From Rhodomicrobium vannielii ATCC 17100 (GTDB taxonomy: Bacteria > Pseudomonadota > Alphaproteobacteria > Rhizobiales > Rhodomicrobiaceae): a DNA stretch of 64,000 nucleotides. Below, piece by piece: positions 1 to 64,000 of this stretch. Positions within the stretch are counted from its first letter, which is position 1. The number at the start of each line of letters is the position of its first letter. Location of the stretch: contig NC_014664.1 of assembly GCF_000166055.1 (NCBI RefSeq), positions 3,441,501 through 3,505,500 of the forward strand, in the 5' to 3' direction. Below the pieces are notes generated by a model. It saw only the letters and a program-made list of their open reading frames with translations. It had not been told where the DNA came from and made no database searches. The translations under genes and the position numbers were made by a program.

Positions 1-499
1 CCATGAAATCCGTATTGAGCCGCTTCGCGTAATCGACATTCTGCGTGCCAAGCCGCCGGTTCATTTCGGCGTTGTAATCGCGGATCGAGCCTTCGATCTG
101 GCCCACGTCCATCTTGCCGCTGCTGCTCGACGTGATGAAATCGCTGTCGGTGCCGGGGGACGCGGCCTTCGTCGCCTTCTGCGCGTTGAGGTCCAGTCCG
201 TTGTTGCGGGCGGCATTCGTCGCCACCTCGGCGTTGAAGCGGGCGAAATCGGCCTGCACCTTCTGATAGACGTGGTCTCGCAGATGGCCCGTGCTCGCCA
301 TGTTATTGATGACATGGTTGTTCGCGCGGACGAGCGCGATCTGCGCCTCGCTCGCGGTGCCGAGATAGACCTGCATGATCGCTCGCGTGAGCTGGGTGTC
401 CCAGGCCGATGCCGGGGCCGTGGCAAGCAACAGCATGGGCAGCGAGACGATCAGCGCCACCGCGCCGCGAAGAAAGGATGCAAAGGCGAGACGGGACAT
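1..499 (-). CDS. Secreted hypothetical protein, C-terminus cut by the window edge
   Basis: The reverse strand reads about 166 residues from an ATG at 499 to the window edge without a stop. The product begins with a signal peptide: MSRLAFASFLRG, then a hydrophobic stretch rich in Ala, Leu and Val, then a likely cleavage after APASA. The mature part is Asn/Ala-rich and hydrophilic with no motif I recognise. It starts 11 bases after the stop of the large membrane protein upstream on the same strand, so the two are probably co-transcribed and act together at the cell envelope. The family is unknown to me. Confidence 0.6.
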   Translation of the reverse strand, partial: MSRLAFASFLRGAVALIVSLPMLLLATAPASAWDTQLTRAIMQVYLGTASEAQIALVRANNHVINNMASTGHLRDHVYQKVQADFARFNAEVATNAARNNGLDLNAQKATKAASPGTDSDFITSSSSGKMDVGQIEGSIRDYNAEMNRRLGTQNVDYAKRLNTDFM

Positions 500-509
500 C
501 GTGCGGCCC

Positions 510-3500
510 TCAGTTCGGTTGCGACGGTGCATCAAGATCGGCGGCGAGGTCGTCGAGGAAGCGATCCTTGTCGAATGCGGCGTCATCGACGAGCGTCCAG
601 CGTTCCGCCGCGGTCATGCCAGCGGGCGTGACCCAGCCGCCCTCGATCCTCCGCAGCACGAGCCGGGACGGCTGGTATTCCTTTTCCGGCTCGGAGTAGA
701 TCGTCATGTATTTCGACGCGCCCGGGCCGAGATTGAACGCGGTGCCGCGCAACGAGACGATGCCCGGAAGCTCGGCCGTCGCCCATGTGTCGCCGATGGT
801 CAGGACGATGCGCCCATCCCAATTCCTGTCGAGGAAGGCCGAAGAAATGGCTCGGTCCCAGACCGCGTAAGGGCCGCCGTTCGCCCGGATCTGAAGATGC
901 GTTTTGCCCGCCATCTCGCCTTGCGTCCGGCGGATCAGCCGGAAGGCGCCCGCCATGCCGCCCCACATCTCCTGAACCTTGTCGCCGCTGAAGACTATTC
1001 GCAAGCCGGTCGTCAAGCGCGGATCGAGCGTCAGGATCAAACGGTAGGGCGTTTTGGCTATGCGTTCGTTGAATCGCAGCAAAGGCTTCGCTGTGAGGAG
1101 CCCGGCCATTGCCCAATCGTTTATCTTTTCCGGCACATCGGCGATCATCGCAGCGGAGCGAAAGGCAACGAACTTCGCCTCCTGATCCGCATGAAGGCCG
1201 GCGGCCTGCCAGAGCGCGCCCGGCTTGCCCTCGAACAGAACCTGAGACGGTAGCGGCGCGACGCCCTGCGCGGGCTGTACATCGGCCGCTAACTTCTCGC
1301 CGCCCTTGCGCGAAAGCGTGATACGCTTCAGCGCCATCGATACAGCCTCGCCATTCTTGTCCGGGCGGGAGATGGCGTAGATGCGAAACCCTTGAGCCTC
1401 GGAGAGATCGCCCCATGGCGTGACATCGGCGGGCAGGCCTTCGCCATCCACACGCACGCCTTTTTCTGAAATGACGAGGCGCACCGTCCTTGGTGCCTTC
1501 GCGAGCGCCTCCTTTTCCAGCGTTGCGTTGTAGTCGCGGATGAGCGTTGCCTTGCCCTTACCGTCTGCCGTCCTGCGCCAATGGAGAAGGAAGCGCGGGT
1601 TCGAAGGTTCGTTGCCGTTGAGATTGTGATGCGTGCTGAGGCCGATCAGAAAGCCCGAGGTCTCCGATGGGTCGAAGTCGAAGGTCAGCACGGCTTCGCC
1701 GCCGTTGCGCAAGGAATCGAGCCACAGAAGAGAGTCCTCGCTGTAAAGGCCCACCAGCCCGTTGCCCGATCCTTCCGGCACGCGCACTCGAAGCGCACCG
1801 CTTTCGACGCGAGCGTGATCCTTGAATTTTCCGCCCTGGCCTTGAAACGCGCTCCACGGCGGCAGCACCTCGTCACCCTGATAGAAAACGAGAGTTTGTG
1901 TCTCGCCCGGCTTCAGCGGCCGCGCGGGATCGTCGTCCGCAGTCGGAGCGACGGGCACGTCCGTCTGATCTGGCGAGGTGCCGTTTGTTTGCGGGTCGTC
2001 CGGCGGTGCATCGCCAGAAAGCGGCTCGGGCGTCGGCTCCTGCCGCAGCAGCTGATAGTCCATGCTGTAGAAGCCCCGCCAGCCCACGCCCGCATTCGTG
2101 GCCCACGTCTCGTTGCTGGAGGTCGTCAGCACATAGCTGCCCTCGTCGAGCCGCTGATTGACGTCTGCTTCCCAATAGGCGTTCGGCACGCCGCCCTGAC
2201 CCGGCTTCCCGCGCGCCACCCAGCGGCCAACCTCCGTTCCATCCGGCCTGAGCAGCGCGATGATGCCTGGCTTCCGGCCGCGCGCGTTGTTCCAGTGATA
2301 GGTCTCAAGCGTGCGCACGAAGATCGGGCGCTTGATCGCGATGATCGTGTTCTTGCGCGGACCGTTGACGACGGCGGCGATATTGCCGAGTTCGGCGCGC
2401 TGCACCGGCCCTTCCGGCTCAGGCTCGGCGGCGGCTCCCGCATCGCCGCCCGAGACATCGACAGCGTCCGGCGTCTCCGGCGAGGTGTTGGACGTTGCCC
2501 AACCGGCGAGAGTCAGCCGCGTCACCATGCCCATCAGGGCGGGGTCGTTGATGTCGAGGCGGCGCTGTGCCTCGAAAAGGAAGTGCAGCCGTTTGCCGTC
2601 CTTGCGCGGCTTGTCGAGCGTGACGGAAATGGTATCGCGCCCCTCGAAGCGGGTATGGACGCGAAGCGCGGGCTGGCCCGCGACCGTCACCTTGTCATGC
2701 GCGATTTCATCGGTATAGCCGAGCAGCGGCTCGTCGGGAAACCACCACCAGACGCGGACTTCCCGGCCTCCGCGTGGCTCGATAGCCTGCACCGTCCGGC
2801 GTTCCTCGGTGAGTTCGGCCCGCCAGCCGGGCGGGGTGGCGACGCTAGCCTCGTCGATTTTGAAGCGCTGCCAATCGTCGGTTTGCGCGGCGGCGGGGAG
2901 CGCCTGCACGATGAGCCCACCTACGGCAAGCATTGCCAGAAAGCCTGCGGTTTGTTTCGACGGCGTCCGCTCGGGCGCACGGCCTTCCGCACGAGCTTGA
3001 AGCCTATCCACCGCCGCGCGGGCTTCGGCGATCGCGTCGGACGGAACCGGCGCATGCACCGTCACATATTGCCGGCCGCCGCGCGTCCAGAAGGCGTAGG
3101 TGATGGCGAGGACGGCAGGCGTCGCGCTCTCATCGAGTTCGACGCCGACAAGGGCGGAACCCGGAAGCCGCCACCCGTGAACCACGCCGTTCACGAGCAC
3201 GCCGTCTTCGCCGACCGAAACGACGCCATCGCGGTAGCGCAGATGCGCCTTCGCAGCGTTGCGGCCGAGGAGGAAGCCGATCGCGCCGACCGCCATGATG
3301 CCAAGGGATATGACGGCGAAGATTTGCGCATCCCCGAGGATCAGCGCCAGCACGGCCGGGATCACGACGGCAAAGCCGAGAATGATGAAGAGTGTGGCGC
3401 GGTGGCCTTCTTCGGTCTCCCGCGCCTCCGTCGCCGCGAACGCGTCCCAATCGCCGCGCGCCACGAGCCAGCGAGCGAGGGGTTTGCCCTGCGCGAGGTC

Positions 3501-3710
3501 AGCGCGAATTCTTGCGAGACGGCGGAAGTAGAATGCGGTGATGAACGCCGAAAGCCCGACGAAAAGAGAGAGGAAGGCGCTCGCATGGGCGCCGTCGCCG
3601 ATCCTTCGCCGAAGCTCCTCGTTGAACTCGATATAGACGGCGATCCAGCCGAAAGCCGCAAGCGCAATCAGCAGGGAAATCCGCATCGCCTTGGCGCCAT
3701 CGAGCAGCAT
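510..3710 (-). CDS. Large membrane-anchored protein with extracytoplasmic domains, unknown function
   Basis: About 1066 residues. I chose the ATG at 3710 because GGGAG lies a few bases upstream; the frame continues open further upstream but without a good ribosome site. The N-terminal 300 residues hold four hydrophobic segments (near MRISLLIALAAFGWIAVYI, a FLSLFVGL stretch, and a pair around residues 125-170), and a fifth near residue 260 ends in ALPAAAQ like an internal signal or anchor. The remaining 800 residues are hydrophilic, probably periplasmic, with a Pro/Glu/Asp-rich linker around residues 430-450 and another near 590. No catalytic motif is recognisable. Downstream is a secreted protein in the same direction, suggesting a two-gene envelope operon. 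Confidence 0.6.
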   Translation of the reverse strand: MLLDGAKAMRISLLIALAAFGWIAVYIEFNEELRRRIGDGAHASAFLSLFVGLSAFITAFYFRRLARIRADLAQGKPLARWLVARGDWDAFAATEARETEEGHRATLFIILGFAVVIPAVLALILGDAQIFAVISLGIMAVGAIGFLLGRNAAKAHLRYRDGVVSVGEDGVLVNGVVHGWRLPGSALVGVELDESATPAVLAITYAFWTRGGRQYVTVHAPVPSDAIAEARAAVDRLQARAEGRAPERTPSKQTAGFLAMLAVGGLIVQALPAAAQTDDWQRFKIDEASVATPPGWRAELTEERRTVQAIEPRGGREVRVWWWFPDEPLLGYTDEIAHDKVTVAGQPALRVHTRFEGRDTISVTLDKPRKDGKRLHFLFEAQRRLDINDPALMGMVTRLTLAGWATSNTSPETPDAVDVSGGDAGAAAEPEPEGPVQRAELGNIAAVVNGPRKNTIIAIKRPIFVRTLETYHWNNARGRKPGIIALLRPDGTEVGRWVARGKPGQGGVPNAYWEADVNQRLDEGSYVLTTSSNETWATNAGVGWRGFYSMDYQLLRQEPTPEPLSGDAPPDDPQTNGTSPDQTDVPVAPTADDDPARPLKPGETQTLVFYQGDEVLPPWSAFQGQGGKFKDHARVESGALRVRVPEGSGNGLVGLYSEDSLLWLDSLRNGGEAVLTFDFDPSETSGFLIGLSTHHNLNGNEPSNPRFLLHWRRTADGKGKATLIRDYNATLEKEALAKAPRTVRLVISEKGVRVDGEGLPADVTPWGDLSEAQGFRIYAISRPDKNGEAVSMALKRITLSRKGGEKLAADVQPAQGVAPLPSQVLFEGKPGALWQAAGLHADQEAKFVAFRSAAMIADVPEKINDWAMAGLLTAKPLLRFNERIAKTPYRLILTLDPRLTTGLRIVFSGDKVQEMWGGMAGAFRLIRRTQGEMAGKTHLQIRANGGPYAVWDRAISSAFLDRNWDGRIVLTIGDTWATAELPGIVSLRGTAFNLGPGASKYMTIYSEPEKEYQPSRLVLRRIEGGWVTPAGMTAAERWTLVDDAAFDKDRFLDDLAADLDAPSQPN

Positions 3711-3904
3711 GCGGATCTCCCGTATGAACCGGCAGTCGGTGCGTGCCGACGGCCGAAAATGGATCAAAAAAAACTCTTTGGACGGAACACTAGATGAATG
3801 TCTTGGCGGGCGGCATGCGGCACTTTGCGGCGGTTTGCGCTGCATGCATTTGTCCCGCGAATGCTCGCGTTGTGCGATCTGCCTTCGCGCCTTGCTCGAC
3901 TGAT

Positions 3905-4085
3905 CGGACCCGGCTCCGGGCCGACATCCCAGCCCGCTACGGCCCGCATACGACCTGCGTGAACCGCTTCAACCGCTGGCGCAAGGCGGGGGTGTGGGAC
4001 CGGCTTCTCGACAGCTTCGATCCCGTGGGATCGTCCAATCACAAGCGACACCACTTCCCTGCCAAGCCGCGGGCGCAAACGATCT
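3905..4085 (+). pseudogene. IS5-family transposase remnant
   Basis: A short forward reading contains YGPHTT, then NRFNRWRKAGVWDRLLDSF around 3940-4015, which matches the N-terminal helix-turn-helix region of IS5/IS427-type transposases. The rest of the transposase is absent or scrambled and I see no inverted repeats. It lies in the 440-base gap between the large membrane protein (starts at 3710) and the glycosyltransferase gene (ends at 4153). Nothing else in that gap looks coding. Confidence 0.5.
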
Positions 4086-4152
4086 GCCTGTGCGCCTTTT
4101 CGAGTGCCTCGGGCGTTGCCTAAAGTGTTGAGGGCTCGTTTGACATCGTCGA

Positions 4153-5358
4153 TCAGGCCTCCGTCGTGCGGGTGAGGTGAAGTTCATTGCCGCGCCATGA
4201 AAAGCTGTCCCCTGACCAAGCCGCGATCCACAGCACAGGCAGCATCAGGTCGCGTAAAGCCCAAGCAACCGGAGACGTAGGCGTTAAATGCCAACCCGAT
4301 ACTTTTGCGAGAGCTGCCTCACTTCCAAACCAAAGAACCATAAGGATTAGCAGGGCGTATGTTGGCGACAGGCCGGCATTGTCTGCTGTGTAGGCACCTG
4401 CAAGTATCGGCAACAGGCTACTGGAAAGCAGCTCCGGAATGAACACGGTCGGAAATGTCGCGCGCCTTAGCCGCGCCCACCGAACCTGTCTGTTCCAAAC
4501 TTGGGCGCGGGATCGATGCCCCAATGGCTGTCCGAAAGGGCGATCAACAAGTCGGACGCGAAGCCCCTGGCGCCTTACGATCTTCGTCGCGGCGGCATCT
4601 TCGGCGATCTCTTCGCCAAGCGCGCGGATACCGCCAGCTTGATCAAGCTGCGATCGGCGCCAAAGCATCGTTTTTCCCTGGGCAAAGCCAAGCCCGACGC
4701 TGTCAGCGGCGTACTGCCAGCGCAGTTGATAGGTGTTCAGAAATGCGCATTCAACTTCGGCCCAAATGCCCTTTGGCATGCAACCCACTGGTGGGGAGCA
4801 AAGGACTCCGGTGTCTCCTCGCCATCCTTCAAGGAGACGCTGGATATAGTCCGAAGGCATGAGGACATTGCAATCCGCGAGGATGACCCAATCGTGGCTT
4901 GCCGCCTCCCACCCTTTGATGACGTTGTTAAGTTTCGGATTGGCTGTCGTCTTGTCCGGTCCAATCAAGACCCGCGCGGAGATCTCGGGATGGGCGGCGA
5001 TTAAGTCTCTTACGAGATGCAAAGCAGGATCGTTTGCATCCTCGCAGCAAAAGATGAGCTCATAATCTGGATAGTCGAGTGTAAAGCCCGATCGCAACGT
5101 GAGCTTATCATAGGCGTCAAGTCCGCGCAAAGGGCGCAAGATAGTTACCGGCGGAGTGAAATCGCATGCCGGCCGTGAGAGACTGAAAAGTGGGGAACAT
5201 CGAAATGCGGCAAGAAACGTGCTCAAAAGCTGGATTACTACGGCAGTCGCGCAGAACAGGGCTACAAGCCAGTCAAACAAGTGCATCGGCAAAGCTACGC
5301 ATGTGAGCCCCAACATTGAGGTGGCGAACACAATGCCAACGAGTGATGACCATTGCAT
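4153..5358 (-). CDS. Family 21 glycosyltransferase (ceramide glucosyltransferase / HpnI-like)
   Basis: 401 residues. An N-terminal membrane segment (LFDWLVALFCATAVVIQLL) precedes a family 21 glycosyltransferase core: PPVTILRPLRGLD, then CCEDANDPA near residue 110, LADCNVLM (second Asp motif), GLGFAQGKTMLWRR, EEIAEDAA and QVRWARLRRA (the Q-x-x-R-W acceptor motif). Two or three C-terminal membrane segments follow. This family moves a sugar from a nucleotide donor to ceramide or, for HpnI, N-acetylglucosamine to a hopanoid or lipid acceptor at the cytoplasmic membrane. No hopanoid genes are adjacent, so the acceptor cannot be told. The ribosome site at 5358 is weak and an in-frame Met at residue 25 is possible. 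Confidence 0.75.
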   Translation of the reverse strand: MQWSSLVGIVFATSMLGLTCVALPMHLFDWLVALFCATAVVIQLLSTFLAAFRCSPLFSLSRPACDFTPPVTILRPLRGLDAYDKLTLRSGFTLDYPDYELIFCCEDANDPALHLVRDLIAAHPEISARVLIGPDKTTANPKLNNVIKGWEAASHDWVILADCNVLMPSDYIQRLLEGWRGDTGVLCSPPVGCMPKGIWAEVECAFLNTYQLRWQYAADSVGLGFAQGKTMLWRRSQLDQAGGIRALGEEIAEDAAATKIVRRQGLRVRLVDRPFGQPLGHRSRAQVWNRQVRWARLRRATFPTVFIPELLSSSLLPILAGAYTADNAGLSPTYALLILMVLWFGSEAALAKVSGWHLTPTSPVAWALRDLMLPVLWIAAWSGDSFSWRGNELHLTRTTEA

Positions 5359-5531
5359 GACAGAGATGGGGAGGTGTCTTGGATGAGGCTCGGCGACGCG
5401 ATTACGGTGACGGCGGCGCGTAAAATTTGGGCTATCCGCAGAGCCCCTCTGGCCGTAGGCGGATTGTTTCGGGCGCCTCGCGGGTGCCTGCGCTGTTCGA
5501 CGTCGGACGCTGTCTTCGACGCAAAGCGCTG

Positions 5532-5570
5532 CCGCCCGCAGTTCTCTCTTTTGTTCGGGAATGGCGCACC
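5532..5570. repeat. Left attachment repeat of the genomic island (39 bp, attL-like)
   Basis: These 39 bases match 32806-32844 exactly and in the same orientation. The last nine bases (TGGCGCACC) are the 3' end of tRNA-Arg as seen in the right copy. The bases on either side differ between copies. This is the arrangement left by site-specific integration at a tRNA 3' end. The repeat also encodes the fragment PPAVLSFVREWRT, shared with the C-terminus of the serine recombinase at the right end. Confidence 0.85.
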
Positions 5571-5598
5571 ATAGACAGCGAAGATGAGAACTTCACCA

Positions 5599-6890
5599 TC
5601 AAATTGGAGCTTTAGCTATGGGCAAATTATCAGGCGGCGTTCGCTTTGCGTTTAGGTCATGTGCTTGACCCACTGCGGCTCCCGCTTGAGGGGCTGGTTG
5701 AAAACGGTATTTCTCACGGTTCTGCTCGCATTCCTCCCTGACGCGATCCAGCCATGTTTCGTACCAGCACCACGTGTTTCCGACAGCAACGACACCATAA
5801 CCCTTGGCAGGCTTCTTTGCTTCGAGCCTCTTCCAAAGCTTCGTGTGAAGCGGTTCCAGCCCTCTGCTCGAATCTTCCTCACAACTTCTGTTGGTAGGTA
5901 TTTTTTCTTCTCAACCTCCTTTAGGGCGATGTCAAATTTTTGAGCAACCCTTGAGTTAGGTGGCACAAGCTCAACAGCCAAATCAGAGCTTGGAGCCCGA
6001 TTAGCTGTTTTTCGTATCATGAAAAGCCGATGGGCATAGCGTGGATCGGCCTGTTGCTCGGGGGTCAAATGGCGTTCGAATCCCTCCATCATCGTTTCGA
6101 TGTGGCGAGGCAGTGTTCCAGCTTTTTTCAGAAGCGCCCGCTGGTCGGGGCTGAAAGTCACGAATTGCAGCGCTATCGGCAAACGGCGCTCAAGGCCGTA
6201 TTGTGGACCGAAGTGCTGCTTAATAGTGTCATTGAAATTCAGGCAGCACGCCTGAAGCTTTGCACTCACGGCTTCGTCTACCCGGTTGGTCGAACGATGC
6301 TCAATCTCGTGGCGAAGTTCCAAAAGGAATCGGAGGTTATCCCTGGCTCCTTGTTCGACCGGACAGCGTTCATGTTTTAGACACTGCTCAACTTCCCAAA
6401 ACTTGTCAGCACCGTTCGGCGTTTTGACGACGACTTTCTGACCGCCCTCGTTTTTTGTGTGCCGGTAGTCGATGCCTTCGCGTTTGAACCAAGCATGCAA
6501 AAGGTAGGTCCAAGCGATGATAGCAGTGACAATAAACAACTCGGCGCGGAACGTGAGCCCCGCACTATTGAATGTGTGCACGGCCGCAATCATCGCTTCG
6601 CGGGCTTTCAGAAGCAATTCATCGCCGCGCAATGCTAGACCGGTTTCCGGGTCGACTGCTGGCCATGAGGCAATGAAGCTATCCAATTCATCAGCATCAG
6701 CGGCTTTAACCGCTGCGTGCTTCGCGCTGGTACGAATTTCGCTGATAGCGCGGTGATTTATAGAGCGCGTCGGACGAGTGAAATAGGCAAGGATATCTTG
6801 ATCGTTCGGCCAGCGCTCATCGCCTATCATTGCCTTGATTAGGGCGACTTCCCAGCTTTCAAGCTTATTCCCCCGCCTGCGCACCGGCAT
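5599..6890 (-). pseudogene. DUF3644 HEPN-type protein gene with a C-terminal frameshift
   Basis: The intact frame (5652-6890) gives 412 residues. The N-terminal 60 residues look like a helix-turn-helix region (SWEVALIKAM, then NDQDILAYFTRPTRSINH). The central part is DUF3644-like and includes R193-HEIE-H198, a HEPN nuclease-type R-x4-H motif. After about residue 350 the reading loses sense: shifting by one base near 5848 gives LWKRLEAKKPAKGYGVVAV followed by WCWYETWLDRVREECEQ, which looks genuine, ending at a TGA at 5599-5601. A single lost base explains it. Related proteins often sit in defence islands; here Mrr and a restriction-methylase are next to it. A truncated product might still fold. 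Confidence 0.65.
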
Positions 6891-6983
6891 GCCGATCCCT
6901 CTTTGCTGGAGCTTTTGTCGCCTTCGCCGCTACTGAACCTCTCGCCTGAATTTTTTGGTGCACAACGCGCGCGAGAAATTCGT

Positions 6984-7916
6984 TTATTCAAAGAAATCTT
7001 CGTCCAGCCTTTTGACATGCAGCGTTTCTTCGATCCGACAGCCGATATTGTAGCGGATCATGAGCCGCGTAAGGTGTTCGCCGTCGATCAGCACGATGCG
7101 TTTGCTTAGATAGTCGGCCGTTTCGCGCGCGCTCGCCGTGAATGCTGACGTGGTGACGAACAGGCCCTTGGCGGCCTTGTGCCGACCAAGGCTGCCGAAA
7201 AAGTCACGAATCGCGCCCGACCCCACGGTGTTGCCCGCCGCGTAGCGCTTGGCCTGGATATAAAAGCGGTCGAGCCCAAGCGCGTCCTGATCGATGACCC
7301 CGTCCACGCCGTCATCGCCGCTTCCGCCCAAGGCGCGGCCTGCCTCCGCTGCCGAACCTCCATACCCCATGGCGAGCAGAAGGTTCACGATAAGCCGCTC
7401 GAAAAACTCAGGGGGCGCGGCACGCACCCGATCCAGCAATTCCTGAGCAAGAGCCGCCTCGATACGCCGATGCGCTGTTCTCATCACCTCGTCGGGTGTC
7501 TGATCGGCACTGCTTTCAGCGGCAAGGGACGGGGCCTCTTCAAACGATGCCGCCGAACGATCCGTAAACAGCCGGAATTCCTCAAACCGGCTCAAGAACC
7601 GATTGTCTATGCGGTCGGGGTTTGCCGCCAGCACCTCGCTTCCGCGCGGCGTGATACGGAAATGGCCACGTCGTGTGTTTTCGACCAAACCCGCCTTGGC
7701 AAGATAGGTCTTTGCCCAATGGACCCGGTTGGCGAACAAGGTCTGTCGCCCGGACGGCAGCAAGATCGCGCGGTCTTCATCGCTCAAGGCCAGAGCTTCC
7801 GCCAGCGCACGAACAACGTCGCCAATGCGCACTTCTCCGCTATTGGCAGCCTTGAGCACCGGCAGCATGAGGCTCTGGTAATCGGGAATTGGCGATTCGG
7901 GAGTGACGGTGCTCAT
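6984..7916 (-). CDS. mrr: Mrr-type restriction endonuclease
   Basis: 310 residues from ATG at 7916, whose ATGA overlaps the stop of the methylase gene upstream, so the two are translationally coupled. The N-terminal 100 residues form a winged-helix Mrr_N domain (RVHWAKTYLAKAGL, FRITPRGSEVL). The C-terminal domain has the Mrr nuclease signature: GYGG, GGSGDDGVDGVI, then FYIQAKRY (D...Q-x-K), and GLFVTTSAFTASARE. Mrr enzymes cut DNA carrying foreign methylation (type IV restriction). The reading is intact, unlike its two neighbours. A GTG two codons upstream is an alternative start. Confidence 0.85.
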   Translation of the reverse strand: MSTVTPESPIPDYQSLMLPVLKAANSGEVRIGDVVRALAEALALSDEDRAILLPSGRQTLFANRVHWAKTYLAKAGLVENTRRGHFRITPRGSEVLAANPDRIDNRFLSRFEEFRLFTDRSAASFEEAPSLAAESSADQTPDEVMRTAHRRIEAALAQELLDRVRAAPPEFFERLIVNLLLAMGYGGSAAEAGRALGGSGDDGVDGVIDQDALGLDRFYIQAKRYAAGNTVGSGAIRDFFGSLGRHKAAKGLFVTTSAFTASARETADYLSKRIVLIDGEHLTRLMIRYNIGCRIEETLHVKRLDEDFFE

Positions 7917-10849
7917 CCGCACACCTCGACGGTCTCGGATACGTATGCACGGGTAGCTTTGCTTTGCTCTGCGGCCCGCTCCTGGTTGAGCCGGAATAGG
8001 CGGGCAAGAATTTCATCGTCGGTCAGTTTCCCGGCGCGGAAGTCTGCGCCCCAGCCATATGCGTCCGCAACCGCCTCATCAAGCGCTCTGTGCGCATGAT
8101 CGAGCCATGCGGGGCGCGCGTTATAAAGGTTGGTGAGGGTGCGCTTGGCCAGCTCCTTTGCTGCGGCATCGTTTACCGGCAGGACGCGATCCGGATAGCC
8201 GGGCACGACCTCGGGCTCGCGTCGCACGAGGTCCGGCGGATTAAGCCAGTTCTCGCGCAGTTCATTGAGCCTCGCGGCGGCCAAGGCGATAGCCTGTGCG
8301 CGGGGGTCGTCGGCATAAATGGCAGCGGAAATGTCGGGGGTGAGGCCTTCCGGAAAAGGGAACGTCAAGAATACTTCCGTGTTCGAATAAGTGATGTCGT
8401 TTCCCGCACCTATCCACGAACACTTATTAAAAGTCCAAACATCATGGAATTTGGAGTGTAATATTCCGAGTGTCGTAAAGTCATCCTTAGCAAATACGAC
8501 GAGCTTTTGATCAGGCAGCACGGAAGACGGCAGAAAGCCAAATGTCCGATAGCTCGATACCATTGGTGTGCCGATGTAACGGCTAAATCCGTTCAGAGCT
8601 TCCCTCATTTTCGGGCGTGATCGAGCATGTCGCCACCAAACTTCTCGTTCAATCTTCGCCCGTACAGCAAATGAGCCATCATTTTTGAGCCGCTGACGGT
8701 AGGGTCGCACCCGCTTCTCGATATACGCATACGGCGTTTCATAATATGATGACTCTTTTTCGGACACCTCAGTCCCGAAGTCGATAACCCACTTGTCGGG
8801 GCGCAGCCCGTTGAAATCGTCTCCGTTGAGACTTGGCTTCAAAACGTCGCTGTTTGCTCGCCCGTTTACGTTACGTGGTGCGGCCAGCATTGCCCTAGCC
8901 AACGCGGCGGGGAGTTCAAACTCTCCATTCAATATTACCCCTACAAAGCAAACGCCCTTATTCTGATCGAGCCGCTGTGTTCTGGTTAAATCCAAGCCGT
9001 TCGAAGCGGCCGTTTGGCCATTGGTAACGTCGAAGCAGACGAGCGAAACCCGCACTGCGGCTCCTTCAATAGTCCATTCTTCGTCGCTCCATGCAGCGAA
9101 AATTCGCCCCTTGTCGACAATGTTCTTGAGCGGTTCCCTGTTAGCCCCGCTCCGGATCGAATTAGTCGCTACCAATCCGGCGCGTTCGAGTTTGCCCTCT
9201 AGCATGTTTGCAAATGCGCTAGCAAACCAGTAACACACCAGATCGACGCCGCTTGGCACTTCCGGCCATGCCTGGCGTAAGGCTAGCGTGTAAGCCTCGC
9301 CTAATTCGCCGATCATTTACTTGTTGCCTAAGAACGGCGGATTCCCAACGACCACGTCCGCTGAGGGCCATTCCGCCCGCGTGCCGTCGAGGGCGAGAAC
9401 GGCATCTCGGTTCTCGATGTTTTCCAGCGTCCGCAGGATCGGATTTCGCGCCGCATCAAAACCGTTGCGGCGCATCCATTGGATTTCGCCGATCCATACC
9501 GAAACTCGCGCCAGTTCTGCTGCATAGGGATTGATTTCGATGCCAAACACGTTTTCCGGCCCGACAGACGGGGCAAATCGCCCGAGCCCCAGCGCTTCGG
9601 CGTCGAGATTGGCGCGGTGCTCTATATCCTTCAGCGCCAGAAGCGAAAGATAAAGAAAATTGCCTGAGCCGCACGCGGGATCGAGCACTCGGAAGTTGCG
9701 AAGCCGTTCAACGAATTTCGAATGATGCTCTTTGGCCGCTCGCAATGCCGCTTCTTCGGCGCGGCGAGCTACCATAAACACCTTGCGGGCCTCGGCCTGT
9801 GTCGCCGGAACGCGAGCCCGCGCTTCGGCAGCCTTGTCCATCTGGCCTGCGATGGCGGCCTTCGCTTCAGTCCATTCGCGCTCAAGCGGCTCGATGATCA
9901 CCGGCCGCACAATCTGCATGATCTTGTCGCGATCCGTATAGTGCGCCCCAAGCTGGCTGCGCTTGTTGGGATCGAGCCCGCGTTCAAATAAGGTGCCGAA
10001 AATTGAGGGATCAATTTCCGACCAGTCAAGTCGCGCGGCGGCAAGCAGGTTGGCTATGTCGTCAGCCTCAAGCGGCAAGGCGCTGTCATCGTCGAAAAGG
10101 CCGCCGTTGAACCATTCGACTTGTTCAAAGCCCACCATGCCGCCTGAACGCATCGCAGAAAACAGGGTTTGGGCATGGGCGGAGAACTGGCTCGGATTGC
10201 TCCGGCTCGCCTCCAGCATGCGCGTGAATATCGCGTCCGGTAACAGACGAACGTCTTCGGCGAACATGCAGAAGACCAGACGATTGACGAAATGGGCAAC
10301 CTGATGAGCCTCGTTCCCACGGTCGCGGAGCCGTTGAGCGAGGGAAGCGAATTCCCGTGCCGCTTCCTCGGTCAGCATTTGACGGGTTTTAGCCGGGCGC
10401 AACCTTTCTGGGTCTTCGAAGCAGGCGCGCAGCAAGTCGCGCTTCGCCCCATTGGCTAGGTCTTCCAGCGTGATTTCGTGGACCTGCTGGACCGTGTTTG
10501 TCCAGTTGGTGTGGATGCGAATGCGCTCCATGTCGGACACGATCAGGAGCGGCGGGCTTTCAAGAGCGATTGAGTAGCGAAGAAGCTGGTCGAACGCCTT
10601 TTGAAGGTTGGCGGCGTGTCCCTTGTATTCCCAGGCGAAGCAGCCCTTTCGCCAAACATCAGCCCAGCCTTCGCCGCCACTCGTTTTTGTCGCGCCCTTC
10701 TCGAACGTGAACCACGTCCCTTTCGGATCGGCTTTGATCGGGTCTTCAATGCCGAGCAGGCGACAAATGTCGTTGAAGTGGCTTTGGGAGGCGGATCGCT
10801 CCTTGAGCTCGACGTTGCGCCATTTTGAAAGGAACTCGTGCGGGGTCAT
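7913..10849 (-). pseudogene. MmeI-like restriction-methylase gene split by an in-frame ochre stop
   Basis: Two readings in the same frame, 10849-9320 and 9316-7913, are separated only by TAA at 9317-9319. The N-terminal part begins MTPHEFLSKWRN and carries a nuclease-like FAWEYKG motif, then the adenine methylase motifs LDPACGSGNFLYL (motif I) and NPPFLG (motif IV). The stop falls three residues after NPPF. The C-terminal part starts at once with MIGELGEAY and LVCYWF, and ends with the target-recognition-like TEVFLTFPFP and LTNLYNARPAWLDHAH stretches. Joined, it is about 979 residues, the usual size for class I SAM-dependent MmeI/type IIG enzymes. One base change (for example TTA to TAA) accounts for the break. 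The ATG at 10849 fits the family start. Confidence 0.8.
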
Positions 10850-11384
10850 GCGTTCTCGCATCAATGGCTCAGCCCCTAACCAGAGCGTCGCGCGCAAAAG
10901 GGCGATCAAAAATCACTTCGCAACCGAACAGACGTGCGCCGACCTTACGACGACTCACGCTTTGCCATTTATGACTGAATTACTATTTTAGGCAATCGCG
11001 GCGCGTTGCATTGCGTCAATCAAAAAACGCCATTGCTTTCACCCAAGGGGCGTTAACAGTAAAGGTCATCCGTCCGGTCCCAGCAAACAGGCGGCGGTTA
11101 TATTCCGCATGTCTGACTTTCGCGGCGTCCGTTCCTCTCGTCAAGCATCGAGAGCGGAAAGAGCATCACCTATCTACCCGGGTAGATTCCTCTCAGGGCC
11201 TTATCCATTGCGGTGTCCAAACGGTTGCCTCGCCGCCGTGTCCGGAAATCATGTCGCCTTGAGCGGTGTATCGTTCACTTTCGAAACGCCGATGATAAGA
11301 CCACGCGCGCCAGCAGGTGTCGAAGGCGCCTCTTAATGAGCCAGGTCGAACATTCGACCTGTGCACGCATGGAGCGGCTTGCTA
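10850..11384. other. Gene-free stretch upstream of the restriction operon
   Basis: No convincing gene on either strand. It should hold the promoter of the leftward restriction operon. It contains the palindrome at 11173-11186 and ends at the TA target of the IS630 copy. Confidence 0.5.
11173..11186. repeat. Island palindrome, copy 1
   Basis: TCTACCCGGGTAGA, a perfect 14-base palindrome (16 bases with the flanking A and T). One of four related copies in non-coding parts of the island (others at 12584, 13803 and 27790). The right-hand flank (TTCCTCTCAGGGC) also resembles that of the other copies, so all four share orientation. It lies about 320 bases upstream of the restriction operon. Confidence 0.6.
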
Positions 11385-12467
11385 GTGCACTGACTCATTC
11401 AGAAGGTGCAGATTGAGGCGGTTGAGCTTGTCGAAGATTTCATCGGCGGTTTTGGTCCAGACGAAGGGTTTTGCGTTCCGGTTGTGATCGGCGATGTAGC
11501 GCTTGATGGCGTCTTCGAGGTCGGCGACGGATTTGAAGACGCCACGACGGATGCGCCGCCGGGTAATGGCGGAGAAGAAGTTTTCGACCGCGTTCAGCCA
11601 GGACGCCGAGGTCGGCGTGAAGTGAAAAACCCACCTCGGATGATCCGCCAGCCAGGCGTCCACCTTGGGATGCTTGTGGGTTCCGTAGTTGTCCAGAATG
11701 ACGTGGATGATCTTGCCGGCTGGGACCTTGCGCTCCACGGCGTTGAGGAATTTGATGAACTCCTGATGGCGGTGGCGCTTCATGCAGCGGCCGAGCACGG
11801 TTCCATCCAGCACGTTGAGTGCGGCGAACAGCGTGGTGGTTCCGTTGCGCTTGTAATCGTGGGTCATGGTCGCGCATTTGCCGGGCTTCAACGGCAGGCC
11901 CGGTTGAGTGCGGTCGAGCGCCTGGATCTGGCTCTTCTCGTCGATGGACAGGACCACGGCATGGCAGGGCGGGCTCATGTAGAGGCCCACCACATCCTCG
12001 ACCTTTTCGGCGAAGGCGGGATCGTTCGACTTCTTGAACGTGCGCAAGCGGTGCGGCTGAAGGCGGTGGGCTCCCCAGATGCGCTGCACCGTGCGCAAGC
12101 TGACGCCCGCCGCCTTGGCGACAGCGCGTCCGGTCCAATGCGTGGCGTTTCCGGGGGGCTCGGAACACGGCAGCGCCAGCACTTTCGCGACGCTCTTCGC
12201 TGACAAAGGCGGCTTGCCTGGCTTGCGGGTCTGGTCGCGCAACAGCCCGTCCACCCCTTTTTCGGCGTAGCGCCGCTGCCAACGCCATACGGCTGGCCGG
12301 CTGACGCCGCTTAAGCGGGCGACGTCGAAAACGGAACGGCGCTCAGCAGAATGAAGCACGATCTTTGCCCGCTGCGCGTGCTTCTGCGGGCTGTTGCGGT
12401 CCCCGATGACCGCCGCCAAACGTGAGCGGTCTTCGGACGAGAGAAGGATGCAGACGGTTTGAGCCAT
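11382..12467 (-). CDS. IS630-family transposase
   Basis: 361 residues. The N-terminal 110 residues are a helix-turn-helix DNA-binding region (VARLSGVSRPAVWRWQRRY). The DDE catalytic core follows: VLSIDEKSQIQALDRTQPG (first Asp), HVILDNYGTHKH (second Asp), and TPTSASWLNAVENFFSAI (Glu). All three residues are present. The stop codon TAG is not wholly inside the element: it is made from the last C of the left end plus the target TA, so the gene needs the flanking target to terminate. Confidence 0.92.
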   Translation of the reverse strand: MAQTVCILLSSEDRSRLAAVIGDRNSPQKHAQRAKIVLHSAERRSVFDVARLSGVSRPAVWRWQRRYAEKGVDGLLRDQTRKPGKPPLSAKSVAKVLALPCSEPPGNATHWTGRAVAKAAGVSLRTVQRIWGAHRLQPHRLRTFKKSNDPAFAEKVEDVVGLYMSPPCHAVVLSIDEKSQIQALDRTQPGLPLKPGKCATMTHDYKRNGTTTLFAALNVLDGTVLGRCMKRHRHQEFIKFLNAVERKVPAGKIIHVILDNYGTHKHPKVDAWLADHPRWVFHFTPTSASWLNAVENFFSAITRRRIRRGVFKSVADLEDAIKRYIADHNRNAKPFVWTKTADEIFDKLNRLNLHLLNESVH

Positions 12468-12524
12468 GCCTGAAGCATGCCTTGCTTCGTCTGCTTTGTG
12501 AATCCTATGTTTGCGTCAGTGCAC
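11385..12524 (-). mobile_element. IS630-family insertion sequence
   Basis: A 1140-base element flanked by TA at 11383-11384 and 12525-12526, the TA target duplication of IS630 elements. The ends are inverted: GTGCACTGACTCA at the left, and its mirror GTGCACTGACGCA read inward from the right. It holds one transposase gene reading leftward. Both ends and the gene are intact, so the copy may be active. It separates the two palindrome copies at 11173 and 12584. Confidence 0.9.
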
Positions 12525-12583
12525 TAGATTCCGCCAGGAGATTGGGGATTTCGCAAGCGGCGCGCGCGAAGGCGCCGCCTGCG

Positions 12584-12597
12584 TCTACCCGGGTAGA
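12584..12597. repeat. Island palindrome, copy 2
   Basis: TCTACCCGGGTAGA, identical in its 14-base core to copy 1. The flank TTTCTGCCAGC matches copy 4 (TTCTGCAAGC). It lies between the right end of the IS630 element and the stop of the small broken gene. Confidence 0.6.
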
Positions 12598-12630
12598 TTT
12601 CTGCCAGCCCTATTTCACTATCAGCTCGGT

Positions 12631-13487
12631 CTACTGATGCATGGCGAGGTGTTCCTGGAGGACTTCAATGGCGGCCATAGCTACATCAGGGCCGCAGGAG
12701 GCAGCAGCGGTCGCAAGCTTTTGCAGCAGGACATCGGGGTCCTGGTACTTCAACCGCTCCTCCAGCGTCATGCTGCCCATAAAGTCGCCGCAGATAAGCT
12801 CCAGGGCGACGTTGTCGTGAGCGGTTCCGGTGTCATGCTTCACCTTTTCGAGAGCCAACTCTACAATTTCGGCCTGCCCCTGATAAAGGCGAAAGGTCTT
12901 GACCTGTTTTTGCTCCTCGCCCGCTTCCAGGCTCTTGCCTTTCGCTTTCGCCTTCCGGACGAGTTCGTTGAGGTCACCCCTCGACATCTTTTCTGCCGCC
13001 TCAAGCCACTCCGCTGCGTTTTCGGGGGTAACGACGCCTGAGATCGCACGCAGCTTGGTCCAGCCGATGGCTTCAAGCTGCGCGGCAGAAATCTTGCAAT
13101 TCGAAAGCACGTCGTAGATGCGCATCAATACGCTCTCGCCCGCCTGATGCCCTTTCCCTTCTCGAGCCATTCATTAAAGGACGAGTAAGGAGCGAACCAG
13201 CCCTCTCGTTTCACGCGCAATAGCCGACCACCCATGCGGAAGGCCGTCTTGTCGTAAAGATTTGCCGAGGAGTCGATATCGCTCAGGGTCTCTTCGAGAT
13301 CTGCGTTCTCGATTTCATGAACGATGTCGCCAAGTTCGCTGTCGTAGGGCTCGGTCCATCCGGCAGGCGCGGGAAGGCTCGTCTCCGGCGCCTCAATTTG
13401 AAGCGCCGCTTCGACAAGCGCATCGTGACCAATAGGCACGCTTGCATCCTTCGGCCGAGTTATCTTCTTCTTGAAGGTGACGATCAT
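12631..13487 (-). pseudogene. Hypothetical mobile-element protein gene broken by one base
   Basis: Two overlapping frames, 13487-13125 (120 residues, ending IRRARAY) and then 13126-12631 (continuing MRIYDVLSNCKISAAQLEA). Between them the sequence is TATTGATGCGC; adding one G (TATTGGATGCGC) gives RARAYWMRIYDVL and a single protein of about 285 residues. I recall similar proteins with a run like F-x-EWxEKxxGIRRAxAYW-I from mobile elements but know no function. The C-terminal half is Lys/Glu-rich and helical. The break also creates a TGATG stop-start overlap, so the second half might be reinitiated. Confidence 0.55.
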
Positions 13488-13802
13488 TTGCGGAGGCCTT
13501 TCCTGGAAAATGGAGAGGCACCGGCACGCCTGCCGAAAGACATAGAGAGCCCCGAACAGTTTTCATGTCGGTGCCCTCCTTGGCTATGGCCAGACATCTG
13601 AGAACTCGGGATGATCCGTCCTCACCCTGCATATCGGGCTCGATGATCGAGCATGCGGGAGAAGACATCAGCACTCGATTTCCATCGACGTGCTGCGGGA
13701 GCGCAAAGCGCGGATACCGAGACGTTTCTCAGCGTCTGTCGGAGCAGAACGTAGGGTGCATTTATTTCAAAGGCAAGCAATCAACTGGCTTGAACGCGGT
13801 AG
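13488..13802. other. Gene-free stretch upstream of the reverse transcriptase locus
   Basis: No convincing gene on either strand; the open frames crossing it are Arg/Ser-rich and look like shadows. It must hold the promoter of the leftward small gene that starts at 13487, and perhaps that of the rightward RNA/reverse transcriptase unit. Confidence 0.4.
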
Positions 13803-13816
13803 TCCACCCGGGTAGA
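13803..13816. repeat. Island palindrome, copy 3
   Basis: TCCACCCGGGTAGA, one base off the perfect palindrome and identical in core to copy 4 at 27790. It sits 23 bases before the structured RNA element and 107 bases before the reverse transcriptase start, so it may be an operator or promoter element for that unit. Confidence 0.6.
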
Positions 13817-13838
13817 CACCGCACTGCCTTGGCGACAA

Positions 13839-13890
13839 GGAGGTCGATCCGCTGTAAAAAGCGGCAGGCGCACGGAAGTGCGCGACCTCC
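13839..13890 (+). ncRNA. Candidate structured RNA: three-way junction upstream of the reverse transcriptase
   Basis: GGAGGTCG (13839-13846) pairs perfectly with CGACCTCC (13883-13890). Enclosed are two hairpins: CCGC (13849-13852) with GCGG (13861-13864) over an 8-base loop, and CGCAC (13869-13873) with GTGCG (13878-13882) closed by GGAA, a GNRA tetraloop. Together this is a compact three-way junction. It lies 32 bases before the reverse transcriptase start. Several reverse transcriptase defence systems need a nearby structured RNA, so this could be the partner RNA; it could also be a leader that only controls translation. No homologue is known to me. Confidence 0.5.
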
Positions 13891-13896
13891 CTTTGA

Positions 13897-13921
13897 GCGC
13901 ACTCCAAGAAAGGAGATGCGC
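13897..13921 (+). promoter_or_regulatory. Hairpin covering the reverse transcriptase ribosome binding site
   Basis: GCGCACTCC (13897-13905) pairs with GGAG-A-TGCGC (13912-13921) around the loop AAGAAA, with one bulged A. The paired GGAG is the Shine-Dalgarno sequence for the GTG start at 13923, so the hairpin would hide the site and lower translation unless opened. Confidence 0.5.
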
Positions 13922-13922
13922 G

Positions 13923-15325
13923 GTGCCAGTTGCCCTGATCGAAGGCGTTCTGTTCGAACACAATCTTTCCGACGCCTATCTGAAACGGGTGCGGAAGGAG
14001 ATCGGTCTCGCGCGCAAGACCACAAAAAAGCTGACCCAGACCTCATTCAGTCAATCCAGAACGGTGACTAGCTGGCGAAGCAGGAAGCCGTCACCGCACT
14101 TCTCACCGATCAGGGCGTCAAGCTCGTCTCCGCCCTCAGCGCCAACCGGAAGCTCGCGGCCTCCAAATGCAAGACCCTCGACGAATGCCTTGAGGTCTCG
14201 ACCACGCTCGACCTTTGGCATCCCATCACGGAGCCGGTGCGGGTCTGGCCGATCATGAAGTCGAACGGCGGCTATCGCATGATCCACGATCACGGTTTGC
14301 GGCACAGGACGGCGCAGCACCTCGTCAAGCGCGTGGTCGACGTCTTCTTTGTGCCCCGCTCCTTCCAGTATACCCATCTCGGCTATCAGGCCGCGATCCA
14401 GCAGACGAAGGCTTTCATCACGCAAGGTTATGTCCATGTCGCGCATCTGGACATCACCGACTTCTTTGGCAGCTTCGACCTTGAGAAGCTGCTTTCCGAG
14501 CTGCCCTTCAAGCAGGCAACGGCAGGAGCGCCCTCCAATGGGGGGCTACCGCCCCAATCGGGGAAAGGGAAAGGACTGCCGCTCCCGCATGAAGTGGTGG
14601 AGCATGTCGTCACAGGACGATACATGACTGTGCGTTTGAAGCTCAGGAAGAATCCCTATTGGAATTCTCCCCTCCCTTCCCCTGCACAGTTGCTTGACAC
14701 CGCCCGCCTGGGAATTCCCCAGGGCTCGGCTTGTTCATCGGTCGTGGCCGCGTATACGGTTTCGGGTCTGGAGTGGTCTCCCACTCCGGATGTGAAGCTC
14801 GTCAATCTGGCTGACGATTTCCTGCTTCTCGCAAAAAGCCCAAAGCTTTGCGCGGAGGAAACCGATGCACTCGCCGAGACCATAGGGAAGCTCCCGGGCG
14901 GGACTTTCAAGCTCAAGCTCAAGACCGCGACAGAGGCCAGCAACGGATTTCAGTTTCTGGGGCACCACATTCAACTCGTCGACGGCTCGCTTCATGTCGC
15001 CCCGACCCTTGCGGCCGACGAGGACCTTGTAGGGAAGCTCGACGACCTCGAAGTGAAACTCGGCGAGATCGTGTTTCCCAAGCTTTCCAAGACCGTCAAG
15101 GTCGACAAGAAGGCCGCGATCCAATCCCTCGCGAAGTCCGCCGCCATTCTGGCTGGATGGAAGTCCGCCTTCTCCCAATGCTCGGACATCGACGGCTTCA
15201 TCGCGCCCTATGTCGATACGCTGAGCTGGTGGCTCGATGAGATCGGCGCGACCGTCGACGACCTCAAACAGGCTATCATCCCCGATATGGAGTACACGCC
15301 AAGTTTCTATGCCTTGGGGAAATAA
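13923..15325 (+). pseudogene. Reverse transcriptase gene of unassigned type, with one frame change and one stop
   Basis: A GTG at 13923 opens a 36-residue N-terminus (ALIEGVLFEHNLSDAYLKRV...). At A-AAA-AAG (14024-14030) the sense moves to the -1 frame, giving ADPDLIQSIQNGD, then TAG at 14069-14071, then LAKQEAVTALLTDQG and on without a break to 15325, about 467 residues in all. The polymerase motifs are clear: NGGYRMIHD, the catalytic HLDITDFFGSF, GIPQGSACSS, VNLADDFLLL (LADD in place of the usual YADD) and GFQFLGHHI. All three catalytic Asp are present. I see no retron NAxxH or VTG motif and no group II intron maturase domain. The conserved core lies wholly after the stop and could start at GTG 14237. 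Confidence 0.75.
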
Positions 15326-15349
15326 GTCAGGAATGGGAGCAAGAACGCC

Positions 15350-15578
15350 GTGTTCGACAAGCATGCCGCGATCCAACAGCTCGCGAAGCCCGCCGCGATC
15401 GTCCATGGCTGGCAGGCCGCATTTTCGCAGTGCGACTGCATTGACGCAGTCCTGTCGCCCTACCCCGAAAATCAGGCCTCATGGCTGGAGACCATTGGCG
15501 CTACCGAGGCTCAGATGAAACACGCCAATCACGTCGGATATGGTGTACCGCCCTGGGTTCTATGCCTTCGGGAAGTGA
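15350..15578 (+). pseudogene. Diverged tandem copy of the reverse transcriptase C-terminal module
   Basis: Immediately after the reverse transcriptase stop, the text FDKHAAIQQLAKPAAIVHGW, then AFSQCDCID and WLETIGATEAQMKHA, repeats residues of the enzyme's own tail (VDKKAAIQSLAKSAAILAGW, AFSQCSDID, WLDEIGATVDDLKQA). After one frame change near 15527 it ends VYRPGFYAFGK and a stop, against EYTPSFYALGK in the enzyme. So a unit of about 75 residues is present twice. It is either the end of a second, mostly deleted reverse transcriptase gene or a module that repeats in this family. Confidence 0.65.
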
Positions 15579-15871
15579 TGCGGGTTATCGAGATAAATGC
15601 AGGCGTCAGCGCGACGAGGTCGTCGCGAAGGGTGATGACCATTTCGGTCGTTATGCCACTGCTGAGCGCCGAAGAGTTCTACGGTTTATTCACGGCTTCC
15701 GAATTGTCGCCCGACCGCGAAGAGCAAGCGCGGCATTCTCATTCTCGGACGCGGATGCACTATGTCGCTCGCGAGAAGATATTGTGCCGAGATGGTCGCT
15801 TGCGGACGCTCGCTCCTATCGAACGGAAGTTCGCTTGTCGCAACAAAGCGGACTTCCGCAAGGAACATTAG
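15578..15871 (+). CDS. Possible small protein after the reverse transcriptase module
   Basis: 97 residues beginning MRVIEINAGVSATRSSRR, from an ATG that overlaps the stop of the preceding module as TGATG. Composition is mixed (SAEEFYGLFTASELSPD, then an Arg/His-rich tail). I recognise no family and there is no separate ribosome site, so it is only a possibility. Confidence 0.2.
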   Translation: MRVIEINAGVSATRSSRRVMTISVVMPLLSAEEFYGLFTASELSPDREEQARHSHSRTRMHYVAREKILCRDGRLRTLAPIERKFACRNKADFRKEH

Positions 15872-15930
15872 GGTGGGGCCGTCTTTAAGACGGCTTTGGC
15901 TACAAGAGCTTGCCTTGGCGCATATCGCCC

Positions 15931-16482
15931 TCAGGCTTCGATCTCATCCGCCTGCCCCGAAAAAAGCCAGTCAGAGGACAGGATATGCCCCTCGCACAAG
16001 ACGTCAAGATCCTCCTCTCTCAGGGACGAAGAACCCTTTTCAAGCAACAGTGCGGTCTCGATGCTGATCCCGCACGGCGCATAGAACTGAGTCAGTTCCA
16101 TGTTGAGGACGCGCCTGGCGATCCGCGCCCTCAGGGCAATAGCGCGGGGCGAAGCATCGTCGGGAAACAGGTTTCCATGCCAAGGCATGAGCCTCTCGGC
16201 AAACTCGATGCGTCCCATTGATTCCAGAATGATGAAAGTCTCCAGCCAAAGACTTTCGGGCAGATCATTGATTGTCCTCCCCGGAGTATCCGCCGATTTG
16301 AGCATTCGCAGCAGCCACTCCCCGGCAAGCTCGCCAGAAGACATGCCTTGTTGCTGTATGTGAGGATCCGTACCTGCGGCGACGGCGGCTTCGATCCAAT
16401 GACGGGCTTTCCGTTCTCTGGCGCGGGCGTGCGCGATGCCGGCAAAGCTGAAGTTGGCGGACTCGAACATATCGATCGTCAT
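15931..16482 (-). CDS. Hypothetical protein
   Basis: 183 residues from ATG at 16482, chosen because GGAG lies six bases upstream. The product is soluble and helical (SFAGIAHARARERKARHW, then a middle with LESLWLETF-type segments and RRVLNMELTQF). There is no signal peptide or membrane segment and no family that I recognise. It is the only gene between the reverse transcriptase locus and the IS66 copy, pointing left, so its relation to either is unclear. Confidence 0.5.
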   Translation of the reverse strand: MTIDMFESANFSFAGIAHARARERKARHWIEAAVAAGTDPHIQQQGMSSGELAGEWLLRMLKSADTPGRTINDLPESLWLETFIILESMGRIEFAERLMPWHGNLFPDDASPRAIALRARIARRVLNMELTQFYAPCGISIETALLLEKGSSSLREEDLDVLCEGHILSSDWLFSGQADEIEA

Positions 16483-16812
16483 GAGTGTCTCCGTATATAC
16501 GCAGCACAATCCGGCGACGCACAGTGCGCGCGCCGATGGCTAAGCGGCAAATCTGTTGGACGTGTTCGGCAGAAGCGATGAAATGAATGATCGCTAACTG
16601 GCTTCTTTATTCCGGCCGTTTCTTCGGCAAGGTACCGAAGTCACGCGAGAAGCCTTCAGATCTACGAGACGTATCTGACGGGATTGAATTTAAGCGTCGG
16701 GAGCGTTCCTGGCTGTGCATCTTCTACTCGCTGACATCGGACTGTGTCTAAATCAGTAAAAATCTTTTACAAAAAGCGCAACCGTATTTTTGGCACGAAA
16801 CGGCCATATTTT
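16483..16812. other. Gene-free stretch before IS66
   Basis: I see no gene here. It is A/T-richer than the surroundings toward 16755-16812 and ends in the 8-base IS66 target CATATTTT (16805-16812). Confidence 0.4.
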
Positions 16813-16825
16813 GTAAGCGGTGTTC

Positions 16826-18433
16826 TCAGACCACGGGAGCAGCCTTTTGGTGAACGGCAAAGGCCCAGGGCATGAGTTCATCGATTTTGCGCATCGGCCA
16901 GCCATTGACGAGGCGTGAGAGAATGCTGGCGAGCCAGGCCTGTGGATCGACGCCATTGAGTTTGGCCGTTTCAATGAGCGAAGCGACGATTCCCCAATGC
17001 TCTGCTCCGCGGTCGTGGCCGGCGAAGAGTGCGTTTTTCCTGTTCAGAGCCAAGGGCCTGATGGAACGCTCGACGGTGTTGGTGTCCATCTCGATGCGCC
17101 CGTCGTTCGCGAACAGGATGAGGCCGTCCCAATGGTGGAGAGCATAGCGGATGGCCTTGGCCATTTTGGAGCCGCCGGGAACGAGGGAGAGGGTCTTTTC
17201 AAACCAGGACTTGAAACGATCGAGTAGCGGCATGCTCTTGGCCTGTCGGACCTTGCGGCGCGCTTCGGCGCTCTGGCCACGGATGGTTTCCTCGATTTTG
17301 TAAAGCGCTGCGATCTGCGCGAGCGCGGCGTCGGCGAGCGGCGCGTTGCCGCCCACAGCGATTTCATAGAACCGCCTCCTCAGGTGCGTCCAGCAGAAGG
17401 ACAGGATGAGCGGTGCCGACGCTGGCCGGTTGCTCGCGAGGTCCTTGTAGGCGCTATAGCCATCGACCTGCAGGATCCCGCTGAAGCCTGCGAGATGGCT
17501 TTTCACATGCTCCGATCCGCGGCCTGGCGCATAGCAGTAGACAACGGCGGGCGGATCGGAGCCGCCCCAGGGCCTGTCGTCGCGGGCGTAAGCCCAGAGC
17601 TGGCCGAGCTTCACGCGCTTTCGTCCCGGATCCAGGACGGGGCAGCGCGTCTCGTCGGCGAACAGTTTCGGCGAGGTTTTCAGGATCTCGAACAGGCGCG
17701 TCTGAAGCGGCGCCAGAAGCGCCGCCGCTTTGCCGACCCAGTCAGCGAGCGTGGAGCGATCGAGATCGACGCCCTGGCGGCGATAGATTTGCGCCTGCCG
17801 ATACAGCGGACAGTGATCGGCATATTTCGCGGTCAGAACGTGAGCGACCAGTGCCTCGGTCGGGATGCCGGCCTCGATCAGACGCGTTGGCGCCCGAGCC
17901 TGAACCACAGCGCCTTCGCAGGCCCGGCAGGCATATTTCGGCCGGCGCGTCACGATCACTTTGAACTGGGCCGGGATCACGTCCAGCCGCTCCGAGCGAT
18001 CCTCGCCCATGACATGCATGGCACCGCCACAACACGGACAAGCTGTGCTTTCCGGTTCGATGACGATCTCCTCCCGCGGCAGATGGGAGGGCAGCGCCCC
18101 GCGATTGACAGAGCGGGGTCCTTTGCGCGACGCTTTCAGCGTCGCGTTCGAGGTCTCATCCGTGGCACCCGTTTCGGCGATCGCCTGCTCGGTCTCCTCC
18201 ATGGCGAGGCTCAACTGATCGGGATCGAGCTTCTCCGATTTGCGGCCGAACTGCGCGCGACGCAGCTGGCGCAGCGTCTCCCACAATCTCGCATTGGCGC
18301 CCTGAACGCGGGCCAGTTCGGCGTCCTTTTCGGCGAGCGCTGCGTCTTTCGCCGACGCTTGTTCCGCCCAGTGCGCCACCAGAGCTTTCAGGACGCCGAT
18401 ATCGTCAGGGAGCTGATCCGTAGCTGCAATCAT
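16826..18433 (-). CDS. tnpC: IS66 transposase TnpC
   Basis: 535 residues from ATG at 18433. An N-terminal coiled-coil (KDAALAEKDAELARVQGANA, then a Leu-zipper-like RLWETLRQLRR) is followed by a zinc-finger-like CPCCGG with a later CRAC, and the IS66 DDE domain: LFADETRCP, LQVDGYSAYKDL, CWTHLRRRFYE and DTNTVERSIRPLALNRKN. The family-typical C-terminal IS66 tail is present (AKLNGVDPQAWL). Length and motifs are complete, so it is probably functional. Confidence 0.92.
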   Translation of the reverse strand: MIAATDQLPDDIGVLKALVAHWAEQASAKDAALAEKDAELARVQGANARLWETLRQLRRAQFGRKSEKLDPDQLSLAMEETEQAIAETGATDETSNATLKASRKGPRSVNRGALPSHLPREEIVIEPESTACPCCGGAMHVMGEDRSERLDVIPAQFKVIVTRRPKYACRACEGAVVQARAPTRLIEAGIPTEALVAHVLTAKYADHCPLYRQAQIYRRQGVDLDRSTLADWVGKAAALLAPLQTRLFEILKTSPKLFADETRCPVLDPGRKRVKLGQLWAYARDDRPWGGSDPPAVVYCYAPGRGSEHVKSHLAGFSGILQVDGYSAYKDLASNRPASAPLILSFCWTHLRRRFYEIAVGGNAPLADAALAQIAALYKIEETIRGQSAEARRKVRQAKSMPLLDRFKSWFEKTLSLVPGGSKMAKAIRYALHHWDGLILFANDGRIEMDTNTVERSIRPLALNRKNALFAGHDRGAEHWGIVASLIETAKLNGVDPQAWLASILSRLVNGWPMRKIDELMPWAFAVHQKAAPVV

Positions 18434-18492
18434 GACGCGAACAGCACCATGATTTGCAATCACAATCACGCAAAAACAGAGAGATATCAGGC

Positions 18493-18846
18493 TTATTGCA
18501 CCGCCTGAGGACGCGCCCTTCGAACCGCACGGACCCGGGCCCAGTCCAAGCCCTCGAACAAGGCGGACGCTTGCGCAGGCGACAGACGCATGACCCCGTC
18601 CTCGATCCTTGGCCAGCGGAACTTCGCATCCTCGAGCCGCTTGTAGATCAGGATCAGCCCCGAGCCATCCCAGATCAAAATCTTGATCCGGTCCGCCCGC
18701 TTGGAGCGGAAGATGAAGGCAGCGCCGCAAAACGGATCGAGCTTCAAGACCTCCTGAACCGTGGCCGCAAGCCCATCCATGCCTTTCCTGAAATCGACAG
18801 GCCGCGTCGCGATGTAAATCCGAGGTGGAATGGCGCCGAAAATCAC
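18493..18846 (-). CDS. tnpB: IS66 accessory protein TnpB
   Basis: 117 residues containing IYIATRPVDFRKGMDGLAA and FIFRSKRADRIKILIWDGSG, the hallmark of IS66 Orf2/TnpB. Its start overlaps the end of tnpA by four bases (ATGA), showing translational coupling within the element. Confidence 0.92.
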   Translation of the reverse strand: MIFGAIPPRIYIATRPVDFRKGMDGLAATVQEVLKLDPFCGAAFIFRSKRADRIKILIWDGSGLILIYKRLEDAKFRWPRIEDGVMRLSPAQASALFEGLDWARVRAVRRARPQAVQ

Positions 18847-19286
18847 CGCCGCCTCATCGAAAGCCCGTCGATAATTGCCAGGATAACCTCGCGGCCGGCC
18901 GTCACCGGGATCCGCGCCCGTCCCCCTGCGAGTTCGAGTTCGATCAGCCCGGATGGCGGTGCCTCTTCTTTATGCTCAGGCTGAGGCGCATCCTTTTTCT
19001 CGATCAGCAAAGGGGCAAACGTCACCGGCTCTGGTTTGGGCGGTCGCGATCTGAGCCCCGCTTCACGGCGCCATTTGAAAAGCTGGCTCGCAGCCACGCC
19101 GTGTCGGCGCGCAACCTCGGAAACGCCGACCCCGTCCTCAAGCGTTTCCTGCACGATCGCCGCCTTCACATCGGACGGCCACGACCGTCGCCGGGCAACG
19201 CCGGTGATCACCTCAATGCGCTGGAACGTGTCGGCCCGCGCGCACGACGCAAGCTCCGTGATAGGACTACGACCAGGATTAGACAT
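18843..19286 (-). CDS. tnpA: IS66 accessory protein TnpA (helix-turn-helix)
   Basis: 147 residues from ATG at 19286. The first half carries a helix-turn-helix of the IS3/IS66 type (RRSWPSDVKAAIVQETL, then VSEVARRHGVAASQLFKWRR). The second half is Pro/Glu-rich and ends with a short conserved segment (LIELELAGGRARIPV). It is the first gene of the element and is coupled to tnpB. Confidence 0.88.
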   Translation of the reverse strand: MSNPGRSPITELASCARADTFQRIEVITGVARRRSWPSDVKAAIVQETLEDGVGVSEVARRHGVAASQLFKWRREAGLRSRPPKPEPVTFAPLLIEKKDAPQPEHKEEAPPSGLIELELAGGRARIPVTAGREVILAIIDGLSMRRR

Positions 19287-19586
19287 AAGACGATCCCTCA
19301 ATGAACCGTCACACTCGCAGCCGTTCGTGCAAAATGGAAGGTGAGGTCAGAACGCCGCTTACCATATTTTCGCCATAGTGCTGACAGATCGCTTACTAAA
19401 CAATTGTTATATATTGACTATTTCTTCTTCCTGTGGATAACCCAGGTTGCTAATTTGGGGCCTAATTAAGGCAGATTATGCCGGGCGCACCTTTCCTGAG
19501 AGGCGAGGCAATTGACACACGCCTTCACTTCCTCAAGACATCCATCAATCGAAGGTTTTGCTGCAAATCGGGGAGGCTTTGGCGTT

Positions 19587-20168
19587 ATGTTCGCCAGACT
19601 GGGGATCAATTCAACCGTCCCATCGCTGATGCCGCCTTGGGCGGAGCGATGGTTCAGTTTTGGGGCCTCGTTGTTCGTGGCGGTCACATTGTCCGTGAAC
19701 GTTCAAGCGGGAAGTCAGGACGTCACGATAACCGTCCAGACTGTCGTGCCGCCTGCGTGTACCGTATCGAACACGACGCCGGTCGTCGATCTGGGCGACA
19801 TCACTCGTACAGGGTCTGTATCTGTGCGGGTCGGCTTCTCCTGCAATTCGCGGTTTGCCTTTTCGCTCAGCTCGCAGAATGGCGCTGTCACGCTAAACCG
19901 CACAACAACCGCAAACCCGCCATTTCTGACCAGCCTACCCTATTCGTTATCTTATCAGCTGGAAACGGACGCGAAAATTCTTGTTGACACGTGCCATTCC
20001 GGCAACATGAAGGAGGCCACCTCTATCTGTGGAGGCGTCTCGAATGCGAACGCTTCGGCGTTCCAGAAAAATATAACACTCGGATTTTCATGGGATTCCG
20101 GAGATCAGTTTCCAATCGCCGGGACTTATCAGGACGTGGTCTTTCTTCGAATTTCGCCTGAGCTCTGA
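19587..20168 (+). CDS. Csu-type fimbrial subunit (spore coat U domain), first
   Basis: 193 residues from ATG at 19587, chosen because GGGGAGG lies nine bases upstream. A signal segment (FSFGASLFVAVTLSVNVQAG) leads into a single SCPU domain: VVPPACTVSNTT, VSVRVGFSCNSRFAFSLSSQNG, and the C-terminal GTYQDVVFLRISPEL that serves as the donor-strand partner region. Archaic chaperone-usher pili are built from such subunits. Position matches csuA/B in the csu gene order. Island-borne: it starts 225 bases after the IS66 copy, which may affect its promoter. Confidence 0.8.
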   Translation: MFARLGINSTVPSLMPPWAERWFSFGASLFVAVTLSVNVQAGSQDVTITVQTVVPPACTVSNTTPVVDLGDITRTGSVSVRVGFSCNSRFAFSLSSQNGAVTLNRTTTANPPFLTSLPYSLSYQLETDAKILVDTCHSGNMKEATSICGGVSNANASAFQKNITLGFSWDSGDQFPIAGTYQDVVFLRISPEL

Positions 20169-20255
20169 TCTGTTGTGACGAGAGGCTTTGCAACCTGGTT
20201 GACTATCCGCGAGAACGAAATATTTTCAACAAAATGTATATAATGTAGGTGCGTC

Positions 20256-20834
20256 GTGTTCGTATTGAGTCGCCATGTGTGTGTCCAACTTGCCTTCTTC
20301 CTCGCGGGAGCGAGGTCCGCTTACGCGGAGGAAGGAGCGCGCCAAGCCATCGTTCTGCAAGGCAGGGCGCAACCCGTCTGCCATTTCGAGGCGGCGAGGG
20401 CGGTACGCTCAACCAACATGGCGGTAGGCGGCGGCTCAGCCTCGCAGAACATCCTCAGCGTGACCCAGCTTATTGATAGCAACGCCCGCGCCGTTGCGAC
20501 GTCAATTGCCGTTACGCTCAAGGGCATGTGCAACCATCCCCATGTCATGACGGTTAGTTCCGGAAATGGCGGGTTGGACCCTCAGACCAGGACAGAGGCA
20601 GGATCGGGCTTCGTCCAGCGGTTCAACTACGGCGCGAGTGTCGCGTGGGGACCGTCTGTCGTGACGCTGCAAACTGGTGGTATTCAGGGGCAATCGACAC
20701 CCGAGGCCGTCGCTCCGGGCGCGGTCTCCGGTGATCTTCGCATCGACATCGAGGTCGATGATCCTGGTGATTCGCCGGTCGTGGCGGGCACCTACACAGA
20801 TAATCTCGTAATCACCTTTAGGCCACTGCTTTAA
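20256..20834 (+). CDS. Csu-type fimbrial subunit, second
   Basis: 192 residues from a GTG at 20256. A signal peptide ends near AGARSAYAEE. The mature part has the SCPU features: VCHFEAARAV, an internal Cys at TLKGMCNHPHVMTVSSGNGG, and the C-terminal AGTYTDNLVITFRPLL. It matches csuA in order. The start codon and the poor ribosome site suggest lower expression than the first subunit. Confidence 0.75.
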   Translation: MFVLSRHVCVQLAFFLAGARSAYAEEGARQAIVLQGRAQPVCHFEAARAVRSTNMAVGGGSASQNILSVTQLIDSNARAVATSIAVTLKGMCNHPHVMTVSSGNGGLDPQTRTEAGSGFVQRFNYGASVAWGPSVVTLQTGGIQGQSTPEAVAPGAVSGDLRIDIEVDDPGDSPVVAGTYTDNLVITFRPLL

Positions 20835-20845
20835 GGAAGGGCACT

Positions 20846-21439
20846 ATGCAACCCGCTTCTAAAAATGCTTACTATTCCGTCGTGTCGACCCTGCTTCTTG
20901 CAGCGGGTTTTTGCGTGCCGCAAGCGACGGCCCAGTCGGCATCGTCCAGCGCGAGCACGTCCTTTCAAATAAAGGGCGTAGCCCCGCAGGTCTGCCAGCT
21001 TCCCGGACAGGCTGCCCCATCAGGTGCAGCATCCAACGCGACCTACTCCTCGAACATGGTGACCATTGAAAGTCTGATCGATAATACGACCGCCTTCGTG
21101 AAATCGTCGAGCCTTACGCTCAAGTTCGACAAGGCTATGTGCAATTATGAAGCCTATCTGAGCTTGTCGAGCCAGAACAGCGGGATGACGTCGACCGATG
21201 CAAGACAAGCCACGGCCGGGGAGTTCTTGAGCAAGGTCGACTACACGGTGACCGCCAATTGGGGATCAATCCGCGAATTGATCCTCGATACCTCCCAACA
21301 GCGCACCGCTCAACTTCAGACTGCGGGCGCAAATTCGGGCACGCTGACGCTCACTTTTGCCACGAAAGACGGCGACATTCCTCTTGTGAACGGCACTTAC
21401 ACCGACACCATAGCGGTGCAGATCGGTGCGAAGCTTTAG
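20846..21439 (+). CDS. Csu-type fimbrial subunit, third
   Basis: 197 residues from ATG at 20846 with AAGGAAGGG upstream. A signal peptide (TLLLAAGFCVPQATAQ) precedes VAPQVCQLPGQAAP, then KAMCNYEAYLSLSSQNSGM and the C-terminal NGTYTDTIAVQIGAKL. It begins 11 bases after the second subunit, so they share a message. It corresponds to csuB by position and resembles the second subunit more than the first. Confidence 0.77.
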   Translation: MQPASKNAYYSVVSTLLLAAGFCVPQATAQSASSSASTSFQIKGVAPQVCQLPGQAAPSGAASNATYSSNMVTIESLIDNTTAFVKSSSLTLKFDKAMCNYEAYLSLSSQNSGMTSTDARQATAGEFLSKVDYTVTANWGSIRELILDTSQQRTAQLQTAGANSGTLTLTFATKDGDIPLVNGTYTDTIAVQIGAKL

Positions 21440-21530
21440 TTAAAGGAGGGCGTCGGGCAACGCCTTCCTGATCAGAACGGAAAACCAGACAGAAAGAGAC
21501 CGTCCGCGGCAACGCGAGCGGGTGGGGCAG

Positions 21531-22268
21531 ATGTGTGCATTTTTAACCCGCGTATTCTTCGTTTCTATGTCCCTCGCTTTTGCCGGTCCGTCGGCTCATG
21601 CGCTCGGGGTGACGCCACTGGTTGTTGAGATAAACTCGGGTGACCCGTCGCAGCGTACAGCGCAAATCCTGGTCAATAACGATAGCGACAGGGATGTCCC
21701 AATCGAGGTCGTCGTTTCGCGCGCGGAGATTGCCGAAGACGGCAGCCGGCAGGTGACGCCAGCGCCGAATGATTTTCTCATCTTCCCGCCGAGCCGAATG
21801 CTCAGACCTCACTCGAAGCAGGTTTTCCGCGTGCAGTGGGCGGGCACCCCGGTCGCAAGGAGCCAAACTTATATACTGGCTGTGAACCAGCTACCCGTGG
21901 CGATGCCGGAGAAAAAAAGCGGCTTTCAGATCGTGTTTAATTTCGACGTCGTGGCAAACGTCGCCCCGCCCTCGGGAAAAAAGGCGCTCGACGTGCTTTC
22001 CAGCGGCGTCGTGAGCGAAGACGGAAAAAAATACGTGAGCCTGCTTCTCAGCAACCCGGGAACCGTGCATTCCAAGCTGAGCGAGGCCTCCTTGACGCTG
22101 AAGTCGGGCAGTTGGGCAAAGACGCTTTCCCCGGGCGAGCTGGAATACGCCGTCGGCATTGGCCTCGTCCAGCCGGGTAAGAAAAGACGGTTCAAGCTCG
22201 CAGTTCCGATGCCTGCTGACGTGAAAAACGTGGGCGCTGAGGTCGAGCTCGGCAAAGCAATGCGTTAG
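21531..22268 (+). CDS. Fimbrial periplasmic chaperone (CsuC-like)
   Basis: 245 residues from ATG at 21531 (a GTG three codons upstream is possible). A signal peptide ends near GPSAHALG. The PapD-like N-terminal domain shows VTPLVVEINSGDPSQRTAQI, FLIFPPSRMLRPHSKQVFRVQWAG (with the Arg and Lys that anchor a subunit's C-terminus) and AVNQLPV. It stabilises subunits in the periplasm by donor-strand complementation and hands them to the usher. Confidence 0.85.
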   Translation: MCAFLTRVFFVSMSLAFAGPSAHALGVTPLVVEINSGDPSQRTAQILVNNDSDRDVPIEVVVSRAEIAEDGSRQVTPAPNDFLIFPPSRMLRPHSKQVFRVQWAGTPVARSQTYILAVNQLPVAMPEKKSGFQIVFNFDVVANVAPPSGKKALDVLSSGVVSEDGKKYVSLLLSNPGTVHSKLSEASLTLKSGSWAKTLSPGELEYAVGIGLVQPGKKRRFKLAVPMPADVKNVGAEVELGKAMR

Positions 22269-22295
22269 CAGGCAAGCATAACCGTTGAGCATACC

Positions 22296-24797
22296 ATGCA
22301 ATGCCGTTCACCTGTTCTCGGGATTGTGGCCTTGCTTGCTTGCGCAATAGGGGCGCGTGCCCAAGATGATGCTGGGGTGAGCGTGATGCAAAAAAATCAG
22401 GGGTCTGGGCATACAATGATCGCAAGCAAGACTTATACAATCAGCCTCGCCCTCAAGGAGGGGCGCTTTTACCTTGGCGACATACCCACCCAGCTTTTCG
22501 GAGAAGACGCATATTCCTTAGACCAGGAAACCTTCCTGAAGCTTGCTGCGCCGATTCTGAAACCCGAAATTGCGGCGGCTGTCCGCGCACTCCCTGCCTC
22601 CGGCGGGTTTGTCAGTCTTCAGGCTCTCAAGGAGGCTGGCTTGCCGGTTTCCTTCGATATCGGTGAGATGACCCTCAGCTTTTTTCCAAAAGCCGAGCAA
22701 AGGCCTGGTGCGCATATTTCGCTCGCCGAAGAGCAGATCGTTCCACCCGAGCATCTGGCCCCTCGAGCAAACTTTTCAGGTTACGTCAACATCACAGCGG
22801 GCGCGCAATATACTTCACCGGACATAACGTCAAAGCGGGGGGCCTTCTCTCCCGGAATCGGTCTTGCATTCGCCGTTCGCGTGATGGGTGTTGTGGTGGA
22901 GAACGAGGTTGCCTCCTCGAACGGTCTTGCGATGCGGCAGGGAACCCGCGCGGTTTACGACGATGTCGGCAACGCCCTTCGTTATACGGCAGGCGACATC
23001 ACCCCAGCGACTACGGGTATGCAGAACGGCGGGAGTTTCCTCGGGGTATCCGTTCAGAAGTCCTACGATAAGCTCCAGCCGCAGAAAAATATCCGGCCTA
23101 CCGGACACCGCTCTTTCCGTCTTGAGCGCCCCTCCGAGGTCGATATCCTTATTAACGGTCAGGTTGTTCGCCGACTGGAGATGGCGCCCGGCGATCACGA
23201 CATCAGCGAGTTGCCCCTGAGAACCGGCGAAAACAACATCACGCTCGAAATCACCGACGATACCGGCAAGCGCACCTCATTCAACTTTTCCCAATTTTAC
23301 GATTACGCCCTGCTGACGCCCGGCGTCAGCGATTGGGGTTTCTCAGCAGGCTACAGAAGCGGATCCGGGTTGACCGGTCTGCAATATTATTGGAGTGAGC
23401 CAGCTGCGACGGGGTACTATCGCCTTGGTCTAACGGAAGATCTGACCGGCACAGCTCATCTTCAGCTTGGCTCCCGTTCGGCGATGGGCGGGTTCATGGT
23501 CATCTCACCTACGTGGCTCGGCCGTGTCGCCGCCGAGCTGGCGGCCAGCAAAAGCTGGCATGGTGGAGAAGGTTTCGCGGCGGCACTGACCTACACGCCC
23601 GAGGCGCTGCTCAAGCGTTGGGAGGTGCCTGGCAGATTCCAGGTCGGGGCCGAATACCGAAGCGCTGATTTCGCGCCGATATTTTCCACCTCGAGCGCTC
23701 TCGAAGGGTTTTCGCTCAACGGGTTCTACACGCTCGAACTTCCTGATGATTTCGCCCTTTCCCTTTCGCTAAATGCGGTCGCGGGATCTGCGTTCTCGTC
23801 GTCGCGCGTTGGCGGAGGCGTGACGCTTTCCAAATCGGTCCGCCCAAACCTTAACTGGGCGGTTTCATTGTCTCGGGACAATACGACGAACTTGGCAGGC
23901 GAATATCAATCTTCGTGGACGGTCATGGGGCGCCTGAACATCCGGGCCGGAAGAGATACCGAGATCGCGTTCACACAGGATGGGCTTCATGGCAGTTCCA
24001 TCCTTGGGATCTCGACTGCTGGCGAGACGGAAAACGGCCATTATGCGGTAAAGGCCGATATCGAGAAAATCCCGCATGCAGTCACGGGCTCCGATCCAGA
24101 AAATAAGGTCGATTTCAGCGCTGCCTATTCCGACACTCGGTTCGATATCGCGGCCAGTCGCTCTCGCCAAGTCTATGGCCTCAATCGCGATGTTGCCAGC
24201 GATGTGAGCACCGTCTCGGCCTCGGGTGCGATTGCGTTCGCGGATGGCCATGTCGCGTTTGGCCGCGCTGTGACTGACAGCTTTGCCATCGTTGCTCCTC
24301 ATAAATCGCTCGCGGACGCAACGCTTCGTATCAAGGCAGGCGACGCGCCGTCGCGCGCTGTCTCCGGCACCCTGGGGCCTGCGCTTGTTTCCGACCTGCC
24401 ATCCTATGCTCATTCCCAGTTGCCCCTCGAAGCCGACGGCGCGCCCGAAGGTTACGATCTCGGCTCCGGCGTCTTCGATGTACAGCCCGCTTACAAAAGC
24501 GGCTATGTGCTGAAGGCCGGATCCGACTACAGCGTGATGGCGGTCGGAAATCTCGAGATGAATGGTCAACCGCTGGCACTCTTGAGCGGTCTTGCAAAGG
24601 AAGAGGGCGTCGCCCAACCCCGCAAGGTTGCGCTCTTCACCAATAGCGGCGGGCGTTTCAGCATCGAGGGCCTGAAGCCCGGCCGCTGGCGCATCGAGAT
24701 GCTCGGCGAAACCCCGCAGTGCTTCGAACTGACTGTTCCAGAAAAAACGATGGGCATCTACGATGCAGGTGCTGTCACCCAAAGGTGCGCGGCATGA
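22296..24797 (+). CDS. Fimbrial outer-membrane usher (CsuD/FimD-like)
   Basis: 833 residues. Signal peptide ends near CAIGARAQDD. The N-terminal periplasmic domain is followed by a 24-strand-type barrel with the usher signatures HRSFRLERPSEVDILINGQ and RLEMAPGDHDISELPLRTGENNITLEITDD, and a plug and C-terminal region ending with a Cys pair (QCFEL ... QRCAA). It exports chaperone-bound subunits through the outer membrane and assembles the pilus. Its stop overlaps the next start (ATGA), coupling it to the tip gene. Confidence 0.9.
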   Translation: MQCRSPVLGIVALLACAIGARAQDDAGVSVMQKNQGSGHTMIASKTYTISLALKEGRFYLGDIPTQLFGEDAYSLDQETFLKLAAPILKPEIAAAVRALPASGGFVSLQALKEAGLPVSFDIGEMTLSFFPKAEQRPGAHISLAEEQIVPPEHLAPRANFSGYVNITAGAQYTSPDITSKRGAFSPGIGLAFAVRVMGVVVENEVASSNGLAMRQGTRAVYDDVGNALRYTAGDITPATTGMQNGGSFLGVSVQKSYDKLQPQKNIRPTGHRSFRLERPSEVDILINGQVVRRLEMAPGDHDISELPLRTGENNITLEITDDTGKRTSFNFSQFYDYALLTPGVSDWGFSAGYRSGSGLTGLQYYWSEPAATGYYRLGLTEDLTGTAHLQLGSRSAMGGFMVISPTWLGRVAAELAASKSWHGGEGFAAALTYTPEALLKRWEVPGRFQVGAEYRSADFAPIFSTSSALEGFSLNGFYTLELPDDFALSLSLNAVAGSAFSSSRVGGGVTLSKSVRPNLNWAVSLSRDNTTNLAGEYQSSWTVMGRLNIRAGRDTEIAFTQDGLHGSSILGISTAGETENGHYAVKADIEKIPHAVTGSDPENKVDFSAAYSDTRFDIAASRSRQVYGLNRDVASDVSTVSASGAIAFADGHVAFGRAVTDSFAIVAPHKSLADATLRIKAGDAPSRAVSGTLGPALVSDLPSYAHSQLPLEADGAPEGYDLGSGVFDVQPAYKSGYVLKAGSDYSVMAVGNLEMNGQPLALLSGLAKEEGVAQPRKVALFTNSGGRFSIEGLKPGRWRIEMLGETPQCFELTVPEKTMGIYDAGAVTQRCAA

Positions 24798-25627
24798 AGC
24801 TCGCCTTTATTGTCGCGATGCTGCTGGCAACAGAAGTCTCTGCACATGCCTGCGCCGGGAAAATCGAAACCTTCTCGGCACGGCGTCCCCTGATCTACAA
24901 TCCGTTTTCCGTTGTGGATGCGCACCTGCGGCTCGCCGTCACGATCCGAAATACAGGCTCTGAAACATGCTCTTATCGGCTTTCGATCCCAGACAGCTAT
25001 CGTCCGCTTCTCTTCGAGAACATCGCCTTCACAATTGATGCCCGCGATGCAAGCAATGAAACGCCGGGGACCTTCAGCGTCACGACGCCTTCGGTTGCTG
25101 CGGGGCAAACGCATCAGTTGAGATTGAGATTATCGGCTTCGCGTGGCCAGCCGGCGCTGTCGGGCGACCTAACGAAAAGGGTCGGCTTCGTGTTGACCGA
25201 GGCCGGAGCGCAGGGCTTGCCGCTGGATCAGACCGAGCTTGATCTTCACTGTCTGATCCCGCCGGTTTTCGAGATCAATGTCGCAGGCTCCGGTTTGCGC
25301 GCCACTCTTGAAATAGACGACTCGAAACTGCCCTCGAAGGCCGTCGTGTTACAGACGCGGAGCACTCAAAGCCATCGGCTTCAAATTCGCGCCGAAAACG
25401 GCTTCCTAGTCCGTGAGGGCAGTCTACCTAGTGCAACAACCATCATCCCCTATGAAGTGGCGATCGACGGTTTGTCGCGCCAACTCCAGAAAGACGCAGT
25501 TTGGCAGGTGGATGGTCCCGCTGGCGAGGCAAGCCGTCGATTGAGCGTCACCATCGGCGACACTTTCAACAAGCTTGCAGGGCTCTACAAGGAGGTGATC
25601 ACCGTTCACATCGATTCAAAATTGTAA
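24794..25627 (+). CDS. Fimbrial tip/adhesin-like subunit (CsuE-like)
   Basis: 277 residues. The ATG at 24794 overlaps the usher stop. A short signal peptide (FIVAMLLATEVSAHACAG) leads to a two-domain product: an N-terminal beta-rich half (RRPLIYNPFSVVDAHLRL) and a C-terminal SCPU-like half ending AGLYKEVITVHIDSKL. By position and two-domain build it matches csuE, the tip subunit, though it is somewhat short for that family. Binding specificity cannot be read from the sequence. Confidence 0.65.
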   Translation: MKLAFIVAMLLATEVSAHACAGKIETFSARRPLIYNPFSVVDAHLRLAVTIRNTGSETCSYRLSIPDSYRPLLFENIAFTIDARDASNETPGTFSVTTPSVAAGQTHQLRLRLSASRGQPALSGDLTKRVGFVLTEAGAQGLPLDQTELDLHCLIPPVFEINVAGSGLRATLEIDDSKLPSKAVVLQTRSTQSHRLQIRAENGFLVREGSLPSATTIIPYEVAIDGLSRQLQKDAVWQVDGPAGEASRRLSVTIGDTFNKLAGLYKEVITVHIDSKL

Positions 25628-25651
25628 GTATCAATCAAGAGGAATGAAGTC

Positions 25652-26023
25652 ATGCGTTATTTTCCTAGCACGATCCTCGGCTGCGGCGTGATCATCGCTC
25701 TCAGCATGAACATGCCCGTATTTTACAGAGCGGATCCGAACCTCGTTCTCAGCGCCGCAAGCGTGTCCGAACTCAGGGCTTTACAGGGTGCGAAGCTCCT
25801 CGAAAACCGTGTTGCGATCAGTCCCAATGCGGGTGACACAGCTTTCGTGACCTTGTACCTGACTGAGGCGCAGTTCTCCGCCGAGGGGCCGCTCACAAAA
25901 ACCGAGATAGGTTACAACCTTCATCTGACCACCCGGTCGCGGTGCTACGAGCTCGAACCAGGCTGCCTCGAAATCAGGAATAAATCGGTTTTGAAGGCTA
26001 TTTCGGTGGGCGTGGCGCTTTGA
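25652..26023 (+). CDS. Small exported protein at the end of the pilus operon
   Basis: 123 residues with AGAGGAATGAAGTC before the ATG. The N-terminus is hydrophobic (STILGCGVIIALSMNMPVFY), a signal peptide or anchor. The rest has two Cys near the C-terminus (RCYELEPGCLEIR). The 24-base gap to the tip gene puts it in the same operon. It is not part of the classical six-gene csu set and I do not recognise it. Confidence 0.5.
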   Translation: MRYFPSTILGCGVIIALSMNMPVFYRADPNLVLSAASVSELRALQGAKLLENRVAISPNAGDTAFVTLYLTEAQFSAEGPLTKTEIGYNLHLTTRSRCYELEPGCLEIRNKSVLKAISVGVAL

Positions 26024-26050
26024 TCTCTCTACCCGCAGGTAGCATCGAAT

Positions 26051-26989
26051 ATGGACGATAGTATATTTCAGCGCGGCAATCTTTCACTCAGCAGCATAGA
26101 ACACTTTGTTGCCAGTGTAGAAGACGGATCGATGAGTGCAGCCGCGCTGAGACTCGGCATCTCACCGGCCCTCGTATCGAAGTCGATTGCACGGCTCGAA
26201 AAAAGGACGGGGGTTCGCTTACTCCACCGGACTACGCGATATTTTGCTTTAACTACGCCGGGGCTGGCCTTTTACGAGCGCGCATGCCACATCATTGATG
26301 GTTTGCGGCAAGCCGAAGCGCTGGTGATGTGGGAGAGCCCTGCACAGAAATGCAGCCTTTGCATTCTCACGTCCGATTTTTTGGCGGTGGGGGTGCTCTG
26401 GCCGTGTCTTCGAAAGCTACAAGTCCTCTACCCGGGCATCTCAATTGAGATCCGAACGGGAGATTTCGATGTGGCACAATATTCATCGGGCAGCGCCAAC
26501 ATCAAGGTTTGGACTGGTCCATCAGAAGAGAGAGCGGGAGCGATAAGGCTGGCGCACTGGCCAAATTTCTTCGTGGCGTCAAAACAATACTTGGAAGACA
26601 ACGGCTTTCCCACTGACTTAGACCACCTAACGGACCACGTCTTTGTCGCCGGGCTGGAAGATGCATGGACAATTCAGGGACCGGAAGGTCTGAAGACCGT
26701 GCGTCACAAGGCCGTTTTCAGAAGCAATGCCCCCGACCTCATTCAAGAGGCGATCCGCGCCGGGCTCGGCATCGGCCTAACCACACCGCTTGGTCTGGAA
26801 AGGGAATTGGCCTCGGGCCAAGTGTTGCGCGTGCTTCACTCTCATGCCTCTCCAATGTCGGAAGGCCTGTGGGCGGAAACTCCGGCAAGAGGGTGCCATC
26901 CCGCTCATGATCTAGTTCTCGACTCCATTCGCGACGCCTTGAACGAGAAGCTCTTGGTAGATTTGCCCAGAAATCAATGGGCAGCGTAA
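26051..26989 (+). CDS. LysR-family transcription regulator
   Basis: 312 residues. The N-terminal winged helix-turn-helix is clear (LSSIEHFVASVEDGSMSAAA, LGISPALVSKSIARLEKRTG, VRLLHRTTRYFALT), followed by a substrate-binding domain (EIRTGDFDVAQYSS, DHVFVAGLEDAW, GLGIGLTTPLGLE). It lies 27 bases after the pilus operon in the same direction. LysR proteins usually control neighbouring genes, so control of the pili is a reasonable guess. A gapped inverted repeat CTACC-CGCA-GGTAG at 26029-26042 just before the start could be its own site. Confidence 0.85.
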   Translation: MDDSIFQRGNLSLSSIEHFVASVEDGSMSAAALRLGISPALVSKSIARLEKRTGVRLLHRTTRYFALTTPGLAFYERACHIIDGLRQAEALVMWESPAQKCSLCILTSDFLAVGVLWPCLRKLQVLYPGISIEIRTGDFDVAQYSSGSANIKVWTGPSEERAGAIRLAHWPNFFVASKQYLEDNGFPTDLDHLTDHVFVAGLEDAWTIQGPEGLKTVRHKAVFRSNAPDLIQEAIRAGLGIGLTTPLGLERELASGQVLRVLHSHASPMSEGLWAETPARGCHPAHDLVLDSIRDALNEKLLVDLPRNQWAA

Positions 26990-27430
26990 GCGCGTGACCG
27001 GACGAGGCCTTATTACAGGCCTGAAGCCGGAAATCGATCCGGCAAAGGTTCAAGAGCTGCTCACGTTCAGAAGGGACGGTAAAGAAGCCGGACGCCGCCG
27101 TAGCGAGTCATCGCGCGCATATTACACAGATGCTAACGACGTAGCCCAGCGCTAGGGAACTTGATGAGCTACCGGTGCGTATTTCGGCTTTTACCAGCCG
27201 CTAAGAGCGCGCGGTGAGGGGCGCGCCGATAGCGATCTTCCCACATCTCGACGAAGCAGGAGCAGTTCGCCGCCGCATCACCGATTCGAATAAGAAAGTC
27301 AGGTGACGTACGCACCGAACACCACCCGCTGGTTCTACCCGTCGACGGGTGACCTTGCCACCTTGAGGACGCGTACATATTTCGGGCGGACCGCCACACC
27401 GGGAAGGGCGAGGCGAGAGCCGCTTGCTGC
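26990..27430. other. Gene-free stretch after the LysR gene
   Basis: No gene stands out. A forward reading at about 27000-27060 gives LKPEIDPAKVQELL, which resembles the helix-turn-helix tail of resolvases (GRKPxIDPAKV...), but no catalytic part is present. It may be a scrap of a lost resolvase. Confidence 0.3.
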
Positions 27431-27604
27431 CTAAGCGACGTCCGCCACCTCCGCCTTTATGGGCTCTCCATCTTCGCCAAACTTCTCCTCCAACAGCAAA
27501 AGTTCGAGCGTCCTCACCTCGATAGCACGGAACAGTGCATCCTCCGGATCCTCGGCGCACACGTATTTTTCCCAGAAGCGAGAAATGGTGTTCATCCGGG
27601 GCAT
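27431..27604 (-). CDS. Small acidic protein
   Basis: 57 residues, from an ATG at 27604 with GGAGG five bases upstream: MPRMNTISRFWEKYVCAEDP, then an acidic helix with repeated Leu/Glu (RTLELLLLEEKFGEDG) and the end AEVADVA. The strong ribosome site and protein-like composition support a real gene; the larger overlapping frames are Arg/Gly-rich shadows. The function is unknown. It sits between the LysR gene and the recombinase module, pointing left. Confidence 0.45.
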   Translation of the reverse strand: MPRMNTISRFWEKYVCAEDPEDALFRAIEVRTLELLLLEEKFGEDGEPIKAEVADVA

Positions 27605-27939
27605 GCTTCCTCCAACGGTGCATCAACCGGATAAGCCAAATATTTACCAAAACGCGAGTTAGTCAACTGATATCGCACTTTGGTTGTAATACGGCTGACC
27701 GATGTCTTCGTGGGTCGAAGCGCAGCGCGTGTTTCGGGACATCAACCCAGACTTGTGGAAAGTGAAAGTGGGCTGGTGATGCAGGGATGTCCACCCGGGT
27801 AGATTCTGCAAGCGCTGGGTGGCCCACCATCCAGACCAAGCCGGATAATCGCGCTGGACGCTGAATCCATTCGGGATTCTGATTCTTGAGGGAAGCGCGG
27901 CGTTGAGCCTGATCGGTTCCCGAGAGGAAGGCAAGCGCG
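27605..27939. promoter_or_regulatory. Gene-free stretch upstream of the integration module
   Basis: No gene seen. It holds palindrome copy 4 at 27790-27803 and must contain the promoter of the HTH gene and probably of the recombinase operon. Confidence 0.4.
27790..27803. repeat. Island palindrome, copy 4
   Basis: TCCACCCGGGTAGA, identical in core to copy 3; flank TTCTGCAAGC resembles copy 2. It lies 137 bases upstream of the HTH gene that opens the integration module, so it could be an operator or a recombinase-related site. Confidence 0.6.
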
Positions 27940-28143
27940 ATGGCGCAGTCGACGAGCGAAGAGAAGTCTCCAAGGTTCAAGCCGTTTTTTACCGTGAATG
28001 AACTGGCGGCGCGCTGGGGCATGTCGGCCCGGCACGTGCGGCGCGAGATCGAGAGCGGCGCGCTTCAGGCTCATCGCTTCGGCAAGTCGATCCGCATCGC
28101 GGCCGAGAGCGTGGCGATCTACGAGGCGACGCGTCGGACGTGA
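27940..28143 (+). CDS. Small helix-turn-helix protein, excisionase-like
   Basis: 67 residues with GAGGAAGGC upstream. Almost the whole protein is a MerR/excisionase-type DNA-binding fold: FTVNELAARWGMSARHVRRE, then IESGALQAHRFGKSIRIA. Such proteins next to integrases often act as excisionases (recombination directionality factors) or regulators. It is separated from the first recombinase by 167 bases, which may carry a second promoter. Confidence 0.75.
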   Translation: MAQSTSEEKSPRFKPFFTVNELAARWGMSARHVRREIESGALQAHRFGKSIRIAAESVAIYEATRRT

Positions 28144-28310
28144 GACGCAGCATGTCCTCTGCTGTCGAGCCATTTTTGCCTCCGCTCTCCAAGTAGTGAC
28201 ATGGCAACCGCAAATAACAGATCGAAAATTATGGTGTATATCTCACAATCATGGAGGCCATTCTCACCGGGTCTTCACCAGTCATAATCGGTCAACACCG
28301 GAGGGTCACC

Positions 28311-30029
28311 ATGACCATTGTCCGCCATCAGATCCTGAACCTCGATCAGCTGCGTGCGGTCATTTCGGAGCGAAACGATCTTCAGGTCCAGACGCGACGA
28401 GAACTTGCGTCTGCCATCAAGCGCTTCTGCCAGATCGCGGGCGTGGAGCCCGGGCAGGTGGCGGCCGATCCGATGGCGATCCGCTGCCTTCGGGCGCGCG
28501 CCTCATGGCAACTCGCCGGGATCAGCGAAGAGGCGTGGCGAAACATCCTGAGCCGGGTGACGCGGTCGTTCGAACTTGCCGGGATCGATGTTGCCAGACG
28601 CCATCGCCGCAGCGGGCTCATCCCTGAATGGCAGAGCTTTCTGAATGCGCTTCCGACCGAGGACGCGGTCAAGCGGCTGAGGCGCTTTGCGGGCTGGTGC
28701 TCGTCGCAGGCGATAAACCCGCAGGCAGTCAGCGCGGAGACCTTCTCGGCGTTCCTCGTCTATCTCGAAACCCAGAGCATCCAGCGCAATGTGCGTCAGC
28801 GCTGGCATGAGGCGCGGTGCTGCTGGAACAAGGTCGTGGCAATACCCGGGTCGGCTTTCCCGAAGATGGCCAACACCGCCCCGCCGCGCTGGGCGAGCCG
28901 CTCGCTTGCTGACTTTCCGCAAGCGCTCCAGGATGACATCGCGGGATGGCTCGACGCTCTTGCCAATCCCCAATTCGACGACGAGCGCGATGCGCTTCGA
29001 CCGGCGACGCTTCGGAACTATGAGGGTGCGGTCCGCCGCACTCTCTCGCGGCTCATTGATGCGGGCTTCGCGCCGGAGGATTTTCCAGACCTCGAATCCC
29101 TGTTCACGCCCGACCGCATTCGCCGCGCGGTCGATCAGGTTCGGGAGGGCCGCAACGCGGAGGAGGCGCACCCGACGCTTCACGCCATGGCGCAGGCACT
29201 GCTGAGCGCGTTCCGTCATATCGAGGTCGCCCCCGATCATCCGCGCTTTGTCGCGCAGCAGGCGGCGCTCGCCATCCTTCGCAAGCTCGCGAACAAGGTC
29301 CGTAACCGGCAGTGCTCGATGGTGAAGAAGAACCGCACGCGGCTTGCCGCGCTCAGCACGCCCGCAGCAGGCAGGCGCTTCAGGACGCTCCATCTCGAGG
29401 TGGCGCGACGCTACGCCAAGATCGCAAACCCGACTGTGGGACAGGCGCTCGACATGCAAATGGCGGCGATGCACATGCTGCTGCTCCATGTCCCGCTGCG
29501 CATCGCGAACCTTTCGACCATGGACCTCGACCGGCACACAACACGGCCGGCGGGCGGCAAGCCCGGTCCCTGGCGCATCGCCTTCGAGCCCTCCGAGATG
29601 AAGAACGGCAGGCCCTACGATGCGCTCCTCAGCGAGGAGGCCACCGCCTTCCTCGTCGACTATCTCGCGCGCTTCCATCCGCTGATCGCGAAGGGCAGAG
29701 GTGCCACCGTGTTCCCGAGCAGCCGTACCGGCAAGCCCAAGAGCACAGTGAGCCTGTCGAAACAGTATTCCGGCTTTCTGGCCCGCGAACTCGGCCTTCA
29801 GGTGAATCCGCATCTTCTTCGCCATTACGCAGGCATGGCGTGGCTCGACGCCATGCCGGGCGAGTATCAGGGGCTTGCCAAGCTTCTCGGGCATGCCTCC
29901 ACGCGAACGACGGAAGCCTTCTATACCGGCGCGGAAGCAAAGACCGCGCAGAGCCGCTGGCAGCATCTCCTGGAAGGGATGATCGAAGAGGACAAAGCGG
30001 CCATGACGAAGACGAGGAGGGCGGCGTGA
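28311..30029 (+). CDS. Tyrosine recombinase, first of two
   Basis: 572 residues from ATG at 28311 with GGAGGG upstream. A long N-terminal part (about 350 residues, including SAM-like core-binding helices) precedes the catalytic domain: HVPLRIANLSTMDL (first Arg), NPHLLRHYAGMAWLD (H-x-x-R), KLLGHASTRTTEAFYTG (His and the nucleophile Tyr). All catalytic residues are present and it looks intact. Its stop overlaps the second recombinase start as TGATG. Its size is larger than phage integrases and similar to the first member of multi-recombinase cassettes. Confidence 0.88.
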   Translation: MTIVRHQILNLDQLRAVISERNDLQVQTRRELASAIKRFCQIAGVEPGQVAADPMAIRCLRARASWQLAGISEEAWRNILSRVTRSFELAGIDVARRHRRSGLIPEWQSFLNALPTEDAVKRLRRFAGWCSSQAINPQAVSAETFSAFLVYLETQSIQRNVRQRWHEARCCWNKVVAIPGSAFPKMANTAPPRWASRSLADFPQALQDDIAGWLDALANPQFDDERDALRPATLRNYEGAVRRTLSRLIDAGFAPEDFPDLESLFTPDRIRRAVDQVREGRNAEEAHPTLHAMAQALLSAFRHIEVAPDHPRFVAQQAALAILRKLANKVRNRQCSMVKKNRTRLAALSTPAAGRRFRTLHLEVARRYAKIANPTVGQALDMQMAAMHMLLLHVPLRIANLSTMDLDRHTTRPAGGKPGPWRIAFEPSEMKNGRPYDALLSEEATAFLVDYLARFHPLIAKGRGATVFPSSRTGKPKSTVSLSKQYSGFLARELGLQVNPHLLRHYAGMAWLDAMPGEYQGLAKLLGHASTRTTEAFYTGAEAKTAQSRWQHLLEGMIEEDKAAMTKTRRAA

Positions 30030-31252
30030 TGTCGGGTAATCTCCGAGTGGCCTTCTCCTCGCTGAAGGTGCACGACTGGCCGCAGCGCGATCGCACGCTG
30101 TGGCAGAATGCGCGGACGAAGGGCGGCTTTCTCGATGATGCAGGCCTTGCCGCCGACTGGCGTCCGGCCACCATCGTCACCGCCGAATATCATTACGGCA
30201 CGTTCTTGTGGTGGCTGAGGGAACGCGGCTCGCTGGATGCGAACGCCACGCCCGAGGCGCGCGCGACCCCGGAGACCATTCGCGCCTTCATCGAGGCCTA
30301 TTCGCAGGGCCACGCAACGTCATCCGTTGCGGGCGTGGTCCAGCTCGTCGCCGACATGGTGCGCGTCACCACGCCGACAGCCGATGTGCAGTGGATTTAC
30401 GAAGCGTCGCGACGGTTGAAGCGCAAGGCGACACCCGTCAAGCCTTTGAGCCATCGCATGTGCCCGACCACCGATCTTGCCACCGTCGCCGAAGCGCTCA
30501 TGGAGCGAGGGTCCCCCCTGCTGGAGGAGGATGATCTTGTCAAGGCAGCGCTTTTCTTCCGCGACGGGCTGATGATCCTGGCCGAGACCAGCCTGCCGCT
30601 CCGCCGGAAGAACTGCGCCGGACTTCGGCTCGGCCACACGCTGGTGCGCGATGAGGATCGCTATCGCATCGCGCTTGCGCCCGAAGCCATGAAGAATGGC
30701 CAGCCCTTCGAAGGCTGGTATCCGGCCTGGCTCACACCGCGGCTCGACTTCTATTGCGAAAAGGTTCGGCCGATCCTCCTCGGCAGCGTGGAAGACCAGG
30801 GCTGGCTGTGGCTCGGGCGGCGCGGCGAACCGCTTCAGGGCGCGACCATATCAAGCCGGCTGCGCGAGGTGTTTCGCCAGACGCTCGGCGTGCCGCTGTC
30901 GCTCCATGCCTTCCGCCACAGCGCGACAACCGACATCGCCATCCATGCGCCCGCCGAAGTCGGCATCGTCAAGTCGGTGCTGGGGCACGCCTCGCCGCTG
31001 TCGGCGCGTTTCTATGATCTGTCGTCCAACATGGAAGCATCCGCGCGCTATCAGAAGGTGATGGAGAGCATGATCCGGGAAGATACCCCGACCGATCTCG
31101 GCGTGCCTGCCTTGCGCGAGAGGCATCATGGCGACACGATCGTCATTGCCGATATGCCGAACGCTTGCGCGACGAAAGAAGAGATCGGGCTCTTGCGCGC
31201 CTTTCTCCAGTCCGAGATCAATGCCATCCTGAATGACGACGACGGGGAGTGA
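30029..31252 (+). CDS. Tyrosine recombinase, second of two
   Basis: 407 residues from ATG at 30029 (TGATG overlap with the first). Catalytic features: TSLPLRRKNCAGL (Arg region), LSLHAFRHSATTDIA (H-x-x-R) and VKSVLGHASPLSARFYDLSS (His and Tyr). It is distinct from the first recombinase, not a duplicate. Coupled translation suggests the two act together. The ATG of the serine recombinase lies three bases after its stop. Confidence 0.87.
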   Translation: MSGNLRVAFSSLKVHDWPQRDRTLWQNARTKGGFLDDAGLAADWRPATIVTAEYHYGTFLWWLRERGSLDANATPEARATPETIRAFIEAYSQGHATSSVAGVVQLVADMVRVTTPTADVQWIYEASRRLKRKATPVKPLSHRMCPTTDLATVAEALMERGSPLLEEDDLVKAALFFRDGLMILAETSLPLRRKNCAGLRLGHTLVRDEDRYRIALAPEAMKNGQPFEGWYPAWLTPRLDFYCEKVRPILLGSVEDQGWLWLGRRGEPLQGATISSRLREVFRQTLGVPLSLHAFRHSATTDIAIHAPAEVGIVKSVLGHASPLSARFYDLSSNMEASARYQKVMESMIREDTPTDLGVPALRERHHGDTIVIADMPNACATKEEIGLLRAFLQSEINAILNDDDGE

Positions 31253-31255
31253 TCG

Positions 31256-32865
31256 ATGAGTGGCAGGGCCGCAATCTACGCACGCGTTTCGACGGTCCGG
31301 CAGGCCGAAGCTGACCTCTCCATCCCCGACCAGATTCATCGATGCGAGGCCTGGTGCAAACAGAAGGGCTATGAGGTCGTCGAGGTGTTCTGTGAACCCG
31401 GTGCATCGGCGCTCGACGATGACCGTCCCGTGTTTCAGGAGCTGATCTACAAGGCGAAGCGCTCGGATCATCCCTTCGACCTCGTCATCGTGCACTCGCT
31501 CTCCCGCTTCAGTCGGGATTCCATGCATTCGGAATTCTACTTCCGCGCGCTTCGCAAGGCAGGCGTCGATCTCGTCTCCATCACCCAGGATATGGGCCGA
31601 GGCGGCAATGCCGAGGTCGCGCGCAAGATGCTGAACATCTTCGACGAGTATCAGTCGGGGAGACCGCCAAGCATGTGCATCGCGCCATGCTGGAGAACGC
31701 ACGCCAGGGCTTCTGGAACGGATCGAAGCCGCCCTTCGGCTACAGTGTGGTCGCGAAGGAGGTTCGAGGCACGCGCGAGAAGAAGGTTCTCGTCATCAAC
31801 GAAGCCTAGGCGCACACCGTGCGCGAGATCTTCGGTCTTGCGCTCGGCGAACGCGGTCACCCCATGGGCGTGAAGGCCATCGCGACGCGGCTCAACGAGC
31901 GCGGCAACACGCGGCGCGGCCAGCGCTTCTCGACAGGCAGCATCTACGACATCCTGACCAATACAACCTATCGCGGCCAGTACTTCTTCAATCGCTTCGA
32001 CAGCCGGGGCGGCAAGGCGCGCCCGCCGTCCGAATGGATCGAGCTTGCCGCGCCCGTCATCATCGAGGAGGCGACCTTCAACGCCGCGCAGGGGCTCCTG
32101 AAAAGCCGCAACCCGCGATACACGCCGCCCCGCGTGGTGAACGGTCCGACGCTTCTCGCTGGCGTCGCGCGCTGTGGCTATTGCGGCGCCGCCATGATCC
32201 TCAACACAGGCAAGAACGGGGCCTATCGCTATTCCTGCTGCTCACGGAAGACAAAGGAAGGGCCGCTCTCCTGCCGGGGTATCCGCATCCCCATGGACCG
32301 GCTCGACGACATGGTCATCGGTGAGGTTCTGGAGCAGGTGCTCGATCCGGCCCGACTTCGTCACCTCCTCGATACCTGGCTCAGAAGCGCGAGCGAACGC
32401 GCCGAGAAGGAAAAGAAAGACATCACGAAGCTCCGGCAGAAGCATGCCGATGCGAAGGCCGCCCTTACGCGCCTCCTGCAACTTGTCGAGACCGGCACGA
32501 TGGAAGCCGAAGACCCGGCGCTGAAGGAGCGCCTTCTTGGCCTCAAGCTTCAGCGCGACGAATGCGCCGCCGAGATCGCCGACCTTCAGCACCGCATGAC
32601 CACAGGCGAACCCGCCGTGACACCGGCGAAGATCAACCGCCTCGCAAAGCTCCTGAAGGAGAAGCTCACGAGCGGCTCGCCCGAGTTCCGCCAGGCCTAT
32701 GCACGGCTTCTCATGCGCGAAGTGCTTGTAAAGGATAAGGAAATCCGCATCACCGGCTCAAAGGCGATCCTCGCCAGAGCCGCATCGGGTGAGCCTGGAC
32801 AAACTCCGCCCGCAGTTCTCTCTTTTGTTCGGGAATGGCGCACCCGACAGGACTCGAACCTGTGA
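31256..32865 (+). pseudogene. Large serine recombinase gene with a frameshift and a stop
   Basis: The N-terminus is a resolvase domain with the catalytic Ser (AAIYARVSTVRQAEADLSI) and VIVHSLSRFSRD. After FDEYQS the frame breaks: TCGGGGAGACC at 31654-31664 lacks one G needed for SGETAKHV. The restored frame then meets TAG at 31807-31809 where NEAxAHTVREIF is expected. From there the recombinase domain (YRGQYFFNRF), the zinc ribbon (CGYCGAAM ... C-C) and a coiled coil run on to 32865. The C-terminus (PPAVLSFVREWRTRQDSNL) is encoded by the right attachment repeat and the end of tRNA-Arg. Both lesions make it non-functional as written. Confidence 0.85.
32806..32844. repeat. Right attachment repeat of the genomic island (39 bp, attR-like)
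   Basis: Exact copy of 5532-5570. Its last nine bases are the 3' end of tRNA-Arg, whose body continues to the right. Thirty bases lie outside the tRNA and also form the 3' end of the serine recombinase gene. Confidence 0.85.
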
Positions 32866-32912
32866 CCCCTAGATTCGGAATCTAGTACTCTATCCAGCTG
32901 AGCTACGGGTGC
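32836..32912 (-). tRNA. tRNA-Arg (anticodon CCG)
   Basis: Reverse-strand cloverleaf: acceptor GCACCCG with CGGGTGC, D-arm around GCTCAGCTGGATAGAGT, anticodon stem CTAGA/TCTAG with loop TTCCGAA (anticodon CCG, reading CGG), T-arm ACAGG-TTCGAGT-CCTGT, discriminator G and an encoded CCA. It is the integration site of the island; the gene is intact. Confidence 0.95.
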
Positions 32913-33129
32913 GTATGCAAAGCCATATCGGTACGCAAACCGATATGCAAGCATCTGGGGCCAGAGCATAGCCGAAGCGCCGGGCCGTCGCAATAAGTCA
33001 TCTTTCGTTTCGCCCAGGCGACGTATCACCTGCGGAGAGCGTTGACAGCCCGTGCGCCGCCCACACGCGCCTGTCGATGCCCGCCGATTGGGGTTGGCCC
33101 AGCGCCCCGAACCCGCCTATATTCCGCGC

Positions 33130-36081
33130 ATGACAGCCGCCCCATCGCTCGCCGAATCGCCCGTTTCCGCCCCCGCCGAAGCCGCCGTGCCGCCAGGCAG
33201 CCGCGTCTACCTCATCGACGGCTCGGGCTACATCTTCCGCGCGTTCCACGCGCTGCCGCCGCTGACGCGCCCCTCGGACGGGCTGCCGGTCGGCGCGGTC
33301 CACGGCTTCTGCAACATGCTGTGGAAGCTTCTGCGCGAGACGAAGGGCGCCAACGCCCCGACCCATCTCGCCGTGATCTTCGACCACAGCCGCGTCACGT
33401 TCCGATCCGCGATTTCCGCCACCTACAAGGCGCAGCGCCCCGAGCCGCCCGCCGAACTCGTGCCGCAGTTCGCGCTGATCCGCGACGCCGTGCGCGCTTT
33501 CAACGTCGCCTGCATCGAACAGGAAGGCTTCGAGGCGGACGACATCATCGCGGCGTACACCTGTCAGGCGGCGGATGCGGGCGCAGATGTGGTGATCGTC
33601 TCGTCCGACAAGGATCTGATGCAACTCGTCCGCCCCGGCGTGACCATGCTCGACACCATGAAGAACAAGGTGATCGGCGAGGCGGAGGTGATCGAGAAGT
33701 TCGGCGTGCCGCCGTCGAAGGTCGTGGACGTGCAGTCGCTCGCGGGCGATTCGGTCGATAACGTGCCGGGCGTGCCGGGCATCGGCATCAAGACGGCGGC
33801 CGAACTCATCCGAGAATATGGCGACCTTGAAAACCTGCTCGCCAATGCGGCGCTCATCAAGCAGAAGATGCGGCGCGAGCGGCTGATCGAGTTTGCCGAT
33901 CAGGCGCGGCTTTCGCGGCGGCTCGTGGAGCTTTCCTGCGACATGCCGGTCGAGAAGCCGCTCGATCTCACCGCCGTCGAAGAGCCGGACCCGCACGCGC
34001 TGCTCGAATTCCTGCGAACAATGGAGTTCAACTCGCTGACGAAGCGGATTTCCGAGGCGTTCGGCGTCGAACCCTCTACGGGCGAGATGACACGGCCTTC
34101 GCCTGTCGATGGCGTCGAGGCCGAAGCGCCGGAGAAGTCGTCCGGCGGCGACACGCCCGCCGACGAAGTGCGCCGCGTGGAGGCGTGGCTCAAGGCGATC
34201 CCCTTCGACCGCTCGCTCTATGTGCAGGTTACGGACCTGCAAGCGCTCGAAGACTGGATCGCGGCGGCGACCGAACAGGGCTTCGTCGCCTTCGACACAG
34301 AGACGACCGCGCTCGATGCCATGTCCGCGAAGCTCTGCGGCGTAGCGCTCGCGCTCGAACCGGGCCGCGCCTGCTATATTCCGCTCGCCCATCGCGCGGG
34401 CGACGGGCTCGACTTCACGGGCGCGGGCGAGATCGCGCAGCTTCCGATGGAGAGCGCCCTGCCACGCCTGAAGGCGCTGCTCGAAGACGACAGCGTGCTG
34501 AAAATCGGGCAAAACATCAAATATGACGCGCTCATCATGCGACGCCACGGCGACATCCGCGTCGCTCCATATGACGATACGATGCTGATGGCCTACGCCT
34601 GCGATCAGGGACGCGGCGGGCTTGCGGGCTTCGGCATGGACGAATTGTCGAAGCGCCATCTCGGCCACACGCCCATTGCGTTCACCGATGTTGCGGGCAA
34701 GGGCAAGGCGCAATCCACGTTCGATTGCATCGCGGTGGACAAGGCGACGGAATATGCCGCCGAGGACGCTGACGTGACGCTGCGCCTGTGGCATCTGTTC
34801 CGCGCGCGCATCGCCGCGGAAGGGATGGCCGCCGTTTACGCAACGCTCGAACGCCCCATGCCCGCCGTGCTCGGCCAGATGGAATTCAACGGCATCGAGG
34901 TGGATCGCACGGTGCTCTCGCGCCTGTCCGGCGACTTCGCGCAGAGCCTCGCGCGCCTTGAGGACGAGATCTACGAACTCGCGGGTCAGCGTTTCAACAT
35001 CGGCTCGCCCCAGCAAATCGCGGACCTGCTCTTCGGCAAATTCGGCCTGCCGGGCGCGAAGAAGACGTCGACCGGCAAGTGGAGCACGGGAGCGAAGGTG
35101 CTCGAAGACCTTGTGTCGAGCGAAGACCTCACCGAAGATCAGCGCCGTCTGCCCGCGAAGCTCCTCGAATGGCGGCAACTGGCGAAGCTCAAGAGCACCT
35201 ACACGGACTCGCTGCCGCAGCACATCGACGCCGACACAGGCCGCATCCACACCTGCTATTCGCTCGCGTCCACCTCGACGGGGCGGCTGTCGTCGACCGA
35301 GCCGAACCTCCAGAACATCCCGATCCGCACGCGCGAAGGCCGCATGATCCGCTCGGCCTTCATCGCTGCGCCGGGGAAGAAGCTCATCTCCGCCGACTAC
35401 AGTCAGATCGAGCTTCGCGTGCTGGCGCATATGGCGGATATCCCCGCGCTGAAACACGCGTTCGCCGAAGGGCTCGACATCCACGCCATGACGGCGAGCG
35501 AGATGTTCGGCGTGCCCGTGAAGGACATGCCGGGCGAGGTGCGCCGCCGCGCGAAGGCCATCAACTTCGGCATCATCTACGGCATTTCCGCCTTCGGCCT
35601 TTCGCAGCAACTCGGCATCCCGCGTCAGGAGGCGGGCGACTATATCGCGAAGTATTTCGAGCGTTTCCCCGGTATCCGCGCCTATATGGACGCGATGCGC
35701 TCGAAAGTGCATGAAGACGGCCATGTGGAAACGCTGTTCGGCCGCAAAATCCACTTCCCCGAGATCAAGACGCCGAAGTGGAACATGCGGCAATTCTTCG
35801 AGCGCGCGGCCATCAACGCGCCGATCCAGGGCACGGCCGCCGACATCATCCGCCGCGCGATGGTTCGCGTACCCGCCGCGCTGGAGCAGGCCGGCGTCCG
35901 CGCGCGCATGCTGCTTCAGGTGCACGACGAACTGGTGTTCGAGGCGGACGATTCCGAGGTGGAGGCGACGATCAAGGCCGTGACGCGCGTCATGGAGCGC
36001 GCCGCAGAACCCGCCGTGGCGTTTTCAGTGCCGCTGAAGGTGGACGCGCGCGCCGCGCAGAACTGGGACGAAGCGCATTAG
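33130..36081 (+). CDS. polA: DNA polymerase I
   Basis: 983 residues from ATG at 33130. The 5' nuclease domain comes first (YLIDGSGYIFRAFHALPPLT, EADDIIAAY, SSDKDLMQLV, GDSVDNVPGVPGIG). The proofreading domain is active-looking: FDTETTALD (Asp, Glu), IGQNIKYDALI and YAAEDADVTLRL. The polymerase domain has TSTGRLSSTEPNLQNIP, SADYSQIELRVLAH, RRRAKAINFGIIYG and VHDELVFE. It fills gaps in repair and removes Okazaki primers. It is the first gene to the right of the island and reads cleanly. Confidence 0.97.
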   Translation: MTAAPSLAESPVSAPAEAAVPPGSRVYLIDGSGYIFRAFHALPPLTRPSDGLPVGAVHGFCNMLWKLLRETKGANAPTHLAVIFDHSRVTFRSAISATYKAQRPEPPAELVPQFALIRDAVRAFNVACIEQEGFEADDIIAAYTCQAADAGADVVIVSSDKDLMQLVRPGVTMLDTMKNKVIGEAEVIEKFGVPPSKVVDVQSLAGDSVDNVPGVPGIGIKTAAELIREYGDLENLLANAALIKQKMRRERLIEFADQARLSRRLVELSCDMPVEKPLDLTAVEEPDPHALLEFLRTMEFNSLTKRISEAFGVEPSTGEMTRPSPVDGVEAEAPEKSSGGDTPADEVRRVEAWLKAIPFDRSLYVQVTDLQALEDWIAAATEQGFVAFDTETTALDAMSAKLCGVALALEPGRACYIPLAHRAGDGLDFTGAGEIAQLPMESALPRLKALLEDDSVLKIGQNIKYDALIMRRHGDIRVAPYDDTMLMAYACDQGRGGLAGFGMDELSKRHLGHTPIAFTDVAGKGKAQSTFDCIAVDKATEYAAEDADVTLRLWHLFRARIAAEGMAAVYATLERPMPAVLGQMEFNGIEVDRTVLSRLSGDFAQSLARLEDEIYELAGQRFNIGSPQQIADLLFGKFGLPGAKKTSTGKWSTGAKVLEDLVSSEDLTEDQRRLPAKLLEWRQLAKLKSTYTDSLPQHIDADTGRIHTCYSLASTSTGRLSSTEPNLQNIPIRTREGRMIRSAFIAAPGKKLISADYSQIELRVLAHMADIPALKHAFAEGLDIHAMTASEMFGVPVKDMPGEVRRRAKAINFGIIYGISAFGLSQQLGIPRQEAGDYIAKYFERFPGIRAYMDAMRSKVHEDGHVETLFGRKIHFPEIKTPKWNMRQFFERAAINAPIQGTAADIIRRAMVRVPAALEQAGVRARMLLQVHDELVFEADDSEVEATIKAVTRVMERAAEPAVAFSVPLKVDARAAQNWDEAH

Positions 36082-36105
36082 CCGAGGCGAAAGGCGGCGC
36101 TCCCC

Positions 36106-36417
36106 TCAGCCCTCCCCATCATAAGCAGCGAGCGCAACCGGCAACGCCTCGATCACGATGTTGCCAACGGCAGGAAGCCCGATCAACACCGCGCTGATGA
36201 TCTCCTCGCGGCTCGCGCCAGCCGCCTTGGCGGACTGCACATGAAACGGGATGCCGGAGGTGAGCCGCGCGGCGGCGAGCACCGCGAGATAGGCCAATTC
36301 CTCGGTCTTCTTGTCGAGTGCGCTTGCGCCGTCGAGCCCGAGGACGGCTCCCATCCACGCTTTCGCGTGCTCGGGCGCTTCGTTCAGGAATGTCTGAAAT
36401 GCATTGGAAATCGTCAT
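36106..36417 (-). CDS. Carboxymuconolactone decarboxylase-family (AhpD-like) protein lacking the Cys pair
   Basis: 103 residues with the CMD/AhpD helical pattern: KTEELAYLAVLAAARLTSGI, FHVQSAKAAGASREEIISAV, and IGLPAVGNIVIEAL. Peroxidase-type members have C-x-x-C-x-x-x-H at the position where this protein has SGIPFHVQ, so the redox cysteines are missing though the His stays. It is therefore unlikely to act as an alkylhydroperoxidase; the true role is unknown. It is convergent with polA, 24 bases away. Confidence 0.75.
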   Translation of the reverse strand: MTISNAFQTFLNEAPEHAKAWMGAVLGLDGASALDKKTEELAYLAVLAAARLTSGIPFHVQSAKAAGASREEIISAVLIGLPAVGNIVIEALPVALAAYDGEG

Positions 36418-36484
36418 GGCGTCCCTCCGTTTCAGGATGCCATAGCACTCTGTCGATGCGGGCTAAAGCCCTTCGCGCGGCGCG

Positions 36485-37012
36485 TCAGGCAGCCGGGAAC
36501 GCCAGCCGGATGCGCTCGATTTGCGGGCCGATGGGCGAGGCCATCTCGTTCGCGGCCACGGCGCCGTCCGAGAAGATGCGTTCGAGGCGCATGATGCGAT
36601 CGTGCAGGCGCTGGCTTTCCGCGATGAGGAAGCGGAACGTCTTGGGCAATGCGTCGAAGCCTTCGGGCAGGGTGGTGCTTTGCGGCGACAGCGTCACGCG
36701 GTGGCGGTGATTATGCGCCTCGGCGGCGGTAATTTCGCCCGCGGCAATGGCGCGGCGCACGAGAAGCCATGACGCAAGCTGCGTAAGACGCGTGGTAAGC
36801 CGGATGCTCTCGGAGGAATACGCGAAGCTCGCGGGCGGCGTCAGCGTCTTCGACTCTGCTCTGCCCTGCCCGTCGAGATATTCTGCCGTGCGCTCCACAA
36901 GGTCCATCCCCTCGCGATAGAGCTTGGCGAACTGCGGGGATGTCGTAAACCGATCCCCGAACGACAGCAGCGCAGCTTTTGGTAGTTCATTTACAACGCC
37001 GAAGCTTTTCAT
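36485..37012 (-). CDS. rcdA: RcdA-like protein (DUF1465), regulator of CtrA degradation
   Basis: 175 residues. The sequence matches the DUF1465/RcdA family: FAKLYREGMDLVERTAEYLD, FAYSSESIRLTTRLTQLASW and LLVRRAIAAGEIT. In Caulobacter, RcdA helps deliver the cell-cycle regulator CtrA to the ClpXP protease. The start ATG at 37012 has AGGGAC close upstream; the frame continues open for 33 codons more without support. It is divergent from the quinone oxidoreductase gene, with a hairpin and possible small RNA between them. Confidence 0.78.
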   Translation of the reverse strand: MKSFGVVNELPKAALLSFGDRFTTSPQFAKLYREGMDLVERTAEYLDGQGRAESKTLTPPASFAYSSESIRLTTRLTQLASWLLVRRAIAAGEITAAEAHNHRHRVTLSPQSTTLPEGFDALPKTFRFLIAESQRLHDRIMRLERIFSDGAVAANEMASPIGPQIERIRLAFPAA

Positions 37013-37128
37013 GGAGTCCCTACGCACCACTTCCGACCCTCTACGGAGCGGATCCCTCACCTTACGCCAGCATAGCCGCAACAGCCTTTCAAAAGGTGAA
37101 CGCACGGCCAAGCTTGGGCGACCTAGCC

Positions 37129-37158
37129 CAAAAAAAAGAGCCGCATCATGGCGGCTCT
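37129..37158 (-). terminator. Rho-independent terminator, leftward
   Basis: AGAGCCGC (37137-37144) pairs perfectly with GCGGCTCT (37151-37158) over a 6-base loop. On the reverse strand it is followed by eight T. No reverse-strand gene ends here, so it would end a short transcript starting within the 120 bases to its right. See the small RNA finding. Confidence 0.7.
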
Positions 37159-37255
37159 AAAAAAGTTTGTGGAGGTGTTTCAGGGTCGACCCAGCTTTAC
37201 ATTGGAAGAAGAATAACGCCTGCGTCTTAAGTTGGAGTAAAGATTCGCATTTGGC
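37129..37255 (-). ncRNA. Candidate small RNA in the rcdA/quinone oxidoreductase gap
   Basis: The gap has no gene, yet the reverse strand ends in a strong terminator. The presumed transcript carries AACACCTCCAC just before the terminator stem, a CCTCC stretch that could pair with ribosome binding sites, as many alphaproteobacterial small RNAs do. I cannot place its 5' end; the right limit given is a guess. The alternative is a stray terminator that protects against antisense reading. Confidence 0.35.
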
Positions 37256-37278
37256 ATCGGAAAAGCCGGAGGAAAATC

Positions 37279-38256
37279 ATGAAAACAATCCTAATTCGCG
37301 AACCCGGCGGCCCGGACGTGCTGTCGCTCGAAGACGTGCCCGCGCCAGAACCGAAGGCGGACGAGGTGCTGATCGAGGTGGCCGCAGCGGGCGTCAACCG
37401 CCCGGATGTGCTCCAGCGGCAGGGGCTTTATCCACCGCCGCCCGGCGCGTCCAACATCCCGGGCCTCGAAGTTTCGGGCAAGATTGCGGCGGTTGGCGCG
37501 AGCGTGACGCGCTGGAAGGCGGGCGACACGGTGGCCGCGCTGACGTCGGGCGGCGGCTACGCGGAATATGCAGTCGCGCAGGAAGGCTCATGTCTTCGCG
37601 TGCCGAAGGGGCTTTCCATGGCGGAAGGGGCGTGTCTGCCTGAGACGTTCATGACCGTCTGGCACAATGTATTCGAGCGTGGCGCGCTGAAAGCAGGCGA
37701 GTGCTTCCTCGTGCATGGCGGATCGAGCGGTATCGGATCGACGGCGATCCAACTCGCCACCCATTTCGGGGCGCGCGTCTTCGCCACCGCTGGCAGCGAC
37801 GAGAAATGTGCCTATTGCGAGAGCCTCGGCGCGGAGGCCGCGATCAACTACCGGACGAAGAATTTCGCGGAAGAAATAAAGACGCTCACCTGCGGCAAGG
37901 GCGTGAACGTCATCCTCGACATGGTTGGCGGCTCGTACATCCAGGACGACATTCGCTGCGCGGCGGAGGACGGCCGGATCGTGCAGATCGCGTTTCTGAA
38001 GGGCGCGAAAGTCGAGGTGAACCTCATGCCGATCATGCTTAAGCGGCTCACGCTCACCGGCTCTACGCTTCGCCCGCGCTCGGCGGCGTTCAAGGCGCAA
38101 CTCGCGCGCACGCTGGAAGAGAAGGTGTGGCCGCTGATCGAATCGGGCGCAGTGCGCGTGGTGATCGACAAGTCGTTCCCGCTTGCCGAGGCGGCGCAAG
38201 CGCACCGCCACATGGAAACGAACGCGCATATGGGCAAGATCGTGCTGACGGTGTAG
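37279..38256 (+). CDS. NAD(P)H:quinone oxidoreductase, zinc-free MDR family
   Basis: 325 residues with GCCGGAGGAAAATC before the ATG. The MDR fold is evident: GVNRPDVLQRQGLYPPPPGA (the PIG3-like signature), LEVSGKIAAVG, the nucleotide-binding FLVHGGSSGIGSTAIQLA, and NVILDMVGGSYIQDD. No zinc-binding Cys set is present. Such enzymes reduce quinones or related carbonyls with NAD(P)H. It is followed by a terminator before the rimP operon, so it is likely a single-gene unit. Confidence 0.85.
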   Translation: MKTILIREPGGPDVLSLEDVPAPEPKADEVLIEVAAAGVNRPDVLQRQGLYPPPPGASNIPGLEVSGKIAAVGASVTRWKAGDTVAALTSGGGYAEYAVAQEGSCLRVPKGLSMAEGACLPETFMTVWHNVFERGALKAGECFLVHGGSSGIGSTAIQLATHFGARVFATAGSDEKCAYCESLGAEAAINYRTKNFAEEIKTLTCGKGVNVILDMVGGSYIQDDIRCAAEDGRIVQIAFLKGAKVEVNLMPIMLKRLTLTGSTLRPRSAAFKAQLARTLEEKVWPLIESGAVRVVIDKSFPLAEAAQAHRHMETNAHMGKIVLTV

Positions 38257-38353
38257 CGGCGGCCCGCGAGACGCCTCCGTTCGGCCAAAAGCCTTGCACC
38301 GCGAGCGCGTTTCGCCTATGTTTTTGTCAGCTCAATAAATCAGACTCTGAAGA

Positions 38354-38382
38354 AGAGTGGGCCGGCCGGTCCGCTCTTTTTC
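38354..38382 (+). terminator. Rho-independent terminator between the oxidoreductase and rimP
   Basis: AGAGTGGGCC (38354-38363) pairs with GGTCCGCTCT (38368-38377), with two G-U pairs and a GGCC loop, followed by five T. It lies 39 bases before rimP. It ends the oxidoreductase message, or could act as an attenuator in a rimP leader if the promoter lies upstream. Confidence 0.75.
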
Positions 38383-38420
38383 TTTATCTGGCGCATCGAT
38401 AGCGCCGCGAACCGGACTTC

Positions 38421-39086
38421 ATGGAAGAAGAAAACAACACGGCACCGACAGAACAAGCGGCACCTTCCGCACCGACAGAGCGCTTCACGCGCGAATTCGG
38501 CGCGGCGGCGGACCTCGCCGCCCTTATCGAGCCGGTGCTGGAAGACATGGGTTTTCGCCTCGTGCGCGTGACGATGTCGAAGCGCGACGGCGCCACGATC
38601 CAGATCATGGCCGACAAGGCGGACGGCGCGATCAATGTCGACGACTGCGCGCAGATCTCGCGCCGGATTTCGCCGCTGCTGGACGCGCACGATCCCATCA
38701 AGGACCGCTATTATCTTGAAGTTTCGTCGCCCGGCATCGACCGTATTCTCGTGCGCCCGTCCGATTTCGAGGACTGGGCCGGCTTCGAGACGAAGGTGGA
38801 ACTGAAGGAGCTGATCGACGGTCGCAAGCGTTTTCGTGGCATCCTCGAAGGCTATGAAAACGGCGAGATGCTGCTTCAGGTGCAGCTCGACGAAAAGGGC
38901 GAGCCGCAAACCATCGGCCTACCGGTGGACCTCATTCACGACGCGAAGCTTGTGCTGACGGACGAACTGATCCGCGCCTCGCTCGCAAAAGCGAAAGCCG
39001 CTGGCAAGAACTGGGCCGAAGGCGGCGAAATTGAAGACGAACAGATCGAAGACGCGGAGTTGAACGATGGCGCAATCCGGAATTAG
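38421..39086 (+). CDS. rimP: Ribosome maturation factor RimP
   Basis: 221 residues. Features of RimP: LIEPVLEDMGFRLVRVTMSK, DDCAQISRRISPLLD, and YYLEVSSPGIDRILVRPSDF. RimP assists 30S subunit assembly. The C-terminus is extended by an acidic tail ([16 protein letters not shown]). It opens the rimP-nusA-ylxR-infB operon, and its end overlaps nusA by 20 bases. Confidence 0.95.
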   Translation: MEEENNTAPTEQAAPSAPTERFTREFGAAADLAALIEPVLEDMGFRLVRVTMSKRDGATIQIMADKADGAINVDDCAQISRRISPLLDAHDPIKDRYYLEVSSPGIDRILVRPSDFEDWAGFETKVELKELIDGRKRFRGILEGYENGEMLLQVQLDEKGEPQTIGLPVDLIHDAKLVLTDELIRASLAKAKAAGKNWAEGGEIEDEQIEDAELNDGAIRN

Positions 39087-40812
39087 TGCGAACCGGCTGG
39101 AACTGTTGCAGATCGCGGACGCGGTCGCGCGCGAGAAGTCGATCGACCGCACGCTCGTGCTTTCCGCCATGGAAGACGCGATCCAGAAGGCCGCGAAGTC
39201 GCGCTACGGCAGCGAAAACGAGATCCGCGCCGAGATCGATCCGCGCACCGGCGAGATCCGCCTGTCGCGCCTTCTCGAAGTGGTGGAGCGCGTTACGCTC
39301 GACGCGACCGAGATCAGCCTCAAGGATGCGATGAAGCGCAACCCGGAAGCCGAGGTGGGTGATTTCATCGCAGAGCCACTGCCGCCTCTCGACTTCGGCC
39401 GCGTGGCGGCGCAGAACGCCAAGCAGGTCATCGTGCAAAAGGTGCGCGAAGCCGAGCGCGAGCGTCAGTTCGAGGAATACAAGGATCGCATGAGCGAGAT
39501 CGTCAGCGGCGTCGTGAAACGTGCGGAGTATGGCAACGTCATGATCGACCTTGGCCGCGCCGAGGCGATCATCCGACGTGACGAAACGCTGCCGCGCGAA
39601 AATTACAAGCTCGGCGACCGCGTGCGCGCCTATGTTTATGACGTCCGCCGCGAAAACCGCGGTCCGCAGATCTTCCTGTCCCGCACGCGCCCCGAATTCA
39701 TGGCGAAGCTGTTCGCGCAGGAAGTGCCGGAAATCTACGACGGCATTGTCGAAATCAAGTCCGTGGCGCGTGATCCGGGCAGTCGCGCGAAGATCGCGGT
39801 CGTCTCGAAGGAAACGAGCGTCGATCCGGTTGGCGCCTGCGTCGGCATGCGCGGCAGTCGCGTGCAGGCCGTCGTGAACGAGCTTCAGGGCGAAAAGATC
39901 GATATCATTCAGTGGTCGGGCGATCCCGCGACGTTCATCGTGAATGCGCTTGCGCCTGCCGAAGTGGCGAAGGTCGTGCTCGACGAGGAGTCGGAGCGCA
40001 TAGAAGTCGTGGTGCCGGACGAGCAGTTGAGCCTCGCCATCGGCCGTAAGGGCCAGAATGTTCGCCTCGCCTCGCAGCTTACGGGCTGGGACATCGACAT
40101 CCTGACGGAAGCCGAGGAATCGGAGCGCCGTCAGAAGGAATTTGCCGAACGCACGGCCGCCTTCGTCAATGCGCTCGATGTGGACGAGATGATCGCTCAG
40201 TTGCTCGTGTCGGAAGGTTTTGCCTCGGTGGAGGAACTGGCCTTTGTCGACTCGCATGAGGTCGCGATCATCGAAGGCTTCGACGAAAACACCGCGCTGG
40301 AAATCCAGGAGCGCGCCCGCGAATTTCTTGAGCGTCAAGAGGCCGAACTTAACGAGAAGCGCCGCGCGCTCGGCGTGGCGGACGAATTGGCCGAGGTGCC
40401 GGGCGTCACGACCGCGATGCTTGTCGCGTTCGGCGAAAACAACATCAAGACGGTCGAAGATCTCGCCGACTGCGCGACAGACGAGCTTGCGGGCTGGACG
40501 GAGCGCGCTCACGGCCAGACGAAGCAGAATCCCGGCATCCTTCAGGGGTTCGATCTTTCGAAGTCGGACATCGAGCATCTTATCATCGCCGCCCGCGTGA
40601 AGGCGGGCTGGATCGAGGCGCCAGAAGAACCCGAGGAAGAGCCTGCCGAGGCCGATAGCCTTGAGGATGGCTCGGCCCTGGAAGCTCATGAGGACGAGCC
40701 CACCGAGGCGGACAGCCACGAGGGCGCTGAGGCCGAAGCGCACGACAGCGCGGAAGCCGAAGCGCACGAGGAAGGGGGCGAGCATGCCCAAAGCCAAGAA
40801 AAAGCGCTCTGA
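39067..40812 (+). CDS. nusA: Transcription termination/antitermination factor NusA
   Basis: 581 residues. N-terminal RNA polymerase-binding domain ([18 protein letters not shown]), S1 domain ([18 protein letters not shown]), two KH domains ([36 protein letters not shown]), and C-terminal helix-hairpin-helix repeats ([20 protein letters not shown]). It pauses, terminates or antiterminates RNA polymerase depending on partners. The last 60 residues form an acidic tail with repeated EAH/EADS units that is longer than in most relatives. It overlaps ylxR by 29 bases. Confidence 0.96.
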
Positions 40813-41503
40813 TCCGGAACCGATACTGGACTTTGACGAGGAAAAGGCACATCTAACAGAGGGCGAACAAGCCGACACGCACAATATCCCGATCAGAACC
40901 TGCGTCATGGAGCGATCGAGAAAGGAAAAGCCTTTCCTTCTCCGTTTCGTCGTCTCTCCCGAAGAAGAGGTCGTCCCTGACATCAAGGGGAATCTTCCGG
41001 GGCGGGGTGTGTGGGTTACAGCCGGTCAGAAGACTGTCGCCGACGCAATCAAGCGGCGCGCTTTTCAGAGGGCCTTTCGCAAGCCGGTTACCGTAAGCGA
41101 AAGCCTTCCCTCAGACGTTGAACGGCTTTTTAAGCAATCTGTGCTAGAACGCTTGTCGATTTGTAATAAGGCCGGGCTTGTTGTCACGGGATTTCAGAAG
41201 GTCGAGGACGCACTGAAGCGACGTGAAATTGTGGTTCTTCTCCATGCCGACAACGCGGCAGCCGACGGGAAGGACAAGCTCGACAGGAAGTTCAAGGCCT
41301 TATATTCAGGCGCGAATCACATCGAGCCGGAAAATTGCTTCACATCAGCCGAAATTAGCTTGGCGACGGGAAGCACGAATGTAATACATGCGGGACTTAA
41401 AGAAGGCGGGGCGACAACCGCGTTCTTGCAAGCTCTCGATCGGTTCAGCGGGTATTGCGCAAGCGAGGCGAAGCCGCATTCGCTGCGTCAGGATAGAGAA
41501 TGA
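40784..41503 (+). CDS. RNA-binding YlxR domain fused to an L7Ae-like domain
   Basis: 239 residues from ATG at 40784 with GAGGAAGGGGGCG upstream. The first half is YlxR/DUF448 ([34 protein letters not shown]). The second half is L7Ae/L30e-like ([55 protein letters not shown]). This fusion is normal in alphaproteobacteria. The protein probably binds RNA with NusA or the ribosome. Its stop overlaps the infB start (ATGA). Confidence 0.9.
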
Positions 41504-44418
41504 GCGAAACGAAAGAAACGGACTCGAAACCGGCGGCTGGCCGCAAGACGATGTCGCTGAATGTGAAGCGGACGGTCGAACAGGGCCACATCCGTCAGAA
41601 TTTCAGCCATGGCCGGTCGAAATCCGTTCTGGTCGAGACGAAGCGCAAGCGCCCCGGCACGGGGCCTGGGGTGGCGGATGAGCCGCAGCAAGCCCAGAAG
41701 CCCGCGCCGCAGAAGCCCGAGCATCGCGCCTTCCAGAAGCCAGGTCCCGAGCAGGGTGGCGACAAGCGGCCGCAGAAGGTTCTGCGCCAGCTCTCCGCCG
41801 GTGAGGTTGACGCACGTGCCCGTGCGCTGGTCGAGTCCCGCAAGCGCGAGGAAATCCTGAAGCGCGAGCGCGAGGTCGAAGACGCACGTCGCCGCGAAGA
41901 AGAGGCTCTGCGCGCGGTCGAAGACAAGAAGCGCGCCGCCGAAGAAGAAGCGGTCGCCAAGAAGCTTGAGGAAGAGAACGCTCAGCTTCGCGCCAAAGAA
42001 GCGGCTGAGCCGAAACCGGAAGCTCCGAAAGAACCCGCGAGACAGGAAGCTGCTCCTGCGGCTCCCGCTCCGCGCCCCACAAGTCGTTCGGCCGAGCCGC
42101 CGCGCCGTGTCGGTCCCGACACCGTGCGCGTTATAGCTCGTCCGCAGGACGACCGACGCCCGCCACGCGCTCCCGCTCCCGATGCTCGCACAGCCGATGC
42201 ACGGCCGACCGATGCACGTGGACCTGCCCGTGATGGAACGCGTCCCGCCGGGGCACGCCCGGATGGCGCCAGGCCTCAGGGTGGTGCCGGCGCTCGCGCT
42301 GGCGCTCCTGGTGCAAGGCCCGGCTTTAACGGTCCTCGCGGTGCCGCCGCCACGCCCGCGTCTTCGATCCCGGAAGTGGCCGCACGTCCCGATAGAACCC
42401 GCGATGTCGACGTCGGCGCTCGGGCCCGTGGTGCCGATACCGAGGAAGACGACCGTCGCGTGAAGCGCGGTCTGCCCGGCAAGGTCGCCACTCCCGCTCC
42501 CGTCAAGAAGACCGTTACGGAGCGGACAGGCCGCCAACGCCTCACGCTTTCGAACGCGCTCGACGATCAGCAGCGCGAACGCAGCCTCGCCTCCCTCAAA
42601 CGCCAGCGCGAACGTCAGAAGCTTCAGGCGTCCGGCGCGCGGCAGGAGCGTGTCAAGATTCAACGCACTGTCATTCTGCCCGAAGCGATCACCATTCAGG
42701 AACTCGCGAACCGCATGGCGGAACGCGCGGTCGACATCATCAAGTTCCTGATGAAGCAGGGCCAGATGCTGAAGATCAACGACGTGATCGACGCCGATAC
42801 CGCCGAACTCGTCGCCGAAGAATTCGGCCATAGCGTGAAGCGCGTCTCGGAAGAGGACGTCGAGGAAGGCTTCATCGGCGAGACCGACGATCCCGATACG
42901 CTTCAGTTCCGTGCGCCTGTCGTCACCATCATGGGTCACGTCGACCACGGTAAGACGTCGCTGCTCGACGCCATCCGCCACGCGAACGTGGTTTCTGGCG
43001 AGGCAGGCGGCATCACGCAGCACATCGGCGCCTATCAGGTGACGACGCCCAGCGGCGCGCCCGTGACCTTCATCGACACCCCTGGCCACGCGGCCTTCAC
43101 CGCGATGCGTGCCCGTGGCGCCAAGGTGACGGACATCGTCGTGCTGGTCGTCGCGGCCGACGACGGCGTCATGCCGCAGACGATCGAAGCCATCAATCAC
43201 GCCAAGGCGGCGGGTGTGCCGATCATCGTCGCCATCAACAAGATCGACAAGCCGGACGCGGATCCCCTGCGTGTGCGCACCGACCTCCTTTCCCACGATA
43301 TCGTCGTGGAAAGCATGGGCGGCGACGTGCTCGAAGTGGAAGTCTCGGCGAAGCAGAAGCTCAATCTCGACAGGCTTCTCCAGGCGATCGCCCTTCAGGC
43401 CGAGGTTCTCGAACTCACGGCCAACCCGGATCGTCCGGCGGAAGGCATCGTCATCGAGGCAAAGCTGGAACGCGGTCGCGGGCCGGTCGGCACCGTGCTC
43501 GTGCAGCGTGGTACGCTGAAGGTTGGGCAGATCGTCGTCGCCGGTCGTGCATGGGGCCGCGTTCGCGCGCTCATCGACGATAAGGGCGCGAACGTGGTTG
43601 CGGCAGGGCCATCGACCCCGGTCGAGGTGCTCGGTTTCGACAGCGCGCCGGATGCGGGCGATCAGCTCGCCGTGGTGGAAACCGAAGCGCGCGCTCGCGA
43701 ATTGACCGAACACCGCCAGCGCAAGCTGCGTGACGTGCGCTCGGTGGGCGCGGGTGCCCGCAGTTCGCTCGAACAGATGATGAAGCAAGCCGCCAAGGGC
43801 GGAAAGAAAGACTTCCTGCTCATCATCAAAGGCGACGTGCAAGGCTCGGTAGAGGCGATCAATTCCGCTCTCGAAAAGCTCGGCACGGACGAGGTCGAGG
43901 CGCGCATCATCCACTGGGGCGTGGGCGGCATCACGTCCTCGGACGTGGCGTTGGCCGAAGCCTCGGGCGCTGTCATCATCGCCTTCAACGTCCGCGCGGA
44001 CGCGCAGGCGAAGCAGCAGGCCGAGCGCGACGGCATCGAAATCCGCTACTACAACATCATCTACGACCTCGTGGACGATGTGAAAAAGGCGATGTCGGGC
44101 CTGCTTGCGCCGATCACGCGCGAAGAGTTCCTCGGCAATGCCGAAATCCTCGAGGTGTTCAACATCTCGAAGGTTGGCAAGGTCGCGGGTTGCCGTGTCA
44201 CGGAAGGCAAGGTCGAGCGCGGAGCGAGCGTGCGTCTGGTGCGCGACCACGTGGTTATCCACGAGGGCAAGCTTTCCACGCTCAAGCGCTTCAAGGACGA
44301 AGTCAAGGAAGTGGTCGTCGGGCAGGAATGCGGCATGGCCTTCGAGGGCAATCAAGACCTCAAGGCCGGCGACACGATCGAGTGCTTCCGCACCCATATC
44401 GAAACGCGGAGCCTGTAA
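41500..44418 (+). CDS. infB: Translation initiation factor IF-2
   Basis: 972 residues. A long charged N-terminal region, rich in Arg, Ala, Pro and Glu (to about residue 390), precedes the IF-2 core: the switch helix region ([20 protein letters not shown]), the GTPase G1 [17 protein letters not shown]3 [11 protein letters not shown]4 INKIDKP, and domains II-IV ending SLYRTHIE-like. It brings initiator tRNA to the 30S subunit. It is the last gene of the operon, followed by a terminator. The repeated [15 protein letters not shown] segment near residue 230 is low-complexity. Confidence 0.97.
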
Positions 44419-44492
44419 TACCGGGGCGCGGCGCGCCTCGGCAGATTTCGCAAGCGGCGCGCCGAGTTAGCGCGACATCGTTCGACATTAAG

Positions 44493-44518
44493 AAAGCGGC
44501 GAATATCGCCGCTTTTTT
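44493..44518 (+). terminator. Rho-independent terminator after infB
   Basis: AAAGCGGCGA (44493-44502) pairs perfectly with TCGCCGCTTT (44506-44515) over a 3-base loop, and the run continues to six T. It ends the rimP-infB operon. Confidence 0.9.
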
Positions 44519-44671
44519 GCATCTTGGGCCGCGCTTAACGAACACAAGCGCATTCCATTGTTCGCGCATTTATCGCGAAAGCCGTCGTTTGTTTTGGGCA
44601 CGCTACGGATTTCGCTCTGCCTTGACTGTGCGTCACACGTCGTTACACCGTAGCCAGAAATTACGCAGCCG

Positions 44672-44899
44672 TCAGCCCTTCGCGCGCTGGCGCTCAAGAT
44701 GACGACGCAGCGAGGCCGCCGCGTTGATATACGGCTCCTGATACGCCACGCTCCAGTATTTCAGTTCTTCGATGCGGATCGGCTCGTCGGTCACGGCGCA
44801 ACGCACATACGCGCCGTGCTTCAGCACCTGAAACTCGCCGTCGAGATAGCGGATTTTTGCTTCCTGCCCGAAAGCGAAGGGGCGCTCCATGCGATTCAT
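44672..44899 (-). CDS. DUF2093 small protein
   Basis: 75 residues with the family text PFAFGQEAKIRYLDGEFQVL, then YVRCAVTDEPIRIEELKYWS and NAAASLRRH. DUF2093 proteins occur in alphaproteobacteria, often beside xseA; here it lies 12 bases after xseA on the same strand, so they form an operon. The function is unknown. Confidence 0.85.
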   Translation of the reverse strand: MNRMERPFAFGQEAKIRYLDGEFQVLKHGAYVRCAVTDEPIRIEELKYWSVAYQEPYINAAASLRRHLERQRAKG

Positions 44900-44911
44900 C
44901 TCTGTCGATCC

Positions 44912-46501
44912 TTAAAGCAGCGTGCCCTGCCCGTCCTTGTCCTTGGAAGTCGCGCGCCGGGGTACTTGCGCAGCTGAGCGTCGGCGCGACGCCGAAGTGT
45001 CGGCTTCCGCGTCGGCGGCGGCCCTGTGAGCCTGAACGTGACCATCCGCGAATTCGATGTCAAGAGCGGCGGCGGCAGACACCGATGCGGCGCGGCGTAT
45101 CACCCGGCCGTCCGCGTCTCGCACGAGCGCGAAGCCGCGTTCGAGCACGCTCTTGTGGCTAAGGCTCTGGAGAAGCTGGCCCAACGCGGCGAGCCGCTGC
45201 CTGTGGCGGTGCGCGAGGTTCGTCACGGCCTGATCGGCGCGGGCCGCGAGCATGAGAAGCCGCTCTATCCCGCGTTGCGTCGGCGTGGCGAGAAGGCCCG
45301 CGTTGAGGCGCTCGGCGCGGACGGTCCAGCGCTCGCGCTTGCGGACGATCACATCACGGAAGGCCCGGGCGTTGAAGGTGGCGGCGCGGCCGAGACGCTC
45401 GCGGGCCTCGACGATGGGCCGCGCGACGAGGCGCGGCGAGAGGCGCACGGCGGAGCGTTCGAAACGTCCGCGCGAGCGCTCCGTGAAATAGATGAGCGCC
45501 TGCCCGAGCCGCGCACCAGCCGTGTCGAGGCGCTGGCGCGGCACCTGAAGAAGCGTATGTGGGCGCGGCAGCCCGCGTTCCGCGCCGCGAAACTCCGCGC
45601 GCAACTGTTCGAGGTTGCGGCGGACGCAGCGCCGCGCGCGCTCGATGCACTCGCCGAGGCGGATTATGAGGTCGGCGTGCTTCGGCACGGCCCATTCTGC
45701 GGCCTTGGTGGGGGTCGGCGCGCGGGCGTCGGCGACGAGGTCGATCAGCGTCCAGTCGGTCTCATGGCCGACGGCGGAAATCAGCGGGATGGCGCTTTCG
45801 GCGGCGGCGCGCACCACGGCTTCCTCGTTGAAGCCCCACAGGTCTTCGAGGCTGCCCCCGCCGCGCGCAACGATGAGCAGATCGGGCCTCGGCAGCGGCC
45901 CAAAACCGTCGAGCGCGTTGAAGCCACGGATCGCGGCGGAAACCTCCGCGCCGCAAGTTTCGCCCTGCACGCGTACCGGCCACACGATGACGCGCGTCGG
46001 GCAGCGCTCGGTGAAGCCGTGCAGCATGTCGCGGATGACCGCGCCCGTCGGCGACGTCACGATGCCGACGACTTCGGGCCAGAACGGCAGCGGCCGCTTG
46101 CGGCTCTCGTCGAACAGCCCCTCGGCGGCGAGCTTCTTCTTGCGCTCTTCGAGCAGCGCCATGAGCGCGCCCGCGCCCGCCGGTTCGAGTTGCTCGATGA
46201 CGATCTGATAGCTCGACTTGCCGGGGAAGGTGGTGATGCGGCCCGTGACGATCACCTCAAGCCCTTCCTCGGGCTTGAATTTGAGGTGGCTGAACGTGCC
46301 GCGCCAGATAACCGCGTCGATGCGCGCCTTGTCGTCCTTGAGACAAAGATAGGCGTGGCCGGAGCTGTGCTGCCCGCGATAGCCGGAGATTTCACCGCGC
46401 AGACGCACGAGGCCGTAAGCGTCCTCCACCGTGCGCTTGATGGCGAAGGAAAGCTCGGAGACTGTGAATTCCGCGATGTTCGAAAGAAGCTCCGCCTGCA
46501 T
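44912..46501 (-). CDS. xseA: Exodeoxyribonuclease VII large subunit
   Basis: 529 residues from ATG at 46501. N-terminal OB fold ([40 protein letters not shown]) and the XseA catalytic region ([73 protein letters not shown]). A long helical, Arg-rich part follows, as usual. With XseB it degrades single-stranded DNA from both ends. No xseB is in the window. A Ser/Arg/Lys-rich tail closes it. Confidence 0.94.
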
Positions 46502-46584
46502 GCGGCTAACATGGACGCGCCCGGGCGGGATGTCCAGAGTCGGGGTGGCGTGAGCTGTGGGTGGCGATGCCGTAAATCGTATGC

Positions 46585-46620
46585 CGAATCGAACTCGATT
46601 TGACGCAGGCCGATCTGGCG
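46585..46620. repeat. Dispersed intergenic repeat, copy A
   Basis: CGAATCG-AA-CTCGATTTGACGC, then AGGCCGATCTGGCG. It closely matches copy B at 51267 and more loosely copy C at 56447. It lies about 85 bases upstream of xseA. The family looks like a short interspersed repeat of the genome. Confidence 0.6.
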
Positions 46621-46713
46621 GGATGCCGCACGTGGGAACGGCCACCCGCGACGCCGCGCGGACGCATGGCGATGCGGGCGCGTGCCCGCATCGTGCCGTC
46701 GCAGGTTCACACG

Positions 46714-46742
46714 GAAACAAAAGACGGCGCCGCGAGGCGCCG
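46714..46742 (-). terminator. Rho-independent terminator of the outer-membrane protein gene
   Basis: CGGCGCC (46725-46731) pairs with GGCGCCG (46736-46742) over a 4-base loop. Read leftward it is followed by TCTTTTG. A second small hairpin (AGTCCG/CGGACT, 46750-46770) overlaps the stop of the gene. Confidence 0.65.
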
Positions 46743-46768
46743 CTTCCGAAGTCCGGATGGGGTACGGA

Positions 46769-47569
46769 CTATTTCAGGGGCTCGTAGATGCTGCCGCCGA
46801 AGACCTTGTAGTCGACGGAGAGCTTCACAGTGTCCGTCTCGGTCTCGATCTTGGTCTTGGACGCCGGGAAGTATGCATAAGCGGCATAATCAGCGGTTTC
46901 GTCGGCCTTGTCGAAACGAAGATATTCCACACCAATCGAGAAGCGATTATCGATGGCATACTTTACACCGCCACCGTAAACGAGACCGCCGGTGGTCGCA
47001 TCGAAACCAGACGTACGATTCGCAGAGGGGGTTGTGACGGGGCTCCAGGAAGGCTTCGTATTGCAGCCGCCGTAACCGCCCGTTATCAAAGCGTCAGGGC
47101 AGCCGAACTTGTAAGATAGGCTCGTCCATCCGTAACCGACGGTGGCGTAAGGAAGTACCTTGCCAAAGGAATAGCCAAGAATAGCACGGACCGTGCCGAA
47201 TTTGTCGATACTGGTCGTCTCATTGAGGTAGTTGCCGTCGCGCTCGGTCTTCTCGAGATTGGCAGCTGAAATGTCGGCAACGACACCGACGACGATCTTA
47301 TCGAACTGATAATTGTAGCCGATCTGACCACCGACGAAGCCGCCTTCAAGATCCGGGCGCGGCGCGCCGCCGTTAGCATGGGATGGCGTCCCAGGAAAAT
47401 CGATGGAGTCCCAAGCGTACCCGCCATGCGCGCCAACATAGAGGCCGGTCCAGATCGCGGGCGCTTCATAAACCGGCGCGTCCTTCAGGCTGCCCTTGTA
47501 GAGATCGGCCGCGAAAGCCGACGACGAGAGCGCAACGAAGCTCGCTACACCCAACAAAATCTTTTTCAT
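46769..47569 (-). CDS. Outer-membrane beta-barrel protein (Omp25/31-like)
   Basis: 266 residues. A signal peptide (ILLGVASFVALSSSAFAADL) is followed by alternating beta-barrel text: APAIWTGLYVGAHGGYAWDS, GGFVGGQIGYNYQFDKIVVG, RAILGYSFGKVLPYATVGYG and the end SIGVEYLRFDKADETADYA...VDYKVFGG. This is the small eight-stranded porin-like family common in Rhizobiales. Its role is structural in the envelope or undefined. It stands alone with its own terminator. Confidence 0.87.
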   Translation of the reverse strand: MKKILLGVASFVALSSSAFAADLYKGSLKDAPVYEAPAIWTGLYVGAHGGYAWDSIDFPGTPSHANGGAPRPDLEGGFVGGQIGYNYQFDKIVVGVVADISAANLEKTERDGNYLNETTSIDKFGTVRAILGYSFGKVLPYATVGYGWTSLSYKFGCPDALITGGYGGCNTKPSWSPVTTPSANRTSGFDATTGGLVYGGGVKYAIDNRFSIGVEYLRFDKADETADYAAYAYFPASKTKIETETDTVKLSVDYKVFGGSIYEPLK

Positions 47570-48024
47570 AAATCCCCCAAAAAGCCGAGACGGCCACGCA
47601 CAGGCGTGAGCTATTCAAACGAGTAACCTCGGGAGAATCCGCTGGTTACTAACCGTGGGTTGTGGCCATCAGCGGGAAGGCTTCTACGTAAAATTGCAAT
47701 CCAATATACCTGCTTGAATTATAGGGGCTTAGGCCGTCATGATAGGCCGTGCCTATGATGCAAATGAGCCACAGCTTCATTCCAATATTGAAGGTCTTTT
47801 GCATTCCAGCCCGCCGCCCGCTCAAGCCGCCCCATCCTGTTGATTCAGATCAAGAACTTCGACGCGCCGTCTTGGGCCGTGCCTGCAACAGGACCCCGCG
47901 TCAGAATCGACTTCCCATTCAGCCCGACATGGGGTTTTGTAGCGGCATGTTTTTCCTCTCGTCCGTCCGCCGGGCGAGGCAAGCTTGGCGCGCGAGAGCG
48001 CCTAACATCCGCGAAGAGCCCGAA
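47570..48024. other. Gene-free stretch between the outer-membrane protein gene and argG
   Basis: It must hold the leftward promoter of the outer-membrane protein gene and the rightward promoter of argG. The frame of argG stays open upstream to 47749, but that part lacks protein-like character and a good ribosome site. I see no RNA gene. Confidence 0.5.
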
Positions 48025-49254
48025 ATGTCCGACAAGAAAAGCATCAAGAAAGTCGTCCTCGCCTATTCCGGCGGCCTCGACACGTCGATCATCCTGAAAT
48101 GGCTGCAAGTCACCTATGGCTGCGAAGTCGTGACCTTCACCGCCGATCTCGGGCAGGGCGAAGAGCTTGAGCCCGCGCGCAGAAAGGCCGAATTGCTCGG
48201 CATCCAGCAGATCTATATCGAGGATCTGCGCGAGGAGTTCGTGCGCGATTACGTGTTCCCGATGTTCCGCGCGAACGCCGTCTATGAAGGAATTTACCTG
48301 CTCGGCACGTCCATCGCGCGGCCGCTCATCGCCAAGCGCCAGATCGAGATCGCACATGAGACGGGCGCGGACGCGGTCTGTCACGGCGCGACCGGCAAGG
48401 GCAACGATCAGGTGCGCTTCGAGCTGTCTTATTACGCGCTCGACCCGAACATCACCGTCGTTGCGCCGTGGCGCGAGTGGGATTTCAAGTCTCGCACGGC
48501 GCTGATCGACTTCGCGGAGAAGAACCAGATCCTCGTGACGAAGGACAAGCGCGGCGACGCACCGTTCTCGGTGGACGCGAACCTGTTGCACACTTCGTCC
48601 GAGGGCAAGCTGCTCGAAGACCCCGCCGTCGAAGCGCCGGACTACGTCTATCAGCGCACGGTGTCGCCCGAGGACGCGCCGAACACGCCGGAAATCATCG
48701 AAGTCGGCTTCGAAAAGGGCGACGCGGTGTCGATCAACGGCGAGCGGCTTTCGCCCGCGACGCTGCTTACGACGCTCAACGAATATGGCCGCAAGCATGG
48801 CATCGGCCGGCTCGACCTCGTCGAGAACCGCTACGTCGGTATGAAATCGCGCGGCGTGTACGAGACGCCCGGCGGCACGATCCTGCTTCAGGCGCATCGC
48901 GGCATCGAAAGCATCACGCTCGACAGGGGCGCGGCGCATCTGAAGGACGAGTTGATGCCGAAATATGCCGAGCTGATCTACAACGGCTTCTGGTTCTCAC
49001 CCGAGCGCGAGATGCTGCAAGCGGCCATCGACAAGAGCCAGGAATTCGTCACCGGCGCCGTGCGGCTGAAGCTCTACAAGGGAAGTGCGCATGTGGTCGG
49101 TCGCGAAAGCCCGTTCTCGCTTTACAATCAGGAGCTTGTGACGTTCGAGGAAGGCGCGGTCGCCTACGACCAGCACGACGCGGCGGGCTTCATCAAGCTG
49201 AACGCACTGCGCCTGCGGCTCACCGGCGCGCGCCGGAACAAGGGCACGCTCTGA
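48025..49254 (+). CDS. argG: Argininosuccinate synthase
   Basis: 409 residues from ATG at 48025. Signature text: [20 protein letters not shown] (the ATP pyrophosphatase loop), [31 protein letters not shown], and [20 protein letters not shown]. It joins citrulline and aspartate using ATP to give argininosuccinate in arginine biosynthesis. The length is normal. Two hairpins follow the stop. Confidence 0.97.
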
Positions 49255-49264
49255 GTTTTTGCAT

Positions 49265-49300
49265 AGCTTGTCATGTCCGCAGGATCGGATATGACAAGCT
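49265..49300 (+). other. Strong hairpin after argG
   Basis: AGCTTGTCAT (49265-49274) and ATGACAAGCT (49291-49300) are perfect inverted arms, with a further TCCG/CGGA pair inside. There is no T run on either strand, so it is not a classic terminator; it could protect the 3' end of the message or be a protein site. Confidence 0.5.
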
Positions 49301-49351
49301 TGCACGCAGTTCCATCGGGCCTAGGTCGCGCGCGAATGCCGAATTCAAGCC

Positions 49352-49385
49352 CTCGCGGCTAGAGCAAGTCGCGAGAGGTTTTTTC
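49352..49385 (+). terminator. Rho-independent terminator after argG
   Basis: CTCGCG (49352-49357) pairs with CGCGAG (49370-49375) over a 12-base loop, followed by AGG and six T. It is the likely end of the argG message. The rest of the gap to gltA (to 49679) holds no gene and must carry the gltA promoter. Confidence 0.7.
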
Positions 49386-49679
49386 GTGGCTCTCGCGAAT
49401 CGCCCCGGAATTAAAGCCGCAGGCTGACGAAAGCGCTCGACTTTTCGTGAGGTTGCGCCTCTGGCGTGCAGCATGCCTTAAATGTGACATGCAGGCGTCG
49501 GGAACGCGCAGGCATCCCCCGCATTGACGTGCGAAAAGCCGGGATTGCGCTCGCGATAATGTGCGATTGCACGCAAAGTGTGCAGTGCAAAATGTGCTAG
49601 CCAATTAGGCGATGGCGTGTCACCCTCACGACACCCTACGCGCCTCCCGCGCGCGGCATAACGTCACCAGGAGGCGAGC

Positions 49680-51017
49680 ATGAGCTCGACCGATACCAAC
49701 TCCGCACATCACAAGGGTGACGCCAAGCCTAACGGCTCGGCTACCTTGATCCTCCAGAACAAGCAGATCGAACTGCCGGTCTATTCCGGCTCCGTCGGCC
49801 CCGACGTGGTCGACATATCCAAACTCTACGGGCAATCCGGCGCCTTCACCTACGACCCGGGCTTCACCTCGACAGCGTCGTGCAAATCCGACATCACCTT
49901 CATCGACGGCGACAAGGGCGTTCTTCTCTATCGCGGCTATCCGATCGATCAGCTCGCGGAGAACGGCAACTTCCTTGAGACGTGCCATCTTCTTCTGTAT
50001 GGGGAATTGCCGAACAAGCAGGAATATCTGCAATTCCGCAATCGTGTGACCTACCACACGATGATCCACGAGCAGATGAACAAGTTCTTCTCCGGCTTCC
50101 GCCGCGACGCGCACCCGATGGCCGTCATGGTGGGCACCGTCGGCGCGCTCGCCGCGTTCTATCACGACTCCATCGACATCAACGATCCGGTGCAGCGCGA
50201 CCTCGCGGCCATCCGCATGATCGCGAAGATGCCGACCATCGCGGCGACGGCGTTCAAATACTCCATCGGCCAGCCGTTCATCTACCCGAACAACCAACTC
50301 GATTACGCGTCGAACTTCCTCTACATGATGTTCGCGGTGCCGTGCGAAGAGTACAAGGTCAATCCCGTGCTCAGCCGCGCGATGGACCGTATCTTCGTGC
50401 TCCACGCGGACCATGAGCAAAACGCGTCCACCTCCACGGTGCGGCTCGCGGGCTCGTCCGGCGCAAACCCATTCGCATGTATCGCAGCCGGCATCGCCTG
50501 CCTGTGGGGGCCGGCGCATGGCGGCGCAAACGAGGCGGCGCTGAAGATGCTGATGGAGATCGGCACGGTCGACCGCATCCCCGAGTTCATCAAGCGCGCG
50601 AAGGACAAGAACGACAATTTCCGTCTGTCGGGCTTCGGCCACCGCGTCTACAAGAACTACGATCCGCGCGCTCGCGTGATGCAGAAGACCTGCAAGGAAG
50701 TGCTCGACATCGTCGGCGTCAAGAACGACCCGCTGCTTCAGGTGGCGCTTGAGCTTGAACGCATCGCGCTTGAAGACGAATACTTCGTCGAGAAGAAGCT
50801 CTATCCGAATATCGACTTCTACTCCGGCATCACGCTTAAGGCGCTCGGCTTCCCGACCTCAATGTTCACCGTGCTCTTCGCGGTAGCGCGCACGGTCGGC
50901 TGGATCGCGCAGTGGAAAGAAATGATCGCCGACCCGGAGCAGAAGATCGGTCGCCCGCGTCAGCTTTACATCGGCGAGCCGCAGCGCGATTACGTGCCGC
51001 TGGATCTTCGCCCGTAA
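49680..51017 (+). CDS. gltA: Citrate synthase
   Basis: 445 residues with AGGAGGCGAGC before the ATG. Type II citrate synthase text: [39 protein letters not shown], the active-site His/Asp segments around [30 protein letters not shown] and [17 protein letters not shown]. It condenses acetyl-CoA with oxaloacetate at the entry of the TCA cycle. Length is normal; it is a single-gene unit. Confidence 0.97.
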
Positions 51018-51026
51018 AAACGGAAG

Positions 51027-51055
51027 GGTGCGTTTCGCCTGAGGCGCACCTTTTT
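51027..51055 (+). terminator. Rho-independent terminator after gltA
   Basis: GGTGCG (51027-51032) pairs with CGCACC (51045-51050), followed by five T. Confidence 0.75.
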
Positions 51056-51104
51056 CTCCGCCGACGACGTCCGCGTTTTGCCACGCGACCGGCGGACAAC
51101 AAAA

Positions 51105-51140
51105 CGGCCAGAACCGATTCACGGTTCCGGCCGAGTTTTT
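51105..51140. terminator. Bidirectional terminator between gltA and the convergent hypothetical gene
   Basis: CGGCC-A-GAACCG (51105-51116) pairs with CGGTTC-C-GGCCG (51122-51133) except for one mismatch. It is followed by AGTTTTT on the forward strand and by TTTTG on the reverse strand, so it can end both converging messages. Confidence 0.75.
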
Positions 51141-51266
51141 ACCCGATAGGCACAAGCGGTGCGCATACTCGCGAAGGTGCTTCGCTCCAAGACGCTACAG
51201 CATCGCGCACAAAATCAAGCGCAGCGCGACGCTGTAAGTCTGGGTATCGATCAGATTTCTCTGTGT

Positions 51267-51300
51267 CGAATCGGGCTCGATTTGACGCAGACTGATCTAG
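51267..51300. repeat. Dispersed intergenic repeat, copy B
   Basis: CGAATCGGGCTCGATTTGAC, then GCAGACTGATCTAG; it matches copy A at 46585 in most positions. It overlaps the stop codon of the hypothetical gene at 51297, so the repeat supplies the stop. Confidence 0.6.
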
Positions 51301-51902
51301 ACGTCGAAGTGCAGGAGCGCCCAAAGCCCCAAAAGGACCGCGCCCGCGCCGCCGCCATAGGCAAGCGTCGTGTTCAGCTGTTCCGGCGCAAGATGAAGAT
51401 ACTGGACAGCGCCGAATCCAGCGCCCGCCCCGAGCAACGCACCAACCAGCGTCAGCACAACGAATTTCACCCACCCACGGAAGAAGCCCTTCTTGACCGG
51501 CTCGCCGTCAACCTTCTTGCGGCGACCCATGGGGGGAAGCGCGTTCCGATTGGGATTGCCCGCCTTCTTCGGCGCGGCGGTTTTCTCGACGGGCGCGGCC
51601 GGAGCAACCGGAGTCTCAACCGCCACAACCTCGGCCTCGACGGCTGGAGTCTGTATTTCCGCCGCCTGTTCGTTGCTTTCCGCCTGCCAATGCGGCGGAA
51701 GCGGCGGCTTGCGACCGGGCTCGAATGCGGGAGCTGCGGGTGCTTCCGCGACGGGTTCCGCAAAGGTCACTTCCGGCGCGAACGTCGCCACCGATTCGAC
51801 CTGAGCCACGGCGGGAGCAGGTGACTCCTCGGCCGGTTTCGGCGCGGCTCCGCTGGCCACGCGTTGTGCTTCTTCCTGCTGACGCACGAGATCTGGATCC
51901 AT
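51297..51902 (-). CDS. Hypothetical membrane protein with a Pro/Ala-rich N-terminus
   Basis: 201 residues. The first 120 are Ala, Pro, Val and Glu-rich and disordered-looking. A short basic stretch (GRRKKVDGEPVKKGFFRG) precedes two hydrophobic helices (FVVLTLVGALLGAGAGFGAV and LAYGGGAGAVLLGLWALL). It is likely anchored by the C-terminus with the disordered part in the cytoplasm. It follows aapM on the same strand after 27 bases, where an aapP ATPase gene would be expected; it has no ATPase motif. Confidence 0.6.
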   Translation of the reverse strand: MDPDLVRQQEEAQRVASGAAPKPAEESPAPAVAQVESVATFAPEVTFAEPVAEAPAAPAFEPGRKPPLPPHWQAESNEQAAEIQTPAVEAEVVAVETPVAPAAPVEKTAAPKKAGNPNRNALPPMGRRKKVDGEPVKKGFFRGWVKFVVLTLVGALLGAGAGFGAVQYLHLAPEQLNTTLAYGGGAGAVLLGLWALLHFDV

Positions 51903-51929
51903 AACGTATTCCCCCGGAAATAATCCTGT

Positions 51930-53006
51930 TTAGCGTCGGCTCTCGGCCGTCACGCGCTCAAGGTATGCGCTCACCCGTGCAATAGCATAGCACAGGCTCC
52001 AAAAGACAAGTGCTGCGAAAGCGTAGCCTGTTAAGGTTGTCGTCGATGCCGACCATGCCGGATCGGCGGCGGCGAGTTGTATCATGCCGAGGAAGTCAAA
52101 TAATCCAATGACTAGGACGAGCGTCGTGTCTTTCAAAAGGCCGATGAACGTGCCCGCAATACCCGGCAGCGCGCTACGAATTGCCTGTGGAAGAATAACG
52201 AGCGCGAGGATTTGTGAATAGCGCAAACCCAGCGCTCGCCCTGCTGTCACCTGATTTTCGGGAACGCTCTGCAATCCGCCGCGAATCACCTCCGCCATAT
52301 AGGCGCTCGCGAACACGGCAATGGCGAACAGGGCGCGCGCCGGCTTGTTGACGCTCGCTCCTTCGGGGAGAAAGAGCGGCAGCATCACAGCCGCCATGAA
52401 CAACACGGTAACGAGCGGCACGCCGCGCCAGAATTCGATGAAGCAGATCGCCAGCCATCGCGGCACGGGCCAGCTCGACCGCCGCATCAGCGCGAGCACG
52501 ATGCCGAGCGGCAGCGACGCCGCGATCCCGGTGTAGGAGACGAGCAGCGTCAGCGTCAAACCGCCCCACACGTCGGTCGAGACGGGGGCCAGCAGGACGC
52601 CATCGCCCGCGACGAGCAGGAACGCGAGCGGCAACCCGAGCACCACAGCGGCGGCGAAACCGGCCAGTCCGAAGCGGCGGCGCGCGAGGAAAGCCGCGAG
52701 TAACAGCGCGGGCGGAAGCAGCATCGCGGCGGCGGCGCGCCAAAGCTCATCATCGGGATAACGGCCGAACACGAACTGCTTCAGCTTCGCGGCGACGAAC
52801 GGCCAGCATGCGCCTTCGGTAGCTCGGCAGGCCGAGACATCGCCGCTCCACGCCGCGCCGAATACCAGGAACGACAGCGCGCCATAAGCCACGAAGGCCA
52901 GCGCCACGCCGAGCGTGAGCGTCACGGCGGCGTTGACCGCGCGCCCGAGCAGTCGGCGAAACGCTGGCGTAGTGGCGGAGAAAGGCAGCGCGTCCGAAGT
53001 CGTCAT
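51930..53006 (-). CDS. aapM: General L-amino acid ABC transporter permease AapM
   Basis: 358 residues from ATG at 53006, overlapping the aapQ stop (ATGA). Six to eight membrane segments; the permease loop is at FIEFWRGVPLVTVLF and ASAYMAEVIRGGLQSVPENQ, with GLLKDTTLVLVIGLFDFLGM. AapM pairs with AapQ to form the channel for polar amino acids. Length and hydrophobicity are typical. Confidence 0.9.
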   Translation of the reverse strand: MTTSDALPFSATTPAFRRLLGRAVNAAVTLTLGVALAFVAYGALSFLVFGAAWSGDVSACRATEGACWPFVAAKLKQFVFGRYPDDELWRAAAAMLLPPALLLAAFLARRRFGLAGFAAAVVLGLPLAFLLVAGDGVLLAPVSTDVWGGLTLTLLVSYTGIAASLPLGIVLALMRRSSWPVPRWLAICFIEFWRGVPLVTVLFMAAVMLPLFLPEGASVNKPARALFAIAVFASAYMAEVIRGGLQSVPENQVTAGRALGLRYSQILALVILPQAIRSALPGIAGTFIGLLKDTTLVLVIGLFDFLGMIQLAAADPAWSASTTTLTGYAFAALVFWSLCYAIARVSAYLERVTAESRR

Positions 53007-54076
53007 GCGCGCACCCTCGCGTTCTGCCAGTTGAGAAGCGCGGCCGTGGCGAGCGACAGCGTGAGATAGACACCCATGGTCAACGCCATGATCTCCACCG
53101 CCTGCCCCGTCTGCGCGAGCGTCGTTCCAGCGAAGATAGACACGAGGTCGGGATAGGCGATGGCGACGGCGAGCGAGGAATTCTTGGTGAGGTTCAGATA
53201 TTGGCTCGTGAGCGGCGGCACAACGAGGCGCAGCGCTTGCGGAAGGACGACGAAGCGCATCGCCTGCAAGCCGGTCAGCCCGAGCGCGGCGGCGGCTTGT
53301 CCCTGTCCGCGCGCGACCGATTGTATGCCTGCGCGCACGATCTCGGCGATATAGGCGGCCGTGTAAATCGCGAGCGCGGCGACGAGCGCGACGAATTCGG
53401 GGATGAGACGCAGGCCACCCGAGACCGAAAGCCCGCGCGCTTCTGGCCAGACGATGTGCGTCATCGCGAGCGCCGAGACCAGCGCGACCGCCGCGCCCAC
53501 GCCCGCGAAAATCCGCCACCGCGATTTCAAAGCCAGCGCCGCAGCCAGGAGTGCAAGCGCCGCGAGTACGAGCCAGCCGCCGCCTGCTGGATCGGGCAAG
53601 AACAGCCCGCGATTGTTGAGGATCACGCCGCCAAGCTCGAAGCTCTGGCGCGGCGGAGGCAACTGGCGCAACACCCCGAAGTAAAAGAAGAACAAGAGCA
53701 GCAGCAGCGGCAGATTACGGAACAGCTCCACATATCCCGCCGCGACCGCGCGAAGCAGCCTGTTCGGTGCGAGCCGCGCAACGCCCACGCTGAAGCCGAT
53801 GACCGTCGCAAGCGCGATCCCGATGGCCGCAACCAGCAGCGTATTGAGCAGGCCGACCATGAACGCGCGGCCATAGGTGGACTTTTCGTCGAACGGGATC
53901 AGCGTTTGCAGCACGCTGAAGCCCGCTGGCTCCGACAGGAAGCCGAGGCCGAAATGCACGGGCAGCCGCCCGATGTTCGTCCACGCGGTGAAGACGAGCC
54001 ATCCGGCAAGCGCCGCCACCGCGGCAAGGAGCGCGGCCTGTATCCAGAAGCGTGCCGCGCGTCCCGTTTCTTCCAT
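53003..54076 (-). CDS. aapQ: General L-amino acid ABC transporter permease AapQ
   Basis: 357 residues. Membrane segments begin at WIQAALLAAVAALAGWLVFT; family text includes STYGRAFMVGLLNTLLVAAI, YVELFRNLPLLLLLFFFYFG and YIAEIVRAGIQSVARGQGQA (the loop that docks the ATPase). It lies 14 bases after aapJ. No ATPase gene follows in the window, so energy coupling must come from elsewhere. Confidence 0.91.
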   Translation of the reverse strand: MEETGRAARFWIQAALLAAVAALAGWLVFTAWTNIGRLPVHFGLGFLSEPAGFSVLQTLIPFDEKSTYGRAFMVGLLNTLLVAAIGIALATVIGFSVGVARLAPNRLLRAVAAGYVELFRNLPLLLLLFFFYFGVLRQLPPPRQSFELGGVILNNRGLFLPDPAGGGWLVLAALALLAAALALKSRWRIFAGVGAAVALVSALAMTHIVWPEARGLSVSGGLRLIPEFVALVAALAIYTAAYIAEIVRAGIQSVARGQGQAAAALGLTGLQAMRFVVLPQALRLVVPPLTSQYLNLTKNSSLAVAIAYPDLVSIFAGTTLAQTGQAVEIMALTMGVYLTLSLATAALLNWQNARVRA

Positions 54077-54090
54077 ATGGCCTCGGATGG

Positions 54091-55107
54091 TTAGCGCACC
54101 GGCGGCGCGAACAGGATGCCGCCGTTGTTCCAGAGCTTGTTCAAGCCGCGCTCGATCTTGAGCGGGCTTTGCTGGCCGAGATTGCGGTCGAAAATCTCGC
54201 CGTAATTGCCGACCGCGCGGATGGCCTTCAGCGCCCAGTCCTTGTCGAGACCGAGCGCCCTGCCGTAATCGCTCTCCGCGCCGAGCAGCCGCCGCACGCC
54301 GGGAGCGGCGTCAGTGCGGGAAAGCTTGTCCGCATTGGCCTTCGTCACCGCGAGTTCTTCCGCATTGATGAGCGCGAACAGCGTCCAGCGCACGAGACTT
54401 TCCCATTGCGGGTCGTTCTGGCGCACAGCGGGGGCGAGCGGCTCCTTCGAAATGAGGTCCGGCAGAATTACGTGCTCGTCGGGCTGCGCGAGTTTGACAC
54501 GCTGCGCCGACAGGCTCGACGCATCGGTGGAATACACGTCGCAGCGCTCTGCCTCATAGGCTTTGAGCGCCTCGTCCGACTTTTCGAACGCCACAATTCT
54601 GTAGGGCATGGAGCGCGAGCGGAAGAAATCCGCGATGTTGAGTTCGGTCGTCGTGCCCGTGTTGGTGCAGACCTCCGCGCCGGAGAGTTCGAGCGCGCTT
54701 TGCACTTCGAGCTTCTTGCGCACCATCAGGCCCTGACCGTCGTGATAGATCACGCCGACAAAACTGATGCCGAGCGCCGTGTCGTTCTGCATCGTCCAGG
54801 TGGAGACGCGCGACAGCACGTCAATCTCGCCCGACTGAAGTGCCGTGAAGCGCTGCTTCGAGGACAGCGGCACGAAATTCACCTTCGATGGGTCGTCGAA
54901 AATGGCGGCGGCGACCGCGCGGCAGAAATCGACATCGAGGCCCGCCCAGTTGCCGCTCGCGTCCGCCGACGAGAAGCCCGCGAGCCCCTGCGTGACGCCG
55001 CAATTCAGCTTGCCCCGCGCCTTGACGTCGTCGAGCGTGCCCGCGCGCGCGCCTGCGCAGAAAAGCATGAGGGCAAGAGCGCAATATAGAGTTCCGTAGC
55101 GCTTCAT
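54091..55107 (-). CDS. aapJ: Amino acid ABC transporter substrate-binding protein AapJ
   Basis: 338 residues. A signal peptide (LYCALALMLFCAGARAGTLD) precedes the periplasmic binding fold: RGKLNCGVTQGLAGFSSADA, NWAGLDVDFCRAVAAAIFDD, EVCTNTGTTTELNIADFFRS and ISKEPLAPAVRQNDPQW. It captures amino acids for AapQM. First gene of the aapJQM unit and divergent from metC. Confidence 0.93.
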   Translation of the reverse strand: MKRYGTLYCALALMLFCAGARAGTLDDVKARGKLNCGVTQGLAGFSSADASGNWAGLDVDFCRAVAAAIFDDPSKVNFVPLSSKQRFTALQSGEIDVLSRVSTWTMQNDTALGISFVGVIYHDGQGLMVRKKLEVQSALELSGAEVCTNTGTTTELNIADFFRSRSMPYRIVAFEKSDEALKAYEAERCDVYSTDASSLSAQRVKLAQPDEHVILPDLISKEPLAPAVRQNDPQWESLVRWTLFALINAEELAVTKANADKLSRTDAAPGVRRLLGAESDYGRALGLDKDWALKAIRAVGNYGEIFDRNLGQQSPLKIERGLNKLWNNGGILFAPPVR

Positions 55108-55252
55108 CCTGTCTCCTGGTTCGAGCTCCCTGCGGGGTTTCGGTCAGGCTGATGTCCTTGACTTGGCAGCATTAAGGCAAAACACGGGCGGTGCGTAACT
55201 TGACGCTCCATCGGAATGGTGTGAACAAAGGACTTTGGCGACGCGAGGCGAC

Positions 55253-56431
55253 ATGACAGGCGAACACGGAAGCGACGAGGATATTTCCGTCGAGACGCAG
55301 GCGACGCAGCTTGGCCGCGACCCGCAGCGCTATTTCGGCTTCGTGAACATGCCCGTCTATCGCGGCTCGACCGTGCTCTATCCGAACGCCGAAAGCCTCG
55401 AATTGCACGACATTCCCTATACTTACGGGCGTCCGTCGAACCCGACAACCCGCGCGCTCGAAGAGGCGCTGGCGAAGCTCGAAGGCGGCGCCAGAACCTT
55501 CCTCGCGCCGTCCGGCCTGTCCGCCGTGTCGACGCTGCTGCTCGCCTTCGCGGAAGCCGGCGGGCATATCCTCATCACCGACAGCGTCTATTTCCCGACG
55601 CGGCGCTTCGCGGGCAAGGTGCTGAAGCGGCTCGGCGTGGATGTGGAGTATTACGATCCGCTGATCGGCGGCGGGATCGCGTCGCTGATCCGGCCAAACA
55701 CGAAGCTCGTCTTCACCGAATCGCCCGGCTCGCAGACCTTCGAGGTGCAGGACATCCCCGCCATCTGCGCCGCCGCGCGCGGGCGGAATGTGCCTGTCGC
55801 AATCGACAATACATGGGCGACGCCGATTTTTTTCCGCGCCTTCGACCACGGCGTGAACATCTCGGTGCAGGCGGCGACGAAATACATTGTCGGCCACGCG
55901 GACGCACTGCTCGGCTCGATTACATGCGACGCAGCGACGGCTCCGGTGGTGGCCGCCACGCATGAGGCGCTCGGACTCTGCGTGAACGGCGAGGACGCAT
56001 TCCTCGCGCTGCGCGGGCTTCGCACGCTCCCGGTGCGGCTGAAGCAGCATCAAGCCTCCGCGCTCGCGATGGCCGAATGGCTGGCGGCGCGCCCCGAAGT
56101 TGCCCGCGTCATCCATCCGGCGCTGCCCGACTGTCCCGGCCACGACCTCTGGAAGCGCGACTTCCTCGGATCGAGCGGGCTGTTCACCATCGTCTTGAAG
56201 CCGCAGCCGAAGGAAGCCGTGCGGCGCTTCCTCAATGCGCTTCGCCTTTTCGGCATGGGCTATTCGTGGGGCGGCTACGAAAGCCTCATCGTGCCGTTCG
56301 ACTGCACGCACTCGCGCACGGCGACGAAATGGCAAGAAGGCGGCCCGGCGCTGCGCCTTCACATCGGCCTTGAAGACGTGAGCGACCTTAAGCGCGACCT
56401 CGAACGCGGCTTCGCGGCGCTGGCGGGCTGA
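55253..56431 (+). CDS. metC: Cystathionine beta-lyase
   Basis: 392 residues from ATG at 55253 with GAGGCG upstream. PLP-dependent Cys/Met metabolism text: VNMPVYRGSTVLYPNAE, YTYGRPSNPTTRALEEAL, APSGLSAVSTLLLAF, PVAIDNTWATPIFFRAFDHG, and the lysine in SVQAATKYIVGHAD that binds PLP. It splits cystathionine to homocysteine in methionine synthesis. It is divergent from aapJ with a 145-base gap that holds both promoters. Confidence 0.92.
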   Translation: MTGEHGSDEDISVETQATQLGRDPQRYFGFVNMPVYRGSTVLYPNAESLELHDIPYTYGRPSNPTTRALEEALAKLEGGARTFLAPSGLSAVSTLLLAFAEAGGHILITDSVYFPTRRFAGKVLKRLGVDVEYYDPLIGGGIASLIRPNTKLVFTESPGSQTFEVQDIPAICAAARGRNVPVAIDNTWATPIFFRAFDHGVNISVQAATKYIVGHADALLGSITCDAATAPVVAATHEALGLCVNGEDAFLALRGLRTLPVRLKQHQASALAMAEWLAARPEVARVIHPALPDCPGHDLWKRDFLGSSGLFTIVLKPQPKEAVRRFLNALRLFGMGYSWGGYESLIVPFDCTHSRTATKWQEGGPALRLHIGLEDVSDLKRDLERGFAALAG

Positions 56432-56446
56432 TCGCTCTACAGCCTT

Positions 56447-56493
56447 GTGCCGCAAAATCGGACGCGGTCGATTAACGCAAGCTGATCTAAGAG
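56447..56493. repeat. Dispersed intergenic repeat, copy C
   Basis: A looser match to copies A and B: AAATCGGACGCGGTCGATTA, then ACGCAAGCTGATCTAAGA. It lies between metC and recJ. The next 70 bases (to about 56560) may belong to the same repeat family, as reverse readings there resemble common Rhizobiales repeat translations. Confidence 0.5.
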
Positions 56494-56591
56494 AACAACC
56501 GTGGAAAACGGCCGCCGTTTTTGTTTCACGCCGGTTTCACGACGAACGAATCGGATACGCTCATGCTCCAAGTCAAGATGGAGCATTGCGA

Positions 56592-58421
56592 GTGCGTCCC
56601 CTGTCCCTGCCGTTACAGCAACCCCGCGCGCAATCGGCTTTCCTCGGCGTGGAGCGCTCGGCGCGCGGGCTGAAATGGATCGAGCGCCTCGCGCCACAGG
56701 ACGCCCACATCGCGGCGGCGATTGCGCAGCGCCATAACCTGCCCGAAATCGTTGGCCGCATCCTGGCCGCGCGCGGCGTCTCGCTCGACGAGGTGGCCGA
56801 CGTGCTCAACCCGACGTTGCGCGCGCTCTGCCCCGACCCGTCCACCTTCACCGACATGGACAAGGCCGCCGACCGCATCGCGCGCGCCATCGAAACTGGC
56901 GAGCGCATCGCCATCTTCGGCGACTACGACGTGGACGGCGCATCGTCCTCAGCGCTGCTGAAGCGTTTCCTCGCGTGGCACGGCCTCGACGCCCGCATCT
57001 ATATTCCCGACCGCATCACCGAGGGCTACGGCCCCAACGGCCCCGCCATCGCGCAGCTCATCGAAGACGGCGCGCAGCTCATCGTCACGGTGGACTGCGG
57101 CTCCACCAGCTTCGAGGCGCTGGACGTCGCGGCGAAGCGCGGTGTCGAGGTGGTTGTGGTGGACCATCATCAGGTGAACGAGGAACTCCCGGTCGCGCAT
57201 GCCGTGGTGAACCCGAACCGGCAGGATTGCTTGTCGGGGCAGGGGCACCTCTGCGCGGCGGGCGTGACCTTCCTTCTATGTGTCGCGGCCCAGCGGCGGC
57301 TTCGCGCGAAAGGCGCCTACGCGAAATCGCCCGCGCCGGACCTGCTCGGCTGGCTCGACATCGTTGCGCTGGCGACTGTGTGCGACGTGGTGCCGCTTTC
57401 TGGCGTGAACCGCGCCTTCGTGGTGCAGGGGCTCAAAGTGCTCCGCAATCGCCGCAATCCGGGCCTCCGCGCGCTCGCCGACGCGGCGGGCGTGAACAAG
57501 CCGCCGTCACCCTATACGCTCGGCTTCGTGCTCGGGCCGCGCATCAACGCAGGCGGCCGCATCGGCGACGCGAGCCTTGGCGCGCGGCTGCTGGCCTCCG
57601 AGGACGATATCGAGACGCGCCGCATCGCCGAGACGCTCGACCGGCTCAACCGCGAGCGCCGCGAGATCGAGATAAAGACGGTCGAGGAGGCCGCCGCATG
57701 GGCCGACCGCACGCTGATGGAAGACCCGTCCGCGCCGATCATCATCGCTGGTTCGCCCAGCTGGCATAAGGGGCTTGTCGGGCTTGCCGCGAGCCGCCTC
57801 ACCGAACGGTTTCAGCGACCCTGCCTCATCTTCTCGCAGGACGACGACGCGGGCGAGTCCACCGGCTCCGCGCGTTCGGTGTCGGGCGTCGACATCGGCG
57901 CAGCCGTACGCGGTGCCGTGGAAGCGGGCGTCGCGAAGAAGGGCGGCGGCCACACCATGGCGGCGGGCATCACAGTTGACACGGCGCGGCTGCACGAACT
58001 GGCGGCCTTTCTGCGCGCGGCGCTCGACCCCGCCTATCGCGTCGCAAGCGCTGCTCCCGAGTTAGCCATCGACGGCGTGCTGAAGCCCCGCGCGGCGACG
58101 CTCGATTTCTGCGCGCAGCTTGAGGCGGCTGGGCCATACGGGCAGGGCAATCCCGCCCCGCGTTTCAGCCTCGCCTCCGTTCGGCCGACCATGATCAAGG
58201 AGATATCGGGCGGCCATCTGCGTCTTGCGCTTCAGGACGTCGACGGTAGCCAGATCAGCGCTGTCGCCTTCCGCGCGGCGCAAACGGAGATCGGCGCGGC
58301 GCTCGCCGCCGGTCGTGACCTCGCCTGCCACGTGGCGGGCCGCATCGAGCGCGACGAGTGGGGCGGCAAGAGCCGCATCGAGTTCCACATCGAGGACGTC
58401 GCGCCCGCGAACGCCCGATAG
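56592..58421 (+). CDS. recJ: Single-stranded-DNA exonuclease RecJ
   Basis: 609 residues. I chose a GTG at 56592 because GGAG lies nine bases upstream and the product then begins just before the family start FLGVERSARGLKWIERL. DHH domain: IAIFGDYDVDGASSSALLKR (motif I), VTVDCGS (motif II), VVVVDHHQVNEELP (DHH), and the DHHA1 region with GGGHTMAAGITVD. RecJ degrades single-stranded DNA 5' to 3' in repair. The frame is open upstream to 56445 but that part looks like repeat sequence. Confidence 0.93.
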   Translation: MRPLSLPLQQPRAQSAFLGVERSARGLKWIERLAPQDAHIAAAIAQRHNLPEIVGRILAARGVSLDEVADVLNPTLRALCPDPSTFTDMDKAADRIARAIETGERIAIFGDYDVDGASSSALLKRFLAWHGLDARIYIPDRITEGYGPNGPAIAQLIEDGAQLIVTVDCGSTSFEALDVAAKRGVEVVVVDHHQVNEELPVAHAVVNPNRQDCLSGQGHLCAAGVTFLLCVAAQRRLRAKGAYAKSPAPDLLGWLDIVALATVCDVVPLSGVNRAFVVQGLKVLRNRRNPGLRALADAAGVNKPPSPYTLGFVLGPRINAGGRIGDASLGARLLASEDDIETRRIAETLDRLNRERREIEIKTVEEAAAWADRTLMEDPSAPIIIAGSPSWHKGLVGLAASRLTERFQRPCLIFSQDDDAGESTGSARSVSGVDIGAAVRGAVEAGVAKKGGGHTMAAGITVDTARLHELAAFLRAALDPAYRVASAAPELAIDGVLKPRAATLDFCAQLEAAGPYGQGNPAPRFSLASVRPTMIKEISGGHLRLALQDVDGSQISAVAFRAAQTEIGAALAAGRDLACHVAGRIERDEWGGKSRIEFHIEDVAPANAR

Positions 58422-58672
58422 CGCATACTCCGATTGCATACCGCCGCAATCTGAGCGGCGCTTTCCTCCCATCGCGAGAAACCGCTTTCTCGCCGCGAGC
58501 CGGCTATCCGCTTCTTGAGCGGGCTGCGCCGCTCGTCGCGAGGTGATTCGATAACCCAAGCTTCCAACACTGCCGCGTTCGCCCATGCGCGGACTAAAAA
58601 TCGCTTCGCCGGTACAATTTCAGATTGCGTAAAAATGATTATCACAAATCTATGGTAGTATTTCTCATTACG

Positions 58673-58717
58673 CTATGTTGCCCCCGTTTGTAATTTTGTT
58701 GCGATACTGCAACATAG
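58673..58717. promoter_or_regulatory. Nested inverted repeats upstream of pioA
   Basis: CTATGTTGC (58673-58681) is the exact inverse of GCAACATAG (58709-58717). Inside, TGTTGC (58697-58702) also pairs with GCAACA (58709-58714). The two left arms compete for one right arm, an arrangement suited to a regulator with two sites. Confidence 0.5.
58699..58712 (+). promoter_or_regulatory. FixK-type box of the pio operon
   Basis: TTGC-GATACT-GCAA fits the TTG(A/C)-N6-(T/G)CAA pattern of FixK2-type CRP/FNR regulators. A -10-like TATAAC stands at 58733-58738; with a start near 58745 the box is centred close to -40, the normal place for an activator that replaces the -35. In Rhodopseudomonas palustris TIE-1 the pio genes are known to be controlled by FixK. 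Confidence 0.6.
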
Positions 58718-58888
58718 GCTCCGCCTTTTATTTATAACCGTTCCAACGTCTAAAGAACGAGCGAAAGCCTTCTTGCGTATATGATTGCTCCTTCGTAATA
58801 ATCTGACTTGCGCGCGCAATATACAAGCGACAACGGGCCGCTTCTCAATCCGGTCCGCGCGTGCAGAAATGGGCAAGGAGGGGGCGTA

Positions 58889-60319
58889 ATGTTTTTCTCT
58901 ATTTTGGCCGGCTCTTCGAGTGGAGAGCCGGAGCGGGGGCGTTTGCGCCTTCCACTGCGAGCGATCTGGACCCTGCCGACAATAGGCTTTCTGATCGCAA
59001 TGACGGCCGGGCAGGCGACCGCCGGACAAACCGCTGCAATCGGTTCTGACGTCTTCGTGTATGCGATGCAGGCTCAAGCGGGCGAAAAGCCGCTTCCGGC
59101 CGGACACCCCGACGTTTCGAGCATGGAGTCTGCAGGTGGCGCTCACGGCGCAAAAAGCGCTCACAGCGGGAAGAGCGCTCACAGCGCAAAAAGCCCGCAC
59201 GGGGGCATGGGCGCGAGCCCGCACGCAGGTCTGCCTTCGTCGAAGGCGAGCCCCGCGAAAGCGCTTCTCAATCATGCGCTGTTTACGCCGGAAGCCGGCC
59301 TCGTCGGTGGCTCTCAACGGTCCAGCAGCAACGCCGATGCCGAGACCGAGCATCTGATCATGGTTGCGGAATCTGTCCCGGCCGCCAAGGCGCCAGCGCC
59401 TGGGGGCAAGGCGAAGGCCGCTGATGCCGCCGCCGACAGCAAGGCGAAGGTGGTCCGCCCCGCGCCCGACGATCCGGAAGGCCGGTATTATGTCGGCTCC
59501 GAGCCTTGCAAGGTCTGCCACGCCTATCTGTTCGACGAGTTCAAATTCACGGTGATGGGCCGCAACTTCGAGGCGGGCAAGGACACGCCCAAAGGCAAGA
59601 TGGACTGCGAAACCTGTCACGGCCCGGCCTCCGGTCACGTGAACGGTGGCGGCGGTCGTCTCGGCGGCGGCATCCGGTCGTTCCGGAAATCCGATCCGCG
59701 CACCTCAGTTGCCGACACAAACGGCGTCTGCTTGCAGTGCCACGAGAAGAACGACCGCACCTACTGGAAGGGCAGCACGCACGAGACGCGCGACGTCGCC
59801 TGCACCGACTGCCACACCGTCATGCGCAAGACCTCGCCGCGCTTCCAACTGGCGAAGGGCACCGTGCAGGACACTTGCTTCCAGTGCCACAAGGATCGCC
59901 GCGCGCAGAGCCTCCGCACCGCACACATGCCGATGATCGAGGGCAAGATCAGCTGCTCAAGCTGTCACAACCCGCACGGCAGCGCGTCGGAAACGGCGAT
60001 GCTCAAGGAAGCAACCGTCAACGACACCTGCTACCAGTGCCACGCCGACAAGCGCGGTCCGTTCTTGTTCGAGCATCCGCCGGTTCGTGAGAACTGCATG
60101 AACTGCCACGAACCGCATGGCTCGATGCACAACAGCCTGCTCGTGGTGTCTCGTCCGCGGCTCTGCCAGCGCTGCCATACGGCACCGCATGACGTCGCCA
60201 GCCTCGGACAGACCACCGTAACCAACAACAACCGCCGTATCGTCAGTCAGGCTTGTCAGAACTGCCACACCAACATCCACGGTTCGAACGCGCCATCCGG
60301 ATCGAGATGGCACCGGTAA
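58889..60319 (+). CDS. pioA: Decaheme c-type cytochrome PioA (MtrA family)
   Basis: 476 residues from ATG at 58889 with AAGGAGGGGG upstream. A signal/anchor segment (LPTIGFLIAMTAGQATAG) is followed by a His/Lys/Ser-rich linker and then ten C-x-x-C-H heme sites: CKVCH, CETCH, CLQCH, CTDCH, CFQCH, CSSCH, CYQCH, CMNCH, CQRCH, CQNCH. The end (NCHTNIHGSNAPSG) is typical of DmsE/MtrA/PioA. In the pio system it takes electrons from Fe(II) through the outer-membrane barrel PioB. The N-terminal extension with AHS/KS repeats before the hemes is longer than in MtrA, as known for PioA. Confidence 0.94.
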   Translation: MFFSILAGSSSGEPERGRLRLPLRAIWTLPTIGFLIAMTAGQATAGQTAAIGSDVFVYAMQAQAGEKPLPAGHPDVSSMESAGGAHGAKSAHSGKSAHSAKSPHGGMGASPHAGLPSSKASPAKALLNHALFTPEAGLVGGSQRSSSNADAETEHLIMVAESVPAAKAPAPGGKAKAADAAADSKAKVVRPAPDDPEGRYYVGSEPCKVCHAYLFDEFKFTVMGRNFEAGKDTPKGKMDCETCHGPASGHVNGGGGRLGGGIRSFRKSDPRTSVADTNGVCLQCHEKNDRTYWKGSTHETRDVACTDCHTVMRKTSPRFQLAKGTVQDTCFQCHKDRRAQSLRTAHMPMIEGKISCSSCHNPHGSASETAMLKEATVNDTCYQCHADKRGPFLFEHPPVRENCMNCHEPHGSMHNSLLVVSRPRLCQRCHTAPHDVASLGQTTVTNNNRRIVSQACQNCHTNIHGSNAPSGSRWHR

Positions 60320-60429
60320 TACAAAAAACGACTTAAAAACAAGAACCTGGCCGGTCTTTGGGCGGACCGGCCGGGAAAGGGCGGAGAGACGGATCAGGAG
60401 AGGCGCCTTGGGCGGCGCGGGAGGGGATT

Positions 60430-62964
60430 ATGGAGTTTCATGGCAGAATAGTGCTGACGAGTCTTCTGTCTATTGCAGTGGCATCTATCGCGTTGCAGTC
60501 GGCGCGAGCTGGCGACAAACCGGCCCCGGCGCCGGTTGCGCCAGCCGCCGACGAAAAAATCGAACTGGATACTTGGGGTGATATCGAGTTTGGCGGACGG
60601 TATTTTCCGAAAAAGCCAAGCGAACTAGGAAGCAACAAGTGGTCGACCACGACCATTCAACGTCCTGAGGCCGAAAGCATCGCGAAGTACGAGGAATACG
60701 GCAACGTGCCTCAGGGCTTCTATTTCGAGAAGCTAACGGTCGGTGGCCAAACCAAGAGCGGTGAATACGCGGCCGAGCTTCGCGCGACGGACATCGGTAA
60801 CAACAACCAGCGCTATATCTTCGACTGGTTCGTGACGGGCGAGCTTTCCGGCACCGTCACATGGGACCAGACCCCCCACCTCTTCAGCACGACGGCTCTA
60901 AACATCTGGAATGGTGTCGGTACCGACCATCTGACACCCAAAGCGCAGGTTGGGGCGTATACGACGACCACCCCTGCTTATCTTGCTTCCATTCAGAGCC
61001 TCATCGCGCAGGGGAATACTATCAGGATCGGAATAGAGCGCGACCGCTTCGAAGCGGATCAGCGTTGGACGCCGACCCCGCACTGGGAGATTCGCGGCAA
61101 CTATTTCTATGATCATCGTTATGGAACTCAGATTGCGGGCACCAACTGGGGTGGCGGCGCTGGTCCTGTTATGGTTCAGATGCCGCGGCCAGTTGACGAC
61201 ACCACCCAGAACGCCAAAGTGTCGGGTGAGCGATCCGGCGAGTGGGCCTACGGCAAATACAACGTGAAGATCACGGGCGGGTTATCGACTTTCGATAACT
61301 CTTTCTCCTCCTATACGGTCGAGAATCCCTTCGTAGCCACGGGGACAACCTGCGCTAGCGCCTACACTGGAACTGCAAACGCCCCTTGCTCGCTCATCAG
61401 CCTGATGCCCAGCAACGAGGCTTATTCGGGTAACGTCACCTCCGCCATCGATCTGCCGTTCAAGTCTCGTTTCATGAATACCGTGCAGTACACGAGCATG
61501 AGGCAGAACGATCCGTTCCAGGACCCCACGGGTTCTACGGGAAACACGTACTATATCCCGGGTTCGACCACGATTCAGGTCGCCAACGCCGCGACCAGCC
61601 TTAACGGCGAAGTCAACACGCTGCTCGTCAACAACGTGCTGACCACGAGAATAACCGACGACCTGAAGTCCACATTCCGTTACCGTTATTACGACAACGA
61701 CAACCAGACTCCGGTCCTCACGTGGAACTGGGTCACGGAAGACGGCGCAACTTCAACAGCAACTCGTAGAAACTTCGGTTACTCCTACACAAAGCAGAAT
61801 GCGTCCGGTGATCTGACCTATCACGTGCTGAAGAATGCTTCGGTCGGCGGCAGCGCCGGTTGGGAGCGCATCGACAGAGAGAAACGCGAGGCGCTTCAAA
61901 CGAACGAGTATATCGGCAAGGTCTACGGCGACGCGCGGTGGGACGACATCGGGCAGCTTCGCGCCAGCTATCAGTATTCGGAACGGCGCTACGACCGTTA
62001 CGATCCGAAAGCGTGGTATGATTATCTTTACCCTGCCTACCCTCAGGTGGTCGGCGGAATTACCTACACGCAGGGTGGCGGCGGCGGTGGAACGAACTGG
62101 GGCGTACGCAAGCTCGATCTGGCCGACCGCGACCGCGAGAAGGCGATGGTGCTCTTCACGTTCGATAATATTCCCCATGTCCCGAACCTGTCTCTTACAC
62201 CGAGCTTCGGGCTGCGCAACGATAATTATCTGACCGACCCGAACAGGCTGGTCACCATCGCCGGTACGGGCTCAGCTGCCGGAAACACCTACTCCACGTA
62301 CGAGATGGGCCTTTTGAAGGACAACAGTTGGAACGGCGGCCTCGAAGCATCCTATTCGTTTGGGCCGGGCCTGACCGTGTCTGCCGCCTATGTGCGCGAA
62401 GAATTCGACAAGGACCTGGCGGGAAGCACCAGCACCACGACCTCAGGCACTGGGGCTACCGGCACAGCTAATGCTCTTGACTCGATCAATCGTTGGTCAA
62501 GTAACATGAAGGAGAACGTAAATACCTTCATTCTCGGCTCCAACTTCATTTTCAACGATCGGTTCGATATCAGCGCCAGCTACTCCATCGCGCTCGGCAA
62601 CGAGAACTGGAGCACGGAGGCGTTGGGTGCCACCAGCGTGTGTAACCCCGTAGGCGGAGCGGGCAGCAACATCACGGGCGCCTGTCAGCCGATCGACCCA
62701 GTCAAAACGACGCTCCAGCGGATCGACTTGCAATCCCGCTTCAAGCTCGATTCGGAACTCGTCTCCCAGCTCGGCTTTGAGGGCGATGTTTACTGGAAGC
62801 TTAAGTACAGTTTGGACCGGTCGCGCGTTAAGAATTGGCAGAACGACCTCGTTACGCCGTATATGTACCTTGTCGACAACACGGCGCGCGATATCGCCAT
62901 GGCGGCGTACAACCCGAACTATGATGTTCACGTCGTCGCTACGTCGCTGAACTTCAAATGGTAA
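60430..62964 (+). CDS. pioB: Outer-membrane beta-barrel porin PioB (MtrB family)
   Basis: 844 residues from ATG at 60430 with GGGAGGGG upstream. A signal peptide (LLSIAVASIALQSARAG) precedes an MtrB/PioB barrel: DTWGDIEFGGRYF, FDWFVTGELSGTVTWDQTPH, many alternating strands, and the end with an aromatic final residue (VVATSLNFKW), required for barrel insertion. It would hold PioA in the outer membrane to form a conduit for Fe(II) electrons. It starts 110 bases after pioA in the same message. The gene is followed by three hairpins. Confidence 0.9.
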   Translation: MEFHGRIVLTSLLSIAVASIALQSARAGDKPAPAPVAPAADEKIELDTWGDIEFGGRYFPKKPSELGSNKWSTTTIQRPEAESIAKYEEYGNVPQGFYFEKLTVGGQTKSGEYAAELRATDIGNNNQRYIFDWFVTGELSGTVTWDQTPHLFSTTALNIWNGVGTDHLTPKAQVGAYTTTTPAYLASIQSLIAQGNTIRIGIERDRFEADQRWTPTPHWEIRGNYFYDHRYGTQIAGTNWGGGAGPVMVQMPRPVDDTTQNAKVSGERSGEWAYGKYNVKITGGLSTFDNSFSSYTVENPFVATGTTCASAYTGTANAPCSLISLMPSNEAYSGNVTSAIDLPFKSRFMNTVQYTSMRQNDPFQDPTGSTGNTYYIPGSTTIQVANAATSLNGEVNTLLVNNVLTTRITDDLKSTFRYRYYDNDNQTPVLTWNWVTEDGATSTATRRNFGYSYTKQNASGDLTYHVLKNASVGGSAGWERIDREKREALQTNEYIGKVYGDARWDDIGQLRASYQYSERRYDRYDPKAWYDYLYPAYPQVVGGITYTQGGGGGGTNWGVRKLDLADRDREKAMVLFTFDNIPHVPNLSLTPSFGLRNDNYLTDPNRLVTIAGTGSAAGNTYSTYEMGLLKDNSWNGGLEASYSFGPGLTVSAAYVREEFDKDLAGSTSTTTSGTGATGTANALDSINRWSSNMKENVNTFILGSNFIFNDRFDISASYSIALGNENWSTEALGATSVCNPVGGAGSNITGACQPIDPVKTTLQRIDLQSRFKLDSELVSQLGFEGDVYWKLKYSLDRSRVKNWQNDLVTPYMYLVDNTARDIAMAAYNPNYDVHVVATSLNFKW

Positions 62965-62969
62965 GCGCT

Positions 62970-62997
62970 GCGCCTCGCCCGTATTTAGGCGGGGCGC
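62970..62997 (+). repeat. Hairpin 1 between pioB and pioC
   Basis: GCGCCTCGCC (62970-62979) pairs with GGCGGGGCGC (62988-62997), one G-U pair, 8-base loop. It starts six bases after the pioB stop. No T run follows. Confidence 0.75.
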
Positions 62998-63011
62998 AAC
63001 CGTGTTTCACC

Positions 63012-63059
63012 TTCCGTGCGCCGGGCCATGACGTCCCCACAGCGGCCCGGCGCACGGGA
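63012..63059 (+). repeat. Hairpin 2 between pioB and pioC
   Basis: CCGTGCGCCGGGCC (63014-63027) and GGCCCGGCGCACGG (63044-63057) form a perfect 14-base stem, extended by two weaker pairs, over a 16-base loop. This is a very stable hairpin without a T run. Confidence 0.85.
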
Positions 63060-63087
63060 ACGGGATTTGCGGCGACTGGAGTGCAAA

Positions 63088-63116
63088 GGCGGTGTCCGGG
63101 CTTACCGGGCGCCGCC
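63088..63116 (+). repeat. Hairpin 3 between pioB and pioC
   Basis: GGCGGTGTCCGG (63088-63099) pairs with CCGGGCGCCGCC (63105-63116) using two G-U pairs, over a 5-base loop. Together with hairpins 1 and 2 it would block 3' exonucleases or slow the polymerase between pioB and pioC. Confidence 0.75.
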
Positions 63117-63194
63117 CCTGGTCTCATCTTCTCCCGCTCGCCAATCCCGCGCAAAAAATCGACGCTTGCTACCTTGGAATTATTATCGTTCGCC

Positions 63195-63222
63195 TTGACG
63201 CCGAGCTTAAGCACACTATAAA
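63195..63222 (+). promoter_or_regulatory. Likely promoter for pioC
   Basis: TTGACG (63195-63200) and TATAAA (63217-63222), 16 bases apart, each one base from the housekeeping consensus. It lies after the three hairpins and about 245 bases before the pioC start, so pioC may be made separately from pioAB. Confidence 0.6.
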
Positions 63223-63472
63223 GTTTATCTCCGTCAGGTTGGTCTGATTAGCGAAATTTCTACTGAAACGAAGGCTTTAACATGCGCCTGTTGCAAGTGC
63301 TAACAGGTAACCCGAGTCCTTTTGTCGGGATGTTTATTCCCTCGCTTCAGAGGCGATACATCGCTGATGCAGGGCCGATCATCGTAGCCAGCGCGAATTT
63401 ACGGCGGCTGCCAATAGCGAAGAACCGGAAAACGGCGAACGATAACCAACAAAAGGGAAAAGGAACGCTCCC

Positions 63473-63754
63473 ATGGAAGATACCAGCAACAAGGCCGGAA
63501 ATACGCGGCGTGAAGTCCTGAAGTTCGGCGCTTACGCGCTCGGCGCGCTCGGCGCAGTCGGGCTCGTGGCGGGCAGCGCGGAAGCGCAGGTAGCGAAGAA
63601 GGCGGCGCAGTCGGCCGTCGGTTATCAGGGATCGCCGAATGGCGACAAGCAGTGTGGGAAGTGCCAGCACTTCCAAGCCCCCTCAAGCTGTCGCGTCGTG
63701 GATGGCACCGTCAGCGCGAACGGCTACTGCAAGATCTTTTCCAAGAAAGGCTAG
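63473..63754 (+). CDS. pioC: High-potential iron-sulfur protein PioC
   Basis: 93 residues with AAAAGGAACGCTCCC before the ATG. The N-terminus has a twin-arginine signal (NTRREVLKFGAYALGALGA), as expected for export of a folded Fe-S protein. The mature HiPIP carries four Cys: QCGKCQHF, SSCRVVDG and NGYCKIF, which bind one 4Fe-4S cluster. PioC passes electrons from PioA in the periplasm to the photosynthetic reaction centre. The small size is normal. Confidence 0.92.
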   Translation: MEDTSNKAGNTRREVLKFGAYALGALGAVGLVAGSAEAQVAKKAAQSAVGYQGSPNGDKQCGKCQHFQAPSSCRVVDGTVSANGYCKIFSKKG

Positions 63755-63807
63755 CGCGGGTAGGCGTCGCGCTCCGATGACTCGACGGGACCGATTGCCG
63801 CGCCCGA

Positions 63808-63837
63808 GGGCGCGTCGCTCTAGCGGCGCGTCCTTTT
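63808..63837 (+). terminator. Rho-independent terminator after pioC
   Basis: GGGCGCGTCGC (63808-63818) pairs with GCGGCGCGTCC (63823-63833) using two G-U pairs over the loop TCTA, followed by four T. It ends the pio operon. The remaining bases to the window end hold no gene that I can support. Confidence 0.75.
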
Positions 63838-64000
63838 CGGCGTTCGGGCGGGGGCCTGCGCTGTATGGGGCCGTTGGGCTTTCCCGGGGTGATGAGCCCT
63901 CCGCGCCTCTCGACCAGCCTGCCGTGAGCGGCTTCAAACGATGAGGGATGCGGCTTGAACAGCTTGATCTCGTCCCCATTAACTGGTCTTTCACGGCCTT

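Follow-up and report, generated by a model that had tools for sequence, protein, structure and literature searches.

A candidate structured 5' leader of a decaying reverse transcriptase module in Rhodomicrobium vannielii

What is the role of a compact RNA fold predicted directly before a broken reverse transcriptase (RT) gene in Rhodomicrobium vannielii ATCC 17100? A sequence-only reading of the 64-kb stretch of DNA analysed here (the window) had proposed that it is a non-coding RNA serving the RT as template or partner. Here, the fold, the genes around it and their relatives in other genomes are examined, and this proposal is weighed against a leader acting in cis on RT translation, against the absence of any RNA function and against a mobile RNA.

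Predicted fold at 13839-13890

The 52 nt at 13839-13890 (+) fold into a predicted three-way junction with a minimum free energy (MFE) of -30.2 kcal/mol, as had been proposed from the sequence. The closing stem GGAGGTC(G)/(C)GACCTCC joins 13839-13845 to 13884-13890 and has 7 bp in the MFE structure; the perfect 8 bp first described are reached only if the last G-C is assigned to the stem and not to the adjoining arm. Hairpin 1 (CCGCT/AGCGG, loop GTAAAA) has 5 bp and hairpin 2 (GCGCAC-GGAA-GTGCGC) has 6 bp, so both had been undercounted by one pair (4 and 5 bp), while the GGAA loop was correctly placed.

Such nesting had been called unlikely by chance, and in comparison with 200 dinucleotide shuffles (mean -15.8, sd 2.7) this is so (z -5.39, 0/200 as low). 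However, a scan of both strands of the 64 kb in steps of 3 (42,632 windows, each 52 nt long) finds -30 kcal/mol in 54 overlapping windows representing about 17 separate places, mostly simple hairpins with weaker z, and more extreme z at 43552+ (z -6.1) and 14752+ (z -5.9). The junction is the lowest multibranch fold of the window at its exact register. It is thus among the strongest folds of the window but not unique in this GC-rich 64 kb, and a scan this large in GC-rich DNA would yield some strong folds anyway. The fold at 14752-14803 (+), the z of which exceeds that of the junction, is a 52-nt hairpin inside the RT gene.

The RT module and its relatives

The RT gene (13923..15325, +) begins with GTG at 13923 and ends with a stop at 15323-15325, and is broken by the loss of one base near 14044 and by a TAG (14069-14071). 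Its frame is open over 14072-15322 and matches RVT_1. The earlier placement of the junction just before a reverse transcriptase is thus accurate as to position, but the gene itself carries a frameshift and a stop here. An intact version (467 aa, L004 3851-5254) is found in Rhodomicrobium sp. Az07. The divergent partner gene (12613..13487, -), which encodes a 'GWTK' protein of the phrog_17202 family, is likewise broken, by a 4-bp deletion near 13128, and is intact in Az07 as a 331-aa frame (L004 2527-3522). Phrog_17202 is a phage-related family: partner relatives occur in phages of Rhodobacter, Stenotrophomonas, Vibrio and Rhizobium, and the relatives in Rhodobacter phage RcZahn and on one Rhizobium plasmid each adjoin a RuvC-like resolvase gene. 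The whole module (12572..15325, unstranded, 2.75 kb) has 94% DNA identity to Az07, with unrelated flanks on both sides. Downstream of the RT gene, the C-terminal end of a second, related RT persists as a relic (15338..15575, +). The module in the window is dead or dying, and the intact copy is that of Az07. As both module genes are broken, the leader element in this genome is probably a remnant.

The genes flanking the RT in the window are an IS, a type IIG restriction-modification gene and the partner gene. The type IIG (MmeI-like) restriction-methylation gene at 7913-10909 (-) comprises two reading frames split near 9316 and is probably itself broken. Near the module in Az07 are a gene with a prokaryotic STING domain and a candidate PDC-M11A defence gene (L004 7739-8869 and 19-1161). 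The 5' region of the partner gene (13516-13627, -) is also structured, with the inverted repeat GGAGAGGCACCGGCA / TGTCGGTGCCCTCC; beside this repeat, a 78-nt stretch (13550-13627) is identical in Az07.

The RT lineage is rare: apart from Az07, a single clear relative came to light, in a genome of the same order (G027; L011 754-2262, -); this RT has 502 aa and matches at 38% overall and 46% over the first matched half. No relatives were found in plasmids, phages or viral contigs, nor beyond the window among 385 genomes of the class and 398 of the phylum. Motif 5 of the G027 RT reads YVDN instead of YxDD; that of the Rhodomicrobium RT is LADD. Divergently transcribed upstream of the G027 RT is a gene whose product matches a 'GWTK' protein of a further Az07 locus (L022) with E 7e-12; that 'GWTK' protein is itself a match to the partner protein (E 1e-8). 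Thus, the arrangement of an RT with a divergent GWTK gene recurs in a second genus. Between these two G027 genes, no junction-like fold stands out, the best z among many windows being about -3.1; the 321 nt preceding the RT have a z of -0.3.

The leader block and its ribosome-binding site

The junction occupies the middle of a block of ~121 nt (13802..13922, +) that is 84% identical to a second, unlinked Az07 locus and ends at the RT start codon. From 5' to 3', the block comprises a palindromic site, the junction and a hairpin burying the RT ribosome-binding site. The whole leader has an MFE of -58.9 and a z of -5.3 in the window; the z of the Az07 leader is -4.3. The last hairpin (13897..13921, +), GCGCACTCC-AAGAAA-GGAG(A)TGCGC, pairs the RT Shine-Dalgarno (SD) sequence GGAG (13912-13915) with CTCC (13902-13905). 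The unpaired probability of the SD is predicted in silico to be ~0 in both RT leaders, window and Az07, and the predicted structure is, in this respect, that of a leader with a sequestered ribosome-binding site. One pair of this hairpin is disrupted in Az07, and one in the second copy.

The junction 5' arm starts with the SD-like AAGGAGGT and its 3' arm holds the complement ACCTCC, the two together forming the closing stem. One leader therefore has two SD-like and two anti-SD segments, which, judging from their complementarity, could exchange partners. The bacterial 16S rRNA 3' end reads AAGGAGGTGATCC, and positions 13837-13850 (AAGGAGGTCGATCC) are its complement save for one inserted C. No promoter was recognised for the leader in a scan for the sigma-70 consensus. 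Neither a gathering scan of the window nor an E-value scan of 13480-13960 matched an Rfam family, be it a group II intron, riboswitch or leader family; a sub-threshold sRNA match elsewhere in the region has E 1.4.

The 5' edge of the block carries the palindrome-derived site ACCCGGGTAGA (13806..13816, unstranded), which has 6 matches at 4 sites in the window versus 0.01 expected. The recurring palindrome, (T)CTACCCGGGTAGA(T/C), is found in the window at 11172-11187, 12584-12597, 13806-13816 and 27793-27803, and at L021 1501-1514 and L022 1497-1518. The exact 14-mer occurs three times in this genome, twice in Az07 and not at all in three other Rhodomicrobium genomes searched. In L022 and in the module, one of the sites stands immediately behind a GWTK gene. 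As the sites have no common flanking sequence, the palindrome is not an insertion end and resembles a binding site; at the edge of the block it looks operator-like, and we regard it as a putative binding site.

The reading we prefer, tentatively and with rather less than even confidence, is that 13839-13890 forms the core of a ~121-nt structured 5' leader that would gate RT translation in a two-gene module. It is put first because the block ends at the start codon and because the ribosome-binding site is closed off in its last predicted hairpin. A transcript starting near the palindrome would carry the leader, the two domains of which would keep RT translation closed; a bound factor would then remodel the leader and open the start, and this factor may be the RT itself, a ribosome docked on AAGGAGGT in the junction, or some other protein. 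The block resembles mRNA leaders with a sequestered ribosome-binding site in having a junction and an SD-burying hairpin immediately before the start codon, but unlike such structured leaders it matches no Rfam family. The leader reading is consistent with the fold and its z-scores, the burial of the SD in both RT leaders, the end of the block at the start codon, the two SD-like and two anti-SD segments, the palindrome and the recurrence of GWTK at G027. Against it stand the failure to recognise a promoter, the absence of compensatory changes, the broken SD-hairpin pair in Az07 and in the second copy, the position of the second copy, from which it could not gate its neighbouring gene in this way, and the lack of a recognisable counterpart at G027.

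Classification of the RT and the partner RNA reading

In profile searches, CRISPR-associated RTs rank first (E 1.5e-17), followed by RT-Cas1, with group II maturase and UG/DRT profiles weak; the best matches are PDLC01136, RT-Cas1 and TIGR04416, the last at 49.6 bits, far below its 300-bit cut-off. Matches among solved structures are Cas6-RT-Cas1 (7kft) and group II RTs including GsI-IIC RT. An AlphaFold model of the RT (3 sequences) has pLDDT 37 and is unusable. By profile, the RT is a rare lineage nearest to CRISPR-associated/group II-like RTs. A survey from 2014 lists an R. vannielii RT, which may be the one here or another gene, as CRISPR-RT4 (PMC4244168).

The RT was compared with several known classes. 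PADLOC matches to UG17 (E 2e-7), Drt9 (8e-6) and Drt3a (0.003) are all much weaker than the CRISPR RT match, and NCBIfam DRT models give no match; with DRT-type matches (E 2e-7 to 1e-5) so far below CRISPR RT, the RT is not placed in the UG/DRT class 2 family. A group II intron is not indicated, as Rfam scans around the RT find no ribozyme domains. Context does not make it a CRISPR-associated RT either: there are no adjacent cas genes, and a repeat search of 12400-16700 finds no array. The RT thus shares its best profile matches with CRISPR-associated and group II intron-like (G2L) RTs but, unlike them, is not accompanied by a cas gene, CRISPR array or group II intron RNA. Like a retron, the locus has an RNA just 5' of the RT gene; unlike one, it lacks NAxxH, a VTG after motif 5 (the sole VTG precedes motif 4), a retron RT family match (no retron profile comes near its cut-off) and a recognised msr/msd inverted-repeat arrangement. 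A diversity-generating retroelement does not fit, since motif 4 is GIPQGS, not SQ-type, and the second copy of the block is intergenic; A-specific changes are ruled out in that copy, which differs at G, C and T too.

A trans-acting ncRNA bound by the RT as template or scaffold, of which the junction would be a part, is possible but not probable. By analogy with DRT systems, the position and size of the block fit: the DRT2 (280 nt) and DRT9 (188 nt) RNAs each lie immediately upstream of their RT (PMC12489045), and the ~121 nt found here, within a module of RT and partner gene, are close to the 137 nt of the DRT10 RNA (PMC12632851). The surroundings are also of defence type, with the type IIG restriction enzyme in the window and the STING-domain gene and PDC-M11A candidate in Az07. 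The persistence of a copy without an RT gene is easier to understand for a trans-acting RNA. However, the RT is not DRT2, DRT9 or DRT10 by profile and falls outside the families known to use an ncRNA, with its strongest profiles to CRISPR-associated/group II-like RTs and weak ones to Drt9/UG; the block has no Rfam match; and the distant homologue at G027 has no recognisable counterpart. Covariation is absent among the three sequences available, and fold retention in the second copy is not significant. The block also overlaps the RT's own ribosome-binding site, and as the adjoining hairpin is predicted to pair the RT SD along its whole length, a cis-acting leader explains the anatomy equally well. 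The proposal from sequence alone may be right, but it is not favoured over a leader. Its fuller form, a new rare RT module in which an RT and divergent GWTK would be joined by a ~121-nt RNA as RT partner or template that is also able to exist stand-alone elsewhere in the genome, is doubtful.

The second copy and conservation

Az07 has the leader block once more, on a different contig, where a histidine-kinase gene and an exbD-like gene flank it and neither RT nor partner-gene sequence is found close by. The homology extends from near the palindrome to the RT start codon. This copy lies 140 nt before the histidine-kinase gene, and as the block stops short of the start of that gene, it could not gate the kinase gene as the leader would gate the RT. 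In the genome of the window, the corresponding kinase locus has no such copy. No convincing copy was found outside these two strains among 199 genomes of the order and 385 of the class; weak covariance-model matches elsewhere (E 0.007-0.09 per genome, over hundreds of genomes) are at chance level and have no RT or partner relative alongside.

The covariation check suggested from the sequence could draw on a single close homologue, in which all 52 nt are identical, and on a single diverged, unlinked copy, and pair counting in these three sequences gives 0 double (compensatory) changes. The identity to Az07 is not evidence of RNA constraint, as the adjoining RT differs at only ~4% of four-fold degenerate sites, and at this divergence the identity of 52 nt is expected about 1 time in 8. 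A junction is also predicted for the second copy, its closing stem lying further out, at AAGGAGGT/ACCTCCTT. This retention is no better than chance, as 22% of 5000 simulations with an equal number of random changes do equally well, and a junction of some kind is kept in 72%.

These figures are compatible with the view that there is no RNA function, the structure arising incidentally from a DNA element or from high GC content and the second copy being the scar of a lost or degraded RT module. The equally strong folds at about 17 places in the window, the decay of the module (broken RT, broken partner and RT C-terminal relic) and the position of the second copy in an Az07-specific junction are consistent with it. 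However, we consider it unlikely, as a multibranch fold of z -5.4 stands directly at the RT start, the copies retain hairpin 1 with two changes that are both limited to its loop, and a lone scar ending at the start codon would be a coincidence. A mobile RNA, where the RT would insert copies of the ~121-nt block elsewhere and the Az07 copy would be one such insertion, could account for a block that occurs twice, that has its 3' edge at the RT start and that lacks both RT and partner sequence at the second place. It is very improbable, as there is only one extra copy, none convincing beyond the two strains in the genomes searched, and as no target-site duplication or clean empty site is definable, the ~280 bp from kinase to exbD being different throughout.

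Implications

We know of no ncRNA partner of this kind for the CRISPR/group II-like RT lineage. If the RNA binds the RT, the locus would represent an RT-RNA system in that lineage, one that has a second RNA copy at an unlinked locus and a divergent partner protein that recurs. If, as we tentatively prefer, the block is a leader, it would be an unusual compact gate on an RT gene.

Follow-up and report, generated by a model that had tools for sequence, protein, structure and literature searches.

The window examined here, a stretch of 64,000 nucleotides of contig NC_014664.1 of Rhodomicrobium vannielii ATCC 17100 (whose genome is a single contig of 4,014,469 bases), carries a reverse transcriptase (RT) gene at positions 13923-15325, which raises the question of what class of bacterial RT this gene represents and whether it is still in use. 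A first-pass annotation had read it as a possible member of an undescribed RT group, and had pointed to a tree of bacterial RTs and to the neighbors of homologs as a way to find out. Our best explanation, held with some but not great confidence, is that the locus contains an inactivated copy of a stand-alone RT from a small unnamed clade, which is nearest to group II-type RTs, travels as cargo of mobile elements and probably serves in defense.

The annotated single open reading frame (ORF) did not survive inspection, since no single frame spans the 1403 nt from 13923 to 15325. We aligned the DNA to an intact copy from Rhodomicrobium sp. Az07 (L010:5851-7254; a single ORF of 467 codons encoding 467 aa, 96% identical). 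The 5' part of the pseudogene (13923-14071, + strand) opens with a GTG start and keeps the frame of 13923 to about position 14040, where a single nucleotide is deleted; in the original frame, a TAG then occupies 14069-14071, where Az07 reads CAA. The main part (14072-15325, + strand), 417 residues from fingers to thumb with 96% identity to Az07, was recognized through Pfam RVT_1. Because there are two separate lesions, a sequencing slip is an unlikely explanation. The same goes for a programmed frameshift, which would need to bypass both the deletion and the TAG when the intact Az07 copy needs neither. We conclude that the window RT is probably a pseudogene and that the system is most likely dead here. 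It is improbable, in our estimate, that the window copy still works through an internal GTG at 14237, giving a 362-aa protein devoid of the N-terminal extension. A shortened functional product deserves mention because the 3' part is 97.6% conserved relative to Az07 and better kept than the 5' part (30/1254 versus 12/150 differences; p 0.0009); besides, dN/dS against Az07 is about 0.36 outside the lesions. Yet no clear ribosome-binding site precedes this GTG, and decay seems to be general, judging by the frameshift and nonsense mutations of the RT, its broken partner gene and a nonsense codon in a nearby type IIG gene.

What remains of the protein is recognizably an RT. Pfam RVT_1 matches 14072-15325 with 37.8 bits (cut-off 29.6), and motifs A (LDITDFF), B (GIPQGS) and C (LADD) are in place, so that the RT core with its catalytic Asp, one in LDITDFF and both in LADD, was correctly called by the first-pass annotation. 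The same is true for the lack of retron and group II hallmarks, as both kinds of model stayed far below their cut-offs (e.g. 48 bits for the group II equivalog model TIGR04416, against 300). A “VTG” within VVTGR might invite a retron reading; however, its place is in the stretch from motif A to motif B, and one of the relatives, G034, does not have it. LADD itself is present as reported, yet does not hold up as a group hallmark, since relatives carry YVDN, YADN, HCDN, YVDD or YGDD. Nor is the C-terminus, ending in TPSFYALGK, without a match: it has counterparts in the homologs of Az07 and G034 as well as in a decayed duplicate at 15340-15582 (+ strand). This stretch of 243 nt, about 67% identical at the DNA level and frameshifted near its end, is what is left, immediately downstream of the first RT gene, of the 3' end of another, diverged one.

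The window and Az07 share a unit of 2.77 kb (12572-15325, 94% identity) that ends at the RT stop codon and has unrelated flanks in the two genomes. It consists of a divergently oriented DUF3102-like gene (12631-13487, - strand), an intergenic region and the RT. In the window, the loss of 4 nt near 13129 shifts the frame of the DUF3102-like gene, whose Az07 counterpart is intact (331 aa). We considered the unit as a transposon and rejected this, as no terminal inverted repeats span it and palindromes occur at its left end and in its middle. The annotated setting among defense genes was borne out by an Mrr-type (type IV) restriction enzyme (6984-7922), a DUF3644/PDC-S19 gene (5652-6890) and an MmeI-like type IIG restriction-modification gene (7913-10909, - strand), the last of which is interrupted by one in-frame stop at 9317-9319 (NPPFLGNK*MIGELG) and reads as two ORFs. 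The island in the window is thus decaying. Judged from their translations, nearby transposase genes read as IS630- and IS66-type, and downstream of these IS-type genes lies an apparent chaperone-usher fimbrial-type cluster (19512-26989). Elsewhere in the same genome there are two further RTs, one of which (L001) groups with CRISPR-type RTs, whereas the other (L002) looks DGR-type by its GLPIGN motif. Another R. vannielii RT has been named CRISPR-RT4 (Toro and Nisa-Martinez 2014, PMC4244168), and L001 may be the same protein.

The region between the two divergent genes of the shared unit is itself unusual. The 92 nt preceding the RT start (13831-13922) are 97.8% identical between the window and Az07, compared with 90.5% for the stretch upstream. 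Within them we predict a structured RNA-like element, a three-way junction in which a GGAGGTC stem encloses two hairpins (13839-13890, + strand; unchanged in Az07), followed by a hairpin that would pair the ribosome-binding site of the RT, AAGGAG (13897-13921, + strand). The fold of junction plus hairpin is more stable than expected in either copy (z -4.6 in the window, -4.0 in Az07); in a scan across the leader, the two strands alike showed z between -2 and -4, which does not single out the relevant one. An Rfam search of the RT surroundings, leader included, returned no RNA match. The upstream stretches of the five other family members fold no better than shuffled sequences, so the structured leader belongs to the two Rhodomicrobium copies and a family-wide upstream RNA was discarded.

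Further upstream, the region that separates the divergent genes contains a 14-bp palindrome, TCCACCCGGGTAGA (13803-13816, + strand), with additional copies at 11173, 12584 and 27790. Besides its site in this region, the palindrome (TCYACCCGGGTRGA) is found shortly beyond the point where the DUF3102-like gene ends. Five sites fall within 37 kb of this genome and three are present in Az07; three other Rhodomicrobium genomes have none. In the island, TCYACCCGGGTAGA is clustered (nine strand matches with up to two mismatches, against 0.3 expected), and elsewhere it occurs near a DUF3102-like gene (L103, L096). We regard TCTACCCGGGTAGA as a candidate operator. A related 14-bp palindrome, TGCACCCGGGTGCA, is situated at L050:10356-10369, about 155-170 nt upstream of the RT of the distant member G902; in this form (ACCCGGGT) it is the sole occurrence in 19.5 kb. 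At the four other members we found none; the palindrome is therefore no hallmark of the RT family at large, although the G902 site may be a lead.

Repeated rounds of searching in about 1,050 genomes delineated a family of six divergent members, namely the Az07 protein and those of G034, G553, G902, G995 and G434, which are 20-37% identical to Az07. Members that had not been part of the profile scored far above other RTs (G995, 181 versus 73 bits; G434, 145 versus 64 bits). We also ran the profile against 103 genomes sampled from the phylum; outside Alphaproteobacteria no sequence scored above ordinary RTs, and all members known here come from this class alone. Viral contigs, phages and plasmids contained no close relatives, their matches being mostly group II RTs. 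We left out one deltaproteobacterial match (L011; 35% over 74 residues), which is antisense to a larger ORF. Across the family, motif C reads LADD, YVDN, YGDD, HCDN, YADN or YVDD, with LADD peculiar to Rhodomicrobium. The Asp of motif A and the first Asp of motif C are invariant, whereas the second can be Asn: half of the members (3/6) have an xxDN motif (YADN, YVDN or HCDN), compared with none of the 37 non-family RTs in the alignment, a single one of which departs from DD.

As for placement, a tree of 43 sequences with a limited reference set of RT classes united the family as one clade with long branches (support 99/97), apart from the group II (99/94), CRISPR-type (100/100) and retron (100/99) RTs as well as from a DGR-type RT, UG17, Drt3a and G2L4. 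Several sister groups are compatible with the data, as unions of the family with G2L4, with UG17/Drt3a or with the DGR RT were not rejected (p-AU 0.25-0.42). None of the UG, DRT, retron and Abi models of PADLOC 2.0 gave any member more than 57 bits, when true UG17 and Drt3a proteins reached 460 and 390 bits in the same search. The best PADLOC model for the family was that of CRISPR RTs (62 bits); unlike those, however, the family has no Cas fusion detectable by Pfam and no cas genes among the neighbors scanned. By profile and fold comparison, its nearest relatives would be group II-type RTs: a group II maturase was the best solved relative of the family profile (1.4e-25), and a fold search with a structure model of mediocre quality (pLDDT 71) was topped by G2L4 and group II RTs (6me0). 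A literature search that covered few subscription papers found no description of this clade. Measured against this partial reference set, the clade looks unassigned outside the named classes tested, and its intact alphaproteobacterial members suggest a small undescribed branch of RTs. In this respect the first-pass annotation was on the right track, even if it missed both the broken state of the copy at hand and the nearness to group II-type RTs.

The neighborhoods of the members gave a split picture. Integrases or tRNA genes adjoin four of the six. In G995, a tRNA gene, an integrase and one ORF precede the RT, behind which come more genes and one for type I restriction; in G902, a tRNA gene and an integrase are next to an RT on the opposite strand; in G553, an integrase is about 2.3 kb away, and in G034 two tRNA genes lie beside the RT. 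The RT of G434 adjoins a gene whose product has a helix-turn-helix look. Az07 has PDC-M11 genes upstream, and downstream a SLATT_1-like gene (below cut-off) and a gene for a protein with a prokaryotic STING domain. The latter (L010:9739-10869, - strand; 29.1 bits, cut-off 27.1) has a weakly nucleoside-deoxyribosyltransferase-like N-terminus and no PADLOC match, and is located near the SLATT_1-like gene at L010:7404-9200. Mobile-element genes are thus a common theme, but no partner gene recurs across the six loci.

Given the affinity to group II-type RTs, one could take the family for relics of ordinary group II intron proteins that lost their ribozyme and are functionless. The order of RT motifs is indeed that of group II maturases (PDB 6me0, GsI-IIC), the closest solved protein by profile is such a maturase, and two members show weak RVT_N similarity. 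We nevertheless deem this unlikely: no intron RNA was detected at the six member loci (two control loci, L014 and L028, were positive), neither a GIIM domain (by Pfam) nor an HNH domain is present in the family, group II RTs cluster without it, and five divergent intact genes besides Az07 speak for a function that was kept. A kinship with G2L4, which would make the protein a domesticated group II-like RT with a role in mending double-strand breaks through microhomology end joining, has still less to recommend it and in our view is improbable. The top fold match is a G2L4 RT (9d4s), a free-standing, intron-less enzyme of comparable size whose N-terminal extension and helical thumb would be shared by the modeled family protein; there is also a weak profile match (2.4e-8), and the tree allowed the union. 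However, true G2L4 proteins behave differently. With the solved G2L4, two of them (L034 and L065) reach 220-235 bits, and in the tree they join L067 in a separate clade (100/99), whereas Az07 has no match to the solved protein at E 0.1 and the family lacks YIDD, the mark of the G2L4 group (PMC4244168).

Alternatively, the upstream structured element could act as template or partner RNA of a DRT- or retron-like defense RT. The stable three-way junction just upstream of both Rhodomicrobium copies would fit such an arrangement, as would the defense neighbors (a type I restriction gene in G995 and PDC-M11 genes in Az07) and weak PADLOC matches to UG17 and UG4, both candidate DRTs. Those matches, at most 55-57 bits, reflect generic RT similarity, for an ordinary group II RT scores 166 bits with the UG17 model, more than any family member. 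Moreover, neither the UG nor the retron models fit (with the latter, Az07 does not exceed 18.6 bits), retron RTs are a separate clade, the other five members have no significantly stable upstream fold, and the element resides in an apparent leader with a hidden ribosome-binding site. All in all, we consider this scenario quite unlikely.

We therefore return to a stand-alone RT carried by mobile elements as the favored reading. Intact members, with the Asp of motif A and the first Asp of motif C invariant, would be expected to copy RNA or DNA templates into DNA at a standard two-metal active site. Integrative elements may carry them as single-gene cargo that most likely acts against phages or rival elements, a role we put first on account of the genomic context and the precedent of other RTs carried as cargo. 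Within Rhodomicrobium, the RT and its divergent DUF3102-like regulator would make up one module, possibly controlled by the palindrome and by the leader hairpin over the ribosome-binding site; the module's copy in the window is most likely dead.

In summary, the window itself is chiefly an example of how such a module decays, and the wider interest resides in its relatives. More tentatively, and with less than even confidence, we propose that the clade constitutes a new group of RTs, borne by integrative elements of Alphaproteobacteria, which accepts Asn at the position of the second catalytic Asp and works as a one-gene system for defense or element maintenance. In a survey of complete bacterial genomes, 88 of 25,570 RTs, i.e. 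<1%, were left unclassified (PMC8934634), and since so few are, a coherent clade that falls into none of the named classes would be worth adding to the classification. Besides, several RT genes, intact in all other respects, naturally encode an xxDN version of motif C, which is relevant to the need for the second Asp.

Follow-up and report, generated by a model that had tools for sequence, protein, structure and literature searches.

A conserved palindrome shared with outer-membrane beta-barrel genes is a candidate NtrX operator at the pioABC promoter of Rhodomicrobium

Results

The pioABC locus and its upstream region

The window, that is, the whole 64,000-nucleotide stretch of DNA analysed here, spans positions 3441501-3505500 of the single 4,014,469-base contig of Rhodomicrobium vannielii ATCC 17100. 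Profile matches confirmed that the genes downstream of the regulatory box proposed in the initial annotation form a true pioABC operon, encoding a decaheme cytochrome, an MtrB/PioB porin and a HiPIP. The nearest named relatives of PioA belong to Rhodomicrobium udaipurense and Rhodomicrobium sp. Az07. The start of pioA is the ATG at 58890, and this ATG and its ribosome-binding site are kept in four Rhodomicrobium species. The features of the locus are as follows.

58673-58681, + strand: left arm of a second, 'competing' inverted repeat, judged not functional (2/9 columns identical in 4/4 species)
58697-58714, + strand: 18-bp palindrome TGTTGCGATACTGCAACA, the proposed NtrX-type box (17/18 columns identical in 4/4 species; score 22.28 with the matrix described below)
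58733-58738, + strand: -10-like TATAAC, TATAAT in two relatives (5/6 columns identical in 4/4 species)
58739-58889, + strand: putative 5' leader of ~145 nt, conserved after the -10 (18/22 columns identical over 58739-58760 and 100/129 over 58761-58889)
58890-60319, + strand: pioA, decaheme c-type cytochrome (TIGR03508 decahem_SO, 8.5e-74, 248 bits)
60358-62964, + strand: pioB, MtrB/PioB outer-membrane porin (PF11854, 5.3e-96, 323 bits; TIGR03509, 1.9e-98)
63473-63754, + strand: pioC, Iro/HiPIP-type iron-sulfur protein (NF041615 Iro, 7.4e-16, 58 bits, below the cut-off of 100)

The TTGC-N6-GCAA box described earlier is present as TTGCGATACTGCAA at 58699-58712, with 20 bases between it and the TATAAC at 58733-58738. 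These 14 bases are the core of a longer palindrome, TGTTGC-N6-GCAACA, at 58697-58714. Its centre lies at 58705.5 and TATAAC begins at 58733, which can be set against the class II benchmark of a centre near -41.5 as a geometry built on a predicted start. Inspection of the sequence revealed no recognisable -35 at 17 bp from the pio TATAAC. Transcription is predicted to start near 58745; a conserved -10 and a conserved stretch downstream of it are what would be expected if transcription begins there. The pioA leader matched no Rfam family at the gathering score. Over 58761-58889 it is almost as conserved between species as the first codons of the gene (55/67 columns).

Conservation was assessed across the four Rhodomicrobium species that carry the pio operon, out of five genomes, the fifth being 88% complete. 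All but one of the 18 columns of the palindrome are identical in the four species, and its outer TG/CA bases are invariant. Identical columns in the flanks number 17/80 and 13/40 upstream and 6/18 between the box and the -10. A second inverted repeat, suggested earlier to compete for the right arm of the box, exists as letters: CTATGTTGC (58673-58681) pairs perfectly with GCAACATAG (58709-58717), and the right arm is shared. We rejected a functional role for it because the left arm is not conserved, keeping only 2/9 columns.

The 18-mer is shared with a set of outer-membrane beta-barrel genes

Shorter forms of the box occur at chance level: TTG-N8-CAA was found 12 times in the 64-kb window against 11.95 expected, and the genome has 89 copies of TTGC-N6-GCAA compared with 87 of the reversed pattern. 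As these counts are close to those of the controls, the 14-mer alone is no more than chance would supply. Only two places in 4.0 Mb carry the exact TGTTGC-N6-GCAACA, one before pioA and the other between two outer-membrane beta-barrel genes. Relaxed to TRTTGM-N6-KCAAYA, the pattern gave 30 sites in the five Rhodomicrobium genomes and 2 when reversed. By inspection of the flanking frames, 20 of these 30 sites precede pioA (4) or paralogous beta-barrel genes of the '...KDAPIIV..WTGFYVGGHLG' type (16); no such gene follows the remaining 10. From the first base of a box to the start codon the distance is about 170-205 bases, with the pioA box at -193.

All pairs of spaced trinucleotides were counted without bias upstream of the beta-barrel genes of the R. 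vannielii genome. The 15 PF13505 matches, with one gene added by eye (L049) and one removed for an internal stop (L072), gave 15 genes and, with pioA, 16 upstream regions. The top dyad was TGT-N12-ACA (7/16 regions, 0.6 expected) and the second was TTG-N8-CAA (11/16, 2.1 expected), and both fall within one 18 bp. The site and its shared regulon are, with high probability, real. The gene removed from the set (G000:C1:3603221-3603541) is a beta-barrel copy that adjoins an intact paralogue.

The same motif precedes ntrY across the order

TGTTGC-N6-KCAACA is present in 122/150 genomes of the order Hyphomicrobiales. A further 52 sites in the order were examined by their reading frames. Several lie before secreted or outer-membrane genes, several others inside frames or before nothing recognisable, and three upstream of ntrY, which encodes a sensor kinase. 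One more (L115) is 266 bases upstream of a match to ntrY. By themselves, the three sites next to ntrY were judged a weak basis for naming NtrX until a test on 30 loci had been made. In both B. abortus and R. sphaeroides, binding of NtrX ahead of its own operon has been reported (PMC7240162). An NtrX site would thus be expected in front of ntrY, and on that ground ntrY was sought in the 150 genomes. It matched in 144 of them, and the best 30 loci, from other Hyphomicrobiales, were used. TGT-N12-ACA was found within 600 bases upstream of ntrY at 25/30 loci, compared to 0-7/30 for other spacings. After removal of three near-duplicates and one truncated locus, TGT-N12-ACA was the strongest of 78,970 dyads upstream of ntrY, occurring in 22/26 loci with 1.6 expected.

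The ntrY sites share the consensus TGTYGC-N6-GCRACA, in which the fixed TGT and ACA enclose, as preferred bases, a pyrimidine followed by GC. They are often tandem, with ACA-N1-TGT at 14/26 loci and ACA-N4-TGT at 12/26. The pio box fits this consensus of sites before ntrY, where NtrX sites have been described in B. abortus, S. meliloti and R. sphaeroides (PMC9223101, PMC7240162); it differs in being a single box, whereas ntrY upstream regions often carry two. Rhodomicrobium's own ntrY box, TGTGATGCATATGCCACA in four genomes, scores 15.0 with the matrix described below, lower than the pio box, and that of the most divergent relative (G002) scores 2.3.

The published NtrX motifs are GCA-N9-TGC (PMC7240162) and CAA-N2-5-TTG (PMC9223101), neither of which was seen by eye in the 18-mer. 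GCA-N9-TGC was present upstream of ntrY at 8/30 loci, no commoner than other spacings. The junction of two tandem boxes, CAACA-n-TGTTG, reads CAA-N5-TTG, so that the latter published motif could be a two-box junction. One motif given for an S. meliloti ntrY probe, CAATGCGTTG (PMC9223101), occurs exactly, just downstream of a box, at one Hyphomicrobiales locus (L166).

The pio box is the top match in the window for a matrix derived from ntrY sites

Twenty-two distinct ntrY sites of other genera, and no pio or beta-barrel sequence, went into a symmetric matrix. Six of its positions are fixed by construction because the sites were picked by TGT...ACA. Within the 64 kb the matrix gave its highest score, 22.28, to the pio box, followed by sites at 15.31 and 8.54. 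The site scoring 15.31 precedes the only PF13505 gene placed in the window:

47756-47773, - strand: second-best NtrX-type site in the window (score 15.31), 204 bp upstream of a beta-barrel gene (46808-47533, - strand; PF13505)

In random sequence matched for composition (4 Mb), no site reached 20 and ten reached 15.3. Scores were -13.8 and -16.1 for FixK-type sites and 0.4 for a PpsR-like site. Two counts in the R. vannielii genome tell against NtrX: the 18-mer with up to two mismatches gave 187 versus 135, and the degenerate TGTNGC-N6-GCNACA is not enriched (6 sites against 11 for the reversed pattern). Outside the genus, 2/9 alphaproteobacterial pio loci have a weak NtrX-like site (Afifella sp. 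IM 167, 15.6; Rhodopseudomonas infernalis, 15.0). This low number, and the canonical FixK boxes in two Rhodopseudomonas pio loci, suggest that any true link between NtrX and pio is largely confined to Rhodomicrobium.

Upstream of this beta-barrel gene (about 46808-47533, - strand), a canonical FNR/FixK-type box, TTGATTCAGATCAA (47840-47853), accompanies the NtrX-type site.

Discussion

NtrX as the candidate regulator of pioABC

The genome encodes NtrX (NF051870, 763 bits against a cut-off of 600), which adjoins NtrY; an hfq-like gene, named by inspection, lies in the same stretch. Sigma-54 activators carry a GAFTGA loop. The AAA domain of this NtrX reads FFGVEETGSTVRKVG in its place, which fits a sigma-70-type promoter. 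Judged from sequence, the 18-mer is probably an operator for NtrX, of the NtrYX system, placed near -40 of a sigma-70-type pioABC promoter, and pioABC in Rhodomicrobium most likely belongs to an NtrX outer-membrane regulon rather than being controlled by FixK as it is in R. palustris TIE-1.

Phosphorylated NtrX would hold both TGTTGC half-sites through a dimer of its Fis-type DNA-binding domain, and the bound protein would recruit RNA polymerase to a pio promoter that has the -10 TATAAC and lacks a -35. The same box would drive a set of Rhodomicrobium outer-membrane beta-barrel genes. Since the box is common to those genes, the PioAB conduit may be made within an envelope/redox programme rather than under FixK. 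What the sequence itself establishes is the box with its conservation, the set of genes that share it, the fit to the ntrY sites and an encoded NtrX; we infer NtrX binding, activation, the transcription start and the signal at pio. Activation is favoured because a promoter without a -35 would need an activator near -40. Repression of pio by occlusion is possible, and NtrX has been described as both an activator and a repressor (PMC7240162, PMC9223101). Other NtrX targets reported for R. sphaeroides are envelope genes (PMC7240162). NtrY of Brucella is reported to carry haem and to act as a redox sensor, and NtrYX of Paracoccus to affect iron homeostasis (PMC9409073); by analogy, both properties would make sense for iron oxidation. 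The link to low oxygen drawn in the initial annotation may therefore survive by another route, given the haem-based redox sensing reported for Brucella NtrY.

A broader proposition is about evenly balanced in our judgement: that phototrophic iron oxidation in Rhodomicrobium has passed from FixK to NtrX control, together with a lineage-expanded set of outer-membrane beta-barrel proteins under the same regulation, and that the true NtrX operator of the Hyphomicrobiales is TGTYGC-N6-GCRACA, often in tandem. Such an operator would account for the conflicting published NtrX motifs. NtrX control of pio would mean that one iron-oxidation operon answers to different regulators depending on the photoferrotroph, in this case to an envelope/redox system. 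NtrX, whose published motifs disagree, would gain a concrete operator and a predicted regulon, and the outer TG/CA bases would be the positions that separate NtrX from FixK cleanly. We found no report of NtrX with Rhodomicrobium in the open-access literature, and the matches listed there included none of NtrX with pioABC, a photoferrotroph or iron oxidation.

Alternative regulators

The main rival to NtrX is a CRP/FNR activator, either FixK or an FnrL-type oxygen sensor, whose dimer would read TTGC-N6-GCAA as a class II site and turn pio on at low oxygen. The initial annotation had proposed FixK in this role; a site of predicted class-II-like geometry, next to a -10 and without a recognisable -35, does stand before pioABC, but its TTGC halves and conserved outer TG/CA speak against FixK as the regulator, and we regard control by FixK or FnrL as unlikely. 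The inner 14 bp fit the looser TTGA/C-N6-T/GCAA consensus given for FixK2 of Bradyrhizobium diazoefficiens in a study of FixK2/NnrR boxes, and the outer TG/CA of Rhodomicrobium fall outside that consensus (PMC6710368). In 4/4 species, these outer bases are invariant, although they form no part of a FixK box, and both pio half-sites are TTGC/GCAA, not TTGA/TCAA. Other FNR-like sites in the genome are of the TTGA type (TTGACCTGTGTCAA by L003 and TTGATCTGAATCAA by L066), and the shorter patterns such a dimer would read, TTG-N8-CAA and TTGC-N6-GCAA, stay at chance level. Several beta-barrel boxes, on the other hand, are TTGC-N6-TCAA hybrids. The ntrY-derived matrix fits the pio box and rejects FixK sites.

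The TIE-1 pioABC promoter (PMC3050613) resembles that of Rhodomicrobium in its operon, in a box next to the -10, in the class-II-like position of that box, predicted for Rhodomicrobium and with FixK I of TIE-1 centred at -44.5, and in a long leader (177 nt in TIE-1; about 145 nt predicted here). It differs in having a pair of canonical TTGA-N6-TCAA boxes, of which FixK binds the proximal, whereas Rhodomicrobium has a single 18-bp box common to outer-membrane genes. The canonical box TTTGATTTGAATCAAA is found in two Rhodopseudomonas pio loci. The R. vannielii genome does encode two FnrL-like proteins, but these two closest CRP/FNR proteins, which match FnrL better than FixK, both fall below the cut-off, and no CRP/FNR protein has the FixK model as its best match at the cut-off. 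Two further features of this family were seen. The CRP-like HTH regions of L004 and L005 are identical over the matched stretch, L005 being joined to an unrelated frame and thus a partial duplication, and the sequence of L006, by inspection, is that of a CRP-family protein resembling the CO sensor CooA.

PpsR (CrtJ), the oxygen-responsive repressor of photosynthesis genes, could instead bind the box and repress pio in air, which would tie iron oxidation to phototrophy. The PpsR consensus is TGT-N12-ACA, and the pio box contains it; PpsR itself is encoded in the photosynthesis cluster (461 bits, cut-off 275) beside a gene that is AerR-like by inspection. We nevertheless consider this very unlikely: an intergenic TGT-N12-ACA site of the photosynthesis cluster, TGTAAACCCAAATTGACA, has different inner bases and is the PpsR-like site scoring 0.4, the inner bases of a TGTCAA...TTGAC stretch near a bchF-like gene also differ from those of the pio box, and the box also stands before outer-membrane genes and, throughout the order, before ntrY.

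Another palindrome-binding envelope regulator, for example of the MarR or TetR type, might use the box and also act on ntrY. Among the 52 further sites the box lies before clpB-like (5) and PpiC-like (3) genes, named by inspection, which are not reported as NtrX targets in the accessible passages of the literature. Against this, NtrX is reported to regulate its own operon, ntrYX, in two genera (PMC7240162), and the box ranks as the strongest dyad before ntrY; we hold such a regulator to be highly improbable. CenR was rejected because the layout of its TGA-N8-TGA motif (PMC9275681) differs, as was ChvI: the TTGC-N3-GCAA motif reported for Caulobacter ChvI (PMC9731502) has the same arms and an envelope regulon, but a spacer of 3, not 6.

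Further occurrences of the motif

The clpB-like genes with an upstream box are those at L118, L128, L130, L138 and L148, in five other Hyphomicrobiales, and at least two of these boxes lie just upstream of CCATAT, which resembles a heat-shock -10. At L101, L108 and L111, in three genomes from a single family, the box precedes a PpiC/SurA-like gene, with a secA-like gene on the other side in two of them. A scan of 25 spacings in the five Rhodomicrobium genomes (41 matches) gave 9 sites for N6, which are not independent since several are orthologues, and 7 for N3. These seven TGTTGC-N3-GCAACA sites occur, apart from the N6 form, in four of the five genomes (G000-G004) and resemble the Caulobacter ChvI motif.
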